The position numbers and the translations under genes were made by a program. The notes beneath the pieces were generated by a model. The model was not told the origin of the DNA, did not search any database, and saw nothing but the letters and a program-made list of their open reading frames with translations. From Desulfurispirillum indicum S5 (GTDB taxonomy: Bacteria > Chrysiogenota > Chrysiogenetes > Chrysiogenales > Chrysiogenaceae): 64,000 bases of DNA. Numbering within the stretch: the first letter of the stretch is position 1; every line of letters starts with the position of its first letter. The stretch covers positions 291,501 to 355,500 of the forward strand of contig NC_014836.1 in the NCBI RefSeq assembly GCF_000177635.2. The letters are read 5' to 3'. This document shows, piece after piece, positions 1 through 64,000 of the stretch.

Positions 1-2
1 AT

Positions 3-428
3 GGGGAGCTCTTCGAGGATAGCCTGCTTTCGGTGCACTTTCTCCACGGCTCCTGTGTGGACTTCTCCCCCGAGGAGTTCGAGCGCTTGCTTAGCGAGCA
101 GTATCAGGGCGATCTGGAAGCCCTGTACCGCGACTACTACCGCGTGGTGGCCCTCGCTGCCCGCTGGGATGGCGGAGCGCATAAGCCCCGGCGTTTCGGG
201 CACCTGGATCTGGTGAAAAAATTCCGCGATCAGTTTCCCCTGGAGCCAGACAAAGCCAATGCGCTGGCCATCGCCATTCTGCCTGACATTGCCGCAGGCG
301 GCATGGGCATAGAAGTGAACACTGGCGGTCTGAAAAAGCCGTGCCGGGAAATCTACCCCGCCCAGCCTGTTCTTGAAGCGGCGAAGGCGCTGGGAATAGC
401 CCTCTCCTATGGAAGCGACACCCACTGA
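3..428 (+). CDS. PHP-family histidinol phosphatase-like protein, 3' part
   Basis: The open frame enters from the left edge, so the N-terminus is outside the window. The visible 141 residues read like the C-terminal half of the HisJ/HisK-type PHP (polymerase and histidinol phosphatase) family, which dephosphorylates L-histidinol phosphate in histidine biosynthesis: a GSVHFL-like segment (here SVHFLHGS), a helical middle region, GHLDLVKKF with conserved His and Asp metal ligands, EVNTGG, and a final GSDTH corresponding to the family GSDAH metal site. The protein stops right at this motif, whereas relatives usually continue some 20 residues (HxPEDVG...). No frame immediately downstream restores that tail, so the gene looks naturally truncated. 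An intrinsic terminator follows within a few bases. Function is inferred from motifs only. Confidence 0.75.
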   Translation, partial: GELFEDSLLSVHFLHGSCVDFSPEEFERLLSEQYQGDLEALYRDYYRVVALAARWDGGAHKPRRFGHLDLVKKFRDQFPLEPDKANALAIAILPDIAAGGMGIEVNTGGLKKPCREIYPAQPVLEAAKALGIALSYGSDTH

Positions 429-432
429 CAGG

Positions 433-462
433 CGGCAGGAAATCATCTGCCGTGGCCTTTTT
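433..462 (+). terminator. Rho-independent terminator after the PHP gene
   Basis: CGGCAG (433-438) pairs with CTGCCG (447-452) around an 8-base loop, and a T-run follows at 458-462. It lies 5 bases after the PHP stop codon and just before the convergent YihY gene ends. Confidence 0.65.
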
Positions 463-471
463 GTCAGCTCG

Positions 472-1314
472 TCACTCCTCCCCTTCACCTTGACCAAGGA
501 GACTGTTGAGCCCCTCACACAGGCGCATGCCGTACAGCACGATTACCCAGGAGACATAGACCCACAGCAGCAGGAGCAGCAGAATGCTGAAGGAGCCGTA
601 GATGGTGGTGTACGCTTTGTTTATGACCGCGTAGGCCACGAAGAGCTCCTTGGTGATATTCCACGCCAGGGAGGTGACCAGGGCGCTGATGGCGGCGTTT
701 TTCAACTGGATCGGCTTGTTGGCGGAGATCCTGAAGACGATGATGAAAGCGGCCCAGGCGATGGCATAGGGTGCGACAATGGCAAGATCCAGCCCCTGCA
801 GGAAAGGGTTGCGCGCCAGGGTGACCTGGGCGGTGGTGGTGAAGTAGAGGGAGAGGGCCAGGCCGATGGGCATCAGGGTCATGAGGGTCCAGTAGGTGGT
901 CAGGGACTCCCAGAAGCTGCGGGTTTCGCTGCGGAATATCCGGCTGGCGATGTGCTGGTAGTTCTTGAAAAAGAGAATGGATGTGGCAATCACGTACAGA
1001 GCTCCCATGATGCCAAGGCGGGAGATATCCCCCAGGAAACTTTCAAAGAAGTGCGCAGCCGCGTCCACATTGGTGGGCAGCAGGTAACCCATGAGGAATT
1101 CCCGCAGGTCGGCCAGCTGGTCGCTGAAGCCTGGCAGGCGCGTGGTGACGGAGAGGGCGATCAGTAACAGGGGGATGAAGGCGAAAATGGTGTAGAAGCT
1201 GAGACTGGCAGCGGAGTAGCCCAGCTCGGCGTCGAAAAACCCAAAGGCCTGGCGCAGGTTGCGGCGCAAGCCTTTGAGCCATGTATTCGGGCGGCTGGCT
1301 TTGAGGGTACCCAT
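472..1314 (-). CDS. YihY/UPF0761 (BrkB-like) inner-membrane protein
   Basis: 280 residues with about six hydrophobic segments and the family's typical start: a helix carrying AFGFFDAELGYSAASLSFYTIFAFIPLLL, followed by a long periplasmic segment and later transmembrane helices ending in SWVIVLYGMRLCEG. This matches the YihY/virulence factor BrkB family (often misannotated as ribonuclease BN). The length is usual for the family and the biochemical role is unknown. The gene starts 11 bases downstream of the SRPBCC gene on the same strand, so the two probably form one transcript. It converges with the PHP gene. Confidence 0.85.
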   Translation of the reverse strand: MGTLKASRPNTWLKGLRRNLRQAFGFFDAELGYSAASLSFYTIFAFIPLLLIALSVTTRLPGFSDQLADLREFLMGYLLPTNVDAAAHFFESFLGDISRLGIMGALYVIATSILFFKNYQHIASRIFRSETRSFWESLTTYWTLMTLMPIGLALSLYFTTTAQVTLARNPFLQGLDLAIVAPYAIAWAAFIIVFRISANKPIQLKNAAISALVTSLAWNITKELFVAYAVINKAYTTIYGSFSILLLLLLWVYVSWVIVLYGMRLCEGLNSLLGQGEGEE

Positions 1315-1325
1315 GCCGCTGCCCG

Positions 1326-1811
1326 CTACTGCTGCTGGCAGCGGCGCTGTACTTCTTGTGCCAGCGCGTCGTTCATCAGTTCGAACCCGGTGCGGGTGGA
1401 CTCGGCCATGGCCCGCTTGAAAAAGGGCACCAGAATGCCCGTGAAGACTTCACGGTGAACCAGGTGGGTCTGGCCATCTGAATCGTGCTCCAGCCTGAAG
1501 GAATGGACGCCGGTCAGGATGCCGGGCAGCAGGAAGCGCCCCTGCCAGGTGAGCTCCTGCTCCCTTTCGCAGAGGAGAATGCGGGGAGAGAAGCGCATGG
1601 GAGAGGTGCCGTTGGGCTGTTGGAGCGTAATACGCAGGCGTGCCCCTGTTGTGGGCTCGCCCTGGATTTCGGTTATAAAGGGATTCCAGCGGCTGTAGGC
1701 CGCGAAGTCCGTGATAGCCTGCCAGACGGTGGGTAGTGGGGCGGGTAGCGTCATTTCAGTTGTGATTTCATGGGCGAATCCACCCAGGGCAGAGTCCTGC
1801 AGATTGTGCAT
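1326..1811 (-). CDS. SRPBCC-domain (polyketide cyclase/START-like) protein
   Basis: 161 residues when begun at the ATG at 1811, preceded by AAGGAG at good spacing; an in-frame ATG further upstream lacks such a site. The sequence has the SRPBCC fold signature: an N-terminal beta-strand with ITTEMTLPAPLPTVWQAITDF, then YSRWNPFITEI, and a C-terminal helix (FFKRAMAESTRTGFELMNDAL). Members bind lipids or other hydrophobic ligands in a deep cavity; the ligand here cannot be read from the sequence. First gene of a two-gene unit with the YihY gene. Confidence 0.8.
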   Translation of the reverse strand: MHNLQDSALGGFAHEITTEMTLPAPLPTVWQAITDFAAYSRWNPFITEIQGEPTTGARLRITLQQPNGTSPMRFSPRILLCEREQELTWQGRFLLPGILTGVHSFRLEHDSDGQTHLVHREVFTGILVPFFKRAMAESTRTGFELMNDALAQEVQRRCQQQ

Positions 1812-1983
1812 GCTCTTCTCCTTGTCTGTTGTTGCACTTTTCTGCCGAATGTACACGCTCCTGTCGCTTCCTGCAATCTCTGGTCGACAGAATCCCTGTG
1901 ATGCCAAAACGCTTTTGCGTCACGGGGTTTGCGCGGCGGAAAACCATGATGAGATTTGGTTCTAACCTACTTGTGAAAAATAT

Positions 1984-2012
1984 TTTACATGACAGTGAAA
2001 CTGTGTTATATC
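1984..2012 (+). promoter_or_regulatory. Candidate sigma-70 promoter for the chemoreceptor gene
   Basis: TTTACA (1984-1989), a 17-base spacer and TATATC (2007-2012). The spacer holds a perfect inverted repeat ACAGT-GAA-ACTGT (1992-2004), placed where a repressor would block polymerase. About 65 bases of leader follow before the ATG at 2079. Confidence 0.5.
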
Positions 2013-2078
2013 TCCGCCGTTGTTACGATTTGCAACAATAAAACTATACAGAACTAATGAATCTGTTTGAGGCAAACT

Positions 2079-3743
2079 ATGAAATTCACACGGACGATCA
2101 AAGGTCGATTGATTCTCTTTCTCGGTCTGGCGGCGATGGGTACTGCCATACTGGTTGCCATTGCGCTGAACGCACTCTACACCAGTCTGCACAATGCCAA
2201 GGAAGCGGCAGTGCAGGAGATCACGGAGTCGCTGCACAGCGTTGTGGCTGACTTCTGGCAGATGTCCCGCGAAGGACTGATCAGCGACGAGCAGGCGCGC
2301 GCCTCTGCCCTGCGTGCCCTGAAGGCTGTGCGCTATGGCGATAACGACTACTTCTGGGTCAACGACATGCAGCCGCGCATGATCATGCATCCTACCAATC
2401 CCAAACTGGATGGACAGGATCTGAGTGGTTTTGAAGATCCCAACGGCAAGCGCCTGTTTGTGGAGTTTGTACGCACGGTGCGAGAAAACGGCAAGGGGCA
2501 TGTGAACTATCTGTGGCCGAAGCCCGGTTTTACCAACCCGGTGCAGAAGACGTCCTATGTTATGGGATTTGAGCCCTGGGGCTGGATTATCGGCACCGGT
2601 GTGTATATCGATGACATTCAGGGGCTCTTCTGGGCGCAGGTGCGCAATATCGCGGTAACAGTGGGGGTGCTGATTCTTATCCTGATGGTGCCCATGTTCT
2701 TTATCCTGCGCTCCATCATTCTTTCGTCTTCTTCCATTGCCCGCGTTGCCGAAGATCTGGCCAGCGGTGAGGGTGACCTCACCAAGCGAATCCCCATTAC
2801 CGGCGAGGACGAGCTTTCCCAGGCGGCAAAATTTGTGAACCGTTTTCTGGACAAAGTTCAGGCCATTATCATTGATGTGCGCGAGGTCTCCCACGGTGTT
2901 GCTTCCGCCAGCGAGCAGCTCAGCAGCTCCTCATCCCAGATGTCAGCCGCCATGAACATGCAGGCGGAAAACGTCTCCAAGATTGCTTCGGCATCTCTGG
3001 AAATGTCCCAGACGGTCAATGGCATGACAACCAATGCCGGTGAAATCAAGGAGAACGCCAGCCTGGCTCTGCAGGCCGCCCGCGAAGGCGGTGCTGTTAT
3101 CCGCAGGTCGGCCGGGGAGATGGAGAGCATTGTGGAGCAGGTGAATACCGCTGCTGACTTTGCCACAACCCTGGAGGAAAACGCTTCGCGGGTAGAACAA
3201 GTGATTCAGGTCATCAACGATATTGCTGATCAGACCAACCTGCTGGCTCTCAACGCGGCTATCGAAGCTGCCCGTGCCGGCGACGCCGGCCGCGGATTCG
3301 CCGTGGTCGCCGATGAAGTGCGTAAGCTGGCCGAACGCAGTACTCAATCCACCAGTGAAATCATCGACATTGTCAAGAGTATCCAGGGGGGGATCAACCA
3401 GATGACTTCCGCCATGGGTCTGGTGAATGAAAAGGTCAACCAGGGCTCTCAGCTCTCGCGGGACGCCGACAAGTCCTTCGTGGTCATCCTGGAGAATATC
3501 CAGACACTGCAGCAGCTCATTGAGCACAATGTGGGGGCCATGGAAGAGATGTTCCGCACCTCGGAGCAGGTCAGCGATGACATTCAGTCCATCTCTTCTT
3601 CCACGGAAGAGTCCGCCAAGGTTTCCGAGGAAGTGGCCCTGGCTGCCAGCGATCTGGCCCGTCTTGCTGGCGAAGTGCAGCGCCATCTGGGAGGTTTTAT
3701 CGTGGATGACCGTTCCCAGCAGAAAATGCTGGCACCCCGGTAG
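2079..3743 (+). CDS. Methyl-accepting chemotaxis protein with single-Cache sensor
   Basis: 554 residues. The ATG at 2079 has GAGG six bases upstream and is preferred to an in-frame TTG at 2067. Order of parts: transmembrane helix 1 (about residues 10-32); periplasmic Cache_2-type sensor (about 35-190) with [32 protein letters not shown] and [14 protein letters not shown]; transmembrane helix 2 (about 192-216); HAMP domain; cytoplasmic signalling hairpin with the strongly conserved core [20 protein letters not shown] and [13 protein letters not shown]. This family senses small ligands and controls CheA/CheW. Small carboxylates are common ligands of such sensors, but the ligand here is unknown. 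No che genes lie alongside. Confidence 0.95.
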
Positions 3744-3844
3744 GTTTTTGGGGGAAATACTGGTCAATGGGCCTTTCCCGTGTTAGGGTTTGCCAGGTTT
3801 ACCCTGAAGCTATTTTATCCATGAACATTGAGGAGCAAAAACAC

Positions 3845-4279
3845 ATGGCACACGTAAAAATCGGCGATACCGTACGCGTTCACTATACCGGAAGCCTGGC
3901 GGACGGAACCGTGTTCGACACTTCCTATGACCGCACTCCCCTGGAGTTCACCGTGGGCGATAAGACGATTATCGCAGGTTTTGAAGAGGCTGTTGTGGGG
4001 ATGAGCACTGGTGAAAAGAAGAAGTTTGAGCTGAGTGCCGACCAGGCCTATGGCGAGCGTTCTGACGAGATGATCTATACCATGGATCGCAATGCGTTGC
4101 CGGGTGAGATCGAGCCCCAGGTGGGCATGGTGCTGCAGGCGTCCTTTCAGAATGGCCAGGTGACCGATGTGCAGATCACTGACGTTACCGAGGACACCGT
4201 GACCCTGGACGCCAACCACCCCCTGGCTGGCAAAAGCCTCCACTTTGAGCTGGAGCTGATGGAACGCGACGAAGCCTGA
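3845..4279 (+). CDS. FKBP-type peptidyl-prolyl isomerase, SlpA/SlyD-like
   Basis: 144 residues from the ATG at 3845 (AGGAG at 3831-3835). It has the FKBP core VRVHYTGSLADGTVFDTSY, an insert-in-flap region (YGERSDEMIYTMDRNALPGE...), and ends HPLAGKSLHFELELM, typical of the SlyD/SlpA group of cytoplasmic prolyl isomerase chaperones. There is no signal peptide and no His/Cys-rich metal-binding tail as in E. coli SlyD, so it is closer to SlpA/FkpB. It stands alone and ends at a strong terminator. Confidence 0.92.
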   Translation: MAHVKIGDTVRVHYTGSLADGTVFDTSYDRTPLEFTVGDKTIIAGFEEAVVGMSTGEKKKFELSADQAYGERSDEMIYTMDRNALPGEIEPQVGMVLQASFQNGQVTDVQITDVTEDTVTLDANHPLAGKSLHFELELMERDEA

Positions 4280-4305
4280 ATGGCTTGCGAGCAGACACTG
4301 ACAAA

Positions 4306-4337
4306 GCGGCATCCCTGCAGGGGTGCCGCTTTTTTTT
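4306..4337 (+). terminator. Strong Rho-independent terminator after the FKBP gene
   Basis: GCGGCATCCC (4306-4315) pairs with GGGGTGCCGC (4320-4329, one G-T pair) around a 4-base loop, followed by eight T. Confidence 0.9.
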
Positions 4338-4355
4338 CTATGGGAAGGACTGGTC

Positions 4356-5273
4356 TTACCCAGAAGCCCTGTCTGCAGTCCTGGCATCGTCCAGCATCAC
4401 ACAGGGAAGCTCCAGTAGAGCGTCAGTCTGCAGGTGAATTTCATGGGCAATAGCCCGATCCAGCTTTTTGCGCCAGCGCCGGGGAATGCTGTCCACTCCG
4501 TAGAGGGCACCGGCCAGAATACCCGCAATGGCCGCGTTGGTGTCGGCATCGCCCCCCTGATTGACCACCCGGATAATGGTCTCCTCGAAGGAGGTGCTGT
4601 CGAAGAAGTGGTGCATGATGCACTTGAACGTGTGCACGATATAGCCGCTGTTCTCACCTTTGTAACGGGAGTAGGAGTACTTCGGGTGTTCGATGATAAA
4701 GCGGGAGACCAGCTTCAGCGCTGCCAGCTTGTCCCCTGTCTCCAGTAGACAGCGGGTTACTTCGCCGAACATCAGGGTGATCTCATCGGCGATGAAATTA
4801 TTATGGGTAAAGTGGCACTGGCGCAGCGTCATGGGCGCGAAGTGCTGCCAGTCCTTCAGGCAGTAGAGTGCGATGGGAAAGTTGCGCATCAGCCCGCCAT
4901 TGCCCGCCGAAAACTCCGATTCCGCCGATTCCAGCTGCCCCTGCAGCATGTACTCACGAATTCCCCGGCGCACCGTGCTGCCGATGTCGATGGGCTTGGA
5001 GCGCATCCATTGCACAAAACCATCGGCCACCCTGGGCAGGCTGAATCCGCCGCCGTCGATGATGCTCTGCCCCAGGCTGAGCGACATCTGGGTATCGTCC
5101 GTAACCTGCCCCGGCTTCACCCCCAGCCAGCCTCCACCCACAATCTGCTTCAGGGTGCCGTACCTGGATTCGATCTCCCGTGGCGTCATGAATTCGGTGG
5201 TGGCCCCCATGGCATCGCCGATGGCAAAACCCAGATAAGCCCCGAGGGCACGGGTATGTACCATTTTTCCCAT
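4356..5273 (-). CDS. draG: ADP-ribosyl-[dinitrogen reductase] hydrolase DraG
   Basis: 305 residues of the ADP-ribosylglycohydrolase family. Dinuclear-metal ligands are visible: TDDTQM at residues 58-63 and GGDADTN at 240-246, plus the N-terminal GAYLGFAIGDAMGATTEF. DraG removes ADP-ribose from the Fe protein (NifH) arginine and so reactivates nitrogenase. The specific assignment rests on the divergent neighbour being DraT and on the adjacent nif genes; an isolated family member could act on other targets. In many diazotrophs draT and draG form one operon, but here they are divergent, separated by a region holding a repeat of family A. Confidence 0.92.
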   Translation of the reverse strand: MGKMVHTRALGAYLGFAIGDAMGATTEFMTPREIESRYGTLKQIVGGGWLGVKPGQVTDDTQMSLSLGQSIIDGGGFSLPRVADGFVQWMRSKPIDIGSTVRRGIREYMLQGQLESAESEFSAGNGGLMRNFPIALYCLKDWQHFAPMTLRQCHFTHNNFIADEITLMFGEVTRCLLETGDKLAALKLVSRFIIEHPKYSYSRYKGENSGYIVHTFKCIMHHFFDSTSFEETIIRVVNQGGDADTNAAIAGILAGALYGVDSIPRRWRKKLDRAIAHEIHLQTDALLELPCVMLDDARTADRASG

Positions 5274-5308
5274 TTACAGGTTTATCCCTTCCGTGTTAAT
5301 TCAGACCT

Positions 5309-5434
5309 CAAGCCGCTGAAAAACGCCCATCTGCGGCGTTGCCTGCGGTCGCTCGTCATTGCAACGTACGGGGAGTACGCTTCATTCCTCGCTCTGCAGG
5401 CGTCTAGCACCTGAACATTTTTCAACAACTTGCC
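5309..5434. repeat. Family A repeat, copy 1 (~126 bp imperfect hairpin)
   Basis: Starts AGCCGCTGAAAAACG and ends CATTTTTCAACAACTTGCC, with an apical CGTAC-GGGGA-GTACG hairpin, so the element can fold on itself over its length. It closely matches 25739-25862 and resembles 55061-55183. It fills most of the draG-draT intergenic space and its end runs into the 5' end of the draT open frame. Confidence 0.85.
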
Positions 5435-5453
5435 AGCGAGGTATCTCAGTACA

Positions 5454-6245
5454 TTGTTAGCCCCTTACTACCACGCCACCAACTGGATTCACCTGCCCGC
5501 ACCCCTCTTTGCCAGCAAGGAATACAACCTCAGTGTCACCCCCGAATCGGAGGTGCGCATCAGCGGTGTCTACGAATACCACTCCGAGCTGTTTCGCGCC
5601 ATCCATGCTGCGGAAAGCATCGAGGAGTCATCCCGCATCTTCCAGGGCTACCTGGAAGTGCTGTTCAACCTGGATGAAAAAGTGCGCGGCAAGAAAGTGG
5701 CCAGCTACCTGCGCCTGCTGCGCGGTTGGCTCTTTGACGCCAACAGCTCCGAAGGCGCCGTGCTCAAGGGCTGGGTGGAAAGCCGCTTCGGCATCGTGCC
5801 CTTCTACCACCGCCAGGTCATCTCCAGCATCCATACCACCGCCTATCACGAATACACCCGTGAACGCATGCACCCGCGCCTGAACCGCAACATGGTTTAC
5901 TACCAGCTGGATCTGCTCTACGCCTACACCCAGACCATCATTCGCCGCTTCTTTCCCGACTACCTGCCGCGCATCAAACTCTACCGGGGCGTTAACGACA
6001 TCAACGACCACCTCATCATCGAGCGCTACGGCAAAAACCACGCCTGTATCGAACACAACAACCTGGTCTCCTTCAGCGCCGAAAAGGAAATCGCCCAGCA
6101 GTTCGGCGACCATGTGATGGAAGTGGACGTCCCCTTCACCAAAATCCTCTTCTTCTCCGGCATCATCCACCGTCAGGGCTTTGCCGGCGAGATGGAGCTT
6201 CTGGTGATTGGGGGGAAGTATGATACGCGGTTTTCGTATTTCTGA
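5454..6245 (+). CDS. draT: NAD(+)-dinitrogen-reductase ADP-D-ribosyltransferase DraT
   Basis: 263 residues from a TTG at 5454, with GAGG at 5438-5441. An in-frame TTG at 5430 lies within the end of the repeat and has no ribosome site, so the later start is preferred, though not certain. An R-S-E-type ADP-ribosyltransferase pattern is visible: LYRGVND (NAD-binding Arg), LVSFSAEKE (Ser-Phe-Ser) and GEMELLV (E-x-E). DraT transfers ADP-ribose from NAD to an arginine of NifH in response to ammonium or energy loss, switching nitrogenase off; DraG, encoded divergently, reverses this. The length fits the family. Confidence 0.92.
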   Translation: MLAPYYHATNWIHLPAPLFASKEYNLSVTPESEVRISGVYEYHSELFRAIHAAESIEESSRIFQGYLEVLFNLDEKVRGKKVASYLRLLRGWLFDANSSEGAVLKGWVESRFGIVPFYHRQVISSIHTTAYHEYTRERMHPRLNRNMVYYQLDLLYAYTQTIIRRFFPDYLPRIKLYRGVNDINDHLIIERYGKNHACIEHNNLVSFSAEKEIAQQFGDHVMEVDVPFTKILFFSGIIHRQGFAGEMELLVIGGKYDTRFSYF

Positions 6246-6312
6246 GCTTTTCAACAAAGCTCAGGGGAAACTGAGGCTGCGCACCTTTGCCTCAACACAT
6301 CCATAAAGCATT

Positions 6313-6739
6313 TCCATTGTCCTTTTTTGGTGCGGCCAAAAAAGGACCAAAAAAGCCGCCCCCCGACGCCCGTTTCTCCGGTTCGTTTGCTCGCCTGCTC
6401 TGGAGATCCGGCAGACGCTGCATCCCTGCAGCTCTGCCGGACCACCTGCTTCCTGCAGGTGTCCCGTGCGGGTCTTGCCAGCCAGGCTTCACACTCACCG
6501 GACGGGCTCAGGGGGGATTATCTTTTGCCTTGCCTCTCCCCCGTGTGCTGTTCCAGCCAGGACGCGCTGACTGGAACGCGGTAGACCCGAAGGGTTGCCG
6601 CCACGAGGGCGGCAACCGCAAACACAAGCCAGGGATGGCGGTTGTTTGCGGTCCCCAGTTCCAGGCAAGCGGACGGCTGAAGAGGACAGCACTGGGGGTC
6701 GCTTTTGCGCCACTTTTGGCGACCCAAAAGTGGCAAAAA
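6313..6739. repeat. Family B mosaic repeat, copy 1 (~425 bp)
   Basis: This fills the space between draT and nifZ (convergent). The left end has the hairpin TCCTTTTTTGG-TGCGG-CCAAAAAAGGA. The middle is rich in short inverted repeats (for example CCGGCAG.../CTGCCGG and a GCCGCC-rich stem near 6597-6616). The right end has the hairpin GCCACTTTTGG-CGAC-CCAAAAGTGGC, which abuts the nifZ stop codon. Most of it recurs at 54807-55349, and its right third at 11733-11878. It contains several open frames without coding character, and I see no gene in it. Confidence 0.85.
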
Positions 6740-7006
6740 CTATCCGCTGCTCACGTCTTCCCACTCCCCCGTATCGGGGTTGTAGTCCTCCACCAGTTCC
6801 AACTCTTCCGGACGAAAGCCGATGACTTTGTTCTTTTCCAGGAAGTGCACCACAACGGCTGGGCGGAAGAGAAACTCCGTCACCTCCCGCACAAAACCTT
6901 CATCCCCTTCATGAGCCACGACGCAGCCGCTTTTGCAGGAACCACAGGTGCCATCGTTGCGCACATCCTTATTGACGCGAACTCGCTGATTGACTCGAAA
7001 TTCCAT
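6740..7006 (-). CDS. nifZ: NifZ-family nitrogen fixation protein
   Basis: 88 residues from the ATG at 7006, preceded by AAGGGAAG. It carries the NifZ domain pattern: FRVNQRVRVNKDVRNDGT near the start, then EGFVREVTEFLF, VVHFLEKNKVIGFRPEELELVED. NifZ helps mature the P-cluster of the MoFe protein. The protein is short, with a CGSCKSGC cysteine cluster (about residues 21-28) that I do not recall as a general feature of NifZ. It is co-directional with the upstream ferredoxin gene (78-base gap), so probably in the same NifA-controlled transcript. Confidence 0.85.
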   Translation of the reverse strand: MEFRVNQRVRVNKDVRNDGTCGSCKSGCVVAHEGDEGFVREVTEFLFRPAVVVHFLEKNKVIGFRPEELELVEDYNPDTGEWEDVSSG

Positions 7007-7084
7007 GATACTTCCCTTCACAGCCTGTCAGTGGCTTCTTGATATAGGTTAAACACGTAGTAGGCACCGCCGCAGATGGTTTTT

Positions 7085-7399
7085 TCAGCAGCTTAGGGCT
7101 GCGTGCTCAAAACACCCCTTGGGACACGCCGCCGCGCACGCCTTGCAGCCAATGCACTGGCCTTCTTTGGCCACTGCCATGAACATGCGGGTGTTGTCAT
7201 CATCATCTTCCTCTTCCACCAGATTCAGCACCCCCTGGGTGCATGCCTTGAAACAGCGTCCGCAGCCAATGCACACATCCGATGCCAGGGAAACAATAAA
7301 TTCGGGAATCCAGCTGCTGCCGTCCTTGCGCTTGCCTTCCACAAATGCCATGGGAACCTCCATTTGAATATCGGCGACGGACGCAGGGTGGTGCTTCAT
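7085..7399 (-). CDS. fdxB: nif-associated 2[4Fe-4S] ferredoxin (ferredoxin III type)
   Basis: 104 residues from the ATG at 7399 with a perfect AGGAGG six bases upstream. Two cluster motifs are visible: C43-x2-C46-x2-C49-x3-C53 and C82-x2-C85-x2-C88-x3-C92, the latter continuing PKGC. An acidic linker (EEEDDDD) separates them. Length and motif spacing match the ferredoxin III encoded in nif clusters (called FdxB or FdxN depending on organism), an electron carrier for nitrogenase or cofactor assembly. First gene downstream of the minus-strand sigma-54 promoter. Confidence 0.85.
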   Translation of the reverse strand: MKHHPASVADIQMEVPMAFVEGKRKDGSSWIPEFIVSLASDVCIGCGRCFKACTQGVLNLVEEEDDDDNTRMFMAVAKEGQCIGCKACAAACPKGCFEHAALSC

Positions 7400-7500
7400 G
7401 TACTGCCTCCTGCGCAGCATCGTCGCGGGTTTTGCGAATTTCCAGAAAGAGCCTTCTGGCGGGTGGCTGAAAATCCTCTGCCACCTGTCCATGGCAGGTA

Positions 7501-7516
7501 AGCAATGCCTGTGCCA
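7501..7516 (-). promoter_or_regulatory. Sigma-54 (-24/-12) promoter for fdxB-nifZ
   Basis: On the minus strand, TGGCAC (7516-7511), five bases, TTGCT (7505-7501): an exact match to the RpoN consensus TGGCAC-N5-TTGCW. It lies about 100 bases upstream of the ferredoxin start. Confidence 0.88.
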
Positions 7517-7564
7517 TCACGACCAGCCTTTTGCGTGCAATGGGTTACTGATTGCACCCACCTG

Positions 7565-7610
7565 AACCTGACAGGAGAACCTTGTCGGGTTTCCGACAAA
7601 ATGTCAGGTT
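7565..7610. promoter_or_regulatory. NifA upstream activator site nested in a larger inverted repeat
   Basis: TGT-N10-ACA at 7583-7598, the NifA consensus, in a perfect palindrome TTGTCGG-GTTT-CCGACAA. It is framed by a perfect 9-base inverted repeat, AACCTGACA (7565-7573) and TGTCAGGTT (7602-7610). It sits between two divergent sigma-54 promoters, about 65 bases from each, so one site can serve both. Confidence 0.85.
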
Positions 7611-7661
7611 CGCACCAGTGGTGACGTTGCTAACTCACGAAATTCACAGGGATTCATGAAG

Positions 7662-7677
7662 TGGCAAAGGGATTGCT
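7662..7677 (+). promoter_or_regulatory. Sigma-54 (-24/-12) promoter for nifE-nifN-nifX
   Basis: TGGCAA (7662-7667), five bases, TTGCT (7673-7677). The invariant GG and GC are ten bases apart as required. It lies about 45 bases upstream of the nifE start. Confidence 0.88.
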
Positions 7678-7721
7678 TTTGTAGCTTGTAGAAAACGGCT
7701 CATCGTAGGAAGGAGCGCACC

Positions 7722-9086
7722 ATGCACAGAACCACCCTCCCCCCACCCGACACCACCTGCGAGCACCATCAGGGCGGACAGCATCAGCAGCAGAAAAAAC
7801 CCAAATGCGCCAAGCCCACTCCTGGCGGAGCATTGGGCGGCTGCGCCTTTGACGGTGCCCAGATTGTCCTGCTGCCCATCGCTGACGCGGCACACCTTAT
7901 CCACTCCCCCGCCACCTGCGTGGGCAACAGCTGGAATAACCGGGGAACCCGCTCCAGCCACAGTGCCATGTATCGTCAGGGCTTCACCACGGATCTGACC
8001 GAAATGGACATCATCATGGGAGCTGAGCAGAAACTGCTGCAGGCGGCCCTGGAACTGGCCCAGCGCTTCGCGCCCCCGGCCATCTTCATCTATTCCACCT
8101 GTGTCAGCGCCATGACGGGCGAGGACATTGGTGCCGTGGCCGCTGAAGTTGGCCGTCAGACCGGCATCCCCGTCATCCCGGTGGACAGCCCCGGCTTTGT
8201 GGGCAGCAAAAACTACGGCAACAAGATCGCGGGGCAGGTTCTGCTGGAACATGTCATTGGCACGGCCACGCCCCCCCACACCACAGATACCGACGTCGCC
8301 ATCATCGCCGACTACAATATCGCCGGAGAGCTGTGGCGCATCGAGCCCCTGCTGGAGCGCGCGGGCATACGCCTGCTCAGCCGCATTACCGGCGACGCCA
8401 CCTACGCTGAAGTGGCCTGGGCTCACTACGCCCGTGCCAATATGGTGGTGTGCAGCCGCGCCCTGGTGGACATGGCCCGCCAGCTGGAGGCAAAACACGG
8501 CATTCCCTACTTTGAAGGCTCATTCTACGGCATGCAGGCCACCAGTGACGCCCTGCGCACCATGGCGCGCATGCTGAAAGTGCCGGAAATACAGCAGCAG
8601 GTGGAAGCGGTGATTGCCAGCGAGGAAGCCCGCACCCGCGCCGCTCTGGCCCCCTATCTGCCCTTTCTGAAGGACAAGAAGGTCTTCGTCTACTCCGGTG
8701 GCGTCAAGAGCTGGTCCATGGTCTTTCAGCTGGAAGAGCTGGGGATGGAAGTGGTCGGCAGCGGTATTCGCAAATCCTCGGAAGAAGACATCGAACGCCT
8801 GCGCATTCATTTTGAAGGAACCCAGAAGATCATGCTGGAAAAGGGCGATGGCGCCATGATGCTGGAACTGCTGGAACGCGAAGGCGCCGACGTCTTCATC
8901 GCCGGCAGCCGCAATATGTTCACCGCCATGAAAGGGCGCTACCCCTATGTGGACGTCAACCAGGAACGCATCTTCTCCTATGCCGGCTATGACGGCCTGG
9001 TGGAACTGGCCCGCCAGCTCTACCACACCATGACCTCGCCCGTATTTGACGTGGCGCGCACCACCGCGCCCTGGGAAAGCCCGTAG
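7722..9086 (+). CDS. nifE: Nitrogenase FeMo-cofactor scaffold protein NifE
   Basis: 454 residues from the ATG at 7722 (AAGGAG upstream). NifE signatures: an N-terminal cysteine/histidine-rich leader (C13, C29), GGCAFDGAQIVLLPIADAAHL with C41, HSPATCVGNSW with C66, and STCVSAMTGED with C127, i.e. the cluster-ligand cysteines shared with NifD. With NifN it forms the NifEN scaffold on which the NifB-derived precursor becomes FeMo-cofactor. The RGTRSS segment supports NifE rather than the NifD catalytic subunit. First gene of nifE-nifN-nifX; unusually, 217 bases containing a repeat of family C separate it from nifN. Confidence 0.96.
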   Translation: MHRTTLPPPDTTCEHHQGGQHQQQKKPKCAKPTPGGALGGCAFDGAQIVLLPIADAAHLIHSPATCVGNSWNNRGTRSSHSAMYRQGFTTDLTEMDIIMGAEQKLLQAALELAQRFAPPAIFIYSTCVSAMTGEDIGAVAAEVGRQTGIPVIPVDSPGFVGSKNYGNKIAGQVLLEHVIGTATPPHTTDTDVAIIADYNIAGELWRIEPLLERAGIRLLSRITGDATYAEVAWAHYARANMVVCSRALVDMARQLEAKHGIPYFEGSFYGMQATSDALRTMARMLKVPEIQQQVEAVIASEEARTRAALAPYLPFLKDKKVFVYSGGVKSWSMVFQLEELGMEVVGSGIRKSSEEDIERLRIHFEGTQKIMLEKGDGAMMLELLEREGADVFIAGSRNMFTAMKGRYPYVDVNQERIFSYAGYDGLVELARQLYHTMTSPVFDVARTTAPWESP

Positions 9087-9116
9087 GTGAACTCATGCAA
9101 AGCCAGGAAGCTACCA

Positions 9117-9252
9117 TAAAAGGCAATTCCTCTCGCCCGTTCGCTGCGCTCACTCAAGTCGCCAGGAACGCCAAGAAGAACACAAGCAAAGCAGGGCTTT
9201 TACCAGCATATCTTTGCGCCTTTGCGTCTTGGCGAGAAAACTCTGCCTTTCC
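9117..9252. repeat. Family C element, gene-less (solo) copy between nifE and nifN
   Basis: The left part (AAAAGGCA..., CTCGCCCGTTCGCTGCGCTCACTCAAG) is the reverse complement of the right flank of the GxxExxY element (about 22625-22670). The right part (TTTGCGCCTTTGCGTCTTGGCGAGA...CTCTGCCTTT) is the reverse complement of its left flank (22138-22180). Both ends are present and the central gene is missing, so this is an inverted, internally deleted derivative. Confidence 0.8.
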
Positions 9253-9303
9253 TGCTTTTTGTCACACGGTAACCATGAACAGTTACTTCAAAGGAGACAG
9301 CAA

Positions 9304-10620
9304 ATGAACCATCGCAACCTGCACGTCAATCCACTGAAAAAAAGCTCCGTCTTCGGTGCCACCCTGGCCATGCTGGGTATAGACCAGGCGCTGGCGCTGC
9401 ATCACGGTTCCCAGGGCTGCACGGCCTTCACCAAGAATATCCTCACCCAGCACTTCCGCGAAATCACCCCCATGCAGACCACGGCCCTGTGCGATATTGC
9501 CACCATCATGGGCGACGACGTCAATCTGCACGAGGGGCTTAATACCATCATCACCAAAGCCCAGCCGCGCCTGGTGGGCCTGATCACCACCGGCGTCAGC
9601 GAAACCAAAGGCGACGATGTGGAAGGCGGTGTCAGGCGTTTCTACGAAAAATATCCCCAGCACGCAGGGGTACCCGTCATCACCATCAACACCCCCGACT
9701 ACCAGGGCGACGCCCAGTGGGGCTATGTGCAGGCCGTGCAGGCCCTGCTTGACCAGCTGCCCATCGCGAAGCAGCCCGTCAACTCCCGTCAGATCACCGT
9801 GCTGGCCAGCATGGCCCTGACGCCGGGAGATGCGGAAGAGCTGAAGGAAATTATCGCCGACTTCGACCTGGAGGCCATCGTCCTGCCCGACCTGGGGGCC
9901 ACCATGGGCGGCGGCGTGGATCATTACATCAAGGTGCCCGAAGGCGACTACCCCCTGGAAAAACTGCTGCAGGTGGGGGCGTCGGCCCACACCATTGCCA
10001 TCGGCGCCAGCATGGAGGAAGTCGCCCGCAGCCTGCAAGAGCGCTTTGGTACCCCCATCAGCCTGCTTCCTTCCCTGATCGGAGTTCACAACAGCGACAA
10101 CTTCATTATGGCCCTCAGCCGCATCAGCGCAAAGCCCGTGCCGCAAAAATACAGCCGCCAGCGCCGCCAGCTGCTGGACGCCATGCTGGACAGCCACTTC
10201 TTCTATAACGGCAAAAGCGTCATCATCGCCGCCGAGTCGGACCTGGCCCTCAGCATGGCCGACTTTCTGCACCACGAAACTGGCCTGGACATCGCCTGCG
10301 CCATCGTCAGCCACCGCCTGCCAGGCGAATCCGACCCCCACTACCCCATACTCACCGGCGACCTGGGCGACCTGGAAGACCTGGCCAACGGCTGCAGCGC
10401 CATCATCACCAACAGCAACGGCATCCTGGCCTCCACCAGGAAAAACATCCCCCTGCTGCGGGTAGGCTATCCCATCAAGGATCGCCTCGGCGAACAACTG
10501 AAAGTCTTTATCGGCTACCGGGGCAGCCGCAATCTGGTCTACGAGCTTGGCAATATCTTTCTGGAACAGGACGAAGAAGCATCATTTCATTACAAGAACA
10601 TTCGAGGAGTACCGGCATGA
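9304..10620 (+). CDS. nifN: Nitrogenase FeMo-cofactor scaffold protein NifN
   Basis: 438 residues from the ATG at 9304 with AAGGAG at 9291-9296; an upstream in-frame start reads out of repeat C and is not used. NifN/NifK-like features: LHVNPLKKSSVFGATLAMLGIDQALALHHGSQGC with cluster-region C39, VGLITTGVSETKGDD, and VPVITINTPDYQGDAQWGY. It forms the alpha2beta2 NifEN complex with NifE. It overlaps nifX by four bases (ATGA), indicating translational coupling. The C-terminal ~30 residues after GYRGSRNLVYELGNIFLE are short, as in other NifN. Confidence 0.95.
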   Translation: MNHRNLHVNPLKKSSVFGATLAMLGIDQALALHHGSQGCTAFTKNILTQHFREITPMQTTALCDIATIMGDDVNLHEGLNTIITKAQPRLVGLITTGVSETKGDDVEGGVRRFYEKYPQHAGVPVITINTPDYQGDAQWGYVQAVQALLDQLPIAKQPVNSRQITVLASMALTPGDAEELKEIIADFDLEAIVLPDLGATMGGGVDHYIKVPEGDYPLEKLLQVGASAHTIAIGASMEEVARSLQERFGTPISLLPSLIGVHNSDNFIMALSRISAKPVPQKYSRQRRQLLDAMLDSHFFYNGKSVIIAAESDLALSMADFLHHETGLDIACAIVSHRLPGESDPHYPILTGDLGDLEDLANGCSAIITNSNGILASTRKNIPLLRVGYPIKDRLGEQLKVFIGYRGSRNLVYELGNIFLEQDEEASFHYKNIRGVPA

Positions 10621-10991
10621 AAGTCGCATTCTGCACCAACAGCCTCAAGGAAGTGGACGAACACTTTGGCCGCTCCCACCAGATGGCCATCTACAACGTG
10701 AAACCCGAAGGGTATGAATTCGTGGAAGTACGGGAAATGGGCGCCGTGGACAGCGCCCAGGACGCCCACGCCAGCAGCATCGAACGCAAAGTGCAACGCA
10801 TCAAAGACTGCGCCATCGTGTACATGACCGAAATCGGTGGCCCCGCAGCCGCAACCGTCGTGCGTTCAAAAATTCACCCCGTGAAAGTTCCCGCACCCCA
10901 GCCCATCGAGGACATCCTGGCATCACTGCAGAAAGTGCTGGCCGGATCGCCGCCACCCTGGTTGCGCAAAATCATGCAGCAGGAGGGGTAA
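10617..10991 (+). CDS. nifX: Nitrogenase cofactor carrier protein NifX
   Basis: 124 residues of the NifX/NifB C-terminal domain family: starts KVAFCTNSLKEVDEHFGRSHQMAIY and contains IKDCAIVYMTEIGGPAAATVV. NifX binds the FeMo-co precursor (NifB-co/VK cluster) and shuttles or stores it near NifEN. Start overlaps the nifN stop. Its usual partner gene, the NifX-associated DUF269 protein, does not follow here; a homologue is found 4 kb further on at 15015. Confidence 0.93.
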   Translation: MKVAFCTNSLKEVDEHFGRSHQMAIYNVKPEGYEFVEVREMGAVDSAQDAHASSIERKVQRIKDCAIVYMTEIGGPAAATVVRSKIHPVKVPAPQPIEDILASLQKVLAGSPPPWLRKIMQQEG

Positions 10992-11162
10992 AGGAAGAAC
11001 CGCGAATAGACGCAAATACATGCGAATAAGCGTCAGCTATTCCCCTCCACTGGAGGGGTGGCGCAAAGCGCCGGGGTGGTCGTCCAAAGCAGGTAGCAAA
11101 TTCTTTTTTTGCCACAGGCAAAGGCAGGACATGAACACCAGACAATATGATCAAGTAAACAA

Positions 11163-11196
11163 GGGGAGATAATGCGCTCTTGCGCATTATCTCCCC
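11163..11196. terminator. Perfect 15-bp hairpin downstream of nifX
   Basis: GGGGAGATAATGCGC (11163-11177), loop TCTT, GCGCATTATCTCCCC (11182-11196), followed by ACTTTTC. The stem is perfect but the T-run is weak, so it could be a terminator for the nif transcript, an RNA-stabilising hairpin, or an operator. Confidence 0.5.
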
Positions 11197-11272
11197 ACTT
11201 TTCATTGCAGTGTCCCAAATAGTATATTGCCTATGAGTACACATCCGCGTGTATGGCAACGAACGCATTCTC

Positions 11273-11304
11273 AGCCCCAAGAATGCAGCCTGGGGCTCTT
11301 TTTT
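11273..11304 (+). terminator. Rho-independent terminator with no obvious gene
   Basis: AGCCCCA (11273-11279) pairs with TGGGGCT (11291-11297), followed by C and six T. It is 280 bases past nifX and may end a long nif 3' tail or a small RNA from this gap. Confidence 0.6.
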
Positions 11305-11732
11305 CACAGCTTCGGAAGTACCATGGAAGAACGAGCCAGCCCCCACAGGAGAGCGAGGACTGAGTGAAGGCTATTCAGCAGCCTGCAAGAAAGTTTTCCA
11401 CAGATGGACGCAGATTTACGCAGATAACTCCAGGGGGTCAGTTAAGACGGGCTTCTCGCAAAGCCACAGGGGAAAAAGCTATGTGATGATAATCTTGTGA
11501 TTACAATAGCTTGCGCATATCGTTTGCTGTGATAACATCACATGACGAAGTAGCCTGGTACACAAAGTACTGCGCATGAAGAGTGGCGAGCCAGGAAAGC
11601 TCGATTAATGCTAAAGTTTGCGACGAGCAGTTGAGTGGAGGAACTATATGCATCACATCTTACCGATTCCCCAGAAGTTCAGAGCGTCATTATTGACGCC
11701 AAGTTGTGGTTAGGCTCACTATGGACAATAGA

Positions 11733-11878
11733 TTGCCAGCCGCCACGAGGGCGGCAACCGCAAACACAAGCCAGGGATGGCGGTTGTTTGCGGTCCCCAG
11801 TTCCAGGCAAGCGAACGGCTGAAAAGGACAGCACTGGGGGTCGCTTTTGCGCCACTTTTGGCGAAACAAAAGTGGCAA
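11733..11878. repeat. Family B mosaic repeat, copy 2 (right third only)
   Basis: Begins GCCGCCACGAGGGCGGCAAC and ends at the GCCACTTTTGG/CAAAAGTGGC hairpin. Nearly identical to 6597-6739, with a change in the terminal loop (GCGAAA instead of GCGACC). The left two thirds of the element are absent. Confidence 0.85.
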
Positions 11879-12173
11879 GAGAAACTCATCAGCAAAGTGG
11901 CTGCAATGTCAAGGGATGCAATTCTTGCAAAGCTATTGTCATTAACTCAGCATAACATCAGGGTTGGAGCTGACAATCTGCTGTTTCAAAGGTGCGAAAC
12001 TTCACCATGTAAGTTTACGTTACACAGGCAGAGAGATCAACTTTCCTGGCGTCACCCCATACGCTCCGTCTTCCAGGTCTGTGGCAAGCTGTTTAATCTG
12101 CTGAGCTTTGTGCGGGGAGTGACACGGCCAGGCGGTTGTTCTTCGGTGCGTTAATGCCGTAACCTGCCTGCCT

Positions 12174-12497
12174 TCAGGGAAATGCTGAAAACACTATTAC
12201 CCCAACGCGCTCTATGTGTTCCATGACGTCAGGGTTTTCCACCTGATGGGCCAGGATCAGGTCAACGCTGTAGGGAAAGAGTATTTCATCAATAGCATCA
12301 GCCACTTGCAGGTATTCACTGAAGCTGAGTTCCGGTGCTATCAGGCACAGGTCGATATCCGAGTTGGGTCGGAAGTTTCCTTTGGCGCGTGACCCAAACA
12401 GGATGGCTTTTGAGATTGCGGGGTGTTTCGCCAGCTCTTCGCGCAACTGGCTGGTGAGTTCTGCGGATAAGCCGGGAATAGCTGTTTCAGTAGCCAT
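12174..12497 (-). CDS. Minimal nucleotidyltransferase (MNT) antitoxin
   Basis: 107 residues of the MNT family, HI0073-like: a polymerase-beta-type active site GSRAKGNFRPNSDIDL (about residues 36-51) with the two catalytic aspartates of SDIDL. Such MNT proteins pair with HEPN proteins and, in studied cases, neutralise the HEPN toxin, some by adding nucleotides to it. The gene overlaps the HEPN gene upstream by 11 bases on the same strand, typical of a type VII HEPN-MNT toxin-antitoxin module. Confidence 0.88.
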   Translation of the reverse strand: MATETAIPGLSAELTSQLREELAKHPAISKAILFGSRAKGNFRPNSDIDLCLIAPELSFSEYLQVADAIDEILFPYSVDLILAHQVENPDVMEHIERVGVIVFSAFP

Positions 12498-12909
12498 TGC
12501 TTCTGTACCCCTGGAGTGTGTGCAGGAGTTGCAACAATAGGGGGTGGTAGTGTTCGCGGATTTCGCAGGCGATCTGACGAGCGGTCTCTCTGTTGTATGT
12601 GTGCGAGGTAAGGGTGCGACTTTTTACCATGGCAAGCCAGGTGCTTCCTTCTTGAATCAGGCCCCGCTCAAAAGCCAATCGGATGGCATCGCGGCTGCCC
12701 TGAATGCCTGTCTCCCCCTGTGCCTGATAAAAATCCTTCAGGCAATTCCACGCTAATTCATAGGTGTATTCAAAGGCCTGGATCAGCCCTTGTTCTTCGA
12801 GTTTGCTGAGTTGGCGCTGCTTGCTCAGGATGACCGCCTCATCCAGCTCATTGAATGCTGCAGTATAATTGTTAAGCCTTTGATGCCATCGTATGTCTTG
12901 CTGTTGCAT
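12487..12909 (-). CDS. HEPN-domain toxin (HI0074-like)
   Basis: 140 residues, nearly all helical, of the HI0074/nucleotidyltransferase-substrate-binding family. The HEPN ribonuclease signature R-x4-H-x-Y is intact (RTLTSHTYN, near residue 105), suggesting an active RNA-cleaving toxin. The ATG at 12909 has AGGAGAG eight bases upstream. First gene of a two-gene unit with the MNT antitoxin. The module lies in a repeat-rich, gene-poor stretch, as expected for accessory DNA. Confidence 0.88.
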   Translation of the reverse strand: MQQQDIRWHQRLNNYTAAFNELDEAVILSKQRQLSKLEEQGLIQAFEYTYELAWNCLKDFYQAQGETGIQGSRDAIRLAFERGLIQEGSTWLAMVKSRTLTSHTYNRETARQIACEIREHYHPLLLQLLHTLQGYRSNGY

Positions 12910-13240
12910 AAACTATCTCTCCTGGATGTCAAGCTTGCAGGAGCCTTGATTGCAGCAGCGCATATGTTGTGCTGCTCACCTGAGACTACCATCACATATA
13001 CACTTTCGTCTATAGCTTGGTAGAGAGTATGACAGGGTTTTTCAGCAGTCTGCTACGGTACCAGAGCGCAGAAAAATCAGGCTTCACACCAAACCTCCAG
13101 CATCACAAAATAGCGTGGCACTTGCCCCGGCCCTCCTGACAAGATACAATTCACGGGTTTTTCTGCAATTTGCAGGGAAATCCCAAGTCACGCGATCAAC
13201 ATCGCCGATGGGATTTTTCGGCAGCCTCTGCCCTTCGGAA
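12910..13240. other. Intergenic region between HEPN toxin and riboswitch
   Basis: No gene seen. It must hold the divergent promoters for the HEPN-MNT pair and for the riboswitch-gdx transcript, but I could not place either with confidence. Near 13038-13055 there is a TTTTTCAGCAGTCTGCTACGG-like scrap resembling one end of family A. Confidence 0.5.
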
Positions 13241-13285
13241 GTGGGGACGACCTCACCGCTCCAATACACTCCGGGGACGACCCCG
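13241..13285 (+). ncRNA. Guanidine-II (mini-ykkC) riboswitch
   Basis: Two short hairpins in tandem, each capped by an ACGA tetraloop fitting the class-defining ACGR: GTGGGG-ACGA-CCTCAC (13241-13256, one G-U pair) and CGGGG-ACGA-CCCCG (13272-13285), 15 bases apart. This is the complete guanidine-II architecture, in which the two loops dock to bind guanidinium. Only a few bases separate the second hairpin from the ribosome site AAAGGA of the downstream guanidinium exporter gene, which suggests control of translation start. Confidence 0.92.
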
Positions 13286-13304
13286 CACGTTGAAAGGACG
13301 TTTC

Positions 13305-13625
13305 ATGGCCTGGATTATTCTTGCCATTGCAGGGTTGTTTGAGGTGGCCTGGGCGATTGGGCTGAAGTACACTGAGGGCTTCAGCCGGCTGTGGCCGACG
13401 GTCGGGACGGTATTGGCCATGGCGGTCAGTCTCTGGCTGCTGGGTGTGGCGATGAAGTCGCTGCCGGTGGGTACGGCCTATGCCATCTGGGTGGGCGTGG
13501 GCGCGGTGGGAACTGTGATACTGGGTATTGTGCTGTTTGGGGAGCCGGTCAATGTGGCTCGTCTTATCAGCGTGGCCCTGATTATTGCCGGTATCATCGG
13601 CCTGAAGCTTGCGACTACGGCTTGA
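13305..13625 (+). CDS. gdx: Guanidinium exporter Gdx (SugE subfamily of SMR)
   Basis: 106 residues, four transmembrane helices, start at the ATG at 13305 (AAAGGA upstream). Small multidrug resistance family, SugE/Gdx branch: [26 protein letters not shown] with the essential membrane Glu at residue 13, then [27 protein letters not shown]. Gdx proteins exchange guanidinium for protons as antiparallel dimers. The guanidine-II riboswitch directly upstream confirms the substrate independently of the older name 'SugE, quaternary ammonium efflux'. Confidence 0.95.
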
Positions 13626-13684
13626 TGCAGGTTTTACTGAAATATTGCGAAAACTGGCAGTTGTAGCCAAGGAGTTGTGAAAAT

Positions 13685-14929
13685 ATGCATGAATCGATGA
13701 AGAAATGGCTTTCGGCGTATGGTGTGGAAATGACGGAGCTGGTGATGGTGATTTCGGCACTGGCGCTGATTTTTACCATATCCCTTGTGATTCACGTTGT
13801 TCTGCACTGGGGGGTCATTCGCAATGCTGAACGCATGGCGCGTAAGTCAGCAACTCCCTGGAAGTCGGCTTTTTTCGAGCGCAGTCTCTTTAATCGTCTG
13901 GCTTTGGCGCTGCAGGGTATTATCATCTATGTTCAGGCTGATCTGTGGCTCAGCCCTGAGGTGTTTGTCCAGCCTCTGCTGCAGACCCTTGCGCACCTGT
14001 GGGTTCTCTTCTTCGCATTGCTTTCGCTGTTCTCACTGCTGGATACTCTGCTGGATCTGACACGCGATACGGCGCTGTCCCGTGCGCTGCCGCTGCGGGG
14101 CATCTCCCAGGGGATCAAGCTGGTTGGCTCAATTCTGATTGGCATCCTGATTATTGCTGCCCTTATCGGCAAGTCGCCGGTTATCCTCTTCAGCGGTTTG
14201 GGTGCCATGACCGCCATTACCATGTTGGTGTTCAAGGATCCCATCATGGGTCTGGTGGCGGGTATTCAGCTTTCTGCCAATAACATGCTCTCGGTGGGCG
14301 ACTGGCTGGAGATGCCCAAGTACGGGGCCGATGGCGATGTTATTGATATAGGATTGACGACGGTCAAGGTTCGCAATTGGGATAATACCATTACCGCTAT
14401 TCCCACTTCGGCGCTGATTTCCGACTCCTTTGTCAACTGGCGGGGTATGACCGATTCCGGTGGCAGGCGCATCAAACGCAGCTTTTTCATTGATGCCAGC
14501 ACGGTGCACTTCCTGGATGAAAGCGAGCTGGAGCGTCTGCACAAGGCGAAACTGCTGGGGCCCTATCTTGATAAGAAAATCAATGAGATCAATGAATATA
14601 ATCGGGAGCTGCAGGCCGACCTCTCATCCCTGGTGAATGGGCGTCGTCTGACCAACCTGGGTACCCTGCGCGCCTATCTGCAGGAGTACCTGACCAACCA
14701 TCCGCAGATTCACAAGGGGATGACCCTGATGGTTCGCCAGCTGCAGCCAGGATCAAGCGGTATTCCCATTGAGCTCTACTGCTTTACCAATACCACGCGC
14801 TGGGTTGAGTACGAGAGTATCCAGTCGGATATCTTTGACCATATTCTGGCGGTTCTGCCTGAGTTCAATCTGCGGGTGCACCAGGCACCAACAGGTTACG
14901 ACATGCGGGCCATGGGCAGGGAACTCTGA
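13685..14929 (+). CDS. MscS-family mechanosensitive channel, YbdG-like
   Basis: 414 residues, close to E. coli YbdG (415). N-terminal half with about four to five transmembrane helices, then the pore-lining TM3 and beta domain: SGLGAMTAITMLVFKDPIMGLVAGIQLSANNMLSVGDWLEMPKYGADGDVIDIGLTTVKVRNWDNT... and the long C-terminal insert (LQADLSSLVNGRRLTNLGTLRAYL) typical of YbdG. A channel of miniconductance type that responds to membrane tension. AAGGAG lies upstream of the ATG at 13685. It separates gdx from the NifX-associated gene, which is otherwise unrelated to osmoprotection. Confidence 0.93.
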   Translation: MHESMKKWLSAYGVEMTELVMVISALALIFTISLVIHVVLHWGVIRNAERMARKSATPWKSAFFERSLFNRLALALQGIIIYVQADLWLSPEVFVQPLLQTLAHLWVLFFALLSLFSLLDTLLDLTRDTALSRALPLRGISQGIKLVGSILIGILIIAALIGKSPVILFSGLGAMTAITMLVFKDPIMGLVAGIQLSANNMLSVGDWLEMPKYGADGDVIDIGLTTVKVRNWDNTITAIPTSALISDSFVNWRGMTDSGGRRIKRSFFIDASTVHFLDESELERLHKAKLLGPYLDKKINEINEYNRELQADLSSLVNGRRLTNLGTLRAYLQEYLTNHPQIHKGMTLMVRQLQPGSSGIPIELYCFTNTTRWVEYESIQSDIFDHILAVLPEFNLRVHQAPTGYDMRAMGREL

Positions 14930-14944
14930 CATCGTCATCCTTGT

Positions 14945-14960
14945 TGGCATGTTCCCTGCA
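14945..14960 (+). promoter_or_regulatory. Candidate sigma-54 promoter for the NifX-associated gene
   Basis: TGGCAT (14945-14950), five bases, CTGCA (14956-14960). The GG and GC dinucleotides are ten bases apart. One mismatch to TTGCW; no TGT-N10-ACA NifA site seen in the preceding ~100 bases. Confidence 0.5.
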
Positions 14961-15014
14961 GACTTCAGTGCCAGCCTTCTGTATGGGCAAATTTTCGCGA
15001 GTACTGGAGTGAAC

Positions 15015-15440
15015 ATGACAAGTTCTGTCCCTTTCTTCACCAGTTTGGTTGAAAAGCTACGCAGTTATGACAGCTATGGCAGCTGGAAGAACAAAACCGA
15101 TGCGCAGATTGTGCAGCCCCTCATAAAAACCAAAGAAGACAAGAAGCAGATCGACACCAACACGGCACCGGATCAGCGGCATTTGTGGTTTGTGCGTATG
15201 TTCTTCGAGGCGGTGGCCCTGGCAGCCGAGAAGCGGACGGGTGCCATGATGGTGGTGGCCCTTGATATCAACTTTGAGGGGTTTGGTCGCGCGTTGATTT
15301 TCCACGAAGAGCGAATCTTGTTGCATCGCAGCCTGCGCAATGTGCAGAAATTTGGTTTCGCCAGCCTGGAAGAGCTGACCGGTGAGGGGGAAAAGCTGGT
15401 GGCGATAATCGGGGAGCGCTTTGCCGATTCCGGGAATTGA
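15015..15440 (+). CDS. NifX-associated nitrogen fixation protein (DUF269)
   Basis: 141 residues from the ATG at 15015 (GGAG at 15006-15009). It matches the small 'NifX-associated protein' family: FFTSLVEKLRSYDSYGSWKNKTDAQIVQPLIKTKEDKK near the start, then FFEAVALAAEKRTGAMM, NFEGFGRALIFHEERILLHRSLRNVQKFGFASLEELTGEGEKLV. In most diazotrophs this gene directly follows nifX; its exact role is unknown. Here it lies 4 kb away behind a toxin-antitoxin pair, gdx and a channel gene, with its own possible sigma-54 promoter. Confidence 0.88.
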   Translation: MTSSVPFFTSLVEKLRSYDSYGSWKNKTDAQIVQPLIKTKEDKKQIDTNTAPDQRHLWFVRMFFEAVALAAEKRTGAMMVVALDINFEGFGRALIFHEERILLHRSLRNVQKFGFASLEELTGEGEKLVAIIGERFADSGN

Positions 15441-15519
15441 ACGGCGTTTCAATGCCATAAGAGCTGCTTGTGCCATTGCTTGAGTGTCGCGTGGATTTTG
15501 TTGCGAAGAGCGTTTTTTG

Positions 15520-15548
15520 CTGACAAGTAAAAAAATATTTGCTATATG
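15520..15548 (+). promoter_or_regulatory. Candidate sigma-70 promoter for the RRM gene
   Basis: CTGACA (15520-15525), 17 bases, TATATG (15543-15548), leaving a leader of roughly 90 bases before the ATG at 15647; long leaders are common for cold-induced RNA-binding genes. Confidence 0.5.
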
Positions 15549-15646
15549 GTGGTTTTAACGTTGCTTCTTATTCGCACAGGATTGCCGGGTTCTGGTCAAG
15601 CTTGTCCCAAGAAAGCACGACATTTTTTTTGAAGGATTGAGAGATT

Positions 15647-15895
15647 ATGAAGTCTATCTATGTTGGCAACCTGCCATTCAGCACCACTGAAGACGAACTG
15701 GGCAACCTCTTTGCAGAGTATGGTGACGTGTACTCCATCAAGCTGATCGCTGACCGTGAAACCGGCAAACTGCGCGGTTTTGCCTTTGTTGAAATGGAAG
15801 ACAACGAGAGCCTGGCGGCTATCGAAGCCCTTGACGGCTTTGAGTTCGGCGGACGCAAACTGCGTGTGAACGAGGCTCGTCCCCGCAACTTCTAA
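15647..15895 (+). CDS. RRM-type RNA-binding protein
   Basis: 82 residues: a single RNA recognition motif with RNP2 IYVGNLPF at residues 4-11 and RNP1 KLRGFAFVEM around residues 42-51. It is similar to the small glycine-poor cold-regulated RNA-binding proteins of cyanobacteria and proteobacteria. The usual glycine-rich tail is missing; it ends RVNEARPRNF. It probably binds single-stranded RNA, with targets unknown. Single-gene unit with its own promoter and a strong terminator. Confidence 0.93.
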   Translation: MKSIYVGNLPFSTTEDELGNLFAEYGDVYSIKLIADRETGKLRGFAFVEMEDNESLAAIEALDGFEFGGRKLRVNEARPRNF

Positions 15896-15918
15896 CAGAT
15901 TGCAGAAAATATGAGAAA

Positions 15919-15948
15919 GCGCTGGCCCAAGGGCCAGCGCTTTTTTTT
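15919..15948 (+). terminator. Rho-independent terminator after the RRM gene
   Basis: GCGCTGGCCC (15919-15928) pairs with GGGCCAGCGC (15931-15940), followed by eight T. The preceding A-run makes it potentially bidirectional, serving the convergent USP gene too. Confidence 0.9.
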
Positions 15949-15958
15949 ATGTATTCAG

Positions 15959-16822
15959 TCAGCGCAGCAGCAAAAGTGACTTGCGGGTACGGGAAATCAT
16001 AGTGGCAGTAAAGCTGCCAAAGAGGGTGGTGCGCAGGCGGTTCTTGCTGAAAGCGCCCATGACAATCATATCCACATCGTGCTCTACCTGGTAGTTCAGC
16101 AGGGCTGTCACGACGTCATCGCCTTGCAGCGCCGCAAAGCTGGCGTTCACTCCGTTTTGCTGCAGTGATTTAGCGGCATCGCTCAGGAGTTCCTGTGATT
16201 GGCTTTCCTGAGTGCCCACATGGACCACATGGCAGGGCAGGGTTTTGAACAGAGGGCTGGTGGCCACCATTTCCAGGGCCTTGCGGCTTTTCTGCGAACC
16301 GTCATAGGCCAGCAGGACGCTGCGGGGAGGGACAAAGTCTTCGGTTACCAGCAGGATGGGTTCGTTGAGGGAGCGAATGATCACTTCCACCTGGGAGCCC
16401 ACCCGGTCTTCGGCGCTTTGGGTGTCTTCGCCCCGCAGTCCCAGAACCAGCACTCGCATGGCGTCATGCAGCTCCACCACGTTCTCGTAGAGTTTGCCGT
16501 GACGCTGCAGAATCTGGGCGGTTGCTCCAAAAACAGTCGCGCGCTGCCTAGCCCGCTCCAGGGCTTCTTTACCAGCTGCGATACGCAGCTTGCTGGCTTC
16601 GTTGTCTTCGCTGGCAAGGGCTTCCAGCAGGTCATCCCGGGTGCCCAGGCCGATATTGCCGGTCATGTCGGTGCGTGGCTCCTGATTATCGCGCTCAATA
16701 GTATTGAGGAAGGTCAGGGGACGCTGGATGCGAGCCGCGATCCAGCCGCTGTAGTCGGCTACGGCATCACTCAAGGACGATCCGTCTACACATCCCAGTA
16801 CGACTTTGTCGGTATCTTCCAT
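15959..16822 (-). CDS. Tandem universal stress protein (UspA-like)
   Basis: 287 residues holding two USP domains: residues ~5-150 (VVLGCVDGSSLSDAVADYSGWIA...) and ~165-287 (SVLLAYDGSQKSRKALEM ... DMIVMGAFSKNRLRTTLFGS). The second domain has a G-x-F-S/x-G-S-type ATP-loop remnant near the C-terminus. Stop and start of the SulP gene and this one overlap by one base (TGATG), so they are translationally coupled. SulP transporters are often followed by USP-domain proteins, suggesting a regulatory partner for the transporter. Confidence 0.9.
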   Translation of the reverse strand: MEDTDKVVLGCVDGSSLSDAVADYSGWIAARIQRPLTFLNTIERDNQEPRTDMTGNIGLGTRDDLLEALASEDNEASKLRIAAGKEALERARQRATVFGATAQILQRHGKLYENVVELHDAMRVLVLGLRGEDTQSAEDRVGSQVEVIIRSLNEPILLVTEDFVPPRSVLLAYDGSQKSRKALEMVATSPLFKTLPCHVVHVGTQESQSQELLSDAAKSLQQNGVNASFAALQGDDVVTALLNYQVEHDVDMIVMGAFSKNRLRTTLFGSFTATMISRTRKSLLLLR

Positions 16823-18315
16823 CAGTGTTCTCCCAGTACCCGTTGCAGTTCTTCAGGCTTGTCGTGCACGCCGAAGCGGTCGATGATGGTCTTGCTGGCC
16901 TCATTCTGGCCAATCAGTTCGACTTCTGTTCCTTCGCGGCGAAATTTCAGAATGGCCTTATCCAGGGCATTGACCGCCGAAATGTCCCAGAAGTGGGCCC
17001 GACTCAGGTCAATGACGACCTTGTTGATAACTTCTCTGGTGTCAAAGAAGTCCACAAAACGATCGGCAGAGTTAAAGAAAACCTGACCCACAATCCGGTA
17101 GGTGCGCGCTTCCCCAGACTCGTTCAGATCACTCCTACAGTACATGAAGTGGCTGATTTTGTTGGCAAAAAAGAGTGAAGCCAGCAAAACGCCGGTCAGA
17201 ACACCGTAGGCCAGATTGTGGGTCACGACCACCACCACGACTGTGGAGAGGACAACGATATTGGTGGAAAGGGGCAGGGTGCGTGCGCGCTTGAGGTAGC
17301 CCCAGTCGAAGGTGCCAATGGATACCATGATCATCACCGCCACCAGGGCAGCCATGGGGATCAGGGAGATGTAGTCGCTGAGGAACACCACCATGATAAG
17401 CAGGTAGACACCAGCTGACAGGGTAGAAAGCCTGCCGCGGCCACCGGATTTGATGTTGATGATGGACTGGCCGATCATGGCGCAGCCAGCCATGCCACCC
17501 ATGAAGCCGGAGAAGATATTGGCAAGTCCCTGCCCCTTGCATTCGCGGTGTTTATCGCTTTTACTGTTGGTCAGATCATCGACGATGGTGGCGGTCATCA
17601 GGGATTCCAGCAGGCCCACAACAGCCAGCGCTGCCGAATAGGGCAGGATGATCAGAAGTGTTTCCAGGGTCAGGGGTACATCGGGCCACAGGAAGATGGG
17701 CAGCGTATCGGGTAACTGGCCCATATCACCAACGGTGCGTATATCCAGGCCCAGCACCAGGGCTGCACCCGTCAGAATCAGAATGGTCACCAGCGGCGAA
17801 GGCAGCAGTTTGCCGATTTTGGGCAGGTAGGGGAAGAGGTAGATAATGGCCAGACCTGCCGCTGTCATGGCGTATACATGCCAGGTAACATTTGTCAGTT
17901 CGGGGATCTGGGCCAGAAATATGAGTATGGCCAAGGCGTTTACAAAGCCAATGACGACGGCGCGGGCCACAAAGCTCATGAGGTGGGCTACTTTGAGGTA
18001 GCCCATGGCAATTTGAATAATGCCCGTCAGCAGAGTGGCTGCCAGCAGGTACTCCAGCCCATGGTCCCGTACCAGGGTCACCATGAGCAGGGCCATGGCA
18101 CCGGTGGCGGCGCTGATCATGCCGGGGCGGCCGCCAACGATGGAAATCAGCACGGCTATGCAGAAGGAAGCGTACAGGCCGACTTTGGGATCAACACCTG
18201 CGATAATGGAAAAGGCAATGGCTTCGGGAATGAGGGCGAGGGCAACAACCAGCCCAGCCAGCAAATCTCCGCGGACATTTCCCAGCCAATCTTTTTTTGT
18301 GGAAAGCAGAAACAC
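16822..18315 (-). CDS. SulP-family anion transporter with STAS domain
   Basis: 497 residues from a GTG at 18315 (GGAG five bases upstream). The first ~390 residues form the hydrophobic transporter core with GDLLAGLVVALALIPEAIAFSIIAGVDPKVGLYASF, GGRPGMISAATGAMALL and the conserved MGGMAGCAMIGQSIINIKSGGRGRLSTL. The last ~100 residues form a STAS domain (VVIDLSRAHFWDISAVNALDKAILKFRREG). SulP members carry sulfate, bicarbonate, molybdate or other anions; the motif set resembles the SulP/BicA branch, so bicarbonate uptake is as plausible as sulfate. Operon with the USP gene. Confidence 0.92.
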   Translation of the reverse strand: MFLLSTKKDWLGNVRGDLLAGLVVALALIPEAIAFSIIAGVDPKVGLYASFCIAVLISIVGGRPGMISAATGAMALLMVTLVRDHGLEYLLAATLLTGIIQIAMGYLKVAHLMSFVARAVVIGFVNALAILIFLAQIPELTNVTWHVYAMTAAGLAIIYLFPYLPKIGKLLPSPLVTILILTGAALVLGLDIRTVGDMGQLPDTLPIFLWPDVPLTLETLLIILPYSAALAVVGLLESLMTATIVDDLTNSKSDKHRECKGQGLANIFSGFMGGMAGCAMIGQSIINIKSGGRGRLSTLSAGVYLLIMVVFLSDYISLIPMAALVAVMIMVSIGTFDWGYLKRARTLPLSTNIVVLSTVVVVVVTHNLAYGVLTGVLLASLFFANKISHFMYCRSDLNESGEARTYRIVGQVFFNSADRFVDFFDTREVINKVVIDLSRAHFWDISAVNALDKAILKFRREGTEVELIGQNEASKTIIDRFGVHDKPEELQRVLGEH

Positions 18316-18441
18316 GAAAGCTCCAGACTGTGGTAAAGGGTGAATGATGAGTTCGGGTATCCCCAGCGCCTGACAGGAATTGATGCTGGGTTATATGGAG
18401 GGGCTTTGCACGGAGGTTTCCCCAGCAAAAAGAAGGAGCTG

Positions 18442-18469
18442 AATATACAGATTTTCGCGGGAATTGCAA
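18442..18469 (-). promoter_or_regulatory. Candidate promoter and structured leader of the SulP-USP operon
   Basis: On the minus strand TTGCAA (18469-18464), 16 bases, TATATT (18447-18442). The ~120-base leader that follows can pair GCTGGG (18426-18421 region) with CCCAGC and contains GGGGAAACC and GCAAAGCC segments. It resembles no riboswitch class I can name with confidence. Confidence 0.4.
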
Positions 18470-18509
18470 CTGTGCGTTGCCACATATCTGCAGAGAGAGC
18501 AGGTTGGCT

Positions 18510-19667
18510 TCAACGCTCCAGCATAGCCAGCATTTCCAGGTGGGTGGTGTGCGGGTACATGTCAAAACCCTCCAGGTGGGTAAGGGTAAAGGCAGAGTTT
18601 TCCTGAAGGAAGCGCAGGTCGCGGGCCATGGTGGCAGGATTGCAGCTGATGTAGATCAGCTTTTTGGCATGGCTTGCGAGAATTCTGCTGGTCATGCCCC
18701 GGCCGAGGCCGGTGCGGGGCGGATCGACCACAACGATTTGACGATCGCTGCCGATGGCGGATTTTTCTGCGTCGCCTGCCTGGAAGCGGGTGTTGGCAAG
18801 GTCGCGGCAGTTGCGCCGTGCCAGTTTCACCGCTGGAGCAGATATCTCCCAGGCCTCCAGGGAGGCAGCACCTGAGGCGATGGCCCGCGAGAAGGTTCCG
18901 CTGCCGCAGTAGCCTTCAAAGACATGCTGTCCGGCGCAGGCGCTGGCAACGTGGCTGGCCATAAGGGCAGTGACAAAGGGGTTTGCCTGGGCAAATCCGG
19001 CGCTGTCAAGGAGCATGGGGCCAAAGCCGTAGTCTTCCAGAACCATGGAGGGAGAGCCTTCAACAGGCTCGCAGGCGCGGTGATCGCGGAAGCTGACGGC
19101 GGCGCTGGCCTGAAGGGCGGAAGCCAGCAGCAGGTAATCGCCGTCCCTGGGAGGTCGCGCGGCCATGTCCTGTACCACCTGTTGCAGGGGTGGCGCCAGC
19201 ACCGGGCAGTTGGCGACGGGGACGACCTGATTGGTGCCGCGGGCAAAAAAACCGACCTGGCCATGGCGCACCTTGAGCTGGGCGCGGTGGCGATAGGCCA
19301 CAGGTTCGGGTGAGGGAACCAGCGGGATTTCCCGGATCATGGACTGTCCGGCCAGGGTCTCCTGGGCCATGCGCTGTTTAAGGCTGACCTGGTCGGGGTA
19401 AGTGATATGCATCAGATCGCATCCGCCGCACTTCAGGTAGTGGGGGCAGAAGGGTTCGACGCGCTGGGGCGAGGGTTCGAGTATCGCTGTCACCTCAGCA
19501 CGCATGTGGCGTTTTTTTTCCTGGGTGACACGCGCCTGTACCTGGTCGCCGGGGGAGGTGGCGGGCACGAAAACGGCTTTGTCCCGGGCGTACCCCAGGC
19601 CAATTCCCGGCGGAGCATATTTCGCAATGGTCAGGGCGATGGACTCCTCGGATTGCTGGTGTTTCAT
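18510..19667 (-). CDS. rlmD: 23S rRNA (uracil-C5)-methyltransferase, RlmD/RumA family
   Basis: 385 residues from the ATG at 19667. Order: N-terminal TRAM-like region (residues ~8-55), a [4Fe-4S] cluster motif CPHYLKCGGCDLMHI with a further cysteine upstream, then the SAM-binding Rossmann domain (EGYCGSGTFS) and the catalytic motifs VVVDPPRTGLG and YISCNPATMARDL, whose Cys is the catalytic nucleophile. The enzyme transfers methyl from SAM to C5 of a uridine; RlmD (U1939 in E. coli) is the best guess, but RlmCD/TrmA-like specificity cannot be excluded. The ribosome site is weak. Confidence 0.85.
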   Translation of the reverse strand: MKHQQSEESIALTIAKYAPPGIGLGYARDKAVFVPATSPGDQVQARVTQEKKRHMRAEVTAILEPSPQRVEPFCPHYLKCGGCDLMHITYPDQVSLKQRMAQETLAGQSMIREIPLVPSPEPVAYRHRAQLKVRHGQVGFFARGTNQVVPVANCPVLAPPLQQVVQDMAARPPRDGDYLLLASALQASAAVSFRDHRACEPVEGSPSMVLEDYGFGPMLLDSAGFAQANPFVTALMASHVASACAGQHVFEGYCGSGTFSRAIASGAASLEAWEISAPAVKLARRNCRDLANTRFQAGDAEKSAIGSDRQIVVVDPPRTGLGRGMTSRILASHAKKLIYISCNPATMARDLRFLQENSAFTLTHLEGFDMYPHTTHLEMLAMLER

Positions 19668-19755
19668 AAAAATTCTGCTTTCTTGACTTTTGTCAAAGGC
19701 GCTTGGTGGTAAAGGGGTTATAGTCTGCGGAAATATCCGATTTCTGGAGGTTCCC

Positions 19756-20097
19756 ATGAGCTTGATCAAGAATATCACCCACACCGAAGTGCATCAACTG
19801 GCTGGACTGGTCGAATACGGCGAAGGCAAGGTGGTCAGCCGCACCCTGACCCAGACGCCCCATGTGGGCCTGACCCTGTTTGCCTTCGATGCCGGTGAAG
19901 GCATCAGTACCCACAGCGCCCCCGGCGATGCCATGGTGCAGATCCTGGATGGCAGCGCCGAGATCACCATTGGCGAAACCACGGTGGTGGTGAAGACTGG
20001 CGAAGTGGTGGTCATGCCCGCCGACATCCCCCACGGCCTGAAGGCCAAAGAGCGCTTTAAGATGCTGCTCTTTTTTGTGAGCAGCCCGAAGAAGTAG
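19756..20097 (+). CDS. Small cupin-domain protein
   Basis: 113 residues, start at the ATG at 19756 with GGAGG at 19746-19750. One conserved double-stranded beta-helix (cupin_2): the first motif is degenerate (GISTHSAPGDAMVQILDGSAEITIG, a single His) and the second reads GEVVVMPADIPHGLKA. Metal-binding residues are reduced to two histidines and a possible Asp, as in many small regulatory or unknown cupins. Divergent from the methyltransferase gene; ends at a bidirectional terminator shared with hisG. Confidence 0.9.
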   Translation: MSLIKNITHTEVHQLAGLVEYGEGKVVSRTLTQTPHVGLTLFAFDAGEGISTHSAPGDAMVQILDGSAEITIGETTVVVKTGEVVVMPADIPHGLKAKERFKMLLFFVSSPKK

Positions 20098-20163
20098 ATT
20101 GACCTGAACTCTGCGTGGCGCTTTCCATAAGCGCAAAGGTTTCACACAAAGCCCTCTACGAAC

Positions 20164-20193
20164 AAAGGCCACTCTGGAGAAGAGTGGCCTTTT
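20164..20193. terminator. Bidirectional terminator between cupin gene and hisG
   Basis: AAAGGCCACTCT (20164-20175) and AGAGTGGCCTTTT (20181-20193) form a 12-bp stem with A-run on one side and T-run on the other, serving both convergent transcripts. Confidence 0.88.
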
Positions 20194-20223
20194 GCTGTTC
20201 AGGTGACGTTTTTCAGAAGCCTG

Positions 20224-20856
20224 TCAGAGCTGCCCGGCCATGTCCGCCAGCAGCTTTTCAATCTGGGCGTGGCGGTTTTTCATGCTGTTGCGGTTGGTGA
20301 TGACCCGGCAGGTGGAGCGGAAGATGACTTCTTTGACTTCCAGGCCGTTCTGGCGCAGGGTTTCGCCGGTTTCCACAATATCCACCACCCGGTGGGCCAG
20401 CCCCACCAGCGGTGCCAGCTCAATGGAGCCATAGAGTTTGATGATTTCCACATCGACGCCTTTGGAGGCGAAGAATCGCTCGGCCACGTTCACCATCTTG
20501 GTGCCCACGATGGTGCCGTTATAGCCGGGGTTCTCGGTGGAGTAGCCCTTGGGCTCCGCCACCACCACATCGCAGCCACCAAATCCCAGGTCCAGGGGTT
20601 CGTAGAGATCGCAGGTGGATTCCTCGATGGTGTCCTTGCCGCAGATACCCACATCGGCAGCGCCGTGGTGTACATAGGTGGGAACGTCCTGGGCGCGCAC
20701 GATCATGAAGGTGACGGGTTGCTCCTGCAGGGGGAAGATCAGCTTGCGCGAACCGCTGAACATGTCGCGGCAGCCAAAGCCGATCTTCTCGAATATTTTC
20801 ATGGACTCTTCCTGAATGCGCCCCTTGGGCAGCGCGATCACCAGGTTCTTCTTCAT
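20224..20856 (-). CDS. hisG: ATP phosphoribosyltransferase, short form
   Basis: 210 residues, the short HisG_S form lacking the C-terminal regulatory domain. It starts MKKNLVIALPKGRIQEESM and contains the PRPP-binding region DVVVAEPKGYS...; SIELAPLVGLAHRVVDIVETGETL is the family signature. It catalyses the first step of histidine synthesis (ATP + PRPP). Short forms need HisZ for activity and feedback; no hisZ is visible here. Start overlaps the murA stop by four bases. The murA-hisG pairing is common. Confidence 0.96.
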   Translation of the reverse strand: MKKNLVIALPKGRIQEESMKIFEKIGFGCRDMFSGSRKLIFPLQEQPVTFMIVRAQDVPTYVHHGAADVGICGKDTIEESTCDLYEPLDLGFGGCDVVVAEPKGYSTENPGYNGTIVGTKMVNVAERFFASKGVDVEIIKLYGSIELAPLVGLAHRVVDIVETGETLRQNGLEVKEVIFRSTCRVITNRNSMKNRHAQIEKLLADMAGQL

Positions 20857-22109
20857 TCCCGTACCCTTTCTATTTTGGCTCCCAGGCGGGAGAGTTTTTC
20901 TTCAATGTGGTCGTAACCGCGATCCAGGTGGTAAATGCGGCTGATTTCACTGGCTCCGCTGGCGGCCAGGGCGGCAATCACCAGGGACGCGCTGGCTCGC
21001 AGATCTGTTGCCATGACCGGGGCACCCTTGAGGCGTGGTTTGCCCTTGACGATGGCCCGTGAGCCCTGCACTTCGATATCGCAGCCCATGCGGCGCAGCT
21101 CTGCCACGTGCATGAAGCGGTTTTCAAAGATGGTTTCCTCGATAACGCTGACCCCCGTGCCACGGCACATCAGGGCCATGTACTGGGCCTGCATGTCGGT
21201 GGGAAAGCCGGGGTAGGGACTGGTGGCCATGTCGCGGCAGGTGATGCCGTTGCCGTAAATATGTATGAGTTCATCGTCACACTCAATGCGGATGTCGCAG
21301 TCGCGCAGCTTGATGATAACGCTTTCCAGATACTGGGCCACTTCGATGGGCAGGGTGACGTGCCCGGCCGTGATGGCCGCCGCCGCCATGAAGGTTCCCG
21401 CCTCAATGCGGTCGGGCATGACGCTGTACTCGGTGCCGCGCAGCTCTTCAACGCCGTGGATGGTGATGGTGTCGGTTCCGGCGCCTTCAATATGGGCTCC
21501 CATGGAGGTCAGGCAGCGGGCCAGATCCACCACTTCCGGCTCCTTGGCGGCGTTTTTCAGCACGGTTTTGCCCTTGGCCAGGGTGGCGGCCATCATGATG
21601 TTTTCGGTGCCCGTAACCGTAACCGTGTCAAAGGAAATGGCCGCTCCCCGCAGTTCTTCGCAGCGGGCGATGATGTAGCCATCCACAATATCCAGCTCCA
21701 CCCCCATCTTGCGCAGAGCGTCCAGGTGCAGGTTGACCGGACGGGCGCCAATGGCGCAGCCTCCGGGCAGGCTCACCCTGGCTTCGTGGTAGCGGGCCAC
21801 CATGGGGCCGAGGAAGAGAATGCTGGCGCGCATGGTCTTCACCAGCTCATAGGGGGCTTCCAGACGATTCATGCCGTTGCGGTGAACGTGGAAGCAGTTG
21901 GTCGCCTCATCAAGCTCGCAGGTGGCGCCCATGTGCTGCAGGATTTTGCTGATGGTGTAGATGTCCCGTAAACGGGGCACGTTGTTGATTTTCATGGGCT
22001 GTTCCGTGAGTACGGAAGCGGCAATGATGGGAAGGGCGGCGTTTTTGGCTCCGCTGATATTCACATGACCCTGCAGCGGTACACCGCCGTGAATGATGAA
22101 TTTGTCCAT
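20853..22109 (-). CDS. murA: UDP-N-acetylglucosamine 1-carboxyvinyltransferase
   Basis: 418 residues, the family length. First committed step of peptidoglycan synthesis, transferring enolpyruvyl from PEP to UDP-GlcNAc in the cytoplasm. Visible: FIIHGGVPLQGHVNISGAKNAALPIIAA at the N-terminus, the active-site loop LPGGCAIGARPVNLHLDALRKMG whose Cys is the fosfomycin-sensitive residue (Cys115-equivalent), and the C-terminal DRGYDHIEEKLSRLGAKIERV. Presence of Cys predicts fosfomycin sensitivity of the enzyme. Operon with hisG. Confidence 0.97.
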   Translation of the reverse strand: MDKFIIHGGVPLQGHVNISGAKNAALPIIAASVLTEQPMKINNVPRLRDIYTISKILQHMGATCELDEATNCFHVHRNGMNRLEAPYELVKTMRASILFLGPMVARYHEARVSLPGGCAIGARPVNLHLDALRKMGVELDIVDGYIIARCEELRGAAISFDTVTVTGTENIMMAATLAKGKTVLKNAAKEPEVVDLARCLTSMGAHIEGAGTDTITIHGVEELRGTEYSVMPDRIEAGTFMAAAAITAGHVTLPIEVAQYLESVIIKLRDCDIRIECDDELIHIYGNGITCRDMATSPYPGFPTDMQAQYMALMCRGTGVSVIEETIFENRFMHVAELRRMGCDIEVQGSRAIVKGKPRLKGAPVMATDLRASASLVIAALAASGASEISRIYHLDRGYDHIEEKLSRLGAKIERVRE

Positions 22110-22137
22110 TGAGGTTTATATCCTGTATTGATTTATG

Positions 22138-22670
22138 AAAAGGCATGTATCTCGCCAAGGCGCAAAGACGCCAAGGGAAAATACTATTCTGTTAATCCGT
22201 TTACAATACGAACGATTCCATCTTTCATGAGCGCTTCGCCAAAATTCAGCAGGAAACCAAGCTTTTTATCGGTAAGACGCAAGTACGTCAGAAGCTGCTT
22301 TTTATGTGTATTCTGAATACACTCCACTGACTTTAGCTCAAGAATAATCATGTTGTTTACAACAATATCAGCGCGAAACCCTTCATCAAAGATTCTTCCA
22401 TTGTAGTGTATGGGCACAGAAACTTGCCGCTCAACCTGCAGGCCCTGCTCTGTAAGTAATTGGGCGAGGATTACTTCGTAAACACTCTCCAATAGCCCAG
22501 GCCCAGTGTTTTGATGAAGCTTTACCGCAGTATCCACAATGATTTTTCCAAGAGCATTTTCACTTAACATGGTTGCTGTCCTGCGAAATTGCATGGCAAA
22601 GAGTTATTTCTTCTTTGCGCCTTTGCGCCTTGAGTGAGCGCAGCGATCGGGCGTGAGGCACTGCCTTTTT
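22138..22670. mobile_element. Family C element carrying a GxxExxY gene
   Basis: Bounded by AAAAGGCA (22138) and TGCCTTTTT (ending 22670) in inverted orientation. Inside each end lie complementary cassettes of the type CTCGCCAAGGCGCAAAGACGCCAAGG and CTTTGCGCCTTTGCGCCTTGAG. The central gene is AT-richer than its neighbours. The same two ends without the gene occur inverted at 9117-9252. No transposase is present, so any mobility would be non-autonomous. It separates murA from glnE. Confidence 0.65.
22184..22570 (-). CDS. GxxExxY protein
   Basis: 128 residues from the ATG at 22570 (AGGA upstream). It contains the defining GPGLLESVYE (G-x-x-E-x-x-Y) and a PD-(D/E)xK nuclease-like arrangement: GFRADIVVNNMIILELKSVE, with D and E-x-K placed as in that fold, then YLRLTDKKLGFLLNFG and a C-terminal IVRIVNGL. 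Function is unknown; the nuclease-like core is known for the family but activity is unproven. The gene sits centrally between terminal cassettes, suggesting it belongs to the element. Confidence 0.9.
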   Translation of the reverse strand: MLSENALGKIIVDTAVKLHQNTGPGLLESVYEVILAQLLTEQGLQVERQVSVPIHYNGRIFDEGFRADIVVNNMIILELKSVECIQNTHKKQLLTYLRLTDKKLGFLLNFGEALMKDGIVRIVNGLTE

Positions 22671-22673
22671 CTT

Positions 22674-25600
22674 TCACCTGTCCCGTAGCTTGCCAAAGTA
22701 CTTTGCAAAAAGCTCCCGCACGTCACGGCTGGTTCTGGTGTAGCACTCCAGCAGTGCGGCACCGGCTGTTTTGCCATATCCCATGCGAAATGCCAAGGGA
22801 TTCAGCTCCTGGGCGTTCAGATTTATGCGGCTGCTGGCATTGTCCTGGTATATTTTTACCATATTTTCCAGGTGCCGGTAGAACAAATACCCCTGGCGCA
22901 GTGTTTCGCCATCCGTTTTTTCCCAGGCTCCCATGGCCTGCAGCTGGTCCAGCAGGTCGAAGGTGCGGTTGGCATCTAGCAGTTCAGGGAAAGACTTCGC
23001 ATGGTATATCTGCATGGCCTGGCTGAGAAACTCAATGTCCAGCAATCCCCCCGTTCCGGCCTTGTAGTCGTGGTGCTTTCCGGTGCTGCCGCCTTTTTCC
23101 TTTTCGATGCGCAGACGCATGTCGTGGATTTCGGTGAACTGCTCGGGCGTAAAGGGCTGGCCGAATACGGCTTCGTTCACATAGCTGCGGAAGCGCTGGT
23201 AGAGGCTTTCATCGCCACAGACGTAGCGGGCCTTGAGGAGCATCTGCTTTTCCCAGGTCATGGCGTGCTGGTTTTCGTGGTACTCCACAAAACCCTGCAG
23301 GGGGGTGACCAGGGTTCCAGCATCGCCGTTGGGTCGCAGGCGGGCGTCGACCTTGTAGCAGATGCCCCGGCTGGTGGCAACGCTGAGGCGGTTGATGAGG
23401 CGCTGCACCAGGCGCACGAAGTACTCGTTGTTGCGCAGGGTTCCGCCACTGCCGCCAGTTGTCTCCCCGGCGCCGTCATAGAGGAAGATCAGGTCAAGGT
23501 CGCTGGAGTAGTTCAGCTCCCGTCCGCCGAATTTCCCCAGGCCGACGATGGTGAAACCGCAGTGGCGGTCTTCGCACATGGGCTGCCCGTATCGCTCGGT
23601 AAGTTCGGCGCAGACATAGTCGTACACCACGCGCACCATGGCATCGGCCAGATTGCTGAGCACGGCGGTGGAGGAAGAGACGTCCAGCTTGCCTCGCAGT
23701 TCGCGAAAGCCGATGTGCAGAAACTCCATGGCCTTGAAGTAGCGCAGGTGATCCAGGAAGGCTTCCGTATCCTTCCTGAAAGGCTGAACCTGCTCCATGA
23801 GAAGCTGCTGATAGGTGGTGGCGTCGGGGATGTCCTCCTCGGTCCAGGGTGGTGAGAGCAGGATATCGGTGGTTTCGGGGTAGCTGTTGATGAGGTTGGA
23901 GAGGTAGGCGCTGCTGGCAAAGACAGTAATAAAAGTGCCGATGGCTTCCGGGTTGGAGTAGAAGAGCTTCATTACGCGACCTTTGCGGGCAGCAGCGGTG
24001 TAGAAGCGTTCGAAGTTGTTGAGGGCCATGTCAGGATCTGGGCTCTGGTCAATGTGATTCAGCAGAGCCTCTGCCACGGAGCGCAGCTTGCGGTGTTCCT
24101 CTTCGTGGTGTAACGCCTGTTCCAGGATGGTGTAGATATTCACCGCCGCCTTGCGGGGGTTGGCGAAGGAGTATTGGGAGAGCATGGGCACCAGCTCTTC
24201 GCGGCTGTAGTTGCCGGAGAATATTTCCGTTGGCACCGCGCTTTCCTGGTGTTCCTCCACAAAGAGAGTGCTGAAGTACTCATGCGCCAGATCCATGGTG
24301 GCGCGCAGTTCGCTCCAGAACGCCTCTGTGTTGTCAAAGCCCATTTGACGGGCCATGCGCAGCTGGAAGGATTCGTCATCGGGGATCGTATGGCTCTGGC
24401 GCTGGTCAAACATCTGCACCCGGTGCTCCACCCGGCGCAGGAACTGGTAGCACTGCCACAGCTCCTCGGATTCGCAGCGGTCGATATACTTCTGATCGCG
24501 CAGCACATCCAGGGCGCGTACGGTGGAAAACTGGCGCAGGGAGGTGTCCTTACCGCCGTAGAGCAGCTGGATGATGGAGATAAAGAATTCGATCTCGCGG
24601 ATACCACCACGGCCAAGCTTTACGTTGCTGTGAATGTTCTTGCGCACCTTGACGTCGATTTTGTCCTTGAGCTCGCGGATGGAGAGCACGGTGTTCTCGT
24701 CCATGTATTTGCGGTAGATGAATGGCCGTACCATGGCCTGAAACTGGCGCACCAGCTCATCGTGGCCGCCCACCGGGCGCGCCTTGATCAGCATGCTGCG
24801 CTCCCAGGTCTGGCCCATGGTGCTGTAGTAGTTCTCGTAACCCTGCAGGGCCAGGCAGATTTCGCCGGTGTCGCCATCGGGCCGCAGGCGCAGATCAACG
24901 CGGAAAACAAAGCCATCCTCGGTATTTTCGGACATAGAGCGGGTAATCAGCTTACTGAGCTCCACAAAGAACTGATGGGTCTCGATGGCGCTGCGGCTGC
25001 CACCGGTGGTCATGCCCCGATAGGCCGAGTCGTACAGGTACATGATATCCACATCGGAGCAGAAATTCAGGTCGCCGCCGCCCAGCTTGCCAAGGCCGAT
25101 AATGGCAAAGTGGGCCCGCTTGTGCTGGCCGGTGTCGTAATCCTCGTACATGGGTTCGCCAAAGCGCTGAACCAGGCGCTGCCAGGCATAGCGATAGGAC
25201 AATTCCAGGGTGATCTCGGCCAGCATGGACAGGTCTCCCAGCAGCACTTCCAGGGAATCAAGCCCCAGCAGATCGCGCAGGGCGAACTCAATCATCTTGC
25301 CGTTGCGGTAGGAGCGCAGGGCGCGGATGAAATCCTTTTCCTCCATCTCCATCATCTGCGCCTCCAGGCGCAGAAAATCCGGCTGTTGATAGCGGTAGGC
25401 CGGCGGATACGCCTCGGGACGCCGATGACACAGGCGCAGCAGATTCGCATCCCGCTGCATCAGCTTGGCGATGAAAGCGCTGGAAGAGAGAAGTGCTGCC
25501 AGGCGCTCCAGGGAGTCGTCATCCCACTGCCGGGCAAACTCTTCACGGTTGCTTGCCACCACCCGCTCCAGATGGTTGAGGAACAGATCGGCATCATAGG

Positions 25601-25718
25601 ACTCCGTTGCCTGGTGCCACAGGCGCTGGCACCAGGCATGATCCACGTCAAGGTCCAGGTGGCTGGCGATGTATGCAAGGTTTTTTTGTGCGGAAATTTC
25701 GTCGGCGAAGTGTGTCAT
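22674..25718 (-). CDS. glnE: Bifunctional glutamine synthetase adenylyltransferase/adenylyl-removing enzyme
   Basis: 1014 residues from the ATG at 25718; an upstream in-frame ATG at 25760 would be translated from repeat A2. Two nucleotidyltransferase domains: the adenylyl-removing site GLGKLGGGDLNFCSDVDIMYLYD (residues ~208-230) and the adenylyl-transferring site GLGKFGGRELNYSSDLDLIFLYD (around residue 720), each with the D-x-D metal pair, separated by helical regulatory regions. GlnE switches glutamine synthetase off and on in response to PII and glutamine, linking nitrogen status to assimilation, fitting for a diazotroph. Confidence 0.97.
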   Translation of the reverse strand: MTHFADEISAQKNLAYIASHLDLDVDHAWCQRLWHQATESYDADLFLNHLERVVASNREEFARQWDDDSLERLAALLSSSAFIAKLMQRDANLLRLCHRRPEAYPPAYRYQQPDFLRLEAQMMEMEEKDFIRALRSYRNGKMIEFALRDLLGLDSLEVLLGDLSMLAEITLELSYRYAWQRLVQRFGEPMYEDYDTGQHKRAHFAIIGLGKLGGGDLNFCSDVDIMYLYDSAYRGMTTGGSRSAIETHQFFVELSKLITRSMSENTEDGFVFRVDLRLRPDGDTGEICLALQGYENYYSTMGQTWERSMLIKARPVGGHDELVRQFQAMVRPFIYRKYMDENTVLSIRELKDKIDVKVRKNIHSNVKLGRGGIREIEFFISIIQLLYGGKDTSLRQFSTVRALDVLRDQKYIDRCESEELWQCYQFLRRVEHRVQMFDQRQSHTIPDDESFQLRMARQMGFDNTEAFWSELRATMDLAHEYFSTLFVEEHQESAVPTEIFSGNYSREELVPMLSQYSFANPRKAAVNIYTILEQALHHEEEHRKLRSVAEALLNHIDQSPDPDMALNNFERFYTAAARKGRVMKLFYSNPEAIGTFITVFASSAYLSNLINSYPETTDILLSPPWTEEDIPDATTYQQLLMEQVQPFRKDTEAFLDHLRYFKAMEFLHIGFRELRGKLDVSSSTAVLSNLADAMVRVVYDYVCAELTERYGQPMCEDRHCGFTIVGLGKFGGRELNYSSDLDLIFLYDGAGETTGGSGGTLRNNEYFVRLVQRLINRLSVATSRGICYKVDARLRPNGDAGTLVTPLQGFVEYHENQHAMTWEKQMLLKARYVCGDESLYQRFRSYVNEAVFGQPFTPEQFTEIHDMRLRIEKEKGGSTGKHHDYKAGTGGLLDIEFLSQAMQIYHAKSFPELLDANRTFDLLDQLQAMGAWEKTDGETLRQGYLFYRHLENMVKIYQDNASSRINLNAQELNPLAFRMGYGKTAGAALLECYTRTSRDVRELFAKYFGKLRDR

Positions 25719-25738
25719 GGGGTTTGCTCTTTCGTTCG

Positions 25739-25862
25739 CAGGCTGCTGAAAACCCCCCATCTGCGTCGTTGCCCGCTGTCGCTCGTCATTGCAACGTACG
25801 GGGAGTACGCTTCATTTCTTGCTCTGCGGGCGCCTTGCACCTGTGGGTTTTTCAATTGCCTG
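25739..25862. repeat. Family A repeat, copy 2 (124 bp)
   Basis: Begins CAGGCTGCTGAAAAC and ends TTTTTCAATTGCCTG, with apical CGTAC-GGGGA-GTACG. About 60 central bases are nearly identical to copy 1 at 5309. A second partial end (TTTCAGCAGGCTGCTAAAAAG) follows at about 25877-25897. It lies between the MBL gene and glnE, and covers any promoter for glnE. Confidence 0.88.
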
Positions 25863-25907
25863 CCTGGGTTGAGGTATTTCAGCAGGCTGCTAAAAAGCCT
25901 TGGCCTG

Positions 25908-26684
25908 CTACACCGCAATCGTGGAGCCGACCATATGCTGCCGTGTACCGTACAGCTGGGTATTGCTCGCTTCCATGCTTTCCAGTACCCGTTTGCTCTC
26001 CTGGTAGGCCAGGGCCGGGATATTGTTTTCGGCACTCAGGTGGGAGAGGATAACGTTCTGCATGCCATCCCACCATACCTCCTGCAGAAACGCCGAGGCT
26101 TCGCGGTTGGATGCGTGGCCGGTGCGGGAGCGCACCCGCTGTTTCAGGGGCCAGGGGTACTTGCCCTCCATCAGCATGATCTCGTCATGGTTGGACTCCA
26201 TCACCAGTGTGTGGCACCCGATGGCGTACTGTTTGATCAGGCTGGTGTAAATGCCTGTATCGGTCACATAGCACAGGTGACGGTTCTGCAGGGAACTGAT
26301 GCGAAAACCCACCGGATCGGCGGCATCGTGGGAAACACTGAAAACCTCCACACCCGCGTCACCAAGGGAAAAGGACGTGCTGTTGTGCAGGGGGACAAAC
26401 TGGTGAAAATCGCCCACGGAGTTTACGGTGCACTCACCCGTGAGCTGGGTGGCGTACACCGGAACGCGGAAACGGCGGGAAAAGACCCCCGCGCCGCAGA
26501 CGTGGTCGGAATGTTCGTGGGAAAGCAAAATGGCGTCAATGGAGTGTTCGTCAACGCCGATGGAGTTCAGTCGCTGAACCAGGGATTTGCAGTTGAGCCC
26601 CGCGTCAATCAAAAAGCGCGTCTTCGGCGTCTCCACCAGGGCCGCGTTCCCCTTGGAACCGCTGGCAAGAACCGTCAGGCGCAT
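25908..26684 (-). CDS. MBL-fold metallo-hydrolase, YycJ/WalJ-like
   Basis: 258 residues from the ATG at 26684, chosen because relatives start MRLTVLASGSKGNA; an ATG at 26729 would add 15 residues. The metallo-beta-lactamase motif is HEHSDH (around residue 56), with later histidines SVSHDAADPVGF and the C-terminal VILSHLSAENN. Similar proteins (YycJ/WalJ) are proposed 5'-3' exonucleases in mismatch repair or cell-wall coordination. The substrate cannot be assigned here. It follows hfq on the same strand with a short gap. Confidence 0.87.
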   Translation of the reverse strand: MRLTVLASGSKGNAALVETPKTRFLIDAGLNCKSLVQRLNSIGVDEHSIDAILLSHEHSDHVCGAGVFSRRFRVPVYATQLTGECTVNSVGDFHQFVPLHNSTSFSLGDAGVEVFSVSHDAADPVGFRISSLQNRHLCYVTDTGIYTSLIKQYAIGCHTLVMESNHDEIMLMEGKYPWPLKQRVRSRTGHASNREASAFLQEVWWDGMQNVILSHLSAENNIPALAYQESKRVLESMEASNTQLYGTRQHMVGSTIAV

Positions 26685-26731
26685 CTCGCCCCCGGAGCCC
26701 GACCACAGGGAGCCAGGTGCTGCACACATAC

Positions 26732-26962
26732 CTATTGCGGCTCTTTCTGGATGGACATGGGAACATTGGGCTGGATTGTGCTGATGGCATGTTTGTAGAC
26801 CATGCGGATGCCCTCATCGCACTTCATGATGATAATATAGCTGTCGTAGGAATCCACCGTGCCCATCATGCGCACACCATTGGTCAGGTAGACCGTCACC
26901 GGAACCCGGTCTTTCCTCGCCACAAATAAAAAAGCGTCCTGCAGGTTGATATTTTTACTCAT
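26732..26962 (-). CDS. hfq: RNA chaperone Hfq
   Basis: 76 residues. Sm1 (NLQDAFLFVARKDRVPVTVYLTNGVRMMGTVDSYDSYIIIM) and Sm2 (MVYKHAISTIQP) motifs are intact; the Gln of the N-terminal NLQD and the YKHA tetrad line the proximal RNA-binding face. It forms a hexameric ring that anneals small RNAs to mRNAs. The acidic/disordered C-tail is very short (MSIQKEPQ). The start at 26962 follows GGGGG-rich sequence; an upstream in-frame ATG at 27046 would add 28 unrelated residues. Confidence 0.95.
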   Translation of the reverse strand: MSKNINLQDAFLFVARKDRVPVTVYLTNGVRMMGTVDSYDSYIIIMKCDEGIRMVYKHAISTIQPNVPMSIQKEPQ

Positions 26963-27017
26963 ACACACCCCCGAGTTGCGTTCGCCGCGCAAAGCAAAAT
27001 AAAGTAACGTGGACAAG

Positions 27018-27046
27018 AACATACACCGTTTTCGCATGGGGTTCAA
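27018..27046 (-). promoter_or_regulatory. Candidate sigma-70 promoter for hfq
   Basis: On the minus strand TTGAAC (27046-27041), 17 bases, TATGTT (27023-27018), with about 50 bases of leader before the hfq start. Confidence 0.45.
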
Positions 27047-27173
27047 GGGGAGAGCGAAAGTGTTATGAAGAGATTACTGGTCGCGATTCAAGCCTTTTGC
27101 CACGTTCCTCGCCCAAGGTCTTGAACTCCAGGTTTTTAATCACTTAAGTTGGCCGTTGACAAGCCTTTTTGCA

Positions 27174-27190
27174 GCGTATAGCCTATACGC
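27174..27190. promoter_or_regulatory. Palindrome overlapping a possible glycan-block promoter
   Basis: GCGTATA-GCC-TATACGC is a perfect inverted repeat that covers the likely -10 region downstream of TTGACA (27156). Could be an operator; no regulator gene is adjacent. Confidence 0.35.
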
Positions 27191-27413
27191 CAGTACTGGT
27201 AAATAAGGACAACCCATGCAAGAGGCATCCAGCCTGTCACATCATATTTGCTATCTTTTCGTCTTAATCTACCCGTATTCCTGATACTTGTGCTTTTTCT
27301 CGCTTGCTTGCGGCGCTGTAACCATCAAGCAATGGGCTATGCTGGAGTGGTTTTGCTCCTGCGATAGTATATAGTTTGCGAAAGTTCATCAGCATTCAAT
27401 TTGGAGGATGTGG

Positions 27414-28868
27414 TTGATTTTGTATAAATGTTGCACTCAGGGCATAAAAAAAGCTACAGGGGTGATTCTCAAAAAGTTGAATGAGGTTTTGGTAGGGTTT
27501 TTCCCTTTGCCTGCCGGGGCGATGCGCACGCGCAGCCTTGCTGCGGAAAGTATTGGTATTGCAGGAGTAATATGCATTTTTCTTGGACTTGGTGCTTCTC
27601 GATCCCTGGTTAGTCTTGGTGAAATGCTGGTAATTTTGGCTTTACTGCTGGCATGCCGCCATGTAGCTGCTGCATTAAAACGAGACCCGATAGCTTGGAT
27701 GCTTCTGATTTGGATAGTGTATATTCTGGCGAGAACCTACTTTGCTTTGTGGGAATTTCCTGAAACAACGGAGGAGCAGTGGCGAATAGCTCGGCGCATG
27801 GCAAGGCTTGGTTTAGTTATTCCAATAGCCTGGTGGTTAGGCGCGACACTGCGTGGCTCAATGAACGCGTTAGTGTTGGCGTTGGTAAGTTTGGTTCTTG
27901 TCATTGTTTTTCAGATTGTGGAACATGATGGAGATATTGGATTTCTCTGGGGTGATGCGCGTTTACACTTCATGAGAAATGCCCAGGATTTTGCCTTGTA
28001 TTCATCGGTGGCTATTTCCGGACTTATTGTTTTTGCTCCACGTATAATTTCCTTTTATGCTTATTGCAAGGCATTATGGGTATTTAAGCTCATTGCTTTT
28101 CTCGTGGTGTCCGTCACGGTTGGTTTGGCCTTTGCGGTAGCTGATGTGCGTGCTCAGTGGGTGGCGCTTGGCATTATGGCTGTAATATTATTTCTTCTGC
28201 TAACTTTCAGGGTAGTATTTGTTCCTGGGAATCGGCTGAAAAGCAGTATTCTGCTAATTGCATTTACGGCTCTCTTGCTGGTATCCTTAAGTTTTGCATG
28301 GTCGAGTGCATCTGAGCGTTTTCTTCAGGAACAGGATGTGCTTGTCCTTCTCCTCCAGGGTGAATACAAGGACTTGCGAACCAGCTCTATCGGCCATCGG
28401 GTGCATATGTGGCGAGGCGCGCTTTCTGAAATGGAGGGCAGGTGGCTTTTTGGGTGGGGTCCAGGCAGTTCTGATGTGGTGATGAAAATAGCGGATATCC
28501 CTCCTGAAACAAAAATCAGATTCAGGCATTTTCATAGTAGTTATGTTGAAGTTCTTGTGAGGACAGGGGTGGTGGGGAGCTTTTTGTTTTTCAGTATCGT
28601 GTTTACCATCATGGCCAAATTTCTACGTATTTGGCGCCAAGGGAAAATACCCGGCGATGTAGCCCTTTTTGTTGGATTTGCATGTATCGCCCTAATGGCA
28701 GGAAACGCAACAGAGGCCTTTTTCGGAATGCATTTTGGCACGTTTTTTTTCGTTTGTATTATGGCATTTGCTTATCAGTTTGTGGTGTCTGAAGGCGTTA
28801 GGCCCTTAAGTTCCTTGAGCAAAGGCAGGGCCTTGAAGGTAAGTGTAACAAAGAGTGGTGCCGTGTGA
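27414..28868 (+). CDS. O-antigen ligase/polymerase-like membrane protein
   Basis: 484 residues with about 11 hydrophobic helices and the Wzy/WaaL-type large loop near the C-terminus (RTSSIGHRVHMWRGALSEMEGRWLFGWGPGSSD, with the RxxMWxxAL...GxGxGS pattern), then a conserved H (FRHFHSSYVEVLVRTG). Such proteins join O-antigen to lipid A core or polymerise it at the periplasmic face. The start is decided by the ribosome site: GGAGG at 27403-27407 touches the ATG at 27408 but is correctly spaced for the TTG at 27414. First gene of an AT-rich glycan block. Confidence 0.82.
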   Translation: MILYKCCTQGIKKATGVILKKLNEVLVGFFPLPAGAMRTRSLAAESIGIAGVICIFLGLGASRSLVSLGEMLVILALLLACRHVAAALKRDPIAWMLLIWIVYILARTYFALWEFPETTEEQWRIARRMARLGLVIPIAWWLGATLRGSMNALVLALVSLVLVIVFQIVEHDGDIGFLWGDARLHFMRNAQDFALYSSVAISGLIVFAPRIISFYAYCKALWVFKLIAFLVVSVTVGLAFAVADVRAQWVALGIMAVILFLLLTFRVVFVPGNRLKSSILLIAFTALLLVSLSFAWSSASERFLQEQDVLVLLLQGEYKDLRTSSIGHRVHMWRGALSEMEGRWLFGWGPGSSDVVMKIADIPPETKIRFRHFHSSYVEVLVRTGVVGSFLFFSIVFTIMAKFLRIWRQGKIPGDVALFVGFACIALMAGNATEAFFGMHFGTFFFVCIMAFAYQFVVSEGVRPLSSLSKGRALKVSVTKSGAV

Positions 28869-29761
28869 AGTTTTTGGATGCAATTAAACGCCATATTCGT
28901 AGCTTGGAGGTCAGGTTCAATCGTCCTCTCCTGCGCCGACAATCAGTTTATAAATTCGTGTGTGAATGGAATAATGGTGAATCTTCACTGGGTCGACTTG
29001 CTGCTGCTCGGCCTAAGTTATTAGTTACGATAACAACACATCGAAGGCCGAATGAGCTATCTAGGTTGATTGAATCATTGGCGAAATATAAAGAGCTCCG
29101 GATGCCGGATTGTTGTATTTGTGTCTTGAATGATTATTCGGAAGATGATTACGGTCATCCCCGAACGTTGTTGTCCCAAATTTTTGGGGACAGTTCTTTG
29201 TGGCTTGATGCGAAGCAACATATGGGTAAATCTAAATTTTGGCGCACTCATCAAATGATTTTTTCCGTAGCTCAGGCGGCGCAATGCGAATATCTGCTGT
29301 CGTTGCAGGATGATATAGAATTGGCGTCGGATTTTGTGTCTCGCCTTTGGAAGGTTTGGAACGCTACTGGTGCAGATGTAACGAGACGGGTATTGTACCT
29401 GTTTTCCAGCAATGATGATGAGGAGAATGGCCGCTGGATTCATTTTGCACGAATTGCTGTGCCTGATGCACGGGCTCGGCGCACGGACTGGTTTGATATG
29501 CAAGGCTTTCTGGTAGACCGTAAAGGCTTGGAATTGCTGCGCTATTGGATAGTTCCTGTGCCGAAATCGCGGTGGCACAAAAAACCTTCGGAATCCAGTG
29601 GTGTGGGGCGCCAACTTACGCGACGGCTGCGTGGCCGCGCGGCGACCTATCAGTGTGATCCCCCGTTGATCGCGCATGGTGGAGCAGCCAGCCTGATGAA
29701 CCAAGAGGCGCGTCGCTGCAACCCGCTCGACAATCGGGCACAGGTGTTTGGAGAAGAATGA
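28865..29761 (+). CDS. Glycosyltransferase family 2-like protein
   Basis: 298 residues from a GTG that overlaps the ligase stop. A GT-A-type nucleotide-sugar binding region is visible: LLVTITTHRRPNELSRLIESLAKY, VLNDYSEDD and an acidic motif LLSLQDDIELASDFV in the position of the DXD metal site. It probably adds a sugar to the core or O-antigen; donor and acceptor unknown. The C-terminal ~60 residues are basic (KPSESSGVGRQLTRRLRGR). Codon use is AT-richer than the flanking chromosome. Confidence 0.72.
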   Translation: MKFLDAIKRHIRSLEVRFNRPLLRRQSVYKFVCEWNNGESSLGRLAAARPKLLVTITTHRRPNELSRLIESLAKYKELRMPDCCICVLNDYSEDDYGHPRTLLSQIFGDSSLWLDAKQHMGKSKFWRTHQMIFSVAQAAQCEYLLSLQDDIELASDFVSRLWKVWNATGADVTRRVLYLFSSNDDEENGRWIHFARIAVPDARARRTDWFDMQGFLVDRKGLELLRYWIVPVPKSRWHKKPSESSGVGRQLTRRLRGRAATYQCDPPLIAHGGAASLMNQEARRCNPLDNRAQVFGEE

Positions 29762-29762
29762 G

Positions 29763-30689
29763 ATGGGAAGTAATATGCCTGTAGTCCTCTATAAAATTCT
29801 CTTTGCAATGAAAAAAATCTATTATAATAAATTGCAAAGATTTTTTGGCTTTCCGGTATTGAAACGTAAATTTTTTGTCCAGCAAGGTTACACCCTTGAC
29901 CTTAATAACCCGAAAAGCTTTAATGAAAAAGTGAACTGGAAAAAGGTTTATGACAGGAACCCTTTGCTGCCGATTGTGGCAGACAAATATCGCGTACGTA
30001 ATTATCTTCACGAAAGGTTAGGGAGTGAGATTGCTTCCGAGATATTAATTCCACATTTTGCTGTTGTGAATAATCCGTCAGATATTCCATTTAATGAGCT
30101 TCCCGATGAATATGTAATTAAAACAAATCATGCTTCTGGGACTAATATCATTGTTTCAAAGGATCGTCCCTTGGACAAAGTTAGTGCCTTAGAAAAGCTT
30201 AACTGGTGGCTTATTAAACCCTATGGTATATCGAAATCTGAATGGGTATATCAGGAGATTCCACCAAAAATTATCATTGAGAAATTACTGAAAGATAGGC
30301 AAGGAAGACTTCCTAATGACTACAAGCTTCATGTGTTCCATGGTCGCTGCGAATTTATCCAAGTAGACTATGACCGCTTTGGTGGTCATGAGAAGTCTTT
30401 ATATGACAGGGAGTGGGAAATGCTGGAGGTAGAATGGATACGTGCAAAGGCAAAATTTGAGCCCCCTCCGGCTACTTTAGAAAGAATGATCTCAATTGCG
30501 CAGATATTGAGCTATGAGTTTGATTATATACGCATTGATTTTTATGATGTCGATGGTGCGCTTTATTTTGGGGAAATGACCCATTACCCAGCATCAGGTT
30601 TAGGCAGGTTTTATCCCCGTGAATTTGATTTTTCACTTGGCAAGAAGTGGACGATTAAACCTCGGTATTGGGAAAAGGGGCATGGATAA
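29763..30689 (+). CDS. TupA-like ATP-grasp glycan biosynthesis protein
   Basis: 308 residues from the ATG at 29763 (GGAG at 29750). It fits the ATPgrasp_TupA family found in polysaccharide loci: PKSFNEKVNWKKVYDRNPLLPIVADKYRVRNYL, DEYVIKTNHASGTNIIV (ATP-grasp loop), and the C-terminal metal-binding EFDYIRIDFYDVDGALYFGEMTHYPASG. Members are often labelled glycosyltransferases, but the fold suggests ATP-dependent ligation (for example peptide/amino-acid or phosphate decoration). Clearly AT-rich. It overlaps the next gene by eight bases. Confidence 0.78.
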   Translation: MGSNMPVVLYKILFAMKKIYYNKLQRFFGFPVLKRKFFVQQGYTLDLNNPKSFNEKVNWKKVYDRNPLLPIVADKYRVRNYLHERLGSEIASEILIPHFAVVNNPSDIPFNELPDEYVIKTNHASGTNIIVSKDRPLDKVSALEKLNWWLIKPYGISKSEWVYQEIPPKIIIEKLLKDRQGRLPNDYKLHVFHGRCEFIQVDYDRFGGHEKSLYDREWEMLEVEWIRAKAKFEPPPATLERMISIAQILSYEFDYIRIDFYDVDGALYFGEMTHYPASGLGRFYPREFDFSLGKKWTIKPRYWEKGHG

Positions 30690-31347
30690 AGAAAAATCAA
30701 AGCAAGGCTTTTTAGGAGAATTGGAGTTAGTCGGGCGCGGTACTGAGCGTGATTGTTACGTTCACCCACTGGATGCCACAAAAGTAATCAAATTACCTGG
30801 CTCCAGGAAATCGGTGCAGCACCAAAACAAAATTGATGCAGATTATTATGGCTATCTAGCGAAGCGTGGAGTCAAAAGTGATTGCATTGCAATGTTCTAT
30901 GGTTGGGAAGAAACTCCCCAGGGTGTAGGTTTGGTTTTTGAGCGTATTCTGAATGATGATGGGGTTCCTGCCATCACATTGCGCAGTTATTTAAAAGAGA
31001 AAGAGATTGATCTGTCTAATGTGTACTGTAAACTTGAAGAGTTGAAAAAAAAGCTCCTTCGGGATGGGATTCTCTTTGCTGACCCAACAGTTGATAATAT
31101 TCTGGTGGCAAAAAAGAAGATGGGTGGCATTCGATTTGTCATTGTGGACGGCCTGGGCTCCAGGCGATATGATCTGAAGTTTCATATTCGGAGTCGTAGT
31201 GTTTTTTTGTCGAGACTACGGGTACTATTTCGTTGGATGAAGCTACGACGCCGTTTGCTTGTTTCGTCTGGTGTGGTGGTTAAAGGACGGATTGAGGTGT
31301 TTTTGGCGGGCTGGCATCTGTGGTGGGCTCGTAAGTATGATTTATAA
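30682..31347 (+). CDS. YrbL-like protein kinase-fold protein
   Basis: 221 residues, start at the ATG at 30682 inside the end of the preceding gene, with AGGGG upstream. It resembles the PhoP-network protein YrbL family, with a kinase-like fold: LVGRGTERDCYVHPLDATKVIKL (nucleotide loop and lysine), then LRDGILFADPTVDNILV (catalytic-loop-like, D..N) and FVIVDGLGSR (DFG-like D). It may phosphorylate a sugar such as Kdo/heptose, since kinase-fold enzymes of this kind occur in LPS loci, but this is inference. Confidence 0.72.
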   Translation: MDKEKSKQGFLGELELVGRGTERDCYVHPLDATKVIKLPGSRKSVQHQNKIDADYYGYLAKRGVKSDCIAMFYGWEETPQGVGLVFERILNDDGVPAITLRSYLKEKEIDLSNVYCKLEELKKKLLRDGILFADPTVDNILVAKKKMGGIRFVIVDGLGSRRYDLKFHIRSRSVFLSRLRVLFRWMKLRRRLLVSSGVVVKGRIEVFLAGWHLWWARKYDL

Positions 31348-31376
31348 TGTAGTTAATGCTTTCCGGGAATGATACT

Positions 31377-32216
31377 ATGCAAGTAAGTGTAATTTTTACC
31401 ACCTATAATTCCCCTGCGTGGCTGGAAAAAGTGCTGTGGGGTTTTTTTGAGCAGACAGTTAAGGATTTCGAGATAGTGATTGCTGATGACGGTTCGCGTA
31501 GTGATACCCGCGACCTGATTGAGCGCATGCGCGTGGAGTCACCGGTGCCAATCAAGCATATCTGGCAGGAGGATGATGGTTTTCAGAAGTGCCGGATTCT
31601 GAATAAGGCCATTGTGGCTGCTGAGGGGGAATATGTCATCTTTACCGATGGTGACTGTATCCCCCGCAATGACTTTGTGGCGCAGCATCTGCGCTTTGCC
31701 AGACGCGATCGATATCTTTCCGGGGGATATTTCAAACTGCCCCTGGATGTCAGCCATGCGATTACTCGCGACGATATTGTCGCCCAGCGGGCTTTTGATG
31801 TCGGGTGGCTTGCCAGCCAGGGTTTCACGCATACCCACAAGTCACTGAAGCTTATTGCCAGGGGTTGGTTTGCGGATCTTCTCAATGTGCTCAGCCTCAC
31901 TCGGCCAACCTGGAACGGGCACAGTGCCTCGTGCCACCGTGAGCATATTATCGCGGTAAATGGCTTTGATGAAAATATGCAGTACGGTGGTCAGGATTGT
32001 GAATTTGGTGACCGGTTGCTCAACTATGGTCTAAAGGCGCAACGTATCCGCTATTCTGCCATTTGCCTGCACCTGGATCATGGCCGTGGATATGCTACGG
32101 AGGAAACCCGTGCCAAGAATCGGCGCATTCGGGAGTATACAAAAAAGCATAAGGTCGTCCGCTCTCCCCTCGGACTTGATCAGTATCTAGAAAAGGAAAA
32201 GGAAGTGGTAGAGTGA
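31377..32216 (+). CDS. Glycosyltransferase family 2 with GT27-like C-terminal part
   Basis: 279 residues from the ATG at 31377; an ATG at 31356 lacks a ribosome site. GT-A fold: VSVIFTTYNSPAWLEKVLWGFFEQT, VIADDGSRSDT and the DXD-like FTDGDCIPRNDFV; the C-terminal GT27-type segment reads NGFDENMQYGGQDCEFGDRLLNYG with catalytic-site acidic residues. This architecture is typical of sugar-chain elongating transferases in LPS loci. It overlaps the next gene by four bases. Confidence 0.85.
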   Translation: MQVSVIFTTYNSPAWLEKVLWGFFEQTVKDFEIVIADDGSRSDTRDLIERMRVESPVPIKHIWQEDDGFQKCRILNKAIVAAEGEYVIFTDGDCIPRNDFVAQHLRFARRDRYLSGGYFKLPLDVSHAITRDDIVAQRAFDVGWLASQGFTHTHKSLKLIARGWFADLLNVLSLTRPTWNGHSASCHREHIIAVNGFDENMQYGGQDCEFGDRLLNYGLKAQRIRYSAICLHLDHGRGYATEETRAKNRRIREYTKKHKVVRSPLGLDQYLEKEKEVVE

Positions 32217-33034
32217 AATTGAAGGAATACTGGCCCTCGTTTTGTGCGGCATGGCGTTTGAAGCGTTTACCGCTGGAAGAGCTTATGCGGTTTGCTGACC
32301 AGCCTTTACCGATCATAGTCACGCTGACTTCCATTCCATCTCGGTTGAATACCCTGCACCTGACTTTGCGTAGTCTGTTGGCGCAATCCATGAAGCCCCA
32401 GAAAATCGTGTTATGGTTACATCATGATCTTGAGCCGCAATTGCCACTCAGTCTGTCAGAGTTGCAAGGTGAGATTTTTGAAATCCGTTATGTGGATTTG
32501 ACTTGTTCACATCGCAAATTAATTTACTCTTTGCGGATATTTCCTGACCAGGTACTGGTGACTTGCGATGATGACCTCCTGTATCATAATACCTGGTTGG
32601 AGCGCTTATATAATGATCATCTGCGTTATCCTGATGCTGTGATCGCCCATGAATGTCGCAGAATTACCCGAACGCCGGAAGGTGAATTGCTTCCCTATAA
32701 GCAGTGGCCAACTCAGACGGAAACTGGTGTCTGTGGCATGGATTTGTTGCCGATAGGTTATGGTGGTGTGCTGTATCCGCCTGGCGCATTGATGCAAGAT
32801 GTGACAGATGTGGATTTGTTTATGAAGCTTGCGCCCAAGGCAGATGATCTGTGGTTCAAGGCGATGTCTTTCTTAAAGGGCACGCTCGTGCGTCGTTCAT
32901 CTGTCCCCTGTCCAAAGCCTCTGCCACTAATCGGAACTCAGAAGCTCTCTTTACGGAAAACTAATGTGCGAGAAGATGCTAATCGTGTCCAGTGGGAAGT
33001 TCTGTGCGATTATTTTGATATCAGGATCAACTGA
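32213..33034 (+). CDS. Glycosyltransferase-like protein of unknown linkage
   Basis: 273 residues from a GTG overlapping the previous stop. Strands and motif order suggest a GT-A fold: PIIVTLTSIPSRLNTLHLTLRSLLAQSMKPQKIVLWL, then VTCDDDLLYHNTWLERL with the acidic DXD-like cluster, then GYGGVLYPPGALMQDVTD and APKADDLWFKAMSFLKGT. The pattern matches small uncharacterised transferases in surface-polysaccharide clusters. Donor unknown. One-base overlap with the next gene (TGATG). Confidence 0.7.
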   Translation: MKLKEYWPSFCAAWRLKRLPLEELMRFADQPLPIIVTLTSIPSRLNTLHLTLRSLLAQSMKPQKIVLWLHHDLEPQLPLSLSELQGEIFEIRYVDLTCSHRKLIYSLRIFPDQVLVTCDDDLLYHNTWLERLYNDHLRYPDAVIAHECRRITRTPEGELLPYKQWPTQTETGVCGMDLLPIGYGGVLYPPGALMQDVTDVDLFMKLAPKADDLWFKAMSFLKGTLVRRSSVPCPKPLPLIGTQKLSLRKTNVREDANRVQWEVLCDYFDIRIN

Positions 33035-34155
33035 TGAAAGTACTGTGTTTGTTTGATACTGGTGTAGATCGCGGTGAGTGTAATCTGTTGATTGGCCTAA
33101 AGCAGGCTGGAGTCCAGCCTTATGTTATCTGCAAGCCAAATACTGGCAGAATTGCTGCTTTACAGGCTGCTGGTATTTTGGTCGAGCCGTGGGAAATCCA
33201 CTCTAAAATTGATTTGCCGTTTATCAGGCGTTTACGAGAACTATTGGAGCAGGAATCGTTTGACTTGGTGCATGCTTTCAGGAAAAGTGCTCTGAGCAAC
33301 TATACACTGGCAACTCTGGGAAGGAAGGAAACACCTGTGATTGCCTATCGGGGCATTATCGGTAATCTGAGCTACTGGGATCCTTTCTCCTGGCTGACGT
33401 TTCTAAATCCGCGTATAAAAAAAATTATCTGCGTTTGTGATGCGATAAAGGCATATTTTATTAATAAAAAATTTCTGCTGTTCTTTTCCTTGTTCACGGA
33501 TCACAATGTAGTGAGAATTTATAAGGGTCACAAAGTAGAATGGTATACGGAAAAAATTGACAGTGAGTTGGTGTTACCACGCCTTGGCATACCAGAGTGT
33601 GCACACGTGATTGGCTGTATTTCCCGCATCAAGGCCCGGAAGGGTATCAGTGAATTGATTCAATCAATGGATTTGATGACGTCAGGCACTGAAGTGCATC
33701 TGGTGATTCTGGGAAGAGTCGAAGATCAGAGTTATCGCAGCGCACTGGAGTCTTCAGCCAGCAGGGAACGAATACACCTGCTGGGTTTTCTGCCTGGGGC
33801 GGCTCGAATTGCGGCTGAATTTGATATAATAACCTTGCCTTCTTTGCGCCGTGAAGGGTTGCCGCGTGCGGTGATTGAAGGAATGGCTCATGGAGTTGCG
33901 CCAGTGGTAACCAATGCTGGTGGCAGCCCTGAGTTAATTGAGCATGGGGTGAGTGGTTTGATCGTACCACCTGGTGATCCCGCTGCGCTGGCGGAGGCAT
34001 TCAACGTACTGTTGTCTGATGACGAGCGCCGCAAGGCCATGGGGCAGGCCGCCCAGCAGCGAATACGCACTCATTTTGATACTGATCAATCGGTAGCCCA
34101 AACGTTCGCCCTGTACAACGATGTAGTTGCGGGCTATGCAAAAAAGCAGAAATGA
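33034..34155 (+). CDS. Glycosyltransferase family 4 (GT-B fold)
   Basis: 373 residues. The C-terminal Rossmann half shows the GT4 hallmarks: VIGCISRIKARKGISELIQSM, DIITLPSLRREGLPRAVIEGMAHGVAPVVTNAGGSPELIEHGVSGLIVPPGD, with the E-x7-E donor-binding motif. The N-terminal half is the acceptor domain (MKVLCLFDTGVDRGECNLLIGL). Retaining enzyme, probably using a nucleotide-activated sugar for LPS or capsule. Overlaps the previous gene by one base, so the block is translationally chained. Confidence 0.9.
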   Translation: MKVLCLFDTGVDRGECNLLIGLKQAGVQPYVICKPNTGRIAALQAAGILVEPWEIHSKIDLPFIRRLRELLEQESFDLVHAFRKSALSNYTLATLGRKETPVIAYRGIIGNLSYWDPFSWLTFLNPRIKKIICVCDAIKAYFINKKFLLFFSLFTDHNVVRIYKGHKVEWYTEKIDSELVLPRLGIPECAHVIGCISRIKARKGISELIQSMDLMTSGTEVHLVILGRVEDQSYRSALESSASRERIHLLGFLPGAARIAAEFDIITLPSLRREGLPRAVIEGMAHGVAPVVTNAGGSPELIEHGVSGLIVPPGDPAALAEAFNVLLSDDERRKAMGQAAQQRIRTHFDTDQSVAQTFALYNDVVAGYAKKQK

Positions 34156-34185
34156 TTTAAAAAAACATTAAATGAGAACTTGTTT

Positions 34186-34932
34186 ATGAATCGACAATTA
34201 CCTGTTTTTGTCATTAGTTTGGTAAGCTCTGAAAAAAGAAGGAAAAGCAGCACTGAGCTTCTGCTTTCCCAAGGAATTTCCTTCGAATTTATAGATGCCA
34301 TTGACGGTAGAAAAGATCGGCACCCTCTGCTGGATCGCTTCCGACCCGATAAGTTTCTTGTGCGTCACGGGCGCCCTTCTGCACCTGGCGAAGCGGGTTG
34401 TTATGCCAGCCATTTTTTAGCATGGCAGAAATGCGTAGAGCTGAATTGTCCGATAATCGTTTTCGAGGATGATTTTGCAGTGCGCGATCATATTTATGAT
34501 ATCTTTAGTTTCCTGCCTGACCTGATGAGCTATTATCCCTTTATCCGCCTTGAAGATAATGATCCTGTTCTGCATAAGAAAATCAAGCAGTTTGGGGATT
34601 ATACTTTAGTGCGTTTTCTACGTATTCCGCAACGGGCAACTTGCTATGCTATTTCACCGTTTGCAGCAGCAGCCTTTATTAAGGCTAGCAAAGAGTTTGT
34701 TTATCCCGTTGATGTTTTTGTCCGTCATCAGAATATTCACAAAATTCCAATTTATGGCTTGTTACCTTATCCTGTTTATCCCGCTGATCCTTCCGGTAAT
34801 TATTCCGAAATAGGTAATCGTCATAAAGACAAGGGGCCCCTGTGGTGCAAACTGACTCGATTGTTTTTCAAACTTAAGAATATTACACTGAATGTTATAA
34901 CCAATATCCGGCATAGTTTGAATGGACTTTGA
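34186..34932 (+). CDS. Glycosyltransferase family 25 (LPS biosynthesis)
   Basis: 248 residues from the ATG at 34186. GT25 signatures: LPVFVISLVSSEKRRKSSTELLLSQGISFEFIDAIDG at the N-terminus, LSKxEIGCYxSH-equivalent APGEAGCYASHFLAWQKCVELNCPIIVFEDDF with the EDD motif, and a later D for metal. Family members add galactose or other hexoses to LPS core. Last gene of the AT-rich block; no clear terminator follows in the 90 bases before the next gene. Confidence 0.88.
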   Translation: MNRQLPVFVISLVSSEKRRKSSTELLLSQGISFEFIDAIDGRKDRHPLLDRFRPDKFLVRHGRPSAPGEAGCYASHFLAWQKCVELNCPIIVFEDDFAVRDHIYDIFSFLPDLMSYYPFIRLEDNDPVLHKKIKQFGDYTLVRFLRIPQRATCYAISPFAAAAFIKASKEFVYPVDVFVRHQNIHKIPIYGLLPYPVYPADPSGNYSEIGNRHKDKGPLWCKLTRLFFKLKNITLNVITNIRHSLNGL

Positions 34933-35022
34933 TAGTTGTATGTCATATGAAAATTATTAGCAGATTTTTTTTAACAAAGAGATGTTGAGAGCACTTGATA
35001 AAGATGGGCAAAGGAGGCTTTC

Positions 35023-35598
35023 ATGAGAGTTCTGGCAATCAACGGCAGTGCCCGCCGGGATGGCAATACGGCCCTGATGATCCGGCAGGCTTTTGACCCT
35101 TTACAGACAGCGGGAATCCACACGGAAATGATTCAGCTGGCGGGTGAGGTGATTCGTGGCTGTACGGCCTGCTACCAGTGCTGGCAGCGCAAGGACGGGC
35201 GCTGCGCCATTAAAAACGATATCGTGAACGACTGCATTGCCCAGATGCAGCTTGCCCAGGGGATTTTCCTGGCGTCGCCCACCTATTTTGCCGATGTGAC
35301 AGCCGAGATGAAGGCTTTGATTGACCGTGCCGGCATGGTGGCCCGTGCCAACGGGCACATGTTCCGTCGCAAGGCGGGCGCGGCTATCGTGGCGGTACGC
35401 CGTGGAGGAGCTATCCACGCCTTTGACTCCATGAACCACTTCTTCCTGATCAGTCAGATGGTGGTGCCGGGGTCCAGTTACTGGAATATGGGTATTGGAC
35501 GAGAGATCGGAGAAGTGGAGCACGATGCCGAGGGCATGGAGACCATGCGTATCCTGGGCGAAAATATGGCCTGGCTGCTGGAAAAGACCCAGCGGTAG
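35023..35598 (+). CDS. NADPH-dependent FMN reductase/flavodoxin-like protein
   Basis: 191 residues with the FMN-phosphate loop NGSARRDGNTALMIRQAF (residues ~6-23), a CTACYQCWQRKDGRCAIKND segment (paired cysteines, seen in iron-sulfur flavoproteins), and SPTYFADVTAEMKALIDRAG for the flavin ring. The iron-sulfur flavoprotein family binds a cluster with a similar compact Cys motif, so this may be a cluster-bearing flavodoxin; the cysteine spacing C-x2-C-x2-C-x6-C fits that group. GC and codon use return to chromosomal type here. Confidence 0.85.
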   Translation: MRVLAINGSARRDGNTALMIRQAFDPLQTAGIHTEMIQLAGEVIRGCTACYQCWQRKDGRCAIKNDIVNDCIAQMQLAQGIFLASPTYFADVTAEMKALIDRAGMVARANGHMFRRKAGAAIVAVRRGGAIHAFDSMNHFFLISQMVVPGSSYWNMGIGREIGEVEHDAEGMETMRILGENMAWLLEKTQR

Positions 35599-35612
35599 GT
35601 GTAGCCTGACAG

Positions 35613-35648
35613 AGAAAAGTCCCCATGGTGTGCTGTGGGGACTTTTCT
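35613..35648. terminator. Bidirectional terminator after the flavoprotein gene
   Basis: AGAAAAGTCCCCA (35613-35625) and TGGGGACTTTTCT (35636-35648) form a 13-bp perfect stem with A-rich and T-rich flanks, between convergent genes. Confidence 0.85.
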
Positions 35649-35729
35649 GCGTATGCAGCAAATTTTGTCTGCTCTGCGGCAAGCATTTGGGCAGCTGTGC
35701 AGAGCGATAGAGCAGGAGTATTTCTCTTC

Positions 35730-36134
35730 TCAGTGCCCTTCTTCACAGAGTTCGGTCAGCACGCTGCCGCTGGATTTAGGGTGCAGGAAGGCGATGCGGG
35801 TTCCGTGGGCGCCGGGGCGGGGTGTTTCGTCAACCAGGCGTACGCCGCTCTCTTTGAGTTCCTTCAGTTTTGTATCAAGGCCTGTTACCTGATAGGCAAT
35901 GTGGTGGATGCCTTCGCCATTTTTTTCGAGGAACCTGGCGATGGGGGAGTCTTCGGAAGTGGCTTCCAGCAGTTCGATACGGCTTTCGCCACAGATGAAC
36001 ATGGCGACGCGCACTTTCTGATCGGCGACTTCTTCCACGGTTTCCAGCTGCATTTTCAGGATGTCACGATAGAAGGGGATTGAAGTATCCAGGTTTTTGA
36101 CGGCAATGCCGATGTGGTTGATCTTGTCGGTCAT
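35730..36134 (-). CDS. mce: Methylmalonyl-CoA epimerase
   Basis: 134 residues from the ATG at 36134 (GAGGAG eight bases upstream). Glyoxalase/VOC fold with the epimerase pattern: INHIGIAVKNLDTSIPFYRDIL, ESRIELLEATSEDSPIARFLEKNGEGIHHIAYQV and GTRIAFLHPKSSGSVLTELCE; metal ligands are a His near the N-terminus, the middle His and the final Glu. It interconverts (R)- and (S)-methylmalonyl-CoA in propionate metabolism. No mutase genes lie alongside. Confidence 0.93.
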   Translation of the reverse strand: MTDKINHIGIAVKNLDTSIPFYRDILKMQLETVEEVADQKVRVAMFICGESRIELLEATSEDSPIARFLEKNGEGIHHIAYQVTGLDTKLKELKESGVRLVDETPRPGAHGTRIAFLHPKSSGSVLTELCEEGH

Positions 36135-36238
36135 GGCGCTTGCTCCTCGGGGTTTTTCCGGGGAGTATACAGGATCGCGGGAAGTGAGGGTAGTCTGGAA
36201 TTCTGGAATGCGCGGGTGTGAAAATGCGGGGGCCAGCT

Positions 36239-37642
36239 TCAGCGTCCGGTTCCGGTTTCGGGTGCGGTGTCGCTGTAGATGCGCTTGATTTCCAGCATGT
36301 CGCTGAGGTTTTCCAGCAGGAGATCCACCAGGTTGGGGTCGAATTGGATGCCTTTCATTTCCCGGATGTAGTTGACGCTTTCTGCGATGTCCCATTCGTC
36401 TTTGTACGGCCGGCGGCTGGTGAGGGCGTCAAAGACGTCGGCTATGGCGACGATGCGTCCATAGAAGCTGATTTCCTCGCCCTTCTTGCCGTGGGGATAG
36501 CCGTGACCATTCCACCACTCGTGGTGTTCCAGGGCGATAATGCGCGCTACGAGAATAATTTCCTCGGTGCCTTCCTGGGCGCGCAGGATGTTGCCGCCAA
36601 GGGTGGTGTGCTGTTTGACCAGCTCGAACTCTTCGTGGTTGAGCTTGCCCTTCTTGTTGAGTATTTCGTCGGAGATACCCACTTTGCCGATGTCGTGCAT
36701 GGGGGATGCATGGCGGATCAGGGTGCACTCTTCGTCGCTCAGTCCGGCGTGGCGGGCCAGGGTGGTGGCATATTCGCTGACGCGGCGGATATGGTTGCCG
36801 GTTTCCTTGTCGCGGAATTCCGCCACATAGCCGAGGATTTCAATGATGTTGAGCTGGGAACGCTCCAGTTTGCGGTAGGAAATATTGATTTCATCGATCA
36901 TGCGATTGAACGACTGCCCAAGGGCCGTGATTTCGTCCTGGGGGAGCTGCCCTTCGCGGCCGCGCCTGGAGCGGCAGGGAATGCGCGTTGAGAAGTCTTT
37001 GGTATGGGTGATGCGATTGGCTGCCTGAAAGAGGTTGTAAATGGGGTTGAGGATAATGAAGCGCGCGAAGAGGTAGAACAGCAGGGCAGCGCCAAAGGTC
37101 AGTGCGATATGGGTGGCGCTGAGGTTGCTGATAATGGTTTTAAGGGGGGGGTTCTGAGGTAGTGCCACATAGAGCACTCCGTGAATTTCGCCGGCGGTGT
37201 ATACGCGGTTATCCTCGGGAAAGGTCAGTACTGCCTGGCTGGGGACGTGCAGGGAGGTGATATAGTGGAACGAGTGGTTGTGAAACTCATAGTATTCGCC
37301 GCCGCGCTGCAGGTCCAGATGCTCAAGCAGAGTGGCGCCGGGAAAATCGCCGACGTCCTGGCTGCGGACGCTTTCAATGGGCAGATAGTAGTAGTTCTGG
37401 CTGCTCTGGCTGGGGCTGTCCATGGTGGCAGGCTGACGGAAGACTTTGCCGGGTTCCATGCTCCACCAGGTCTCCGAGGAGAGGAGCTGCCCGACGACTC
37501 GGGCGTTCTGCAGCAGCTCACCCTGCTCGGCATTGCGGATGATAGCAAAGTGTGACAAAGCTGCCAGCAGGTAGAAGAGGCAGAAGAGGAAGAATATCTT
37601 ATGGGAAATGCGCAGTTCCTGCAGGCTGAAGTAAAGCCTCAT
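36239..37642 (-). CDS. HAMP/HD-GYP domain protein (putative c-di-GMP phosphodiesterase)
   Basis: 467 residues from the ATG at 37642 with GGAG seven bases upstream. Order: transmembrane helix (~14-35), periplasmic sensor (~36-170), second helix (~175-200), HAMP, and HD-GYP domain (~275-455). The HD-GYP core is complete: HASPMHDIGKVGISDEILNKKG (HDxGK), LEHHEWWNGHGYPHG (HHE...GxGYP, with N where D is more common) and YGRIVAIADVFDALTSRRPYK. Predicted to hydrolyse c-di-GMP in response to an external signal. Upstream of the epimerase on the same strand. Confidence 0.93.
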   Translation of the reverse strand: MRLYFSLQELRISHKIFFLFCLFYLLAALSHFAIIRNAEQGELLQNARVVGQLLSSETWWSMEPGKVFRQPATMDSPSQSSQNYYYLPIESVRSQDVGDFPGATLLEHLDLQRGGEYYEFHNHSFHYITSLHVPSQAVLTFPEDNRVYTAGEIHGVLYVALPQNPPLKTIISNLSATHIALTFGAALLFYLFARFIILNPIYNLFQAANRITHTKDFSTRIPCRSRRGREGQLPQDEITALGQSFNRMIDEINISYRKLERSQLNIIEILGYVAEFRDKETGNHIRRVSEYATTLARHAGLSDEECTLIRHASPMHDIGKVGISDEILNKKGKLNHEEFELVKQHTTLGGNILRAQEGTEEIILVARIIALEHHEWWNGHGYPHGKKGEEISFYGRIVAIADVFDALTSRRPYKDEWDIAESVNYIREMKGIQFDPNLVDLLLENLSDMLEIKRIYSDTAPETGTGR

Positions 37643-37718
37643 ATCGATGCTCCGGGCGTGGGTCACTTTTCTTTATCGACCGATAGTAACATAATGGAAG
37701 GTATAGTAACAAATGAAA

Positions 37719-37748
37719 ATTCCATCCCGGCGCGTACCGGGATGGAAT
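37719..37748 (-). terminator. Rho-independent terminator after the IclR gene
   Basis: Minus strand: ATTCCATCCCGG (37748-37737), 6-base loop, CCGGGATGGAAT (37730-37719), then TTTCATTTG. The 12-bp stem is perfect. Confidence 0.85.
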
Positions 37749-37788
37749 CTGGATTGAGAGGGAGTGGCCGGGGCGCAGCCCCTGGGGA

Positions 37789-38601
37789 TCAGGAGGAGGC
37801 GGCTTCCAGCTCGCTTTGCACCAGCTCCGAATAGCCCATGCGCTTACTGGCCTTGTGGGCCTTTTCGATCAGGGCGGGCCCGATCTCGTTTTCAATGCGC
37901 TCGTAGGACATGCGCTGCACTGGGCCAGATACACTCATACCAGCCACGATTTTGCCGGTGTAATTGCGCAGTGGTGCTCCCACGCAGCGCACGCCCATTT
38001 CAAACTCTTCATCGTCGATGGTGTAACCGCGCGGGCGGGACATTTCGATCTCCTCGACAAAGGCGTCAATGCCTTTGAAAGGGGTTCCGGAGCAGGAGGT
38101 CTGGATTTTGGCGTCACTGATCTGCTTCCTGATTTCCTCGCCGTTGAGGTCAAAGAGCTGGCACTTGCCGATGGCGGTGCAGAAGGGCGAACCGACGCTG
38201 CCAATGCGGGGAATGATGCGCACAAACTGTGTGGTTTCAATGACGTTGAGGTAGACAACGTTCTTGCCGCGCAGTACGCCGATATAGGCGGATTCGTTCA
38301 GCGTGTTCACCAGTTCCTGCAGAATGGGCTCGGTGGTGCGCAGCAGGTCGATTTTATTGATGTAGGCCTGGGAGAGCTCGAAGTTCTTCAGCCCCAGGCG
38401 GTAGTTTTTGGTATAGGGGTTGCGCTCCACATAGCCGTGCTTTTCCAGGGTAGCCAGCAGGCGAAACAGGTTATTCTTGCTCAGATCAAATTTCTCGCGC
38501 AGCGTGCGGATATCAAGCTCCCCGGAGGTCTTGAAGCTTTCCAGCACGTCAAGGGCATTGTAAACAGACTGGACGATGTAATCGGTCTTTTCCCTCTTCA
38601 T
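37789..38601 (-). CDS. IclR-family transcriptional regulator
   Basis: 270 residues from the ATG at 38601. N-terminal winged helix-turn-helix (residues ~10-75, VYNALDVLESFKTSGELDIRTLREKFDLSKNNLFRLLATLEKHGYVE) and C-terminal IclR effector domain (LRGKNVVYLNVIETTQFVRIIPRIGSVGSPFCTAIGKCQLFDL..., GVRCVGAPLRNYTGKIVAGMSVSGP). Targets and ligand unknown; family members bind aromatic acids, acetate or other carboxylates. Directly downstream of serS on the same strand with a 63-base gap. Confidence 0.93.
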   Translation of the reverse strand: MKREKTDYIVQSVYNALDVLESFKTSGELDIRTLREKFDLSKNNLFRLLATLEKHGYVERNPYTKNYRLGLKNFELSQAYINKIDLLRTTEPILQELVNTLNESAYIGVLRGKNVVYLNVIETTQFVRIIPRIGSVGSPFCTAIGKCQLFDLNGEEIRKQISDAKIQTSCSGTPFKGIDAFVEEIEMSRPRGYTIDDEEFEMGVRCVGAPLRNYTGKIVAGMSVSGPVQRMSYERIENEIGPALIEKAHKASKRMGYSELVQSELEAASS

Positions 38602-38664
38602 GTCCCCGTCCCCTTTCCTGTGTATTGCTGTCGTTGAACAGCCCATGTTTTTTTGCTAAACGTC

Positions 38665-39972
<1,308 letters not shown>

Positions 39973-39984
39973 TCATGGTCGTTT

Positions 39985-40620
39985 TCAGGTTTTTTCGCTG
40001 TCCGCAGCGCCTTTGATCAGCTTGGGCAGTTGCCAGCCCCGGAAGTAGGCAAACAGACGCAGGGCCAGGCACAGTGTGCCGATGATAAAGATGGCGGTGT
40101 GATCCAGGACGCCAAGCATGTCAGCCAGCAGGATCAGCATGGCGGTGATAATCGCCACGCTGCCATAGAAATCGGCGTTGAGCACGAAGGGGATTTCATT
40201 CACCAGGGCGTCGCGCACAATGCCGCCGCCGGTGGCGGTCAGAAAGGCCAGGAAGATTACCCCGAAGATATTCAGGTTGTTCTCCAGGGCGATCAGCGTT
40301 CCCGTGATGCTGAAGGCCACGAGCCCGATGCTGTCGGCCACGATGAACAGGCGATTCTGATCCAGGTTCTGGCGCTGGTGTACCTTCAGGGCAATTGCCA
40401 GGACGATGACGCTGACAATGCAGATGAAGGGGTAGATCTCCCGGAAGGCGAAGGGAGTGGTCTGCACGATGGTGTCGCGGATAATGCCTCCACCAAGGGC
40501 CGTGAGAAAAGCGGCGATGCAGATTCCCAGGATATCCAGTTCCTTGCGGACTCCCACCAGGAAGCCCGCCAAGGCAAAGGCGCAGATGCCGATGATGTCG
40601 GCTATGGTAAATAAGTCCAC
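39985..40620 (-). CDS. Trimeric intracellular cation-channel (TRIC, YadS/UPF0126) family protein
   Basis: 211 residues, seven predicted membrane helices, two repeated TRIC units: GICAFALAGFLVGVRKELDILGICIAAFLTALGGGIIRD and GLVAFSITGTLIALENNLNIFGVIFLAFLTATGGGIVRD (~residues 11-49 and ~98-136), each with the family GGGxxRD motif. Prokaryotic TRIC proteins form trimers that conduct cations such as K+; older annotation is 'glycine transporter'. GTG start with AAGGGAAG upstream. Follows leuA by 26 bases. Confidence 0.9.
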   Translation of the reverse strand: MDLFTIADIIGICAFALAGFLVGVRKELDILGICIAAFLTALGGGIIRDTIVQTTPFAFREIYPFICIVSVIVLAIALKVHQRQNLDQNRLFIVADSIGLVAFSITGTLIALENNLNIFGVIFLAFLTATGGGIVRDALVNEIPFVLNADFYGSVAIITAMLILLADMLGVLDHTAIFIIGTLCLALRLFAYFRGWQLPKLIKGAADSEKT

Positions 40621-40646
40621 GTGTCTTCCCTTATCTGACGCGGTGT

Positions 40647-42221
40647 TCAGATTTTTTCCGAGATGCTTTCCTGCCGGGTCTCCCGCTTCTGCAGCTCAAA
40701 GCGGATGCGGGCCTTGTTGACGGCGTCCACGTAGGCCAGCGCGCTGCCGTGCAGGACATCGGTACTGGAACCTTTGCCGGTAATGGGGCGATCCAGGCCT
40801 GTGAACTCGATTTTCACGGTTACATCACCCACGGCGTCCTCGCCTTTGGAGACGGCCTTGACCTGGTATTCCAGCAGTTTGCCCTGGTAGCCGGTGGCCT
40901 TGTTGATGGCGTGGTAGGAAGCCTCCACCGGGCCATCGCCGATGGCAGTTTCCGTGATGAGCCTTTCTTCCCCGTTTTCACGGGTGCAGATGCGCACACA
41001 GGAGGTGGGGATGATTGAGGAGCCGGCGGTGGTGCCCACATAGTCCAGAATGAAGGTCTCGGTTACCTGTTTGAGCCCTTCGTTGGCGATGTGCTCCAGA
41101 TCTTCGTCGAAGATTTCCTTTTTGCGGTCCGCCAGGGCTTTGAACTTCTCGAAGGCGGTTTCCAGGCTCTCGGGGTTCAGGCTGTACCCCAGCTCTTCCA
41201 GGCGAGCCTTGAAGGCGTGGCGGCCCGAGTGCTTGCCCAGTACCAGCTCGGTCTTGGACAGGCCAATGGACTCGGGGGTCATGATTTCGTAGGTGCGCTT
41301 GTCGCTGAGCATGCCGTGCTGATGAATGCCTGCTTCGTGGGCGAAGGCGTTCTTGCCCACAATGGCTTTATTGGGCTGAACTTCTACGCCGATGATGGAA
41401 CTGAGCAGCTTGCTGGAGCGGTAGATCTCCTCGGTGACGATGTCAGTATGGGCGCCGAAATAGTTGGCACGGGTCTTGAGAGCCATGACAATTTCTTCCA
41501 TGGCGGCATTGCCAGCCCGTTCGCCGATGCCGTTGATGGTGCACTCCACCTGACCGGCGCCAGCCAGAATACCGGCCAGGGAGTTGGCCACGGCCAGACC
41601 CAGGTCGTTGTGGCAGTGCAGGCTGATGATGGCCTTGTCCATGTTGGGGACGCGGTTCATCACATAGGTGATCATCTCGTGGAATTCCGAGGGGATGGTG
41701 TAACCCACGGTATCAGGCAGGTTGATGGTGCGGGCACCGGCGTCAATGACCGCTTCCACGACGCGGCACATGTAGTCCCAGTCGGTGCGCCCGGCGTCTT
41801 CCAGGGAGAACTCCACGTCATCAATGAGGCTGCGGGCGTATTTCACGGCGCTGACAGCGCGCTCAAGGGCGTCTTCGCGGCTCATTTTGAGCTTGGCCTG
41901 CAGGTGGATGTCGCTGGTGGCCAGGAAGGTGTGAATGCGGCCGCGCCTGGCGTGGCTGACGGCCTCGTAGCAGCGGTGAATGTCCTTTTCGTTGGCGCGG
42001 CACAGGCCAGCGATGATGGGCTTTTCCAGGGCCAGGGCTACGGCCTTGACGGCCTCGAAGTCGCCGATGGAAGCAATGGGAAAGCCTGCCTCGATGACGT
42101 CCACGTTGAGGCGTTCCAGTTGTCGGGCCAGGGCCACTTTCTCTTCCGTATTCATAGAACAGCCAGGAGACTGTTCGCCATCACGCAGGGTGGTATCAAA
42201 TACCATTATTTTTCTGCTCAT
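40647..42221 (-). CDS. leuA: 2-isopropylmalate synthase
   Basis: 524 residues of the long LeuA form: TIM-barrel domain with FDTTLRDGEQSPG (metal-binding Asp), HCHNDLGLAVANSLAG (two metal His) and the GERAGNA motif, then the C-terminal leucine-binding regulatory domain (~residues 390-510). It catalyses the first step of leucine synthesis and is likely feedback-inhibited by leucine. Its start lies 26 bases inside the 3' end of pssA, an unusually long overlap that suggests translational coupling. Confidence 0.97.
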   Translation of the reverse strand: MSRKIMVFDTTLRDGEQSPGCSMNTEEKVALARQLERLNVDVIEAGFPIASIGDFEAVKAVALALEKPIIAGLCRANEKDIHRCYEAVSHARRGRIHTFLATSDIHLQAKLKMSREDALERAVSAVKYARSLIDDVEFSLEDAGRTDWDYMCRVVEAVIDAGARTINLPDTVGYTIPSEFHEMITYVMNRVPNMDKAIISLHCHNDLGLAVANSLAGILAGAGQVECTINGIGERAGNAAMEEIVMALKTRANYFGAHTDIVTEEIYRSSKLLSSIIGVEVQPNKAIVGKNAFAHEAGIHQHGMLSDKRTYEIMTPESIGLSKTELVLGKHSGRHAFKARLEELGYSLNPESLETAFEKFKALADRKKEIFDEDLEHIANEGLKQVTETFILDYVGTTAGSSIIPTSCVRICTRENGEERLITETAIGDGPVEASYHAINKATGYQGKLLEYQVKAVSKGEDAVGDVTVKIEFTGLDRPITGKGSSTDVLHGSALAYVDAVNKARIRFELQKRETRQESISEKI

Positions 42222-42948
42222 GATCCTCTCCGTCTGTATGTTCAGGTTTTTGCAGGGGTTTTCGTCTGTTCATCAGTGTTCCGACCGGGCCGCTGATCAG
42301 GTAGACCAGTCCGATGCCAAAGAGCATGATTTCCGGGTAGGAGCCGATCACCACAAAGGTCAACAGGATGATGACCAGTATTCCAAAGGGTTTGCGGCGC
42401 AGGTGCCGGAAATCCTTGAAGGAGTAGTAGCGGATGTTACTGACCATCAGGAAGGCCAGCAGGTACCCCAGCAGCACGATAAAGCCACCAAAGGGTGGCT
42501 CGCCGCCAAGGAGGTGGTTGTAGAAGATAAAGAAGGAGGCGATAAACCCCGCCGCTGCCGGTATGGGCAGGCCGGAGAAGTAGCTGCTGGCCCCGTCTGC
42601 GTGGACGTTGAAGCGGGCCAGACGCAGGGCGCCACAGGCCACAAAGATAAAGGCGGCCATCCAGCCGATTTTTCCGTAGGGCTCCAGGGCCCACATGTAA
42701 AAGAGTACCGCCGGGGCCACGCCGAAGCAGACCAGGTCGCTCAGGGAATCAAGTTCCATGCCAAAGCGGCTGGTGGCATTCAGCAGTCGCGCCACTTTAC
42801 CGTCCAGGGCGTCGAAAACGGCTGCGACGATAATGGCAATGGCTGCGGCCATATACTCTTCCCGCACCGAGGCAAGGATAGAGTAAAACCCGCAGAACAT
42901 CCCCATCAGGGTCACCATATTGGGCAGCAGGAAGACCCCTTTATGCAC
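42196..42948 (-). CDS. pssA: CDP-diacylglycerol-serine O-phosphatidyltransferase
   Basis: 250 residues, about eight membrane helices, from a GTG with GGGAG upstream. The CDP-alcohol phosphotransferase motif D-G-x2-A-R-x8-G-x3-D-x3-D is present as DALDGKVARLLNATSRFGMELDSLSD. It makes phosphatidylserine from CDP-DAG and serine, the substrate of Psd whose gene lies immediately upstream and overlaps it by eight bases; together they form phosphatidylethanolamine. The psd-pssA-leuA order is seen in many anaerobes. Confidence 0.95.
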   Translation of the reverse strand: MHKGVFLLPNMVTLMGMFCGFYSILASVREEYMAAAIAIIVAAVFDALDGKVARLLNATSRFGMELDSLSDLVCFGVAPAVLFYMWALEPYGKIGWMAAFIFVACGALRLARFNVHADGASSYFSGLPIPAAAGFIASFFIFYNHLLGGEPPFGGFIVLLGYLLAFLMVSNIRYYSFKDFRHLRRKPFGILVIILLTFVVIGSYPEIMLFGIGLVYLISGPVGTLMNRRKPLQKPEHTDGEDHEQKNNGI

Positions 42949-43591
42949 GGAATTCTCCCAGTATGGTTATTCCCGCGCGTACTTTCTGTCCCTCCTGCAC
43001 CTGCAGGGAGATTTTGTCGGCCGGGATAAACAGATCCATGCGGGAGCTGAACTTCATAAGGCCAATGCGCATGCCGGCTTCAAGCTGATCGCCTTTTTTT
43101 CCCCAGAAGACCACCCGGCGTGCCACCAGTCCGGCAATCTGCTTGAAACAGATGCGCGGCCCGTTGGTGACATCCACCGTAACCAGGGTATGCTCGTTCT
43201 CCAGGGCGGCGATGTCCTTGTCGGCGGCGTGGAAGCGGCCAGGCTTGTATTGGGCGTCCACGATGGTTCCGAAGACCGGCGAACGGTTGACATGCACATT
43301 GAAGATATTCAGGAAAATGGATATCTGTACCACCCGCTGCCCTTCGATGGGCCCGTGGTCGTGCTCCTTGACGACAATGACCTTGCCGTCTGCGGGCGAG
43401 ACGAGCTGGGAGGGGGAGAAGTCGCCCCGACGCTCCGGATCGCGGAAGAAGAAAAGGCAGAAAAACCCGATAAACAGCAGAATTGCCGGAGTAAATGTAA
43501 AGCCGAGTCCCAGCAGCAGAAGCCCGAGGACGATGGGAGGGAGAATCAGCGGATAGCCTTCGCGGGCAACACCATATAGCGGTTTTCTCAT
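42941..43591 (-). CDS. psd: Phosphatidylserine decarboxylase, short (archaeal-type) form
   Basis: 216 residues from the ATG at 43591; a GTG at 43621 is an alternative. Two N-terminal membrane helices (YPLILPPIVLGLLLLGLGFTFTPAILLFIGFFCLFFF) precede the Psd core: VSPADGKVIVV, FLNIFNVHVNRSPVFGTI and the processing region MKFSSRMDLFIPADK. In the usual form the cleaved pair is Gly-Ser (FGSRVD); here it reads Ser-Ser. The second Ser would become the pyruvoyl group. Converts PS to PE in the inner membrane. Confidence 0.93.
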   Translation of the reverse strand: MRKPLYGVAREGYPLILPPIVLGLLLLGLGFTFTPAILLFIGFFCLFFFRDPERRGDFSPSQLVSPADGKVIVVKEHDHGPIEGQRVVQISIFLNIFNVHVNRSPVFGTIVDAQYKPGRFHAADKDIAALENEHTLVTVDVTNGPRICFKQIAGLVARRVVFWGKKGDQLEAGMRIGLMKFSSRMDLFIPADKISLQVQEGQKVRAGITILGEFRA

Positions 43592-43732
43592 GAGTATATC
43601 AGCCTTTAAAGAAATTCGCACCGACCTGCTGAAGCCGAGGTGGCCCTCCTGCAGGCAGGCGCATGGAAGAATGGCATAATGTAACCAAAAGCCTATGGAA
43701 AGAAAAGCAATTTTCGATTCCCCGGCAGGGGG

Positions 43733-44191
43733 TTATGGCGTGGGCAGAAGCATGGTCAGCTGGGCGTTGCTTCCGGCAGAGGAGTGCTTGGCGTGGATAT
43801 GTATGATGCGCCAGCCGCTGGAACAGTCGCCTCCGGTGCTCGCGCTCCAGATAGGGTTGCTTTCATCGAGCTGCGCGCACTGAACCGTGACGTCCATCTG
43901 GTGACCACTGCTGCCGATTCCCAGGTGGGACGCTTCGACCTGCAGTCCGTGCCACTGGTCGAGGGTATTGAAGCTCCAGGGCTCCTGGAGGTGAGCGAGA
44001 TCAGGAGTGGCAGTGGCAAGGGGGTGCATGGCATCGGCCAGAAAGGCGGCGGTGGCGGTGCTTTCCTGTTGCGGTATCAGGGCCATGGTGCTGCGGAGGA
44101 AGAAGGAGATAAACTGCGCAGCTGTGGCTGCGGTCAGGGCCAGCAGCACAAGACCCAGCAGCGCTTCAATCAGGGTGAAACCCCGGGTCAC
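43733..44191 (-). CDS. Prepilin-type N-terminal methylation protein (pseudopilin-like)
   Basis: 152 residues starting MTRGFTLIEALLGLVLLAL, a class III prepilin signal: cleavage by PilD-type peptidase between G4 and F5 with Glu at +5, then one long hydrophobic helix. The C-terminal domain has a cysteine pair (VQCAQ..., GDCSSG) that may form the pilin disulfide loop. Probably a minor pseudopilin of the apparatus whose ATPase and platform genes lie upstream on this strand. It overlaps the preceding gene by four bases. Confidence 0.85.
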   Translation of the reverse strand: MTRGFTLIEALLGLVLLALTAATAAQFISFFLRSTMALIPQQESTATAAFLADAMHPLATATPDLAHLQEPWSFNTLDQWHGLQVEASHLGIGSSGHQMDVTVQCAQLDESNPIWSASTGGDCSSGWRIIHIHAKHSSAGSNAQLTMLLPTP

Positions 44192-44535
44192 AGGGTGCGG
44201 TCAACCAGCAGTGACTGGCCGCGAATGGACTGCACCTGCCGGTACTTGCCCTTGATGTCACTTTTGCGGCTCTCCATGGCCAGCAGGCGCTCCATGTTGA
44301 TCTTTTCCTGATTGGCACTGGCCAGCAGGTTGCGATCCTCTTCCAGCAGCTGCAGGGCAGAACCGCCGATTTCTCCGGCATTTTCACAGGCCTGGGCCAG
44401 TTGTTGAATGAGCCACTGACGGCGGTTGATCAGCTCGTCCATGATTTCATCGGAAGCGTCCTGGTTTTCCAGGTGCTTGCGCAGTTCCCGTGTGAGTCCG
44501 ATAAGCTGAATGACAATAACTTCGCGATCGTCCAT
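44188..44535 (-). CDS. Helical protein of unknown function, FliT-like in layout
   Basis: 115 residues, nearly all alpha-helix, charged and leucine-rich (IQLIGLTRELRKHLENQD..., INRRQWLIQQLAQACENAG..., LLEEDRNLLASANQEKINMERLLAMESRK). Size and helix pattern recall FliT/FlgN-type secretion chaperones; I can show no diagnostic motif. GGGGGAGG lies eight bases before the ATG. It sits between the unknown 209-residue gene and the prepilin gene and is coupled to both, so it probably serves the same apparatus. Confidence 0.6.
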   Translation of the reverse strand: MDDREVIVIQLIGLTRELRKHLENQDASDEIMDELINRRQWLIQQLAQACENAGEIGGSALQLLEEDRNLLASANQEKINMERLLAMESRKSDIKGKYRQVQSIRGQSLLVDRTL

Positions 44536-44550
44536 GGATGACCTCCCCCA

Positions 44551-45180
44551 TTACCTGGAATGGGTTTTGATGTACTGGTGCAGGTGGTCAAAAAGGCCCT
44601 GTATATGTCGGATGTGCAGCAGAGTGCGCTCTTCAAGGCAGTGGCTGAAGTCTTCAAAGGCGCTGCGCTCAAGGTGAGATACCCCAGCATCAATGCTTTC
44701 AATAAAGTCGTTGATGGACTGTATTGCGGGAACTCCCTGGATGGTAATGTCCTGCAGCGATATTTTATACAAAGTCGTCAACCTGTCAATTATAGGCAGT
44801 ATCCAGCCGTCAAAAAGTTTGATGACATCGTGGAAGCTGGCGATGGCCTTGCCGGAGTTCTTTTTCGTGCCGATGTCCTTGCGGACGCCCTGCAGGACGC
44901 CGTGTACCTTCAGGAGGTACTCCTGGACATCGCTGATGCTCTGCAGCGACAGCTCCTTGATGGAGGAGGTGACAATCTGCAGATCCTGAATCTGGGGAGA
45001 GGGGATATCGGCCCACAGGTTCTCATCAAGGTTGGCGTACTCGGTGCCGTTGGAAATGACGCTGACCACGACTTCATTCTGCGCCAGAAGCTCTTTTTGC
45101 ACCTTCTCCATGAGGTGCTTGAAGTGGCGGCATCCTCGCTTGTCAATATTGGCCGTTTTGCCGTTGAGAGAGATTTTCAA
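44551..45180 (-). CDS. Unrecognised protein with ubiquitin-like start and helical body
   Basis: 209 residues, not recognised. The start is read as the TTG at 45180: GGAGG ends eight bases upstream, whereas the TTG at 45186 is too close. The first ~55 residues (KISLNGKTANIDKRGCRHFKHLMEKVQKELLAQNEVVVSVISNGTEY) alternate strands and a helix like a small beta-grasp domain. The remainder is a long set of amphipathic helices, ending in a His-rich tail (LLHIRHIQGLFDHLHQYIKTHSR). I have seen similar layouts only as unnamed genes beside flagellar or pilus genes. Function unknown. Confidence 0.6.
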   Translation of the reverse strand: MKISLNGKTANIDKRGCRHFKHLMEKVQKELLAQNEVVVSVISNGTEYANLDENLWADIPSPQIQDLQIVTSSIKELSLQSISDVQEYLLKVHGVLQGVRKDIGTKKNSGKAIASFHDVIKLFDGWILPIIDRLTTLYKISLQDITIQGVPAIQSINDFIESIDAGVSHLERSAFEDFSHCLEERTLLHIRHIQGLFDHLHQYIKTHSR

Positions 45181-45272
45181 AGTCAATGCCTCCTTGAGTG
45201 ATCCGCTGAAAGCGCGCTCTCAGCTTCAAGATACACTGCCGTGCCTGCTGGCAGAGCCTGTGGCTGGGCGTT

Positions 45273-46478
45273 TTAGAGTCTGGTTACCTGCCACATAGGT
45301 AGCAGAATCCCCAGGGCCAGAATCAGGACAAATACCCCAGAGAGCAACAATAGCAGAGGTTCCGTATATCCGGCAAGGGTTCGTAATTTCTGCTGTGCCT
45401 GCTGTTCGTAGAAGGTGGCGGTTTTCTCAAGCATCTGTTCAAGGGTTCCGCCTTCTTCGCCAGTGCGCGCCATCTGAACCGCAAGGCCAGGGAAAATGGT
45501 GCAGGCCTCAAGTGCCGCGTGAAAGGGAGCTCCCTGATTCAGCAGTTCGTGGGCCAGCTGCAGCTCCTGTCGCAGCAGAGGGTTGGCTGTGGTGTCCCGA
45601 ACCATTTCCATGGCGGCTGCCAGAGGAATGCCTCCCTGCAGCATGGTTTTCAGAGTCATGAACAGATGGCTGACCATGCTTATCTGCAATATCGTCCCGA
45701 GCAGGGGAAATCTTAACCCCATGCGGAATAAAAAGTTTCTTGCGCCCGGGACCCTTCGGTGAACGGCCAGCAGGGCTGCTGTTGTCAGGAGGAGCGTTGA
45801 CAGAAGGATGATACCGTAGTGGCTGAAAAACGATGACAGACCAAGCAGGAACCGGGTCAGCAGGGGAAGGGTGGCTTCAGAGCGCGCGAAGATATCGGCG
45901 AAGCGGGGAATGATCATGGTGACGGCAAAGACGAAGGCTCCGAGCAGGCTTGTCAGGACGATCAGGGGGTAGCGCAGGGCGTCACCAAGTCTTTTGCGGA
46001 ACTCGCGCTGGCTTTCCATGATGGAGGCGGCGCGCAGCAGCATCTCTTCAAGGCGCCCGGAAAGTTCCCCCACTTCCACCAGGAAGGGCAGGAGGTCGCC
46101 AAAGGCGTACCGATGGCTGCGAAAGGTGTTGCTGGCGCTCTGTCCCCGGGAAAGATCCTGCTCCATCCTGGTCAGAATGGTGTGCCAGGTGGGGCTTTCC
46201 ATGGATGTCGCCAGCATGGACAGAGCCGTGGCCAGGGAAATTCCACAACCCAGCAGGGCGCTGAGTTGATGCAGAAAGAAGATGCGCTCGGTTGCGGGCA
46301 GGACGCGGGGAAGCAGGGGTGTACGCCTGCCAGCGCTGTCTGCCTGGAGTTCCGTGACAATCAGCCCTTGTCCGTGCAGGCTGTTCAGGGCGTCTATGCG
46401 TGAGGTGGAGGCAAGAGTGCCGTTGTGTCTTCTGCCATCTGCGCTATACGCCTCATAGCGATAGGTGGAGGTGTTCAT
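45273..46478 (-). CDS. Type II secretion/type IV pilus platform protein (GspF/PilC)
   Basis: 401 residues from the ATG at 46478 (AAAGGA eight bases upstream). Two repeated T2SF cytoplasmic domains (~residues 65-190 and 270-390), each followed by membrane helices: LSALLGCGISLATALSMLATSM, DLLPFLVEVGELSGRLEEMLLRAASIMESQREFRKR and LAVQMARTGEEGGTLEQMLEKTATFYEQQAQQKLRTL with the family EEGG motif. The platform couples the GspE/PilB ATPase to pilin assembly. Begins 15 bases after the ATPase gene. Confidence 0.93.
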   Translation of the reverse strand: MNTSTYRYEAYSADGRRHNGTLASTSRIDALNSLHGQGLIVTELQADSAGRRTPLLPRVLPATERIFFLHQLSALLGCGISLATALSMLATSMESPTWHTILTRMEQDLSRGQSASNTFRSHRYAFGDLLPFLVEVGELSGRLEEMLLRAASIMESQREFRKRLGDALRYPLIVLTSLLGAFVFAVTMIIPRFADIFARSEATLPLLTRFLLGLSSFFSHYGIILLSTLLLTTAALLAVHRRVPGARNFLFRMGLRFPLLGTILQISMVSHLFMTLKTMLQGGIPLAAAMEMVRDTTANPLLRQELQLAHELLNQGAPFHAALEACTIFPGLAVQMARTGEEGGTLEQMLEKTATFYEQQAQQKLRTLAGYTEPLLLLLSGVFVLILALGILLPMWQVTRL

Positions 46479-46492
46479 GGAGCAATCCTTTT

Positions 46493-48100
46493 TCAGTTGC
46501 CGCGTGGCAATACCCGCAGCACTTCTTCTGGAGAGGTTACACCGTGGGCAGCCATGGTAAGGCCATTCTCCCACAGGGTGCCGCAGTGCATCTGTTCTCT
46601 GGCGGCGCTTTCCAGTTCAAGTCCCGATGTGGCGTGGCTGATGAGCTGGCGGATCCGGCTGTCGACGCAGAGGAGCTCAAAGACGCCGCTGCGGTGGCGA
46701 TAGCCGGTGTGGTTGCAGTGGGGACATCCCTTCGCGGTGAAGTATGGGGCAGTGAACTGAGGGATCGGCTGTGGCGAAGGTTCGCTGCAGCGGCAATGGG
46801 GGCAGAGTCTGCGCACCAGACGCTGCCCGATGACGGCGCTGAGGCCGGAGGCGACGAGAAAGGGTTCCACGCCGATGTCCAGCAGGCGGTTTACGGCAGC
46901 GGCTGCGGTGGTGGTGTGTATGGTGGAGAGTACGAGGTGCCCGGTCAGGGCTGCCTGGCAGGCCATAGCTGCCGTTTTGCGGTCGCGAATTTCGCCGATC
47001 ACAATGACGTCGGGATCCTGTCGCAGCAGGTGGGGCAACAGGGTGGGAAAGTCGAGCCCTGCTTTGGTGTTGACCTGGATCTGGTTCACCAGGGGCAGCT
47101 GGTGTTCCACGGGATCTTCGATGGTGATGATTTTTCGGGTCAGGCTGTTGATGTGGCGGATCATGGCGTACAGAGTTGTGGTTTTGCCACTGCCGGTGGG
47201 GCCGGCGACCAGAATCATGCCGCTGCTGTTGCCAAGTCGCACCAGAAGTTCAGGCAGCGTGGCTCCCATCTCCAGCTCCTCAAGGGTAGGTTGCTTGTCG
47301 GGGGAGGGCAGGATGCGCAGCACGGCGCCTTCTCCGTGGATATTGGCCACGGTGGAAACGCGCATGTCGTAACGCTTGGCCTGAAAAGTGTGCTGGAGTT
47401 TGCCGTCCTGGGGCAGGCGGCGCTGGGCAATATCCAGGTGCGCCAAAACTTTGATGCGCGTGATGACGGCCTGCTCCAGTTGCTTGGGGATCATGCTGTG
47501 CTCCATCAGGCAACCGTCCACCCGCATGCGCACGCGCATGAACTGGCCGGCAGCTTCGAAATGGATGTCGCTGGCTTCCATGTGCAGGGCGGCCTGCAGC
47601 AGGCCATTGACCATATCGATGGCCTGGTTGCTTCCTTCCGGGCTGGTGGTGTCATGGGTCTGCAGGGTGGCTGTCTGGGTGGAGGGCTGCGGGGGGAGCA
47701 GGTGTTCTTCCAGGAGGGACTGTGAGATGAGGGCTTTATGCACGGAGGTGTCGAAGTGGCGCCCGATGGTGTCGGCGGCGGCAAGATTGAGGGGGTCCAC
47801 GATGCCCAGCAGGATGCCGCCGCTTTCGGTGCGGCTCAGGGGCAGAATGCCTTCATCCCTGAGCCATGCGGCCTCCAGACCCTCCTGAAGCGACCTGTCA
47901 ATGGCGATTCTGTTCAGATCAACCATGGGAAAATGAAACTGGGTGGCGAGGGCTTGCAGGAGTTGGTCTTCTGCAATAAAACCCAGTTCACAGCACTGCT
48001 GACCAATGCGCATGCCGCTGTAGCGTTGCTGATTCAGTGCATTGTGCAGCTGTGCTTCGGAGATGCAACCCATCTCCAAGAGGATCTGCCCGAGTTTCAT
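46493..48100 (-). CDS. GspE/PilB-family secretion/pilus assembly ATPase
   Basis: 535 residues from the ATG at 48100 with GAGGAGG five bases upstream. N-terminal MshEN-like domain (residues ~5-130, two repeats beginning GQILLEMGCISEAQLHNAL and GQQCCELGFIAEDQLLQALA) that in PilB/MshE relatives binds c-di-GMP; then the hexameric ATPase with Walker A GPTGSGKTT (300-308), IEDPVE (Asp box), Walker B DVIVIGEIRD, His box HTTTAA and a zinc tetracysteine (C433, C436, C459, C462). It powers pilin extension or pseudopilin secretion. First gene of the operon. Confidence 0.94.
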   Translation of the reverse strand: MKLGQILLEMGCISEAQLHNALNQQRYSGMRIGQQCCELGFIAEDQLLQALATQFHFPMVDLNRIAIDRSLQEGLEAAWLRDEGILPLSRTESGGILLGIVDPLNLAAADTIGRHFDTSVHKALISQSLLEEHLLPPQPSTQTATLQTHDTTSPEGSNQAIDMVNGLLQAALHMEASDIHFEAAGQFMRVRMRVDGCLMEHSMIPKQLEQAVITRIKVLAHLDIAQRRLPQDGKLQHTFQAKRYDMRVSTVANIHGEGAVLRILPSPDKQPTLEELEMGATLPELLVRLGNSSGMILVAGPTGSGKTTTLYAMIRHINSLTRKIITIEDPVEHQLPLVNQIQVNTKAGLDFPTLLPHLLRQDPDVIVIGEIRDRKTAAMACQAALTGHLVLSTIHTTTAAAAVNRLLDIGVEPFLVASGLSAVIGQRLVRRLCPHCRCSEPSPQPIPQFTAPYFTAKGCPHCNHTGYRHRSGVFELLCVDSRIRQLISHATSGLELESAAREQMHCGTLWENGLTMAAHGVTSPEEVLRVLPRGN

Positions 48101-48455
48101 GGTGCCTCCTCGCCGGGGTTTCAAATGGAATTATAGTATCCGCGCGGATTATATCAAGTAAAACTCAAGCTTTTTAACGTAATATGAAAAAAACTTTTTG
48201 ACTGCCGGGCTCGCTTCTGCGCCGAATTCCATGGCATAGTGAAACACAAAGCTTTTTTTTTGCCGTTGGTAACGGAAACGATGTTCTGGCGAAATGGTTT
48301 CGGTATAGTGTCAGACTGTTGTGCTGATTGTGCAGGTTGCTGAAGACTTCGTAAACAGGCAGACAATGGAAAGTGTCTCACTGCGGGCAGCAGGTGAGCG
48401 CCTTTCAACAGTCTGCAGCTAACTGGCCCAGAACCTTCATTGGCAGGGAGTGTGT
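48101..48455. other. Divergent regulatory region between gspE-like operon and sucC
   Basis: About 355 bases with no gene. Near the left end is the minus-strand promoter of the gspE operon. The rest is AT-rich with no clear -35/-10 pair for sucC that I would defend; TATAGT occurs at about 48315. TTTCAACAGTCTGCAGC near 48405-48421 resembles a scrap of a family A end. Confidence 0.5.
48130..48157 (-). promoter_or_regulatory. Sigma-70 promoter of the gspE-gspF operon with palindromic spacer
   Basis: Minus strand: TTGATA (48157-48152), 16 bases, TATAAT (48135-48130), a near-consensus promoter about 25 bases from the GspE ATG. The spacer holds the perfect palindrome ATCCGCGCGGAT (48138-48149), well placed for a repressor. 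Confidence 0.7.
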
Positions 48456-49625
48456 ATGAACATTCACGAGTATCAGGGCAAAGAACTTTTTGAGCAGTAT
48501 GGCATTCCTGTTCCCAAGGGCAAAGTGGCCTACACCAACTGGCAGGCTGAAGACATCACCCGCAGCCTGGGCGGGAAATCTGTCGTTAAAGTACAAATCC
48601 ACGCGGGCAACCGCGGTGCCAGTGGTGGCGTGAAGCTGGTAAGCAGCTCCAAGGAAGCCAAGGACCTGGCAGAACACTTTTTTAATACCCCTATCAAGAC
48701 AGCTCAGACGGGCGGAAAATCCAAGCAGGTGCGGCGCATCCTGGTGGAAGAGCAGCGTGTCATCAACAAGGAATTCTACCTGAGCATGATCGTTGACCGC
48801 GAAGAGCGTCGCATTGCCATTATCGCCTCCACCGAAGGCGGTGTGAATATCGAGGAAGTCGCCGAGCAGCATCCCGAAAAAATTCTCATGGAGCACATAG
48901 AGCTCTCCATCGGCATTCTGGACTTCCAGATCCGCAAGCTGGCCTTTTCCCTCGGGCTGGCCGGGGAGCAGATCCGCCAGTTTTCCACCATTGTCAAAGG
49001 TCTCTATAAGCTCTTTACGGAAAAAGACTGCAGCCAGATTGAGATCAACCCCCTGATTGTCACCGACGATGGCAGCCTGTTGGCCCTTGATGCCAAGGTG
49101 AATTTCGATGAAAACGCCCTGATGCGTCATCCCGAAATTCTTGAGCTGCGGGATTTTGCCGAAGAGGACCCCCTGGAAGTGGAGGCCAGCCGCTATAATC
49201 TCAGTTACATCGCCCTTGACGGCACCATTGGCTGTATGGTCAACGGCGCTGGCCTGGCCATGGCTACCATGGACATCATCCAGCACTATGGCGGCGAGCC
49301 GGCCAATTTCCTGGATGTGGGAGGCGGTGCCAATACAGAGAAGGTTTCCAACGCCTTCAGCATCATTCTGCGCGACGAAAAGGTCAAAGCCATCCTGGTC
49401 AATATTTTCGGTGGCATCATGAAGTGTGACATCATTGCCCAGGGTGTGGTGGAAGCCGCGAAGACCATGGATGTCAAGGTACCCATTATCATTCGCCTGG
49501 CGGGAACCAACCTGGAGGAAGGCATGAAGGTTATCGAACAGTCGGGGCAGAACCTGATTGTGGCCAAAACCCTGGAGGAAGCCGCCAAGCTTGCGGTGGA
49601 AAAAGCCAGAGGAGGTGTGGCATGA
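48456..49625 (+). CDS. sucC: Succinate-CoA ligase (ADP-forming) beta subunit
   Basis: 389 residues from the ATG at 48456 (GGGAG upstream). ATP-grasp domain ([43 protein letters not shown]), the nucleotide site, and the C-terminal domain [44 protein letters not shown] that grips the phosphohistidine loop. With SucD it interconverts succinyl-CoA and succinate with ATP formation in the TCA cycle. Overlaps sucD by four bases. Confidence 0.97.
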
Positions 49626-50539
49626 GTATCCTGGTCAACTCCGATACCCGTGTTATCACCCAGGGCATCACTGGCAGCCAGGGGCTGTTTCACACAGAAA
49701 TGGCCCTGAAGTATGGCACCAGAATGGTGGGCGGCGTAACCCCCGGCAAGGGTGGCACGACGGCCCTGGATGGCAAGGTTCCCGTCTTCAACTCCGTGGC
49801 CCAGGCCGTAAGCGAAACCGGTGCCAACGCCTCCATGATCTATGTTCCGCCCCTCTTTGCCGCCGACGCCATCATGGAAGCGGCCGACGCGGGCGTGGAA
49901 ATCATCGCCTGCATAACCGAGGGCATTCCCATTCTCGATATGATCCGCGTCAAGGACTTTCTGCGCACCACGCCGGGCATCAAGCTGATTGGCCCCAACT
50001 GCCCCGGCATCATCACCCCCGACGAGTGTAAAATCGGCATCATGCCGGGATATATTCACAAGCGGGGCCATATCGGTATTGTCTCGCGCAGCGGCACCCT
50101 GACCTATGAGGCGGTCAACCAGCTCAGCTCCCGCAATCTGGGACAGAGCACAGTGGTGGGTATTGGTGGCGATCCCATCAACGGCTTGACGCATCTGGAT
50201 ATCATGAAGCGCTTCGCCGCTGACGATGATACTCTGGCCGTGGTGATGATTGGCGAAATTGGCGGTTCCAATGAGGAAAAGGCTGCCCAGTGGGTGGCGG
50301 AGAATATGCGTCACAAGCCGGTCGTTGGCTTTATTGCCGGCGCCACGGCCCCCGAGGGCAAGCGCATGGGCCACGCCGGGGCCATTGTCAGCGGCAATAC
50401 CGGCTCGGCCCAGTCCAAGATCAGTGCCATGAAAGACGCCGGTATCCGCGTTGCCCCTACCATTGTTGATATCGGGACCATCATGGAGCAGTTCCTGCTC
50501 GATATGGACCTGTTGGATAGCTGCAGGATTTCATCTTAA
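49622..50539 (+). CDS. sucD: Succinate-CoA ligase (ADP-forming) alpha subunit
   Basis: 305 residues. CoA-binding domain ([33 protein letters not shown]), the [14 protein letters not shown] and [11 protein letters not shown] segments, and the catalytic phosphohistidine in [12 protein letters not shown] (about residue 260). Completes the succinyl-CoA synthetase. Spacing to maeB is 31 bases with GAGGAAAG-like site before it, so a sucC-sucD-maeB transcript is likely. Confidence 0.97.
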
Positions 50540-50570
50540 GTAAATACAAAGAGGAAAGTGAGGAAGAACG

Positions 50571-52838
<2,268 letters not shown>

Positions 52839-52865
52839 TCCGCTGATCCGCTTTCGCCCGTATCA

Positions 52866-52894
52866 AGCCCCCGCAGAGTCTGCGGGGGCTTTTT
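52866..52894 (+). terminator. Rho-independent terminator after maeB
   Basis: AGCCCCCGCA (52866-52875), loop GAGTC, TGCGGGGGCT (52881-52890), then TTTT. Confidence 0.9.
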
Positions 52895-52965
52895 GCGTTG
52901 ACACCGGCTCCCGATTATGGTGTGGTTTCTCAACCTGTATCCGTTATTTTTTTGAGGAGCTCACT

Positions 52966-54492
52966 ATGTCACCACTGTTTGCCTATCTTCTGCTGGGGGG
53001 CAACCTGCTGCTCCTGGCTATGCTGGCCCTGATCTGGAATACCCTGCGCCGTCCGGCTGATACCTCCCTGGAGCGCGCTCTGCGCGAAGAGCTCCGCAGC
53101 GCCCGCGATGAGACGGCTCGTCAGGCCCGTGAGCTGCGCGAAGAAGTGGCCTCGGCCCAGATAAAGGCCACAGAGATGCTGGTCAGTACCGTGAACACCC
53201 TGGGGGATAACCAGAAGAACCTGCTGGACAGACTGACCCAGGCGACCAGCACGGCGGGAACCCAGATGCGCGCCGAGATAGAGCAGCTCATCCTGCGCAA
53301 TGGCGAAGGCCTGAAAGAAGTGCAGACGACCACGGATATCAAGCTGGAAAAGGTGCGTGCCACGACCGACGAGCGCTTTGAACGCATTCGCCTGACCCTG
53401 GATGAGAAGCTGCGCGGCATGGGTGAAAACCAGCAGAAACACCTGGGTGAAGTGGTGACCGCCCTGCAGAGCGTGGAGCGCTCACTGCGGCAGGAACAGG
53501 AGAAAGCCCGCGAAGCTCTGGATTTGAAGTTTCGTCAGATACAGGAGAGCAACGAAAAGAAGCTGGATCAGATGCGCCAGACGGTGGACGAGAAACTTCA
53601 CAGCACCCTGGAAAAGCGACTGGGTGAATCCTTCAAGCTGGTCAGTGAACGCCTTGAGGCCGTGCAGCGCGGACTGGGGGAGATGCAGACCCTGGCCAAC
53701 GGTGTCGGCGACCTCAAGCGCGTGCTCAGCAACGTCAAGGAGCGGGGCACCTGGGGCGAGTACCAGCTGGGTGCCATCCTGGCGGAAATCCTCACCCCCG
53801 AGCAGTACGCACAGAATGTGCGGGTCAAGGACGGACGCGAAAGTGTGGAATTCGCCATCAAGCTGCCGGGGCGCAGTGATCAGCATGATAATCCCGTGTG
53901 GCTGCCCATAGACTCCAAGTTTCCCAAAGAGGCATACGAGCGGCTGGTGGAGGCATCCACCATTGCCGATGCCCAAGGGACTCAGCAGGCGGCGGCGGAG
54001 CTGTGCCGGGCCGTGACCAAGATGGCGCGGGATATCCAGGAGAAGTACATCAATCCGCCGGTCAGCACCGATTTTGCCATCCTCTTTCTGCCCACCGAAG
54101 GGCTCTTTGCCGAGGTGCTGCGTCAGCCGGGGCTGCACGATGAGCTGCAGCAGAAACACCGAGTGCTGGTGGCTGGCCCCACTACCCTTTCCGCCATACT
54201 GAACAGCCTGCGGGTCGGTTTCCAGACGCTGGTTATCGAGAAGCGCGCCAGTGAAGTCTGGACGGTGCTGGGTGCTGTGAAAACCGAATTCGGGAAATTT
54301 GGCGATGTGCTGGAGAAAGTGAAGAAGCAGATTCACACCGTCTCCAACACCCTGGATGAGTCTTCGCGCCGCACCCGGGTGATGGAGCGCAAACTGCGCA
54401 GTGTGGAAGAGCTGCCCGCCGATCAGACCAGTGTCGTGCTGGCACTTTCTGCCAGCGCGGATGACGAGGTGGAGGAGCAGCCCTCGTTGTAA
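52966..54492 (+). CDS. rmuC: DNA recombination protein RmuC
   Basis: 508 residues. One N-terminal membrane helix (LLLGGNLLLLAMLALIWNTL), a very long coiled coil (~residues 35-245, rich in Glu/Arg/Gln heptads) and the C-terminal RmuC nuclease-like domain: VKERGTWGEYQLGAILAEILTPEQYAQNVRVKDG, WLPIDSKFPKEAYERLVEAS and LFLPTEGLFAEVL. RmuC limits inversions at short inverted repeats; the abundance of such repeats nearby is notable but coincidence cannot be excluded. Good ribosome site GAGGAGC. Confidence 0.94.
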   Translation: MSPLFAYLLLGGNLLLLAMLALIWNTLRRPADTSLERALREELRSARDETARQARELREEVASAQIKATEMLVSTVNTLGDNQKNLLDRLTQATSTAGTQMRAEIEQLILRNGEGLKEVQTTTDIKLEKVRATTDERFERIRLTLDEKLRGMGENQQKHLGEVVTALQSVERSLRQEQEKAREALDLKFRQIQESNEKKLDQMRQTVDEKLHSTLEKRLGESFKLVSERLEAVQRGLGEMQTLANGVGDLKRVLSNVKERGTWGEYQLGAILAEILTPEQYAQNVRVKDGRESVEFAIKLPGRSDQHDNPVWLPIDSKFPKEAYERLVEASTIADAQGTQQAAAELCRAVTKMARDIQEKYINPPVSTDFAILFLPTEGLFAEVLRQPGLHDELQQKHRVLVAGPTTLSAILNSLRVGFQTLVIEKRASEVWTVLGAVKTEFGKFGDVLEKVKKQIHTVSNTLDESSRRTRVMERKLRSVEELPADQTSVVLALSASADDEVEEQPSL

Positions 54493-54626
54493 TTATTTAC
54501 GGTGTGTTGGTACTCGCGCCAGCATTCCTCCCAGAGGCGCTCACTTTCATCCGAGGACCTACGTCTCTGCCGCTCGCCATCCGGGCTCGCTCTCGGAATA
54601 CTGGTGCTCCTGCTGAAAAAAACGCA

Positions 54627-54657
54627 GGGTAGCCGTGAATGGTTACCCCTGGTTTTT
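54627..54657 (+). terminator. Rho-independent terminator after rmuC
   Basis: GGGTAGCC (54627-54634), loop GTGAAT, GGTTACCC (54641-54648; one G-T pair), then CTGG and TTTTT. Confidence 0.65.
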
Positions 54658-54806
54658 CTCTCTTCCCGTTGACGCAACAAGGGTGTCAAGTTTCGCATCT
54701 TGTTGTCTTAGGTTAAGGTGTTATTATTCTGACATTTATCGCGCGGAAACTGTATTGATTTTGAATGCTTGACTTATCTGGTATTCCACTTTTTGTTTCC
54801 GGATGT

Positions 54807-55349
54807 TGTCCTTTTTGACCGCGCAAAAAGGACACAAAAACGCGCCCCCCGAACGCCCGTTTTTCCGGATCGTTGGCTCGCCTGTCCTGGAGATCCGGCA
54901 GACACTGCATCCCTGCAGTGCTGCCGGACCACTCACTTCCTGTGAGTGTCCCGTTCGGGTCTTGCCAGCCAGGCGTCGCACTCACCGGACGGGCTCAGGG
55001 GGGAACGGCCTGCTTCTGCCTCTCCCCCGTGTTCTTTCCCAGCCAGGACGCACCAACTGTCAGGCTGCTGAAAAGCCTCATCTGCGGCGTTGCTCACAAG
55101 TGCTCGTCGCTGCGACGTACAGGAAGTACGCCTCACTCCTCACCTTGCTTGCGCCTTGCACCTGAGAGCTTTTCAATTGCCTGTATAACGCGATGGACCC
55201 GCAGGGTTGCCGCCACGACGGCGGCAACCGCAAACCAAAAGCCACGGAGGGCGGTTGTTTGCGGTCCCCAGTTCCAGGCAAGCGGACGGCTGATAAGGAC
55301 AGCACTGGGGATCGCTTCCCAGCCACTTTTGGCGACCCAAAAGTGGCAA
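54807..55349. repeat. Family B mosaic repeat, copy 3, interrupted by family A
   Basis: Same order of blocks as 6313-6739: the left TCCTTTTT/AAAAAGGA hairpin, GATCCGGCAGACNCTGCATCCCTGCAG-like middle, the CACTCACCGGACGGGCTCAGGGGGG stretch, then GCCGCCACGA/CGGCGGC and the terminal GCCACTTTTGG hairpin. The block order is broken after CAGGACGCACCAACTG by family A copy 3 and resumes at AACGCGATGGACCCGCAGG. Confidence 0.85.
55061..55183. repeat. Family A repeat, copy 3 (123 bp), inserted into family B
   Basis: Starts CAGGCTGCTGAAAAG and ends CTTTTCAATTGCCTG: 15-base terminal inverted repeats with three mismatches. The apical hairpin is CGTAC-AGGAA-GTACG. The uninterrupted B copy at 6313 shows what the target looked like. 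Confidence 0.88.
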
Positions 55350-55469
55350 ATAACTCATAAAAAGGTAAAGGTAATGTAAGCGACGCAGTCTGTGGAGAAC
55401 CACTCCCCCTCATTTCAGCATGACAGAAGGGAAGACGCTAACAACCTGTCGTTTCGGGGATGCGAAACT

Positions 55470-56033
55470 TCAGAAGGGTCTCGTAGCGCGATGGCAGCTG
55501 GTGAGATGGTCGTTGACCATACCCACCGCCTGCATGAAGGCATAGCAGATCGTTGATCCCACAAAGCGCATCCCGTGTTTTTTCAGGTCGCGGCTCAGAC
55601 GATCTGAGAGGGCCGTGCTGGCCGGTACCTCGCTGATATGGCTCCAGGAGTTGACGATGGGCCGGTTATCCACATAGCCCCACAAAAAGGCGTCCAGAGA
55701 GCCATATTGGGCCTGAATCTGCTGTACCGCCCGCGCGTTGCCGATGGCGGAGCGGATTTTCAGGCGGTTGCGCACTATGCCCGCGTCGGCCAGCAGGCGC
55801 TGCACATCGTCCTCCGTGAAGGCCGCAACCTTGTCGATGGCAAAACCGGCGAAAGCGCGGCGGTAGTTTTCCCGCTTGCGCAGAATGGTTATCCAGCTCA
55901 GCCCCGCCTGGGCGCCTTCCAGAATCAGCATCTCAAAGAGCCTGCGATCATCATGGACGGGAATCCCCCATTCCTCATCGTGATAGGCGATATACAGCGG
56001 ATCATCGCCGCACCAGTCACAGCGTCTGGTCAT
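55470..56033 (-). CDS. tag: DNA-3-methyladenine glycosylase I
   Basis: 187 residues. It begins MTRRCDWCGDDPLYIAYHDEEWGIPVHDDRRLFEMLILEGAQAGLSW, the Tag signature with the Trp/Glu pocket that holds 3-methyladenine; the zinc-binding Cys at the N-terminus (CDWC has C5) pairs with later His-x3-His/Cys (HLTSCH near the end). Constitutive base-excision repair of alkylated DNA. Last gene of a four-gene minus-strand operon (17-base gap from the NUDIX gene). Confidence 0.96.
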   Translation of the reverse strand: MTRRCDWCGDDPLYIAYHDEEWGIPVHDDRRLFEMLILEGAQAGLSWITILRKRENYRRAFAGFAIDKVAAFTEDDVQRLLADAGIVRNRLKIRSAIGNARAVQQIQAQYGSLDAFLWGYVDNRPIVNSWSHISEVPASTALSDRLSRDLKKHGMRFVGSTICYAFMQAVGMVNDHLTSCHRATRPF

Positions 56034-56050
56034 AGCTTCCCCCGTATCTT

Positions 56051-56551
56051 TCAGAATGTGAGCCCGGGATCCTTCCGGCTTGCCTGGAAGCGCGCCAGAA
56101 TACTCTGGGCTTTGGCGGCTTTGCTGGTCAGCACTGCTTCCTCGGGAACCCAGCGGCTGACCAGACCGTGATGGGCCTCAGCGCCCTGCAGGTTCAGCGG
56201 ATGCACCTCCCGGCTGTTGTCGATGGTAATGGCAAAGAAGAAGACCTTCTCATCGCTCATGCCCACAGAACTGTAGACATATCCCAGATCAAGCAGCTCG
56301 CCGGGCTGCGCGTCAATTCCCGCCTCTTCACGCAGCTCGCGCACTGCCGTCTGCAGGGGTGTCTCTCCGGCATCTATCAGCCCGGCCGGGAATTCCAGCA
56401 CCCGCTGGGCCACCGGTGGCCGGTACTGCTCCACCATCAGGTAGAGGCCCGTATCGCGATTGTGAATCAGGACGATAACCGCTCCTTCGCACTGTACCCG
56501 GCTGACATACTCCCAGCCGTCTCTGCTTTTCAGTTCAAGATACTTTCCCAC
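56051..56551 (-). CDS. NUDIX hydrolase (ADP-ribose pyrophosphatase-like)
   Basis: 166 residues from a GTG at 56551 with GGAGG seven bases upstream; this leaves a 13-base gap to glsA, whereas the longest open frame would run into glsA. The Nudix box is complete: GLIDAGETPLQTAVRELREEAGI (G-x5-E-x7-R-E-U-x-E-E-x-G-U), inside an EFPAGLID context and followed by LGYVYSSVGMSDEKVFFF, as in the ADP-ribose/nucleotide-sugar branch. Cleaves nucleoside diphosphate linked to X; substrate inferred. Confidence 0.9.
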   Translation of the reverse strand: MGKYLELKSRDGWEYVSRVQCEGAVIVLIHNRDTGLYLMVEQYRPPVAQRVLEFPAGLIDAGETPLQTAVRELREEAGIDAQPGELLDLGYVYSSVGMSDEKVFFFAITIDNSREVHPLNLQGAEAHHGLVSRWVPEEAVLTSKAAKAQSILARFQASRKDPGLTF

Positions 56552-56564
56552 GCGAATTCCTCCA

Positions 56565-57479
56565 TCAGAATATCGAGAGCCCGGTGCGTGACGTGAACAT
56601 TTCCAGGGCCTTCTGTCCCAGCAGAGAGTTGTGGCTGGCATCCAGAGCCGGAGACCACACGCACAGGCTCAAGGTGTCCGGCACAATCGCCACAATACCT
56701 CCTCCCACACCACTTTTACAGGGCAGGCCGATGAGAAAGGCGAATTCACCGGCCGCGTCATAGGTGCCGCAGGTCAGCATCAGGGCGTTGATGCGGCGGG
56801 CCTGCCGGGCGCTGATCACCTGTACCCCGCTGAAGGGGTGGCTGCCATCGCGACACAGGAAATTGACTGCCCGGGCCAGCTGCAGGCAATTCATGGGGAT
56901 GGCGCACTGGCGGAAGTAGACATCCAGCACCGTGCAGACGTCATTGTCCAGTTTGCCGAAGCTCTTGATGAAGTTCGCCAGCGCCACGTTGCGAAATCCG
57001 GTGGCTGCTTCGGAAGCAGCCACTTCCTCGTCAATGTGTACCGGCTCGTCGCAGAGGCTGGATATCAGGGCCAGCATCTCGGACTTGGGGTCATCGCCGC
57101 AGGTGACCAGACAGTCGGCTACCGCAATGGCACCCGCGTTGATAAAGGGATTACGGGGAATGCCCTGCTCGCTCTCCAGCTGCATCAGGGAGTTAAAGGG
57201 ATTCCCGGAAGGCTCCCTGCCGATGCGTTCCCACAAACGCTCCCCTGCCAGGCGCATGGCCATGGTCAGCGAGAAGACCTTGGAAATACTCTGGATGGAA
57301 AAAGGCGTCATGGCATCGCCAGCCCAGGCCTCGACCCCATCGCGGGTGCGCAGGGCGATGCCGAACTGGCAGGGGTTGACCCGGGCCAGCGCTGGAATGT
57401 AGTTGGCGACTGCCCCCGCTTTGCCGAGCTGCGGGCGAATCGCCGCGACAATATCATCGAGAATTTCCTGAGAGTTCAT
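56565..57479 (-). CDS. glsA: Glutaminase A
   Basis: 304 residues, the usual length of bacterial glutaminase (GlsA/YbaS, serine-dependent beta-lactamase-like fold). Conserved parts: IPALARVNPCQFGIALRT, FSIQSISKVFSL (catalytic Ser-x-x-Lys), PFINAGAIAVADCLV, and YDAAGEFAFLIGLPCKSGVGGGIVAIVP. Hydrolyses glutamine to glutamate and ammonia; contributes to acid resistance in E. coli. 25 bases downstream of the serine hydrolase gene. Confidence 0.96.
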   Translation of the reverse strand: MNSQEILDDIVAAIRPQLGKAGAVANYIPALARVNPCQFGIALRTRDGVEAWAGDAMTPFSIQSISKVFSLTMAMRLAGERLWERIGREPSGNPFNSLMQLESEQGIPRNPFINAGAIAVADCLVTCGDDPKSEMLALISSLCDEPVHIDEEVAASEAATGFRNVALANFIKSFGKLDNDVCTVLDVYFRQCAIPMNCLQLARAVNFLCRDGSHPFSGVQVISARQARRINALMLTCGTYDAAGEFAFLIGLPCKSGVGGGIVAIVPDTLSLCVWSPALDASHNSLLGQKALEMFTSRTGLSIF

Positions 57480-57504
57480 AGCTTAACCCTCCCCTGTACG
57501 AGTT

Positions 57505-58560
57505 TCAACACCTGCCAGTGCCACAGCCACCTCCGCAGCCAGCGGAAAAACGCTCCGGCGCCAGCGCCACCAGCAGCTTCTGGGGAAGCCCCTCAAGGCT
57601 GCGACCGGGGGACAGGTGGTGCCACCAGGGCGGAATGCGATTGGTCAGAATCATGATTGCAACGGGAATATCCAGCGACCAACCCGCCATGGCGTGCTGC
57701 CCGAATGTGCCGCCGCTGTGCCAGGCCACCCGGCCCAGGCGCGAATCCTGGCTCAACATCCAGCCAAGCCCCATCCAGGTACCCCGGCCCACTGTGGCCT
57801 GGGGCTGCACCATCAAACCCGCCAGCGACACCCAGGGCTCGCCGGAGGCACCCATCTGGGCCAGCAGAAACTTCATCATATCCTCCCCCGTGGAGCGCCA
57901 CACCCCCGCCGGCTCCATGCCACGCCACTGAAAGGGCGGCACCCGCCGTCCCCGTGAATCATGGCCCTGCACCAGGCGTTCGGCGGGATAGCCTTCATGG
58001 TCAATGGCCGTATCGCGCATTCCCAGAGGCTCCAGAATCAGCTCCCTCACCGCATCCCCGTAGGACTTGCCACATGCCTCAGCCAGAATGCGGCCCAGCA
58101 GCGCCATACCCACATTGGAGTAACGCATCTTGCCCGCACCACGCAGAACACGGGGCTGACGCAGCAGAAAGTGGCCCAGATCGTCCGGACCGAACGCCTC
58201 AGCCAGCTGACGCCCCCGCAGCAGCATCTGCCAGGTGGGAAACACATCACGGGGCAGACCGGAAGTATGGGTGGCCAGCTGATGCAGAGTCATGCTCTCG
58301 GCCCAGGGAAACTGAGGGAAGAAACGGCTGACCGGATCCGTCAGACCCAGCTCGCCCCGCTGCACCAAAAGCGCCAGCAGCGTCGTAGTAAAGAGCTTGC
58401 CCACCGAACCGACCTCAAACACCGGCAGCTCCATCCCCTCGACATCACCATGCCGCCAACTCCAGGAATCATGGCCGAGGCGCACCTGCACCTCCACGGC
58501 ACTGCGCGGTGAACGGGCGAGAAAGGTCTTAAGCACGGAAAGAGCGGCATCGGTATGCAT
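57505..58560 (-). CDS. Serine hydrolase of the class C beta-lactamase/penicillin-binding family
   Basis: 351 residues, no clear signal peptide, ATG at 58560 with AAAGGAA upstream. Motifs: SVGK (residues ~51-54, SxxK nucleophile), YSN (YSNVGMALLGRIL) and HSGGT (third motif). This is the Beta-lactamase Pfam family that includes esterases, D-aminopeptidases and transglycosylase-like enzymes; with no signal peptide, resistance to beta-lactams is unlikely. Cysteine-rich tail (CGGGCGTGRC) is odd. First gene of the operon with glsA, NUDIX and tag. Confidence 0.88.
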   Translation of the reverse strand: MHTDAALSVLKTFLARSPRSAVEVQVRLGHDSWSWRHGDVEGMELPVFEVGSVGKLFTTTLLALLVQRGELGLTDPVSRFFPQFPWAESMTLHQLATHTSGLPRDVFPTWQMLLRGRQLAEAFGPDDLGHFLLRQPRVLRGAGKMRYSNVGMALLGRILAEACGKSYGDAVRELILEPLGMRDTAIDHEGYPAERLVQGHDSRGRRVPPFQWRGMEPAGVWRSTGEDMMKFLLAQMGASGEPWVSLAGLMVQPQATVGRGTWMGLGWMLSQDSRLGRVAWHSGGTFGQHAMAGWSLDIPVAIMILTNRIPPWWHHLSPGRSLEGLPQKLLVALAPERFSAGCGGGCGTGRC

Positions 58561-58576
58561 GGGAAGGTTCCTTTTG

Positions 58577-58634
58577 CAGGCTGCTGAGAAGTCCCCACCT
58601 GTGGCATTGCACCTTTGGACTTTTCAATTACCTG
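58577..58634. repeat. Family A repeat, internally deleted copy 4 (58 bp)
   Basis: Begins CAGGCTGCTGAGAAG and ends TTTTCAATTACCTG like the other copies, but only about 30 bases (ending ...GGCATTGCACCT) remain between the ends. It lies upstream of the serine hydrolase operon. Confidence 0.75.
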
Positions 58635-58721
58635 TCTGAATAATGTGTTTTCAGCAAGCAGTTAAAATTTGTCTTTTCTCTCTTGCAATTACGGTTATTC
58701 CTGTCATTCCACGTCATCACC

Positions 58722-59927
58722 TCAGTACAAGAACCCAAACAGCCACAGTGGCACTTTTCTGCCCGAGCCGATTTCCAGACCATCGGCGATGACCCAGGCG
58801 TTGTCGAGATCCTGTACCTGTCCGAAGCCCTTTGTCCTGCCTCCGATTTCCATGGTGTACTTTTCGTCTACAAGAAAGTCGCCCTGATCCAGATAGTGCA
58901 ACTGGTGGTGGACGCCTGCCATGCTGGCAAAAAAGGTTTCCCGCAGGGTGCCTTTTTCCTTTTCCACGCTGAGGGCGGAGAAGAGGTTGGTATTGGACAG
59001 GTAGAGTTTATCGGCCTTGCGGATGGCTCCGAAGCGTTTGGCTTCGTGGCTTATGTGGCGCACCAGTTCGGCGCGGCTGAGGTAGTCGATGTACTTGTAC
59101 AGGGTGGTTTTGGTTATACCGGTCAGGGAGGCCAGCTTGTCGATGGAAAGTTCCAGCGGTTTCGAGATGCTGATGGTGTGCAGCAGTTTCTTCAGGGTGG
59201 CAATTTTGTCGGGCGGGATATGGAAGAGTTTGCCGAGGTCGCTGTGCAGGGCCGTGTTTATGGTTTCGCCGAGACGATCCACATACTTGTGCGTGTCTTC
59301 AAAGTAAAAGGGGTAAGCGCCAACACGCAGGTACTCTTCAAAGTACTTGAGTATTTTACCGTTTGGGAGTGCCTGGATAAGGCGATGGGCCAGGGCTTCA
59401 TGGTCTGCCAGCAGCTCCGGCAACGTCACTGGTTCCAGCTGAATTGACAGGGAGATTTCCAGGTACTCGCGCAGTGAGAGGATGGGAAGGTGGTACATGG
59501 AATAGCGGCGCGCAAAATCCGGGTTGGTGATGCGCACTGCCGAAGAACCGGAGAAGTACACCCGAATATTCAGGAAGTCATAGATGGATTTGAGGTGGGC
59601 CTCAAAATCCTCTGCCTCGTGAATTTCGTCAATCACCATGCACTCGCCGCCGCTTTTGCAGAAGCTGTCCACAAGGTCAAAAAGCGATACTCCCTGCAGC
59701 ATGGGATGATCACAGGAGATATAGAGGGTGTTTTCCCGCTGGAGGGGCAGGTTGCGCAGCACCTGCAGCAGCAGAGTGGTTTTCCCCACGCCACGGGCAC
59801 CGTAAACGCCTGTGATGCGGCTTTGGGAAGCAGCGATCTGCGGATAGTGAAAGCGCTGATACTTTGGCAGGGGCATATTCTGTTTGAGCAGCGAAAGGCG
59901 CTTGGCACCGAGAAGAATCTCTTCCAT
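58722..59927 (-). CDS. AAA ATPase of the ATPase/DUF4143-like type
   Basis: 401 residues from the ATG at 59927 with GGAGG six bases upstream. Walker A GARGVGKTT (43-51) and Walker B CMVIDEIHEA (~97-106) are intact; FSGSSAVRITNPDFARRYSMYHLPILSLREYLEI matches the sensor/arginine region of the AAA_14 (DUF4143-associated) proteins. A winged helix (TLYKYIDYLSRAELVRHI, ~280-305) sits before a PD-(D/E)xK-like tail (DFLVDEKYTMEIGGRTKGFGQ). Probably a DNA-linked ATPase; role unknown. Confidence 0.88.
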   Translation of the reverse strand: MEEILLGAKRLSLLKQNMPLPKYQRFHYPQIAASQSRITGVYGARGVGKTTLLLQVLRNLPLQRENTLYISCDHPMLQGVSLFDLVDSFCKSGGECMVIDEIHEAEDFEAHLKSIYDFLNIRVYFSGSSAVRITNPDFARRYSMYHLPILSLREYLEISLSIQLEPVTLPELLADHEALAHRLIQALPNGKILKYFEEYLRVGAYPFYFEDTHKYVDRLGETINTALHSDLGKLFHIPPDKIATLKKLLHTISISKPLELSIDKLASLTGITKTTLYKYIDYLSRAELVRHISHEAKRFGAIRKADKLYLSNTNLFSALSVEKEKGTLRETFFASMAGVHHQLHYLDQGDFLVDEKYTMEIGGRTKGFGQVQDLDNAWVIADGLEIGSGRKVPLWLFGFLY

Positions 59928-59959
59928 GGCTATCCTCCAGAAAAAACACTGCCGCAAGC

Positions 59960-60012
59960 TAGTCTATTGCGTTAGACTATAACCCATGATTTTAGTCTAA
60001 TGCAATAGACTA
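59960..60012. promoter_or_regulatory. Paired palindromes upstream of the AAA ATPase gene
   Basis: TAGTCTATTGCGTTAGACTA (59960-59979) and TAGTCTAATGCAATAGACTA (59993-60012). Each is a palindrome with TAGTCTA/TAGACTA arms, and the two are mirror images of each other with one mismatch, separated by 13 bases. They lie 33-85 bases upstream of the start. Likely operator or autoregulatory site; also 8 bases past the end of the next gene. Confidence 0.75.
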
Positions 60013-60019
60013 TCGCGTG

Positions 60020-60739
60020 TCACTCAGCAACGGGTACTTCTTTCGTGCCGTCGCGGCGTTCCACCCAGCCACCTGCCTGATAATGCCCATACCACTCCAG
60101 CAATGCCTGTTGTTCGGTGGTCCTTTCCCCTTGCCTTTTCAGAGCCGACATGACCAGTGCCAGATCATCCTCCACATCCACGTCAGCCAGGGGCTCCAGA
60201 CTGGTAACCGGTGCAAACTTTTCCACACCAGCTGTCCACTGGGCAGCGGTCTGAGCACAGCTATAGGGGACATCGGTCCATGCTTTTGCTGGCAGGGGAA
60301 TATTCACCCCGCACAAGTAGAAGCCTCCATCGGTGCAGAGGCCAAGCACCGCGCGGGGCTGGGAGTCGGCAAGGATTTCCAGCGCCTGGGCGATGTGGCT
60401 GATGTGCAGCTGGGGTGAGTCGGCCCCCAGCAGGATGGCGCTGCCGTGGCGACTTTGAAGGCATTGATAGACGTGGTGGAGGCGATCGCCGAGGCCACCC
60501 TCTCCCTGGCTGATGGTGGGGAAATCCTGCCAGAGGGGATCATGCAGGGCATTGTCTTCCGCCACAGCCCAGTAGGGCTGGATATTCCGGCTGATGGCAG
60601 CCTGTTTCAGAACGGAAGCCACCGCCAGGGCCGAGAGGCGGTGAAACTCCTCTGCCGCTGATTGTCCGATGGCAGCAGCCAGGCGGGTTTTGAGGGGGGA
60701 GTATCCGGGGGTTTTGACAAAGATGGCGGCGGCGGTCAT
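60020..60739 (-). CDS. TIGR04282-type glycosyltransferase (DUF2064)
   Basis: 239 residues from the ATG at 60739 with GGAG six bases upstream; start overlaps the previous stop by four bases. Nucleotide-sugar fold of the DUF2064/CofC-like group: AIFVKTPGYSPLKTRLAAAIG, SAILLGADSPQLHISHIAQAL and DVDVEDDL. In other bacteria this gene pairs with the TIGR04283 transferase next to it and with radical-SAM/ArsM genes of arsenosugar synthesis; those are absent from the visible window. Confidence 0.85.
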   Translation of the reverse strand: MTAAAIFVKTPGYSPLKTRLAAAIGQSAAEEFHRLSALAVASVLKQAAISRNIQPYWAVAEDNALHDPLWQDFPTISQGEGGLGDRLHHVYQCLQSRHGSAILLGADSPQLHISHIAQALEILADSQPRAVLGLCTDGGFYLCGVNIPLPAKAWTDVPYSCAQTAAQWTAGVEKFAPVTSLEPLADVDVEDDLALVMSALKRQGERTTEQQALLEWYGHYQAGGWVERRDGTKEVPVAE

Positions 60740-61446
60740 GGCAGGCTCCGTTTGGAATTTCGTTGCGTTGAACGCCACTTCAGGTACTGGGGCACGGCCT
60801 GCCGGATGGTCAGCAAGCCATGCCGGGTGCTGGTGCGCAGCCAGCCCTGTTGCCGGTACTTGCGGGCGCTGGTGCGGATGGTGCCGCCACTCCAGCCCAG
60901 GGAAAATCCGTGCTGGCGCACGGCCCAGGCCAGCAGGTGGTCCTCGCCGTAGGGGGCGGTTTCATCGTAGCCTCCCACCTGTTGGAAAAGGGATCGCGGC
61001 AACAAAAATCCCTGGTCGCCGAAGGGCATGCCGCCGTATCGGGAGCGCAACCAGGCCCCAAAGGCAGTGATGGGCATAAGGGCGGAGCCGTCGGCCAGAA
61101 ACTCCAGGCGGAAGTACCACAGGCGTGGCTCATGTTCCCCTGCTATTATGGAGTGCAGGGCGGGCAGAGTGGTTGGATCCAGGCGGCTGTCGGCGTGCAG
61201 AAACCACAGCCATTGACGGGAACTGTGACCCGCACCGGCATTCATCTGCTGTGCCCTGCCCGACGCGCTCACTATCCATTTCACTGCCTGGGTATTGGCC
61301 GCCCGATCCGGTGGCGGTTCAGGGGATACCAGCAGCACCTCGCCGCCTTCCTGCAGTACTGGCTGCAGATCGGGCAGCAGTTCGCGCCAGGTGGTGTCCC
61401 CTGGGGCAACGGGGATGATAATGGAGAGTTGCGGGTACAATGCCAT
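60736..61446 (-). CDS. TIGR04283-type glycosyltransferase family 2
   Basis: 236 residues. GT2 core: LSIIIPVAPGDTTWRELLPDLQPVL, ASGRAQQMNAGAGHSSRQWLWFLHADSRLDP (the HADS carrying the metal-binding Asp), and GMPFGDQGFLLPRSLFQQVGGYDETAPYGEDHLLAW. This matches the TIGR04283 family exactly in layout. Functions suggested for the pair are arsenosugar or other small glycoside formation, by association only. The 6-base gap from the flavoprotein fusion gene upstream points to one operon. Confidence 0.87.
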   Translation of the reverse strand: MALYPQLSIIIPVAPGDTTWRELLPDLQPVLQEGGEVLLVSPEPPPDRAANTQAVKWIVSASGRAQQMNAGAGHSSRQWLWFLHADSRLDPTTLPALHSIIAGEHEPRLWYFRLEFLADGSALMPITAFGAWLRSRYGGMPFGDQGFLLPRSLFQQVGGYDETAPYGEDHLLAWAVRQHGFSLGWSGGTIRTSARKYRQQGWLRTSTRHGLLTIRQAVPQYLKWRSTQRNSKRSLP

Positions 61447-61452
61447 GACTCC

Positions 61453-63606
61453 TCAGCCTCCCCGGCGCCAGCGGTGGAATCGCTCCACCCACTGCAGCAG
61501 TTTGACCGGGGCGTGGGCCTTCTTCCAGTTTCCGGCGGCAAAGCGATTGGCTTCGGCGTAGGTGGGGTAGATGTGGATGGTTCCCAGCACCTTGCCCATT
61601 CCCAGTCCATGCTTCATGGCCAGTATCCACTCACTGATGATATCTCCCGCCCGGGGCCCCACAATGGTAACGCCCAGTATTTTGTCCTTGCCCGGTGGCG
61701 TCAGTACCTTGATAAACCCCTGGGCGCAATCATCGGCGATGGCCCGGTCCAGGTCGGCCAGGTCGTAGCGGGTGACTTCATGGGTCACGCCCTTTTCCCT
61801 GGCTTCCCGTTCACTGAGGCCAACCCTTGCCACTTCAGGGCTGGTGAAGGTGCACCAGGGAATGACCCGATAGTCCACCCGCAGCTTGTGCAGGGGGCGC
61901 AGCAGGGCATTGATGCAGGCGTAACCGGCCTGGTGGGAAGCGGTGTGGGTGAACTGGTAGGGACCGGCCACATCGCCACAGGCGTAGATATTGGGAATGG
62001 TGGTTCGCAGGTATTTGTCGGTAACAATGGTGCCATCGGCAGCCGTCTCTATGCCCAGCTCCGCCAGGCCGAAATCTTCGGTGCGCGGTTTGCGTCCCAA
62101 GGCGACCAGAATGGCATCGCAAACTATGGCGAACTCCTGCCCCGTTTCACGGTCAACCGCCAGCAGGGCTGGTGAATTCTCACCGGAACTCTGCACTTCC
62201 CTGGCTTCATGGTTGACCAGAACTTCGACCCCTTCGCCCTGCAGCACGTTGGCCATCAGCTGCGCCACGTCCCGGTCCTCCTTGGGCAGCAGCTGTGCAT
62301 TGCGCTGGACAATGGTCACTGCGGAGCCAAGGCGCGCAAAGGCCTGAGCCAGTTCGCAGCCAATGGGGCCGCCCCCCAGTACTACCAGGCGCTGGGGCAG
62401 GGCTTTCATGTCCCAGATGGTATCGCTGGTGTAGTGGGGAATCTGTGCCAGTCCCGGCAGATCGGGAGTCCACGGGGAGGCGCCAGTGGCGATGAGAATG
62501 CTGCGGGTGCTGATGGTCTGGTCGCCTACCTTCACATGGTACGGGTCTACAATGCGGGCGTGGCCGTGCAGGCAGTGGGTCCCCAGCTCATCCTGGTAGC
62601 GCTCCACGCTGTCGTGGGGTTCAATGCGGGCAATGGCGGCGCGGACGTGATCCATAACCCGTTCAAAGTCCAGGGCCTGCTCCTGCCACGGCATGCCCAG
62701 TTTGTTTCCCTGGCGCTGGATATGGCGCACCTTGGCCGCGTGCAGCAGGGCCTTGCTGGGGACACAGCCCGTATTCAGGCAGTCACCGCCCATCTTGTCC
62801 CGCTCGATCAGGGCTACGCGGGCCTTCAGGGTGCGCCCCACATAGGCGCTGACCAGTCCTGCAGATCCGGCACCGATAATGGCCAGATCGTAGTCAAAGC
62901 GCTTGGGTTTGGGGAAGCGCACCAGGCGTTTGCGGGCCACCAGCAGCTCCACCACTTTTTTGGCGACGAGGGGAAAAACGCCGATCAGGGCAAAGGAGAA
63001 AATCAGCGCAGGTGAGAGAATGCCCTGCAGGGAATCGAGCCGAGCCAGCTGGGTTCCCGCGTTGACATAGACCGCCGTGCCCGCCAGCATGCCCACCTGG
63101 CTGACCGCAAAGAACGTGACCGTGCGCATGGGGGTCAGGGCCATGAGAATATTGATGAGAAAAAACGGAAAGACGGGGATCAGCCGCAGGGTAAAGAGGT
63201 AAAAGGCCCCTTCGCGTTCCACACCGGCATTGACGCGTTTGAGGTGCTCTCCAAAGCGCTGTTGGACAAAATCACGCAAGAGAAAGCGCGCCACCAGGAA
63301 GGCACAGGTAGCACCGATGGTGCTGGCAAAGGAGACCGCCACCAGCCCGGTAGCAAAGCCGAAGATGGCCCCGCCCGCCAGGGTCATGATTACCGCCCCC
63401 GGAATAGAGAGGGCCGTAACCACCACATAGAGAGCCATGTACAGGGCGATGACCGGCGCCTGGTTGTCGCGGTAGTAATTCACCAGCTGCCCATGCTGGC
63501 TTTTGAGGGCATCCAGGCTCAAATAGGTCCCGAAAAAGTGGGAGAGAACAAGCCAGGCCGCTGCCAGCAGGGCCAGGATGGCGACAATACGTAAAGTGGA
63601 TTTCAT
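61453..63606 (-). CDS. Fusion: TVP38/VTT membrane domain plus FAD pyridine-nucleotide disulfide oxidoreductase
   Basis: 717 residues. N-terminal ~220: TVP38/TMEM64-type VTT domain with five to six helices and GAVIMTLAGGAIFGFATGLVAVSFASTIGATCAFLVARFL and RLIPVFPFFLINI. The rest is a class I flavin disulfide reductase: FAD GAGSAG (245-250), redox-active C276/C281 (GGDCLNTGCVPSKAL), NAD motif GGGPIGCELAQAF and dimer interface IHIYPTYAEA. It resembles mercuric reductase without the metal-binding domain or C-terminal CC, so mercury is not implied. Substrate unknown; such fusions are known in databases. Confidence 0.93.
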   Translation of the reverse strand: MKSTLRIVAILALLAAAWLVLSHFFGTYLSLDALKSQHGQLVNYYRDNQAPVIALYMALYVVVTALSIPGAVIMTLAGGAIFGFATGLVAVSFASTIGATCAFLVARFLLRDFVQQRFGEHLKRVNAGVEREGAFYLFTLRLIPVFPFFLINILMALTPMRTVTFFAVSQVGMLAGTAVYVNAGTQLARLDSLQGILSPALIFSFALIGVFPLVAKKVVELLVARKRLVRFPKPKRFDYDLAIIGAGSAGLVSAYVGRTLKARVALIERDKMGGDCLNTGCVPSKALLHAAKVRHIQRQGNKLGMPWQEQALDFERVMDHVRAAIARIEPHDSVERYQDELGTHCLHGHARIVDPYHVKVGDQTISTRSILIATGASPWTPDLPGLAQIPHYTSDTIWDMKALPQRLVVLGGGPIGCELAQAFARLGSAVTIVQRNAQLLPKEDRDVAQLMANVLQGEGVEVLVNHEAREVQSSGENSPALLAVDRETGQEFAIVCDAILVALGRKPRTEDFGLAELGIETAADGTIVTDKYLRTTIPNIYACGDVAGPYQFTHTASHQAGYACINALLRPLHKLRVDYRVIPWCTFTSPEVARVGLSEREAREKGVTHEVTRYDLADLDRAIADDCAQGFIKVLTPPGKDKILGVTIVGPRAGDIISEWILAMKHGLGMGKVLGTIHIYPTYAEANRFAAGNWKKAHAPVKLLQWVERFHRWRRGG

Positions 63607-63753
63607 GGGTGCTCACATAATAGTTGATTGCGATTCGACATTCTGGATAGTGTACGTCCAGCTGCTTGTTCACGCATCCCGTATTTCGCCGTGGGATGGA
63701 AAAGGTTACCCGCTGAGTAGCTATATCGCGGAATACTGAAACAAGGACACCTG

Positions 63754-64000
63754 ATGCCCCGCTCCAGCCATACCGACCAGCAGCTGGCCCAGGCCATGCG
63801 CAAGGCCCAGACTGGTGACCAGAGCGCCTACCACCAGCTGCTGGTGAAAATCACCCCCATGATCCGGGGCTTCCTCGCCAAACGCCTGGGAGGCCATGAG
63901 GATCTGGAAGACCGGGTACAGGACGTGTTGCTGGCCATTCACCGTGCCAGCCACACCTTCAACACCGAGCGCTCCTTCCTGAACTGGATGTTTGCCATTG
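63754..64000 (+). CDS. ECF-type RNA polymerase sigma factor, 5' part
   Basis: The first 82 residues are in the window; it runs off the right edge. The sequence shows the sigma-70 region 2 of ECF factors: AQTGDQSAYHQLLVKITPMIRGFLAKRLGGHEDLEDRVQDVLLAIHRASHTFNTERSFLNWMFAI (helix 1 to region 2.2-2.3, with the DLEDRVQDVLLAI motif). Extracytoplasmic-function sigma factor, whose target is unknown and whose anti-sigma factor would lie past the edge. Divergent from the flavoprotein operon. Confidence 0.88.
   Translation, partial: MPRSSHTDQQLAQAMRKAQTGDQSAYHQLLVKITPMIRGFLAKRLGGHEDLEDRVQDVLLAIHRASHTFNTERSFLNWMFAI

Follow-up and report, generated by a model that had tools for sequence, protein, structure and literature searches.

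The nifE-nifN spacer of Desulfurispirillum indicum contains, at 9119-9250, a short gene-less copy (solo) of a dispersed repeat whose longer form carries a GxxExxY gene. Copies of the family are scattered through the genome, arms of the same kind flank GxxExxY genes across bacterial phyla, and solos and gene tend to occur together. The favoured explanation, held with moderate confidence, is that 9119-9250 is a solo of a dispersed (CRCNRAGN)n-armed element mobilised by the GxxExxY nuclease. Positions refer to the window, that is, the whole stretch of 64,000 nucleotides that was analysed, unless a locus or contig is named.

A solo in the nifE-nifN spacer and its gene-bearing counterpart

The spacer measures 217 bp, between the NifE stop at 9086 and the NifN start at 9304, and the solo takes up 132 bases of it. 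The features of both copies, with the basis for each, were as follows.

9087..9303, no strand: nifE-nifN spacer with insertion; limits of NifE and NifN, and shorter spacers in relatives
9119..9250, plus strand: gene-less (solo) copy; alignment to 17 further complete D. indicum solos
9119..9125, plus strand: outer inverted end AAAGGCA; pairs with TGCCTTT at 9244-9250, conserved in the solo alignment, local to D. indicum
9131..9177, plus strand: left arm, consisting of TCTCGCC, an 18-nt insert CGTTCGCTGCGCTCACTC (9138-9155) and AAGTCGCCAGGAACGCCAAGAA; sequence
9178..9211, plus strand: gene-free linker between the arms; sequence
9212..9237, minus strand: right arm of three 8-nt units, TCTCGCCAAGACGCAAAGGCGCAAAG on the minus strand; exact pattern match
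9244..9250, minus strand: outer inverted end TGCCTTT; solo alignment and sequence
22138..22669, minus strand: gene-bearing copy between murA and glnE, in opposite orientation to the nif copy; sequence match
22150..22176, plus strand: arm TCTCGCCAAGGCGCAAAGACGCCAAGG of the gene-bearing copy; exact pattern match
22184..22594, minus strand: GxxExxY gene, 136 aa, predicted PD-(D/E)XK nuclease fold; TIGR04256, PF13366, invariant residues and structure model
22613..22656, minus strand: inverted arm with 18-nt insert, gene-bearing copy; 89% identical to 9118-9162
22662..22669, minus strand: outer inverted end TGCCTTTT of the gene-bearing copy; sequence

The preliminary description had proposed two regions with common ends, inverted relative to each other, and they were found to match at both ends. 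Positions 9118-9162 aligned with the reverse complement of 22625-22669 over 45 nt (89%), and the reverse complement of 9212-9237, TCTCGCCAAGACGCAAAGGCGCAAAG, paired with TCTCGCCAAGGCGCAAAGACGCCAAGG at 22150-22176. A BLASTN check of the kind suggested, with 9112-9262 against the whole genome (a single contig of 2,928,377 bp), recovered the copy at 22.6 kb (62 nt at 84%, E = 5e-12), and either window region led to about 50 related places genome-wide. Hence the shared element with inverted ends, in gene-bearing and gene-less forms, was confirmed in both forms. Its limits were sharper than first noted, lying at AAAGGCA (9119-9125) and TGCCTTT (9244-9250). The shared ends were upheld, but AAAAGGCA could not be kept as the defining part, being local to D. 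indicum; across phyla, the defining part was the pair of arms with an 8-nt period, CRCNRAGN. The core-to-arm span of the nif copy was 104 nt, which is typical of the commonest class of solo.

Two other candidates for the nif copy were rejected: no terminator or promoter was found on the plus strand, and an RNA element was discounted after there was no Rfam match and folding was no better than that of shuffled sequence, as RNA or as DNA. A separate dispersed repeat family was also present in the window (6325-6736, 11739-11878, 54812-55349, 5309-5434 and 25739-25864); its copies were up to 97% identical and two of them lay near nif genes. Outside the window, an IS3-type element some 1.3 kb long (L240:3497-4809, with HTH_Tnp_1 and rve ORFs; L240:2304-5100 equals G000:C1 about 728803-731600) interrupted nifK. 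The frame was open beyond the insertion, and with the IS3-type element inside it nifK of D. indicum looks broken.

Age of the insertion

The nifE-nifN spacing was otherwise tight, as had been supposed: 217 bp in D. indicum compares with about 40 bp or less in most relatives. In the nearest relative (G002, of the same family, with NifE 77% identical) the spacer was about 40 bp, and at the other junctions compared from the same phylum the two genes mostly overlapped or lay up to about 20 bp apart; the exception was L082, a divergent pair that stood further apart. Judged against these shorter spacers, the D. indicum spacer has about 175 extra bases and so holds an insertion. The same comparison shows that the nif copy arose after the split from G002, a family-level relative and the nearest genome compared. 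The suggestion that the insertion was probably recent was not supported: identity between the nif copy and each of the 17 other aligned complete solos was 56-67%, against a mean pairwise identity of 68% among those solos, which places the nif copy outside any fresh burst. No target-site duplication was evident by eye around the aligned solos, and no empty site turned up in the same species or a close strain.

The family within the D. indicum genome

Four GxxExxY genes were present, one with an internal TAG, and each was flanked by inverted short-period repeats, of four different flavours. The core occurred 34 times in the D. indicum stretches searched, 18 times with an inverted partner arm and 16 times without. 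Complete solos therefore numbered at least 18, a lower bound drawn from the places searched and the stretches retrieved; in 12 of the 18, the arm span was 103-104 nt. A mechanical scan placed 14 of the 34 core occurrences within ORFs of 130 aa or longer, an overlap of little weight given how often long frames arise spuriously in D. indicum sequence. Both window copies were intergenic. Single-arm copies and strings of arms of mixed flavour were frequent, and a simple transposon with terminal inverted repeats does not account for them.

It had been proposed that the element can lose its gene. The gene-less form is real, but it is also the commoner one (4 genes, but 18 or more complete solos), and so gene loss is only one of two possible directions.

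Further arm flavours, with CGGAA, CGAAT or CAGAT units, were numerous in D. indicum loci, strung together with CGCNAAG arms. At one D. indicum GxxExxY gene (L031), the arm ACCACGGAATACGCGGAAGGACACGGAAAGG was directly repeated on both sides (L031:1200-1500) and a complete inverted pair persisted downstream of the gene.

Arms around GxxExxY genes across phyla

Loci were picked by protein alone, using one genome per species, and the best 80 of at least 590 stretches were taken, covering many phyla. The arm motif, defined as three CRCNRA units, was found 146 times in the near flanks (46.5 kb), compared with 0.15 in shuffled sequence; further out its density was 0.13 per kb. Seventy-three loci had enough flank for a search for inverted repeats. 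Across the gene, the best inverted repeat had a median score of 17, against 9 in distant controls from the same locus, and 26 of the 73 had no such repeat in the flanks with a score of at least 14. A null built from mismatched loci was inflated because arms are alike across phyla. In 39 of 73 loci the motif occurred on the plus strand upstream and on the minus strand downstream, which is the orientation of an inverted pair. The units had a period of 8 nt, the distance found in 57 of 70 spacings, with an autocorrelation of 0.49 at lag 8.

The gene stood between direct repeats at 22 of the 73 loci. Whole solos were repeated in this way at several of them (L173, L174, L141 and L136), making gene loss by recombination plausible, if unproven. 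Protein similarity was correlated with arm similarity (Mantel r = 0.43, p = 5e-4), although the loci are related and thus not independent, and co-inheritance alone could explain the correlation.

Co-occurrence of solos and gene

Among 60 relatives the strict arm pattern was found in two, D. indicum (15) and G002 (1); these were also the only members of the phylum with GxxExxY among the relatives searched. A looser pattern was detected in 28 of 30 gene-bearing genomes from many groups, with up to 92 copies, while reversed-pattern controls were almost always zero. In 201 Flavobacterium genomes, the motif was present in 124 of the 166 with the gene and in 3 of the 35 without it (Fisher p = 2e-13), and the association persisted with genome size in the model (p = 3e-10); since the species are related, these p-values overstate independence. 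Copies per genome ranged from 0 to over 160. The exact pattern, the one flavour counted, was absent from 42 of the 166 gene-bearing genomes; other flavours exist. One Flavobacterium without GxxExxY (G250) had six motif copies, all on the same strand, perhaps a remnant or an array.

In F. rivuli, most solos measured 80-150 nt; TCACGCAAAGTCGCGAAGCCGCAAAG is an example of their arms, and the arms within one solo were more alike than arms of different solos (permutation p = 1e-4). Around some F. rivuli solos (L223, L225, L227, L238) lay a larger inverted frame, rich in AT and ending ATACCATT...AATGGTAT, and an inner palindrome, AGCGACTGTTAAGTCGCAAAGCTTTGCGACTTAACAGTCGCT, was often found within these solos.

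Broken copies of the GxxExxY gene were identified at L033 (TAG) and L094. The gene was nearly absent from mobile replicons, with no phage records, 7 of 72,556 plasmids and one viral contig containing it; on this near-absence, phage or plasmid cargo was rejected.

The GxxExxY protein

The window protein is an ordinary family member (TIGR04256, 133.7 bits, the curated cut-off being 35, E = 3.6e-39; PF13366, 9.5e-38). Nine residues were invariant in 81 sequences (G31, G33, E36, Y39, D76, E86, K88, N117 and F118), of which the catalytic-type residues E36, D76, E86 and K88 fit a PD-(D/E)XK active site. Sequence searches returned no homologue of known structure. The AlphaFold2 model of the 136-aa protein had a pLDDT of 91.7, and its top PDB match by Foldseek was SSO0001, a Cas4 nuclease (E = 1.6e-4, moderate TM-scores). 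Phage-type or lambda-exonuclease-type exonucleases came next, and tRNA-splicing endonucleases lower. GxxExxY is described here as a putative PD-(D/E)XK nuclease.

Comparison with known systems

REP/BIME sequences and RAYT genes offer a precedent: the repeats are short, inverted, intergenic and numerous, the gene is rare and linked to them in trans, and copies of the repeat also flank the gene. However, RAYT is a Y1 HUH transposase acting on a palindrome, whereas the gene linked to the D. indicum repeats belongs to PF13366, not to the Y1 HUH transposases, with a predicted PD-(D/E)XK fold and arms of 8-nt period. The family resembles MITEs in being short, gene-less, inverted at its ends and multicopy, with a longer gene-bearing relative; the 18 complete solos have these properties, and there are single-arm copies too. 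Unlike MITEs, which derive from transposase-encoding insertion sequences, the GxxExxY element has no transposase, and its gene-bearing form encodes GxxExxY instead. On analysis, the family is best read as MITE-like and associated with a putative PD-(D/E)XK nuclease, its solos being comparable to solo LTRs.

The 23S rRNA intervening sequence (IVS) is similar in having a small ORF between terminal inverted repeats, a short-period tandem repeat and a selfish appearance. It differs in its four-helix-bundle protein, its 7-nt period and its 23S location, and the motif classes did not overlap in the loci tested. No match to TIGR02436, the family of this S23 or four-helix-bundle ORF, was found in D. 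indicum, and the window copies sit at nifE-nifN and murA-glnE, outside 23S rRNA genes. As a control, flanks of 300 bp were taken from TIGR02436 genes, one per genome, in 30 genomes with and without GxxExxY (L190-L219). The CRCNRA motif was found in none of the flanks of these 30 genes. Eighteen of the 30 were flanked by inverted repeats of their own (null, 2 of 120), and these arms had a period of 7 nt (autocorrelation 0.60 at lag 7). The IVS of Coxiella burnetii, whose ORF encodes a four-helix-bundle protein, is reported to carry heptamer repeats as well as inverted repeats at its ends (PMC4990558), and the 7-nt period agrees with the heptamers reported there. The comparison suggests that GxxExxY and 23S IVS elements may share one plan, served by two unrelated proteins.

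Multicopy nucleotide sequences in Geobacter are intergenic families of palindromic or direct repeats, with repeats of 6-42 nt (PMC2996986). No linked gene is mentioned in their description; the comparison is by description, and sequence overlap with the present family is possible. A search of the accessible literature on GxxExxY, its repeats or its solos produced nothing relevant. This family of small repeats with inverted ends of 8-base period is widespread in bacteria and apparently undescribed.

Alternative explanations

Solos might be spread by some other enzyme, such as a REP-type or IS transposase, with GxxExxY a passenger that homes into a cut solo by repair. This would account for solos being far more numerous than genes, for the solo-gene-solo order in several loci, for the L031 gene lying between direct arm copies with a complete inverted pair downstream, and for the wider inverted-repeat frame around F. 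rivuli solos. However, gene-free genomes are almost without the motif, which would be unexpected unless solos decay fast, and gene and arms covary; we regard the explanation as rather unlikely, while still the chief rival. The elements could otherwise be IVS-like and act at the RNA level, with the arm stem cut by the host (as the 23S IVS is by RNase III) and the protein acting on RNA. Such a role is improbable, given that the D. indicum copies are intergenic and outside rRNA as far as looked, that the nif copy, once folded, is no more stable than shuffled sequence (z = -1.2 as RNA), and that the top fold matches are mostly DNA nucleases with tRNA-splicing endonucleases lower down. It draws on the common plan of the four-helix-bundle IVS genes with their 7-nt-period arms, on the Coxiella IVS with its inverted ends, heptamers and ORF (PMC4990558), and on the covariation of the two arms of a solo.

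It is very improbable that the repeats are regulatory or structural sites of the cell (for the nucleoid, termination or mRNA stability) to which GxxExxY is linked functionally as a host nuclease. Dozens of copies in many genomes and the intergenic position of the window copies would be expected of such sites, but the patchy distribution, broken genes, genome-specific flavours and variable copy number look selfish, and the nif copy has no terminator on the plus strand. Short and degenerate arms invite the objection of chance similarity, or of generic low-complexity intergenic repeats. This is scarcely credible when 146 motifs were observed against 0.15 expected, the reversed pattern was near zero and the four-helix-bundle flanks lacked the motif; the shuffle, reversed-pattern and other-gene-family controls refute it.

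Proposed mobilisation by the GxxExxY nuclease

We infer that the GxxExxY nuclease moves the elements. Under this preferred explanation, the arms would be recognition sites of the nuclease, which would nick or cut there, and repair of the break would copy the element, with or without its gene, into new intergenic sites. Solos would then be either non-autonomous copies or what remains once direct copies on the two sides of the gene have recombined and deleted it, in the manner of solo LTRs.

A wider proposal is made tentatively and falls short of being probable: that there may be a bacteria-wide class of selfish elements, each combining a nuclease-fold (8 nt) or four-helix-bundle (7 nt) protein with its own short-period inverted arms, in which solos and gene-bearing copies spread without a transposase. 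Much of the intergenic repeat content that lacks an explanation in Flavobacterium, cyanobacteria, planctomycetes and others might belong to such a class.

Annotated as 'function unknown', GxxExxY is very common and was present in 166 of the 201 Flavobacterium genomes sampled. The 8-nt-period arms provide it with a defined DNA partner, turning an orphan family into a concrete mobile-element hypothesis and suggesting where the abundant intergenic repeats of many phyla may come from.
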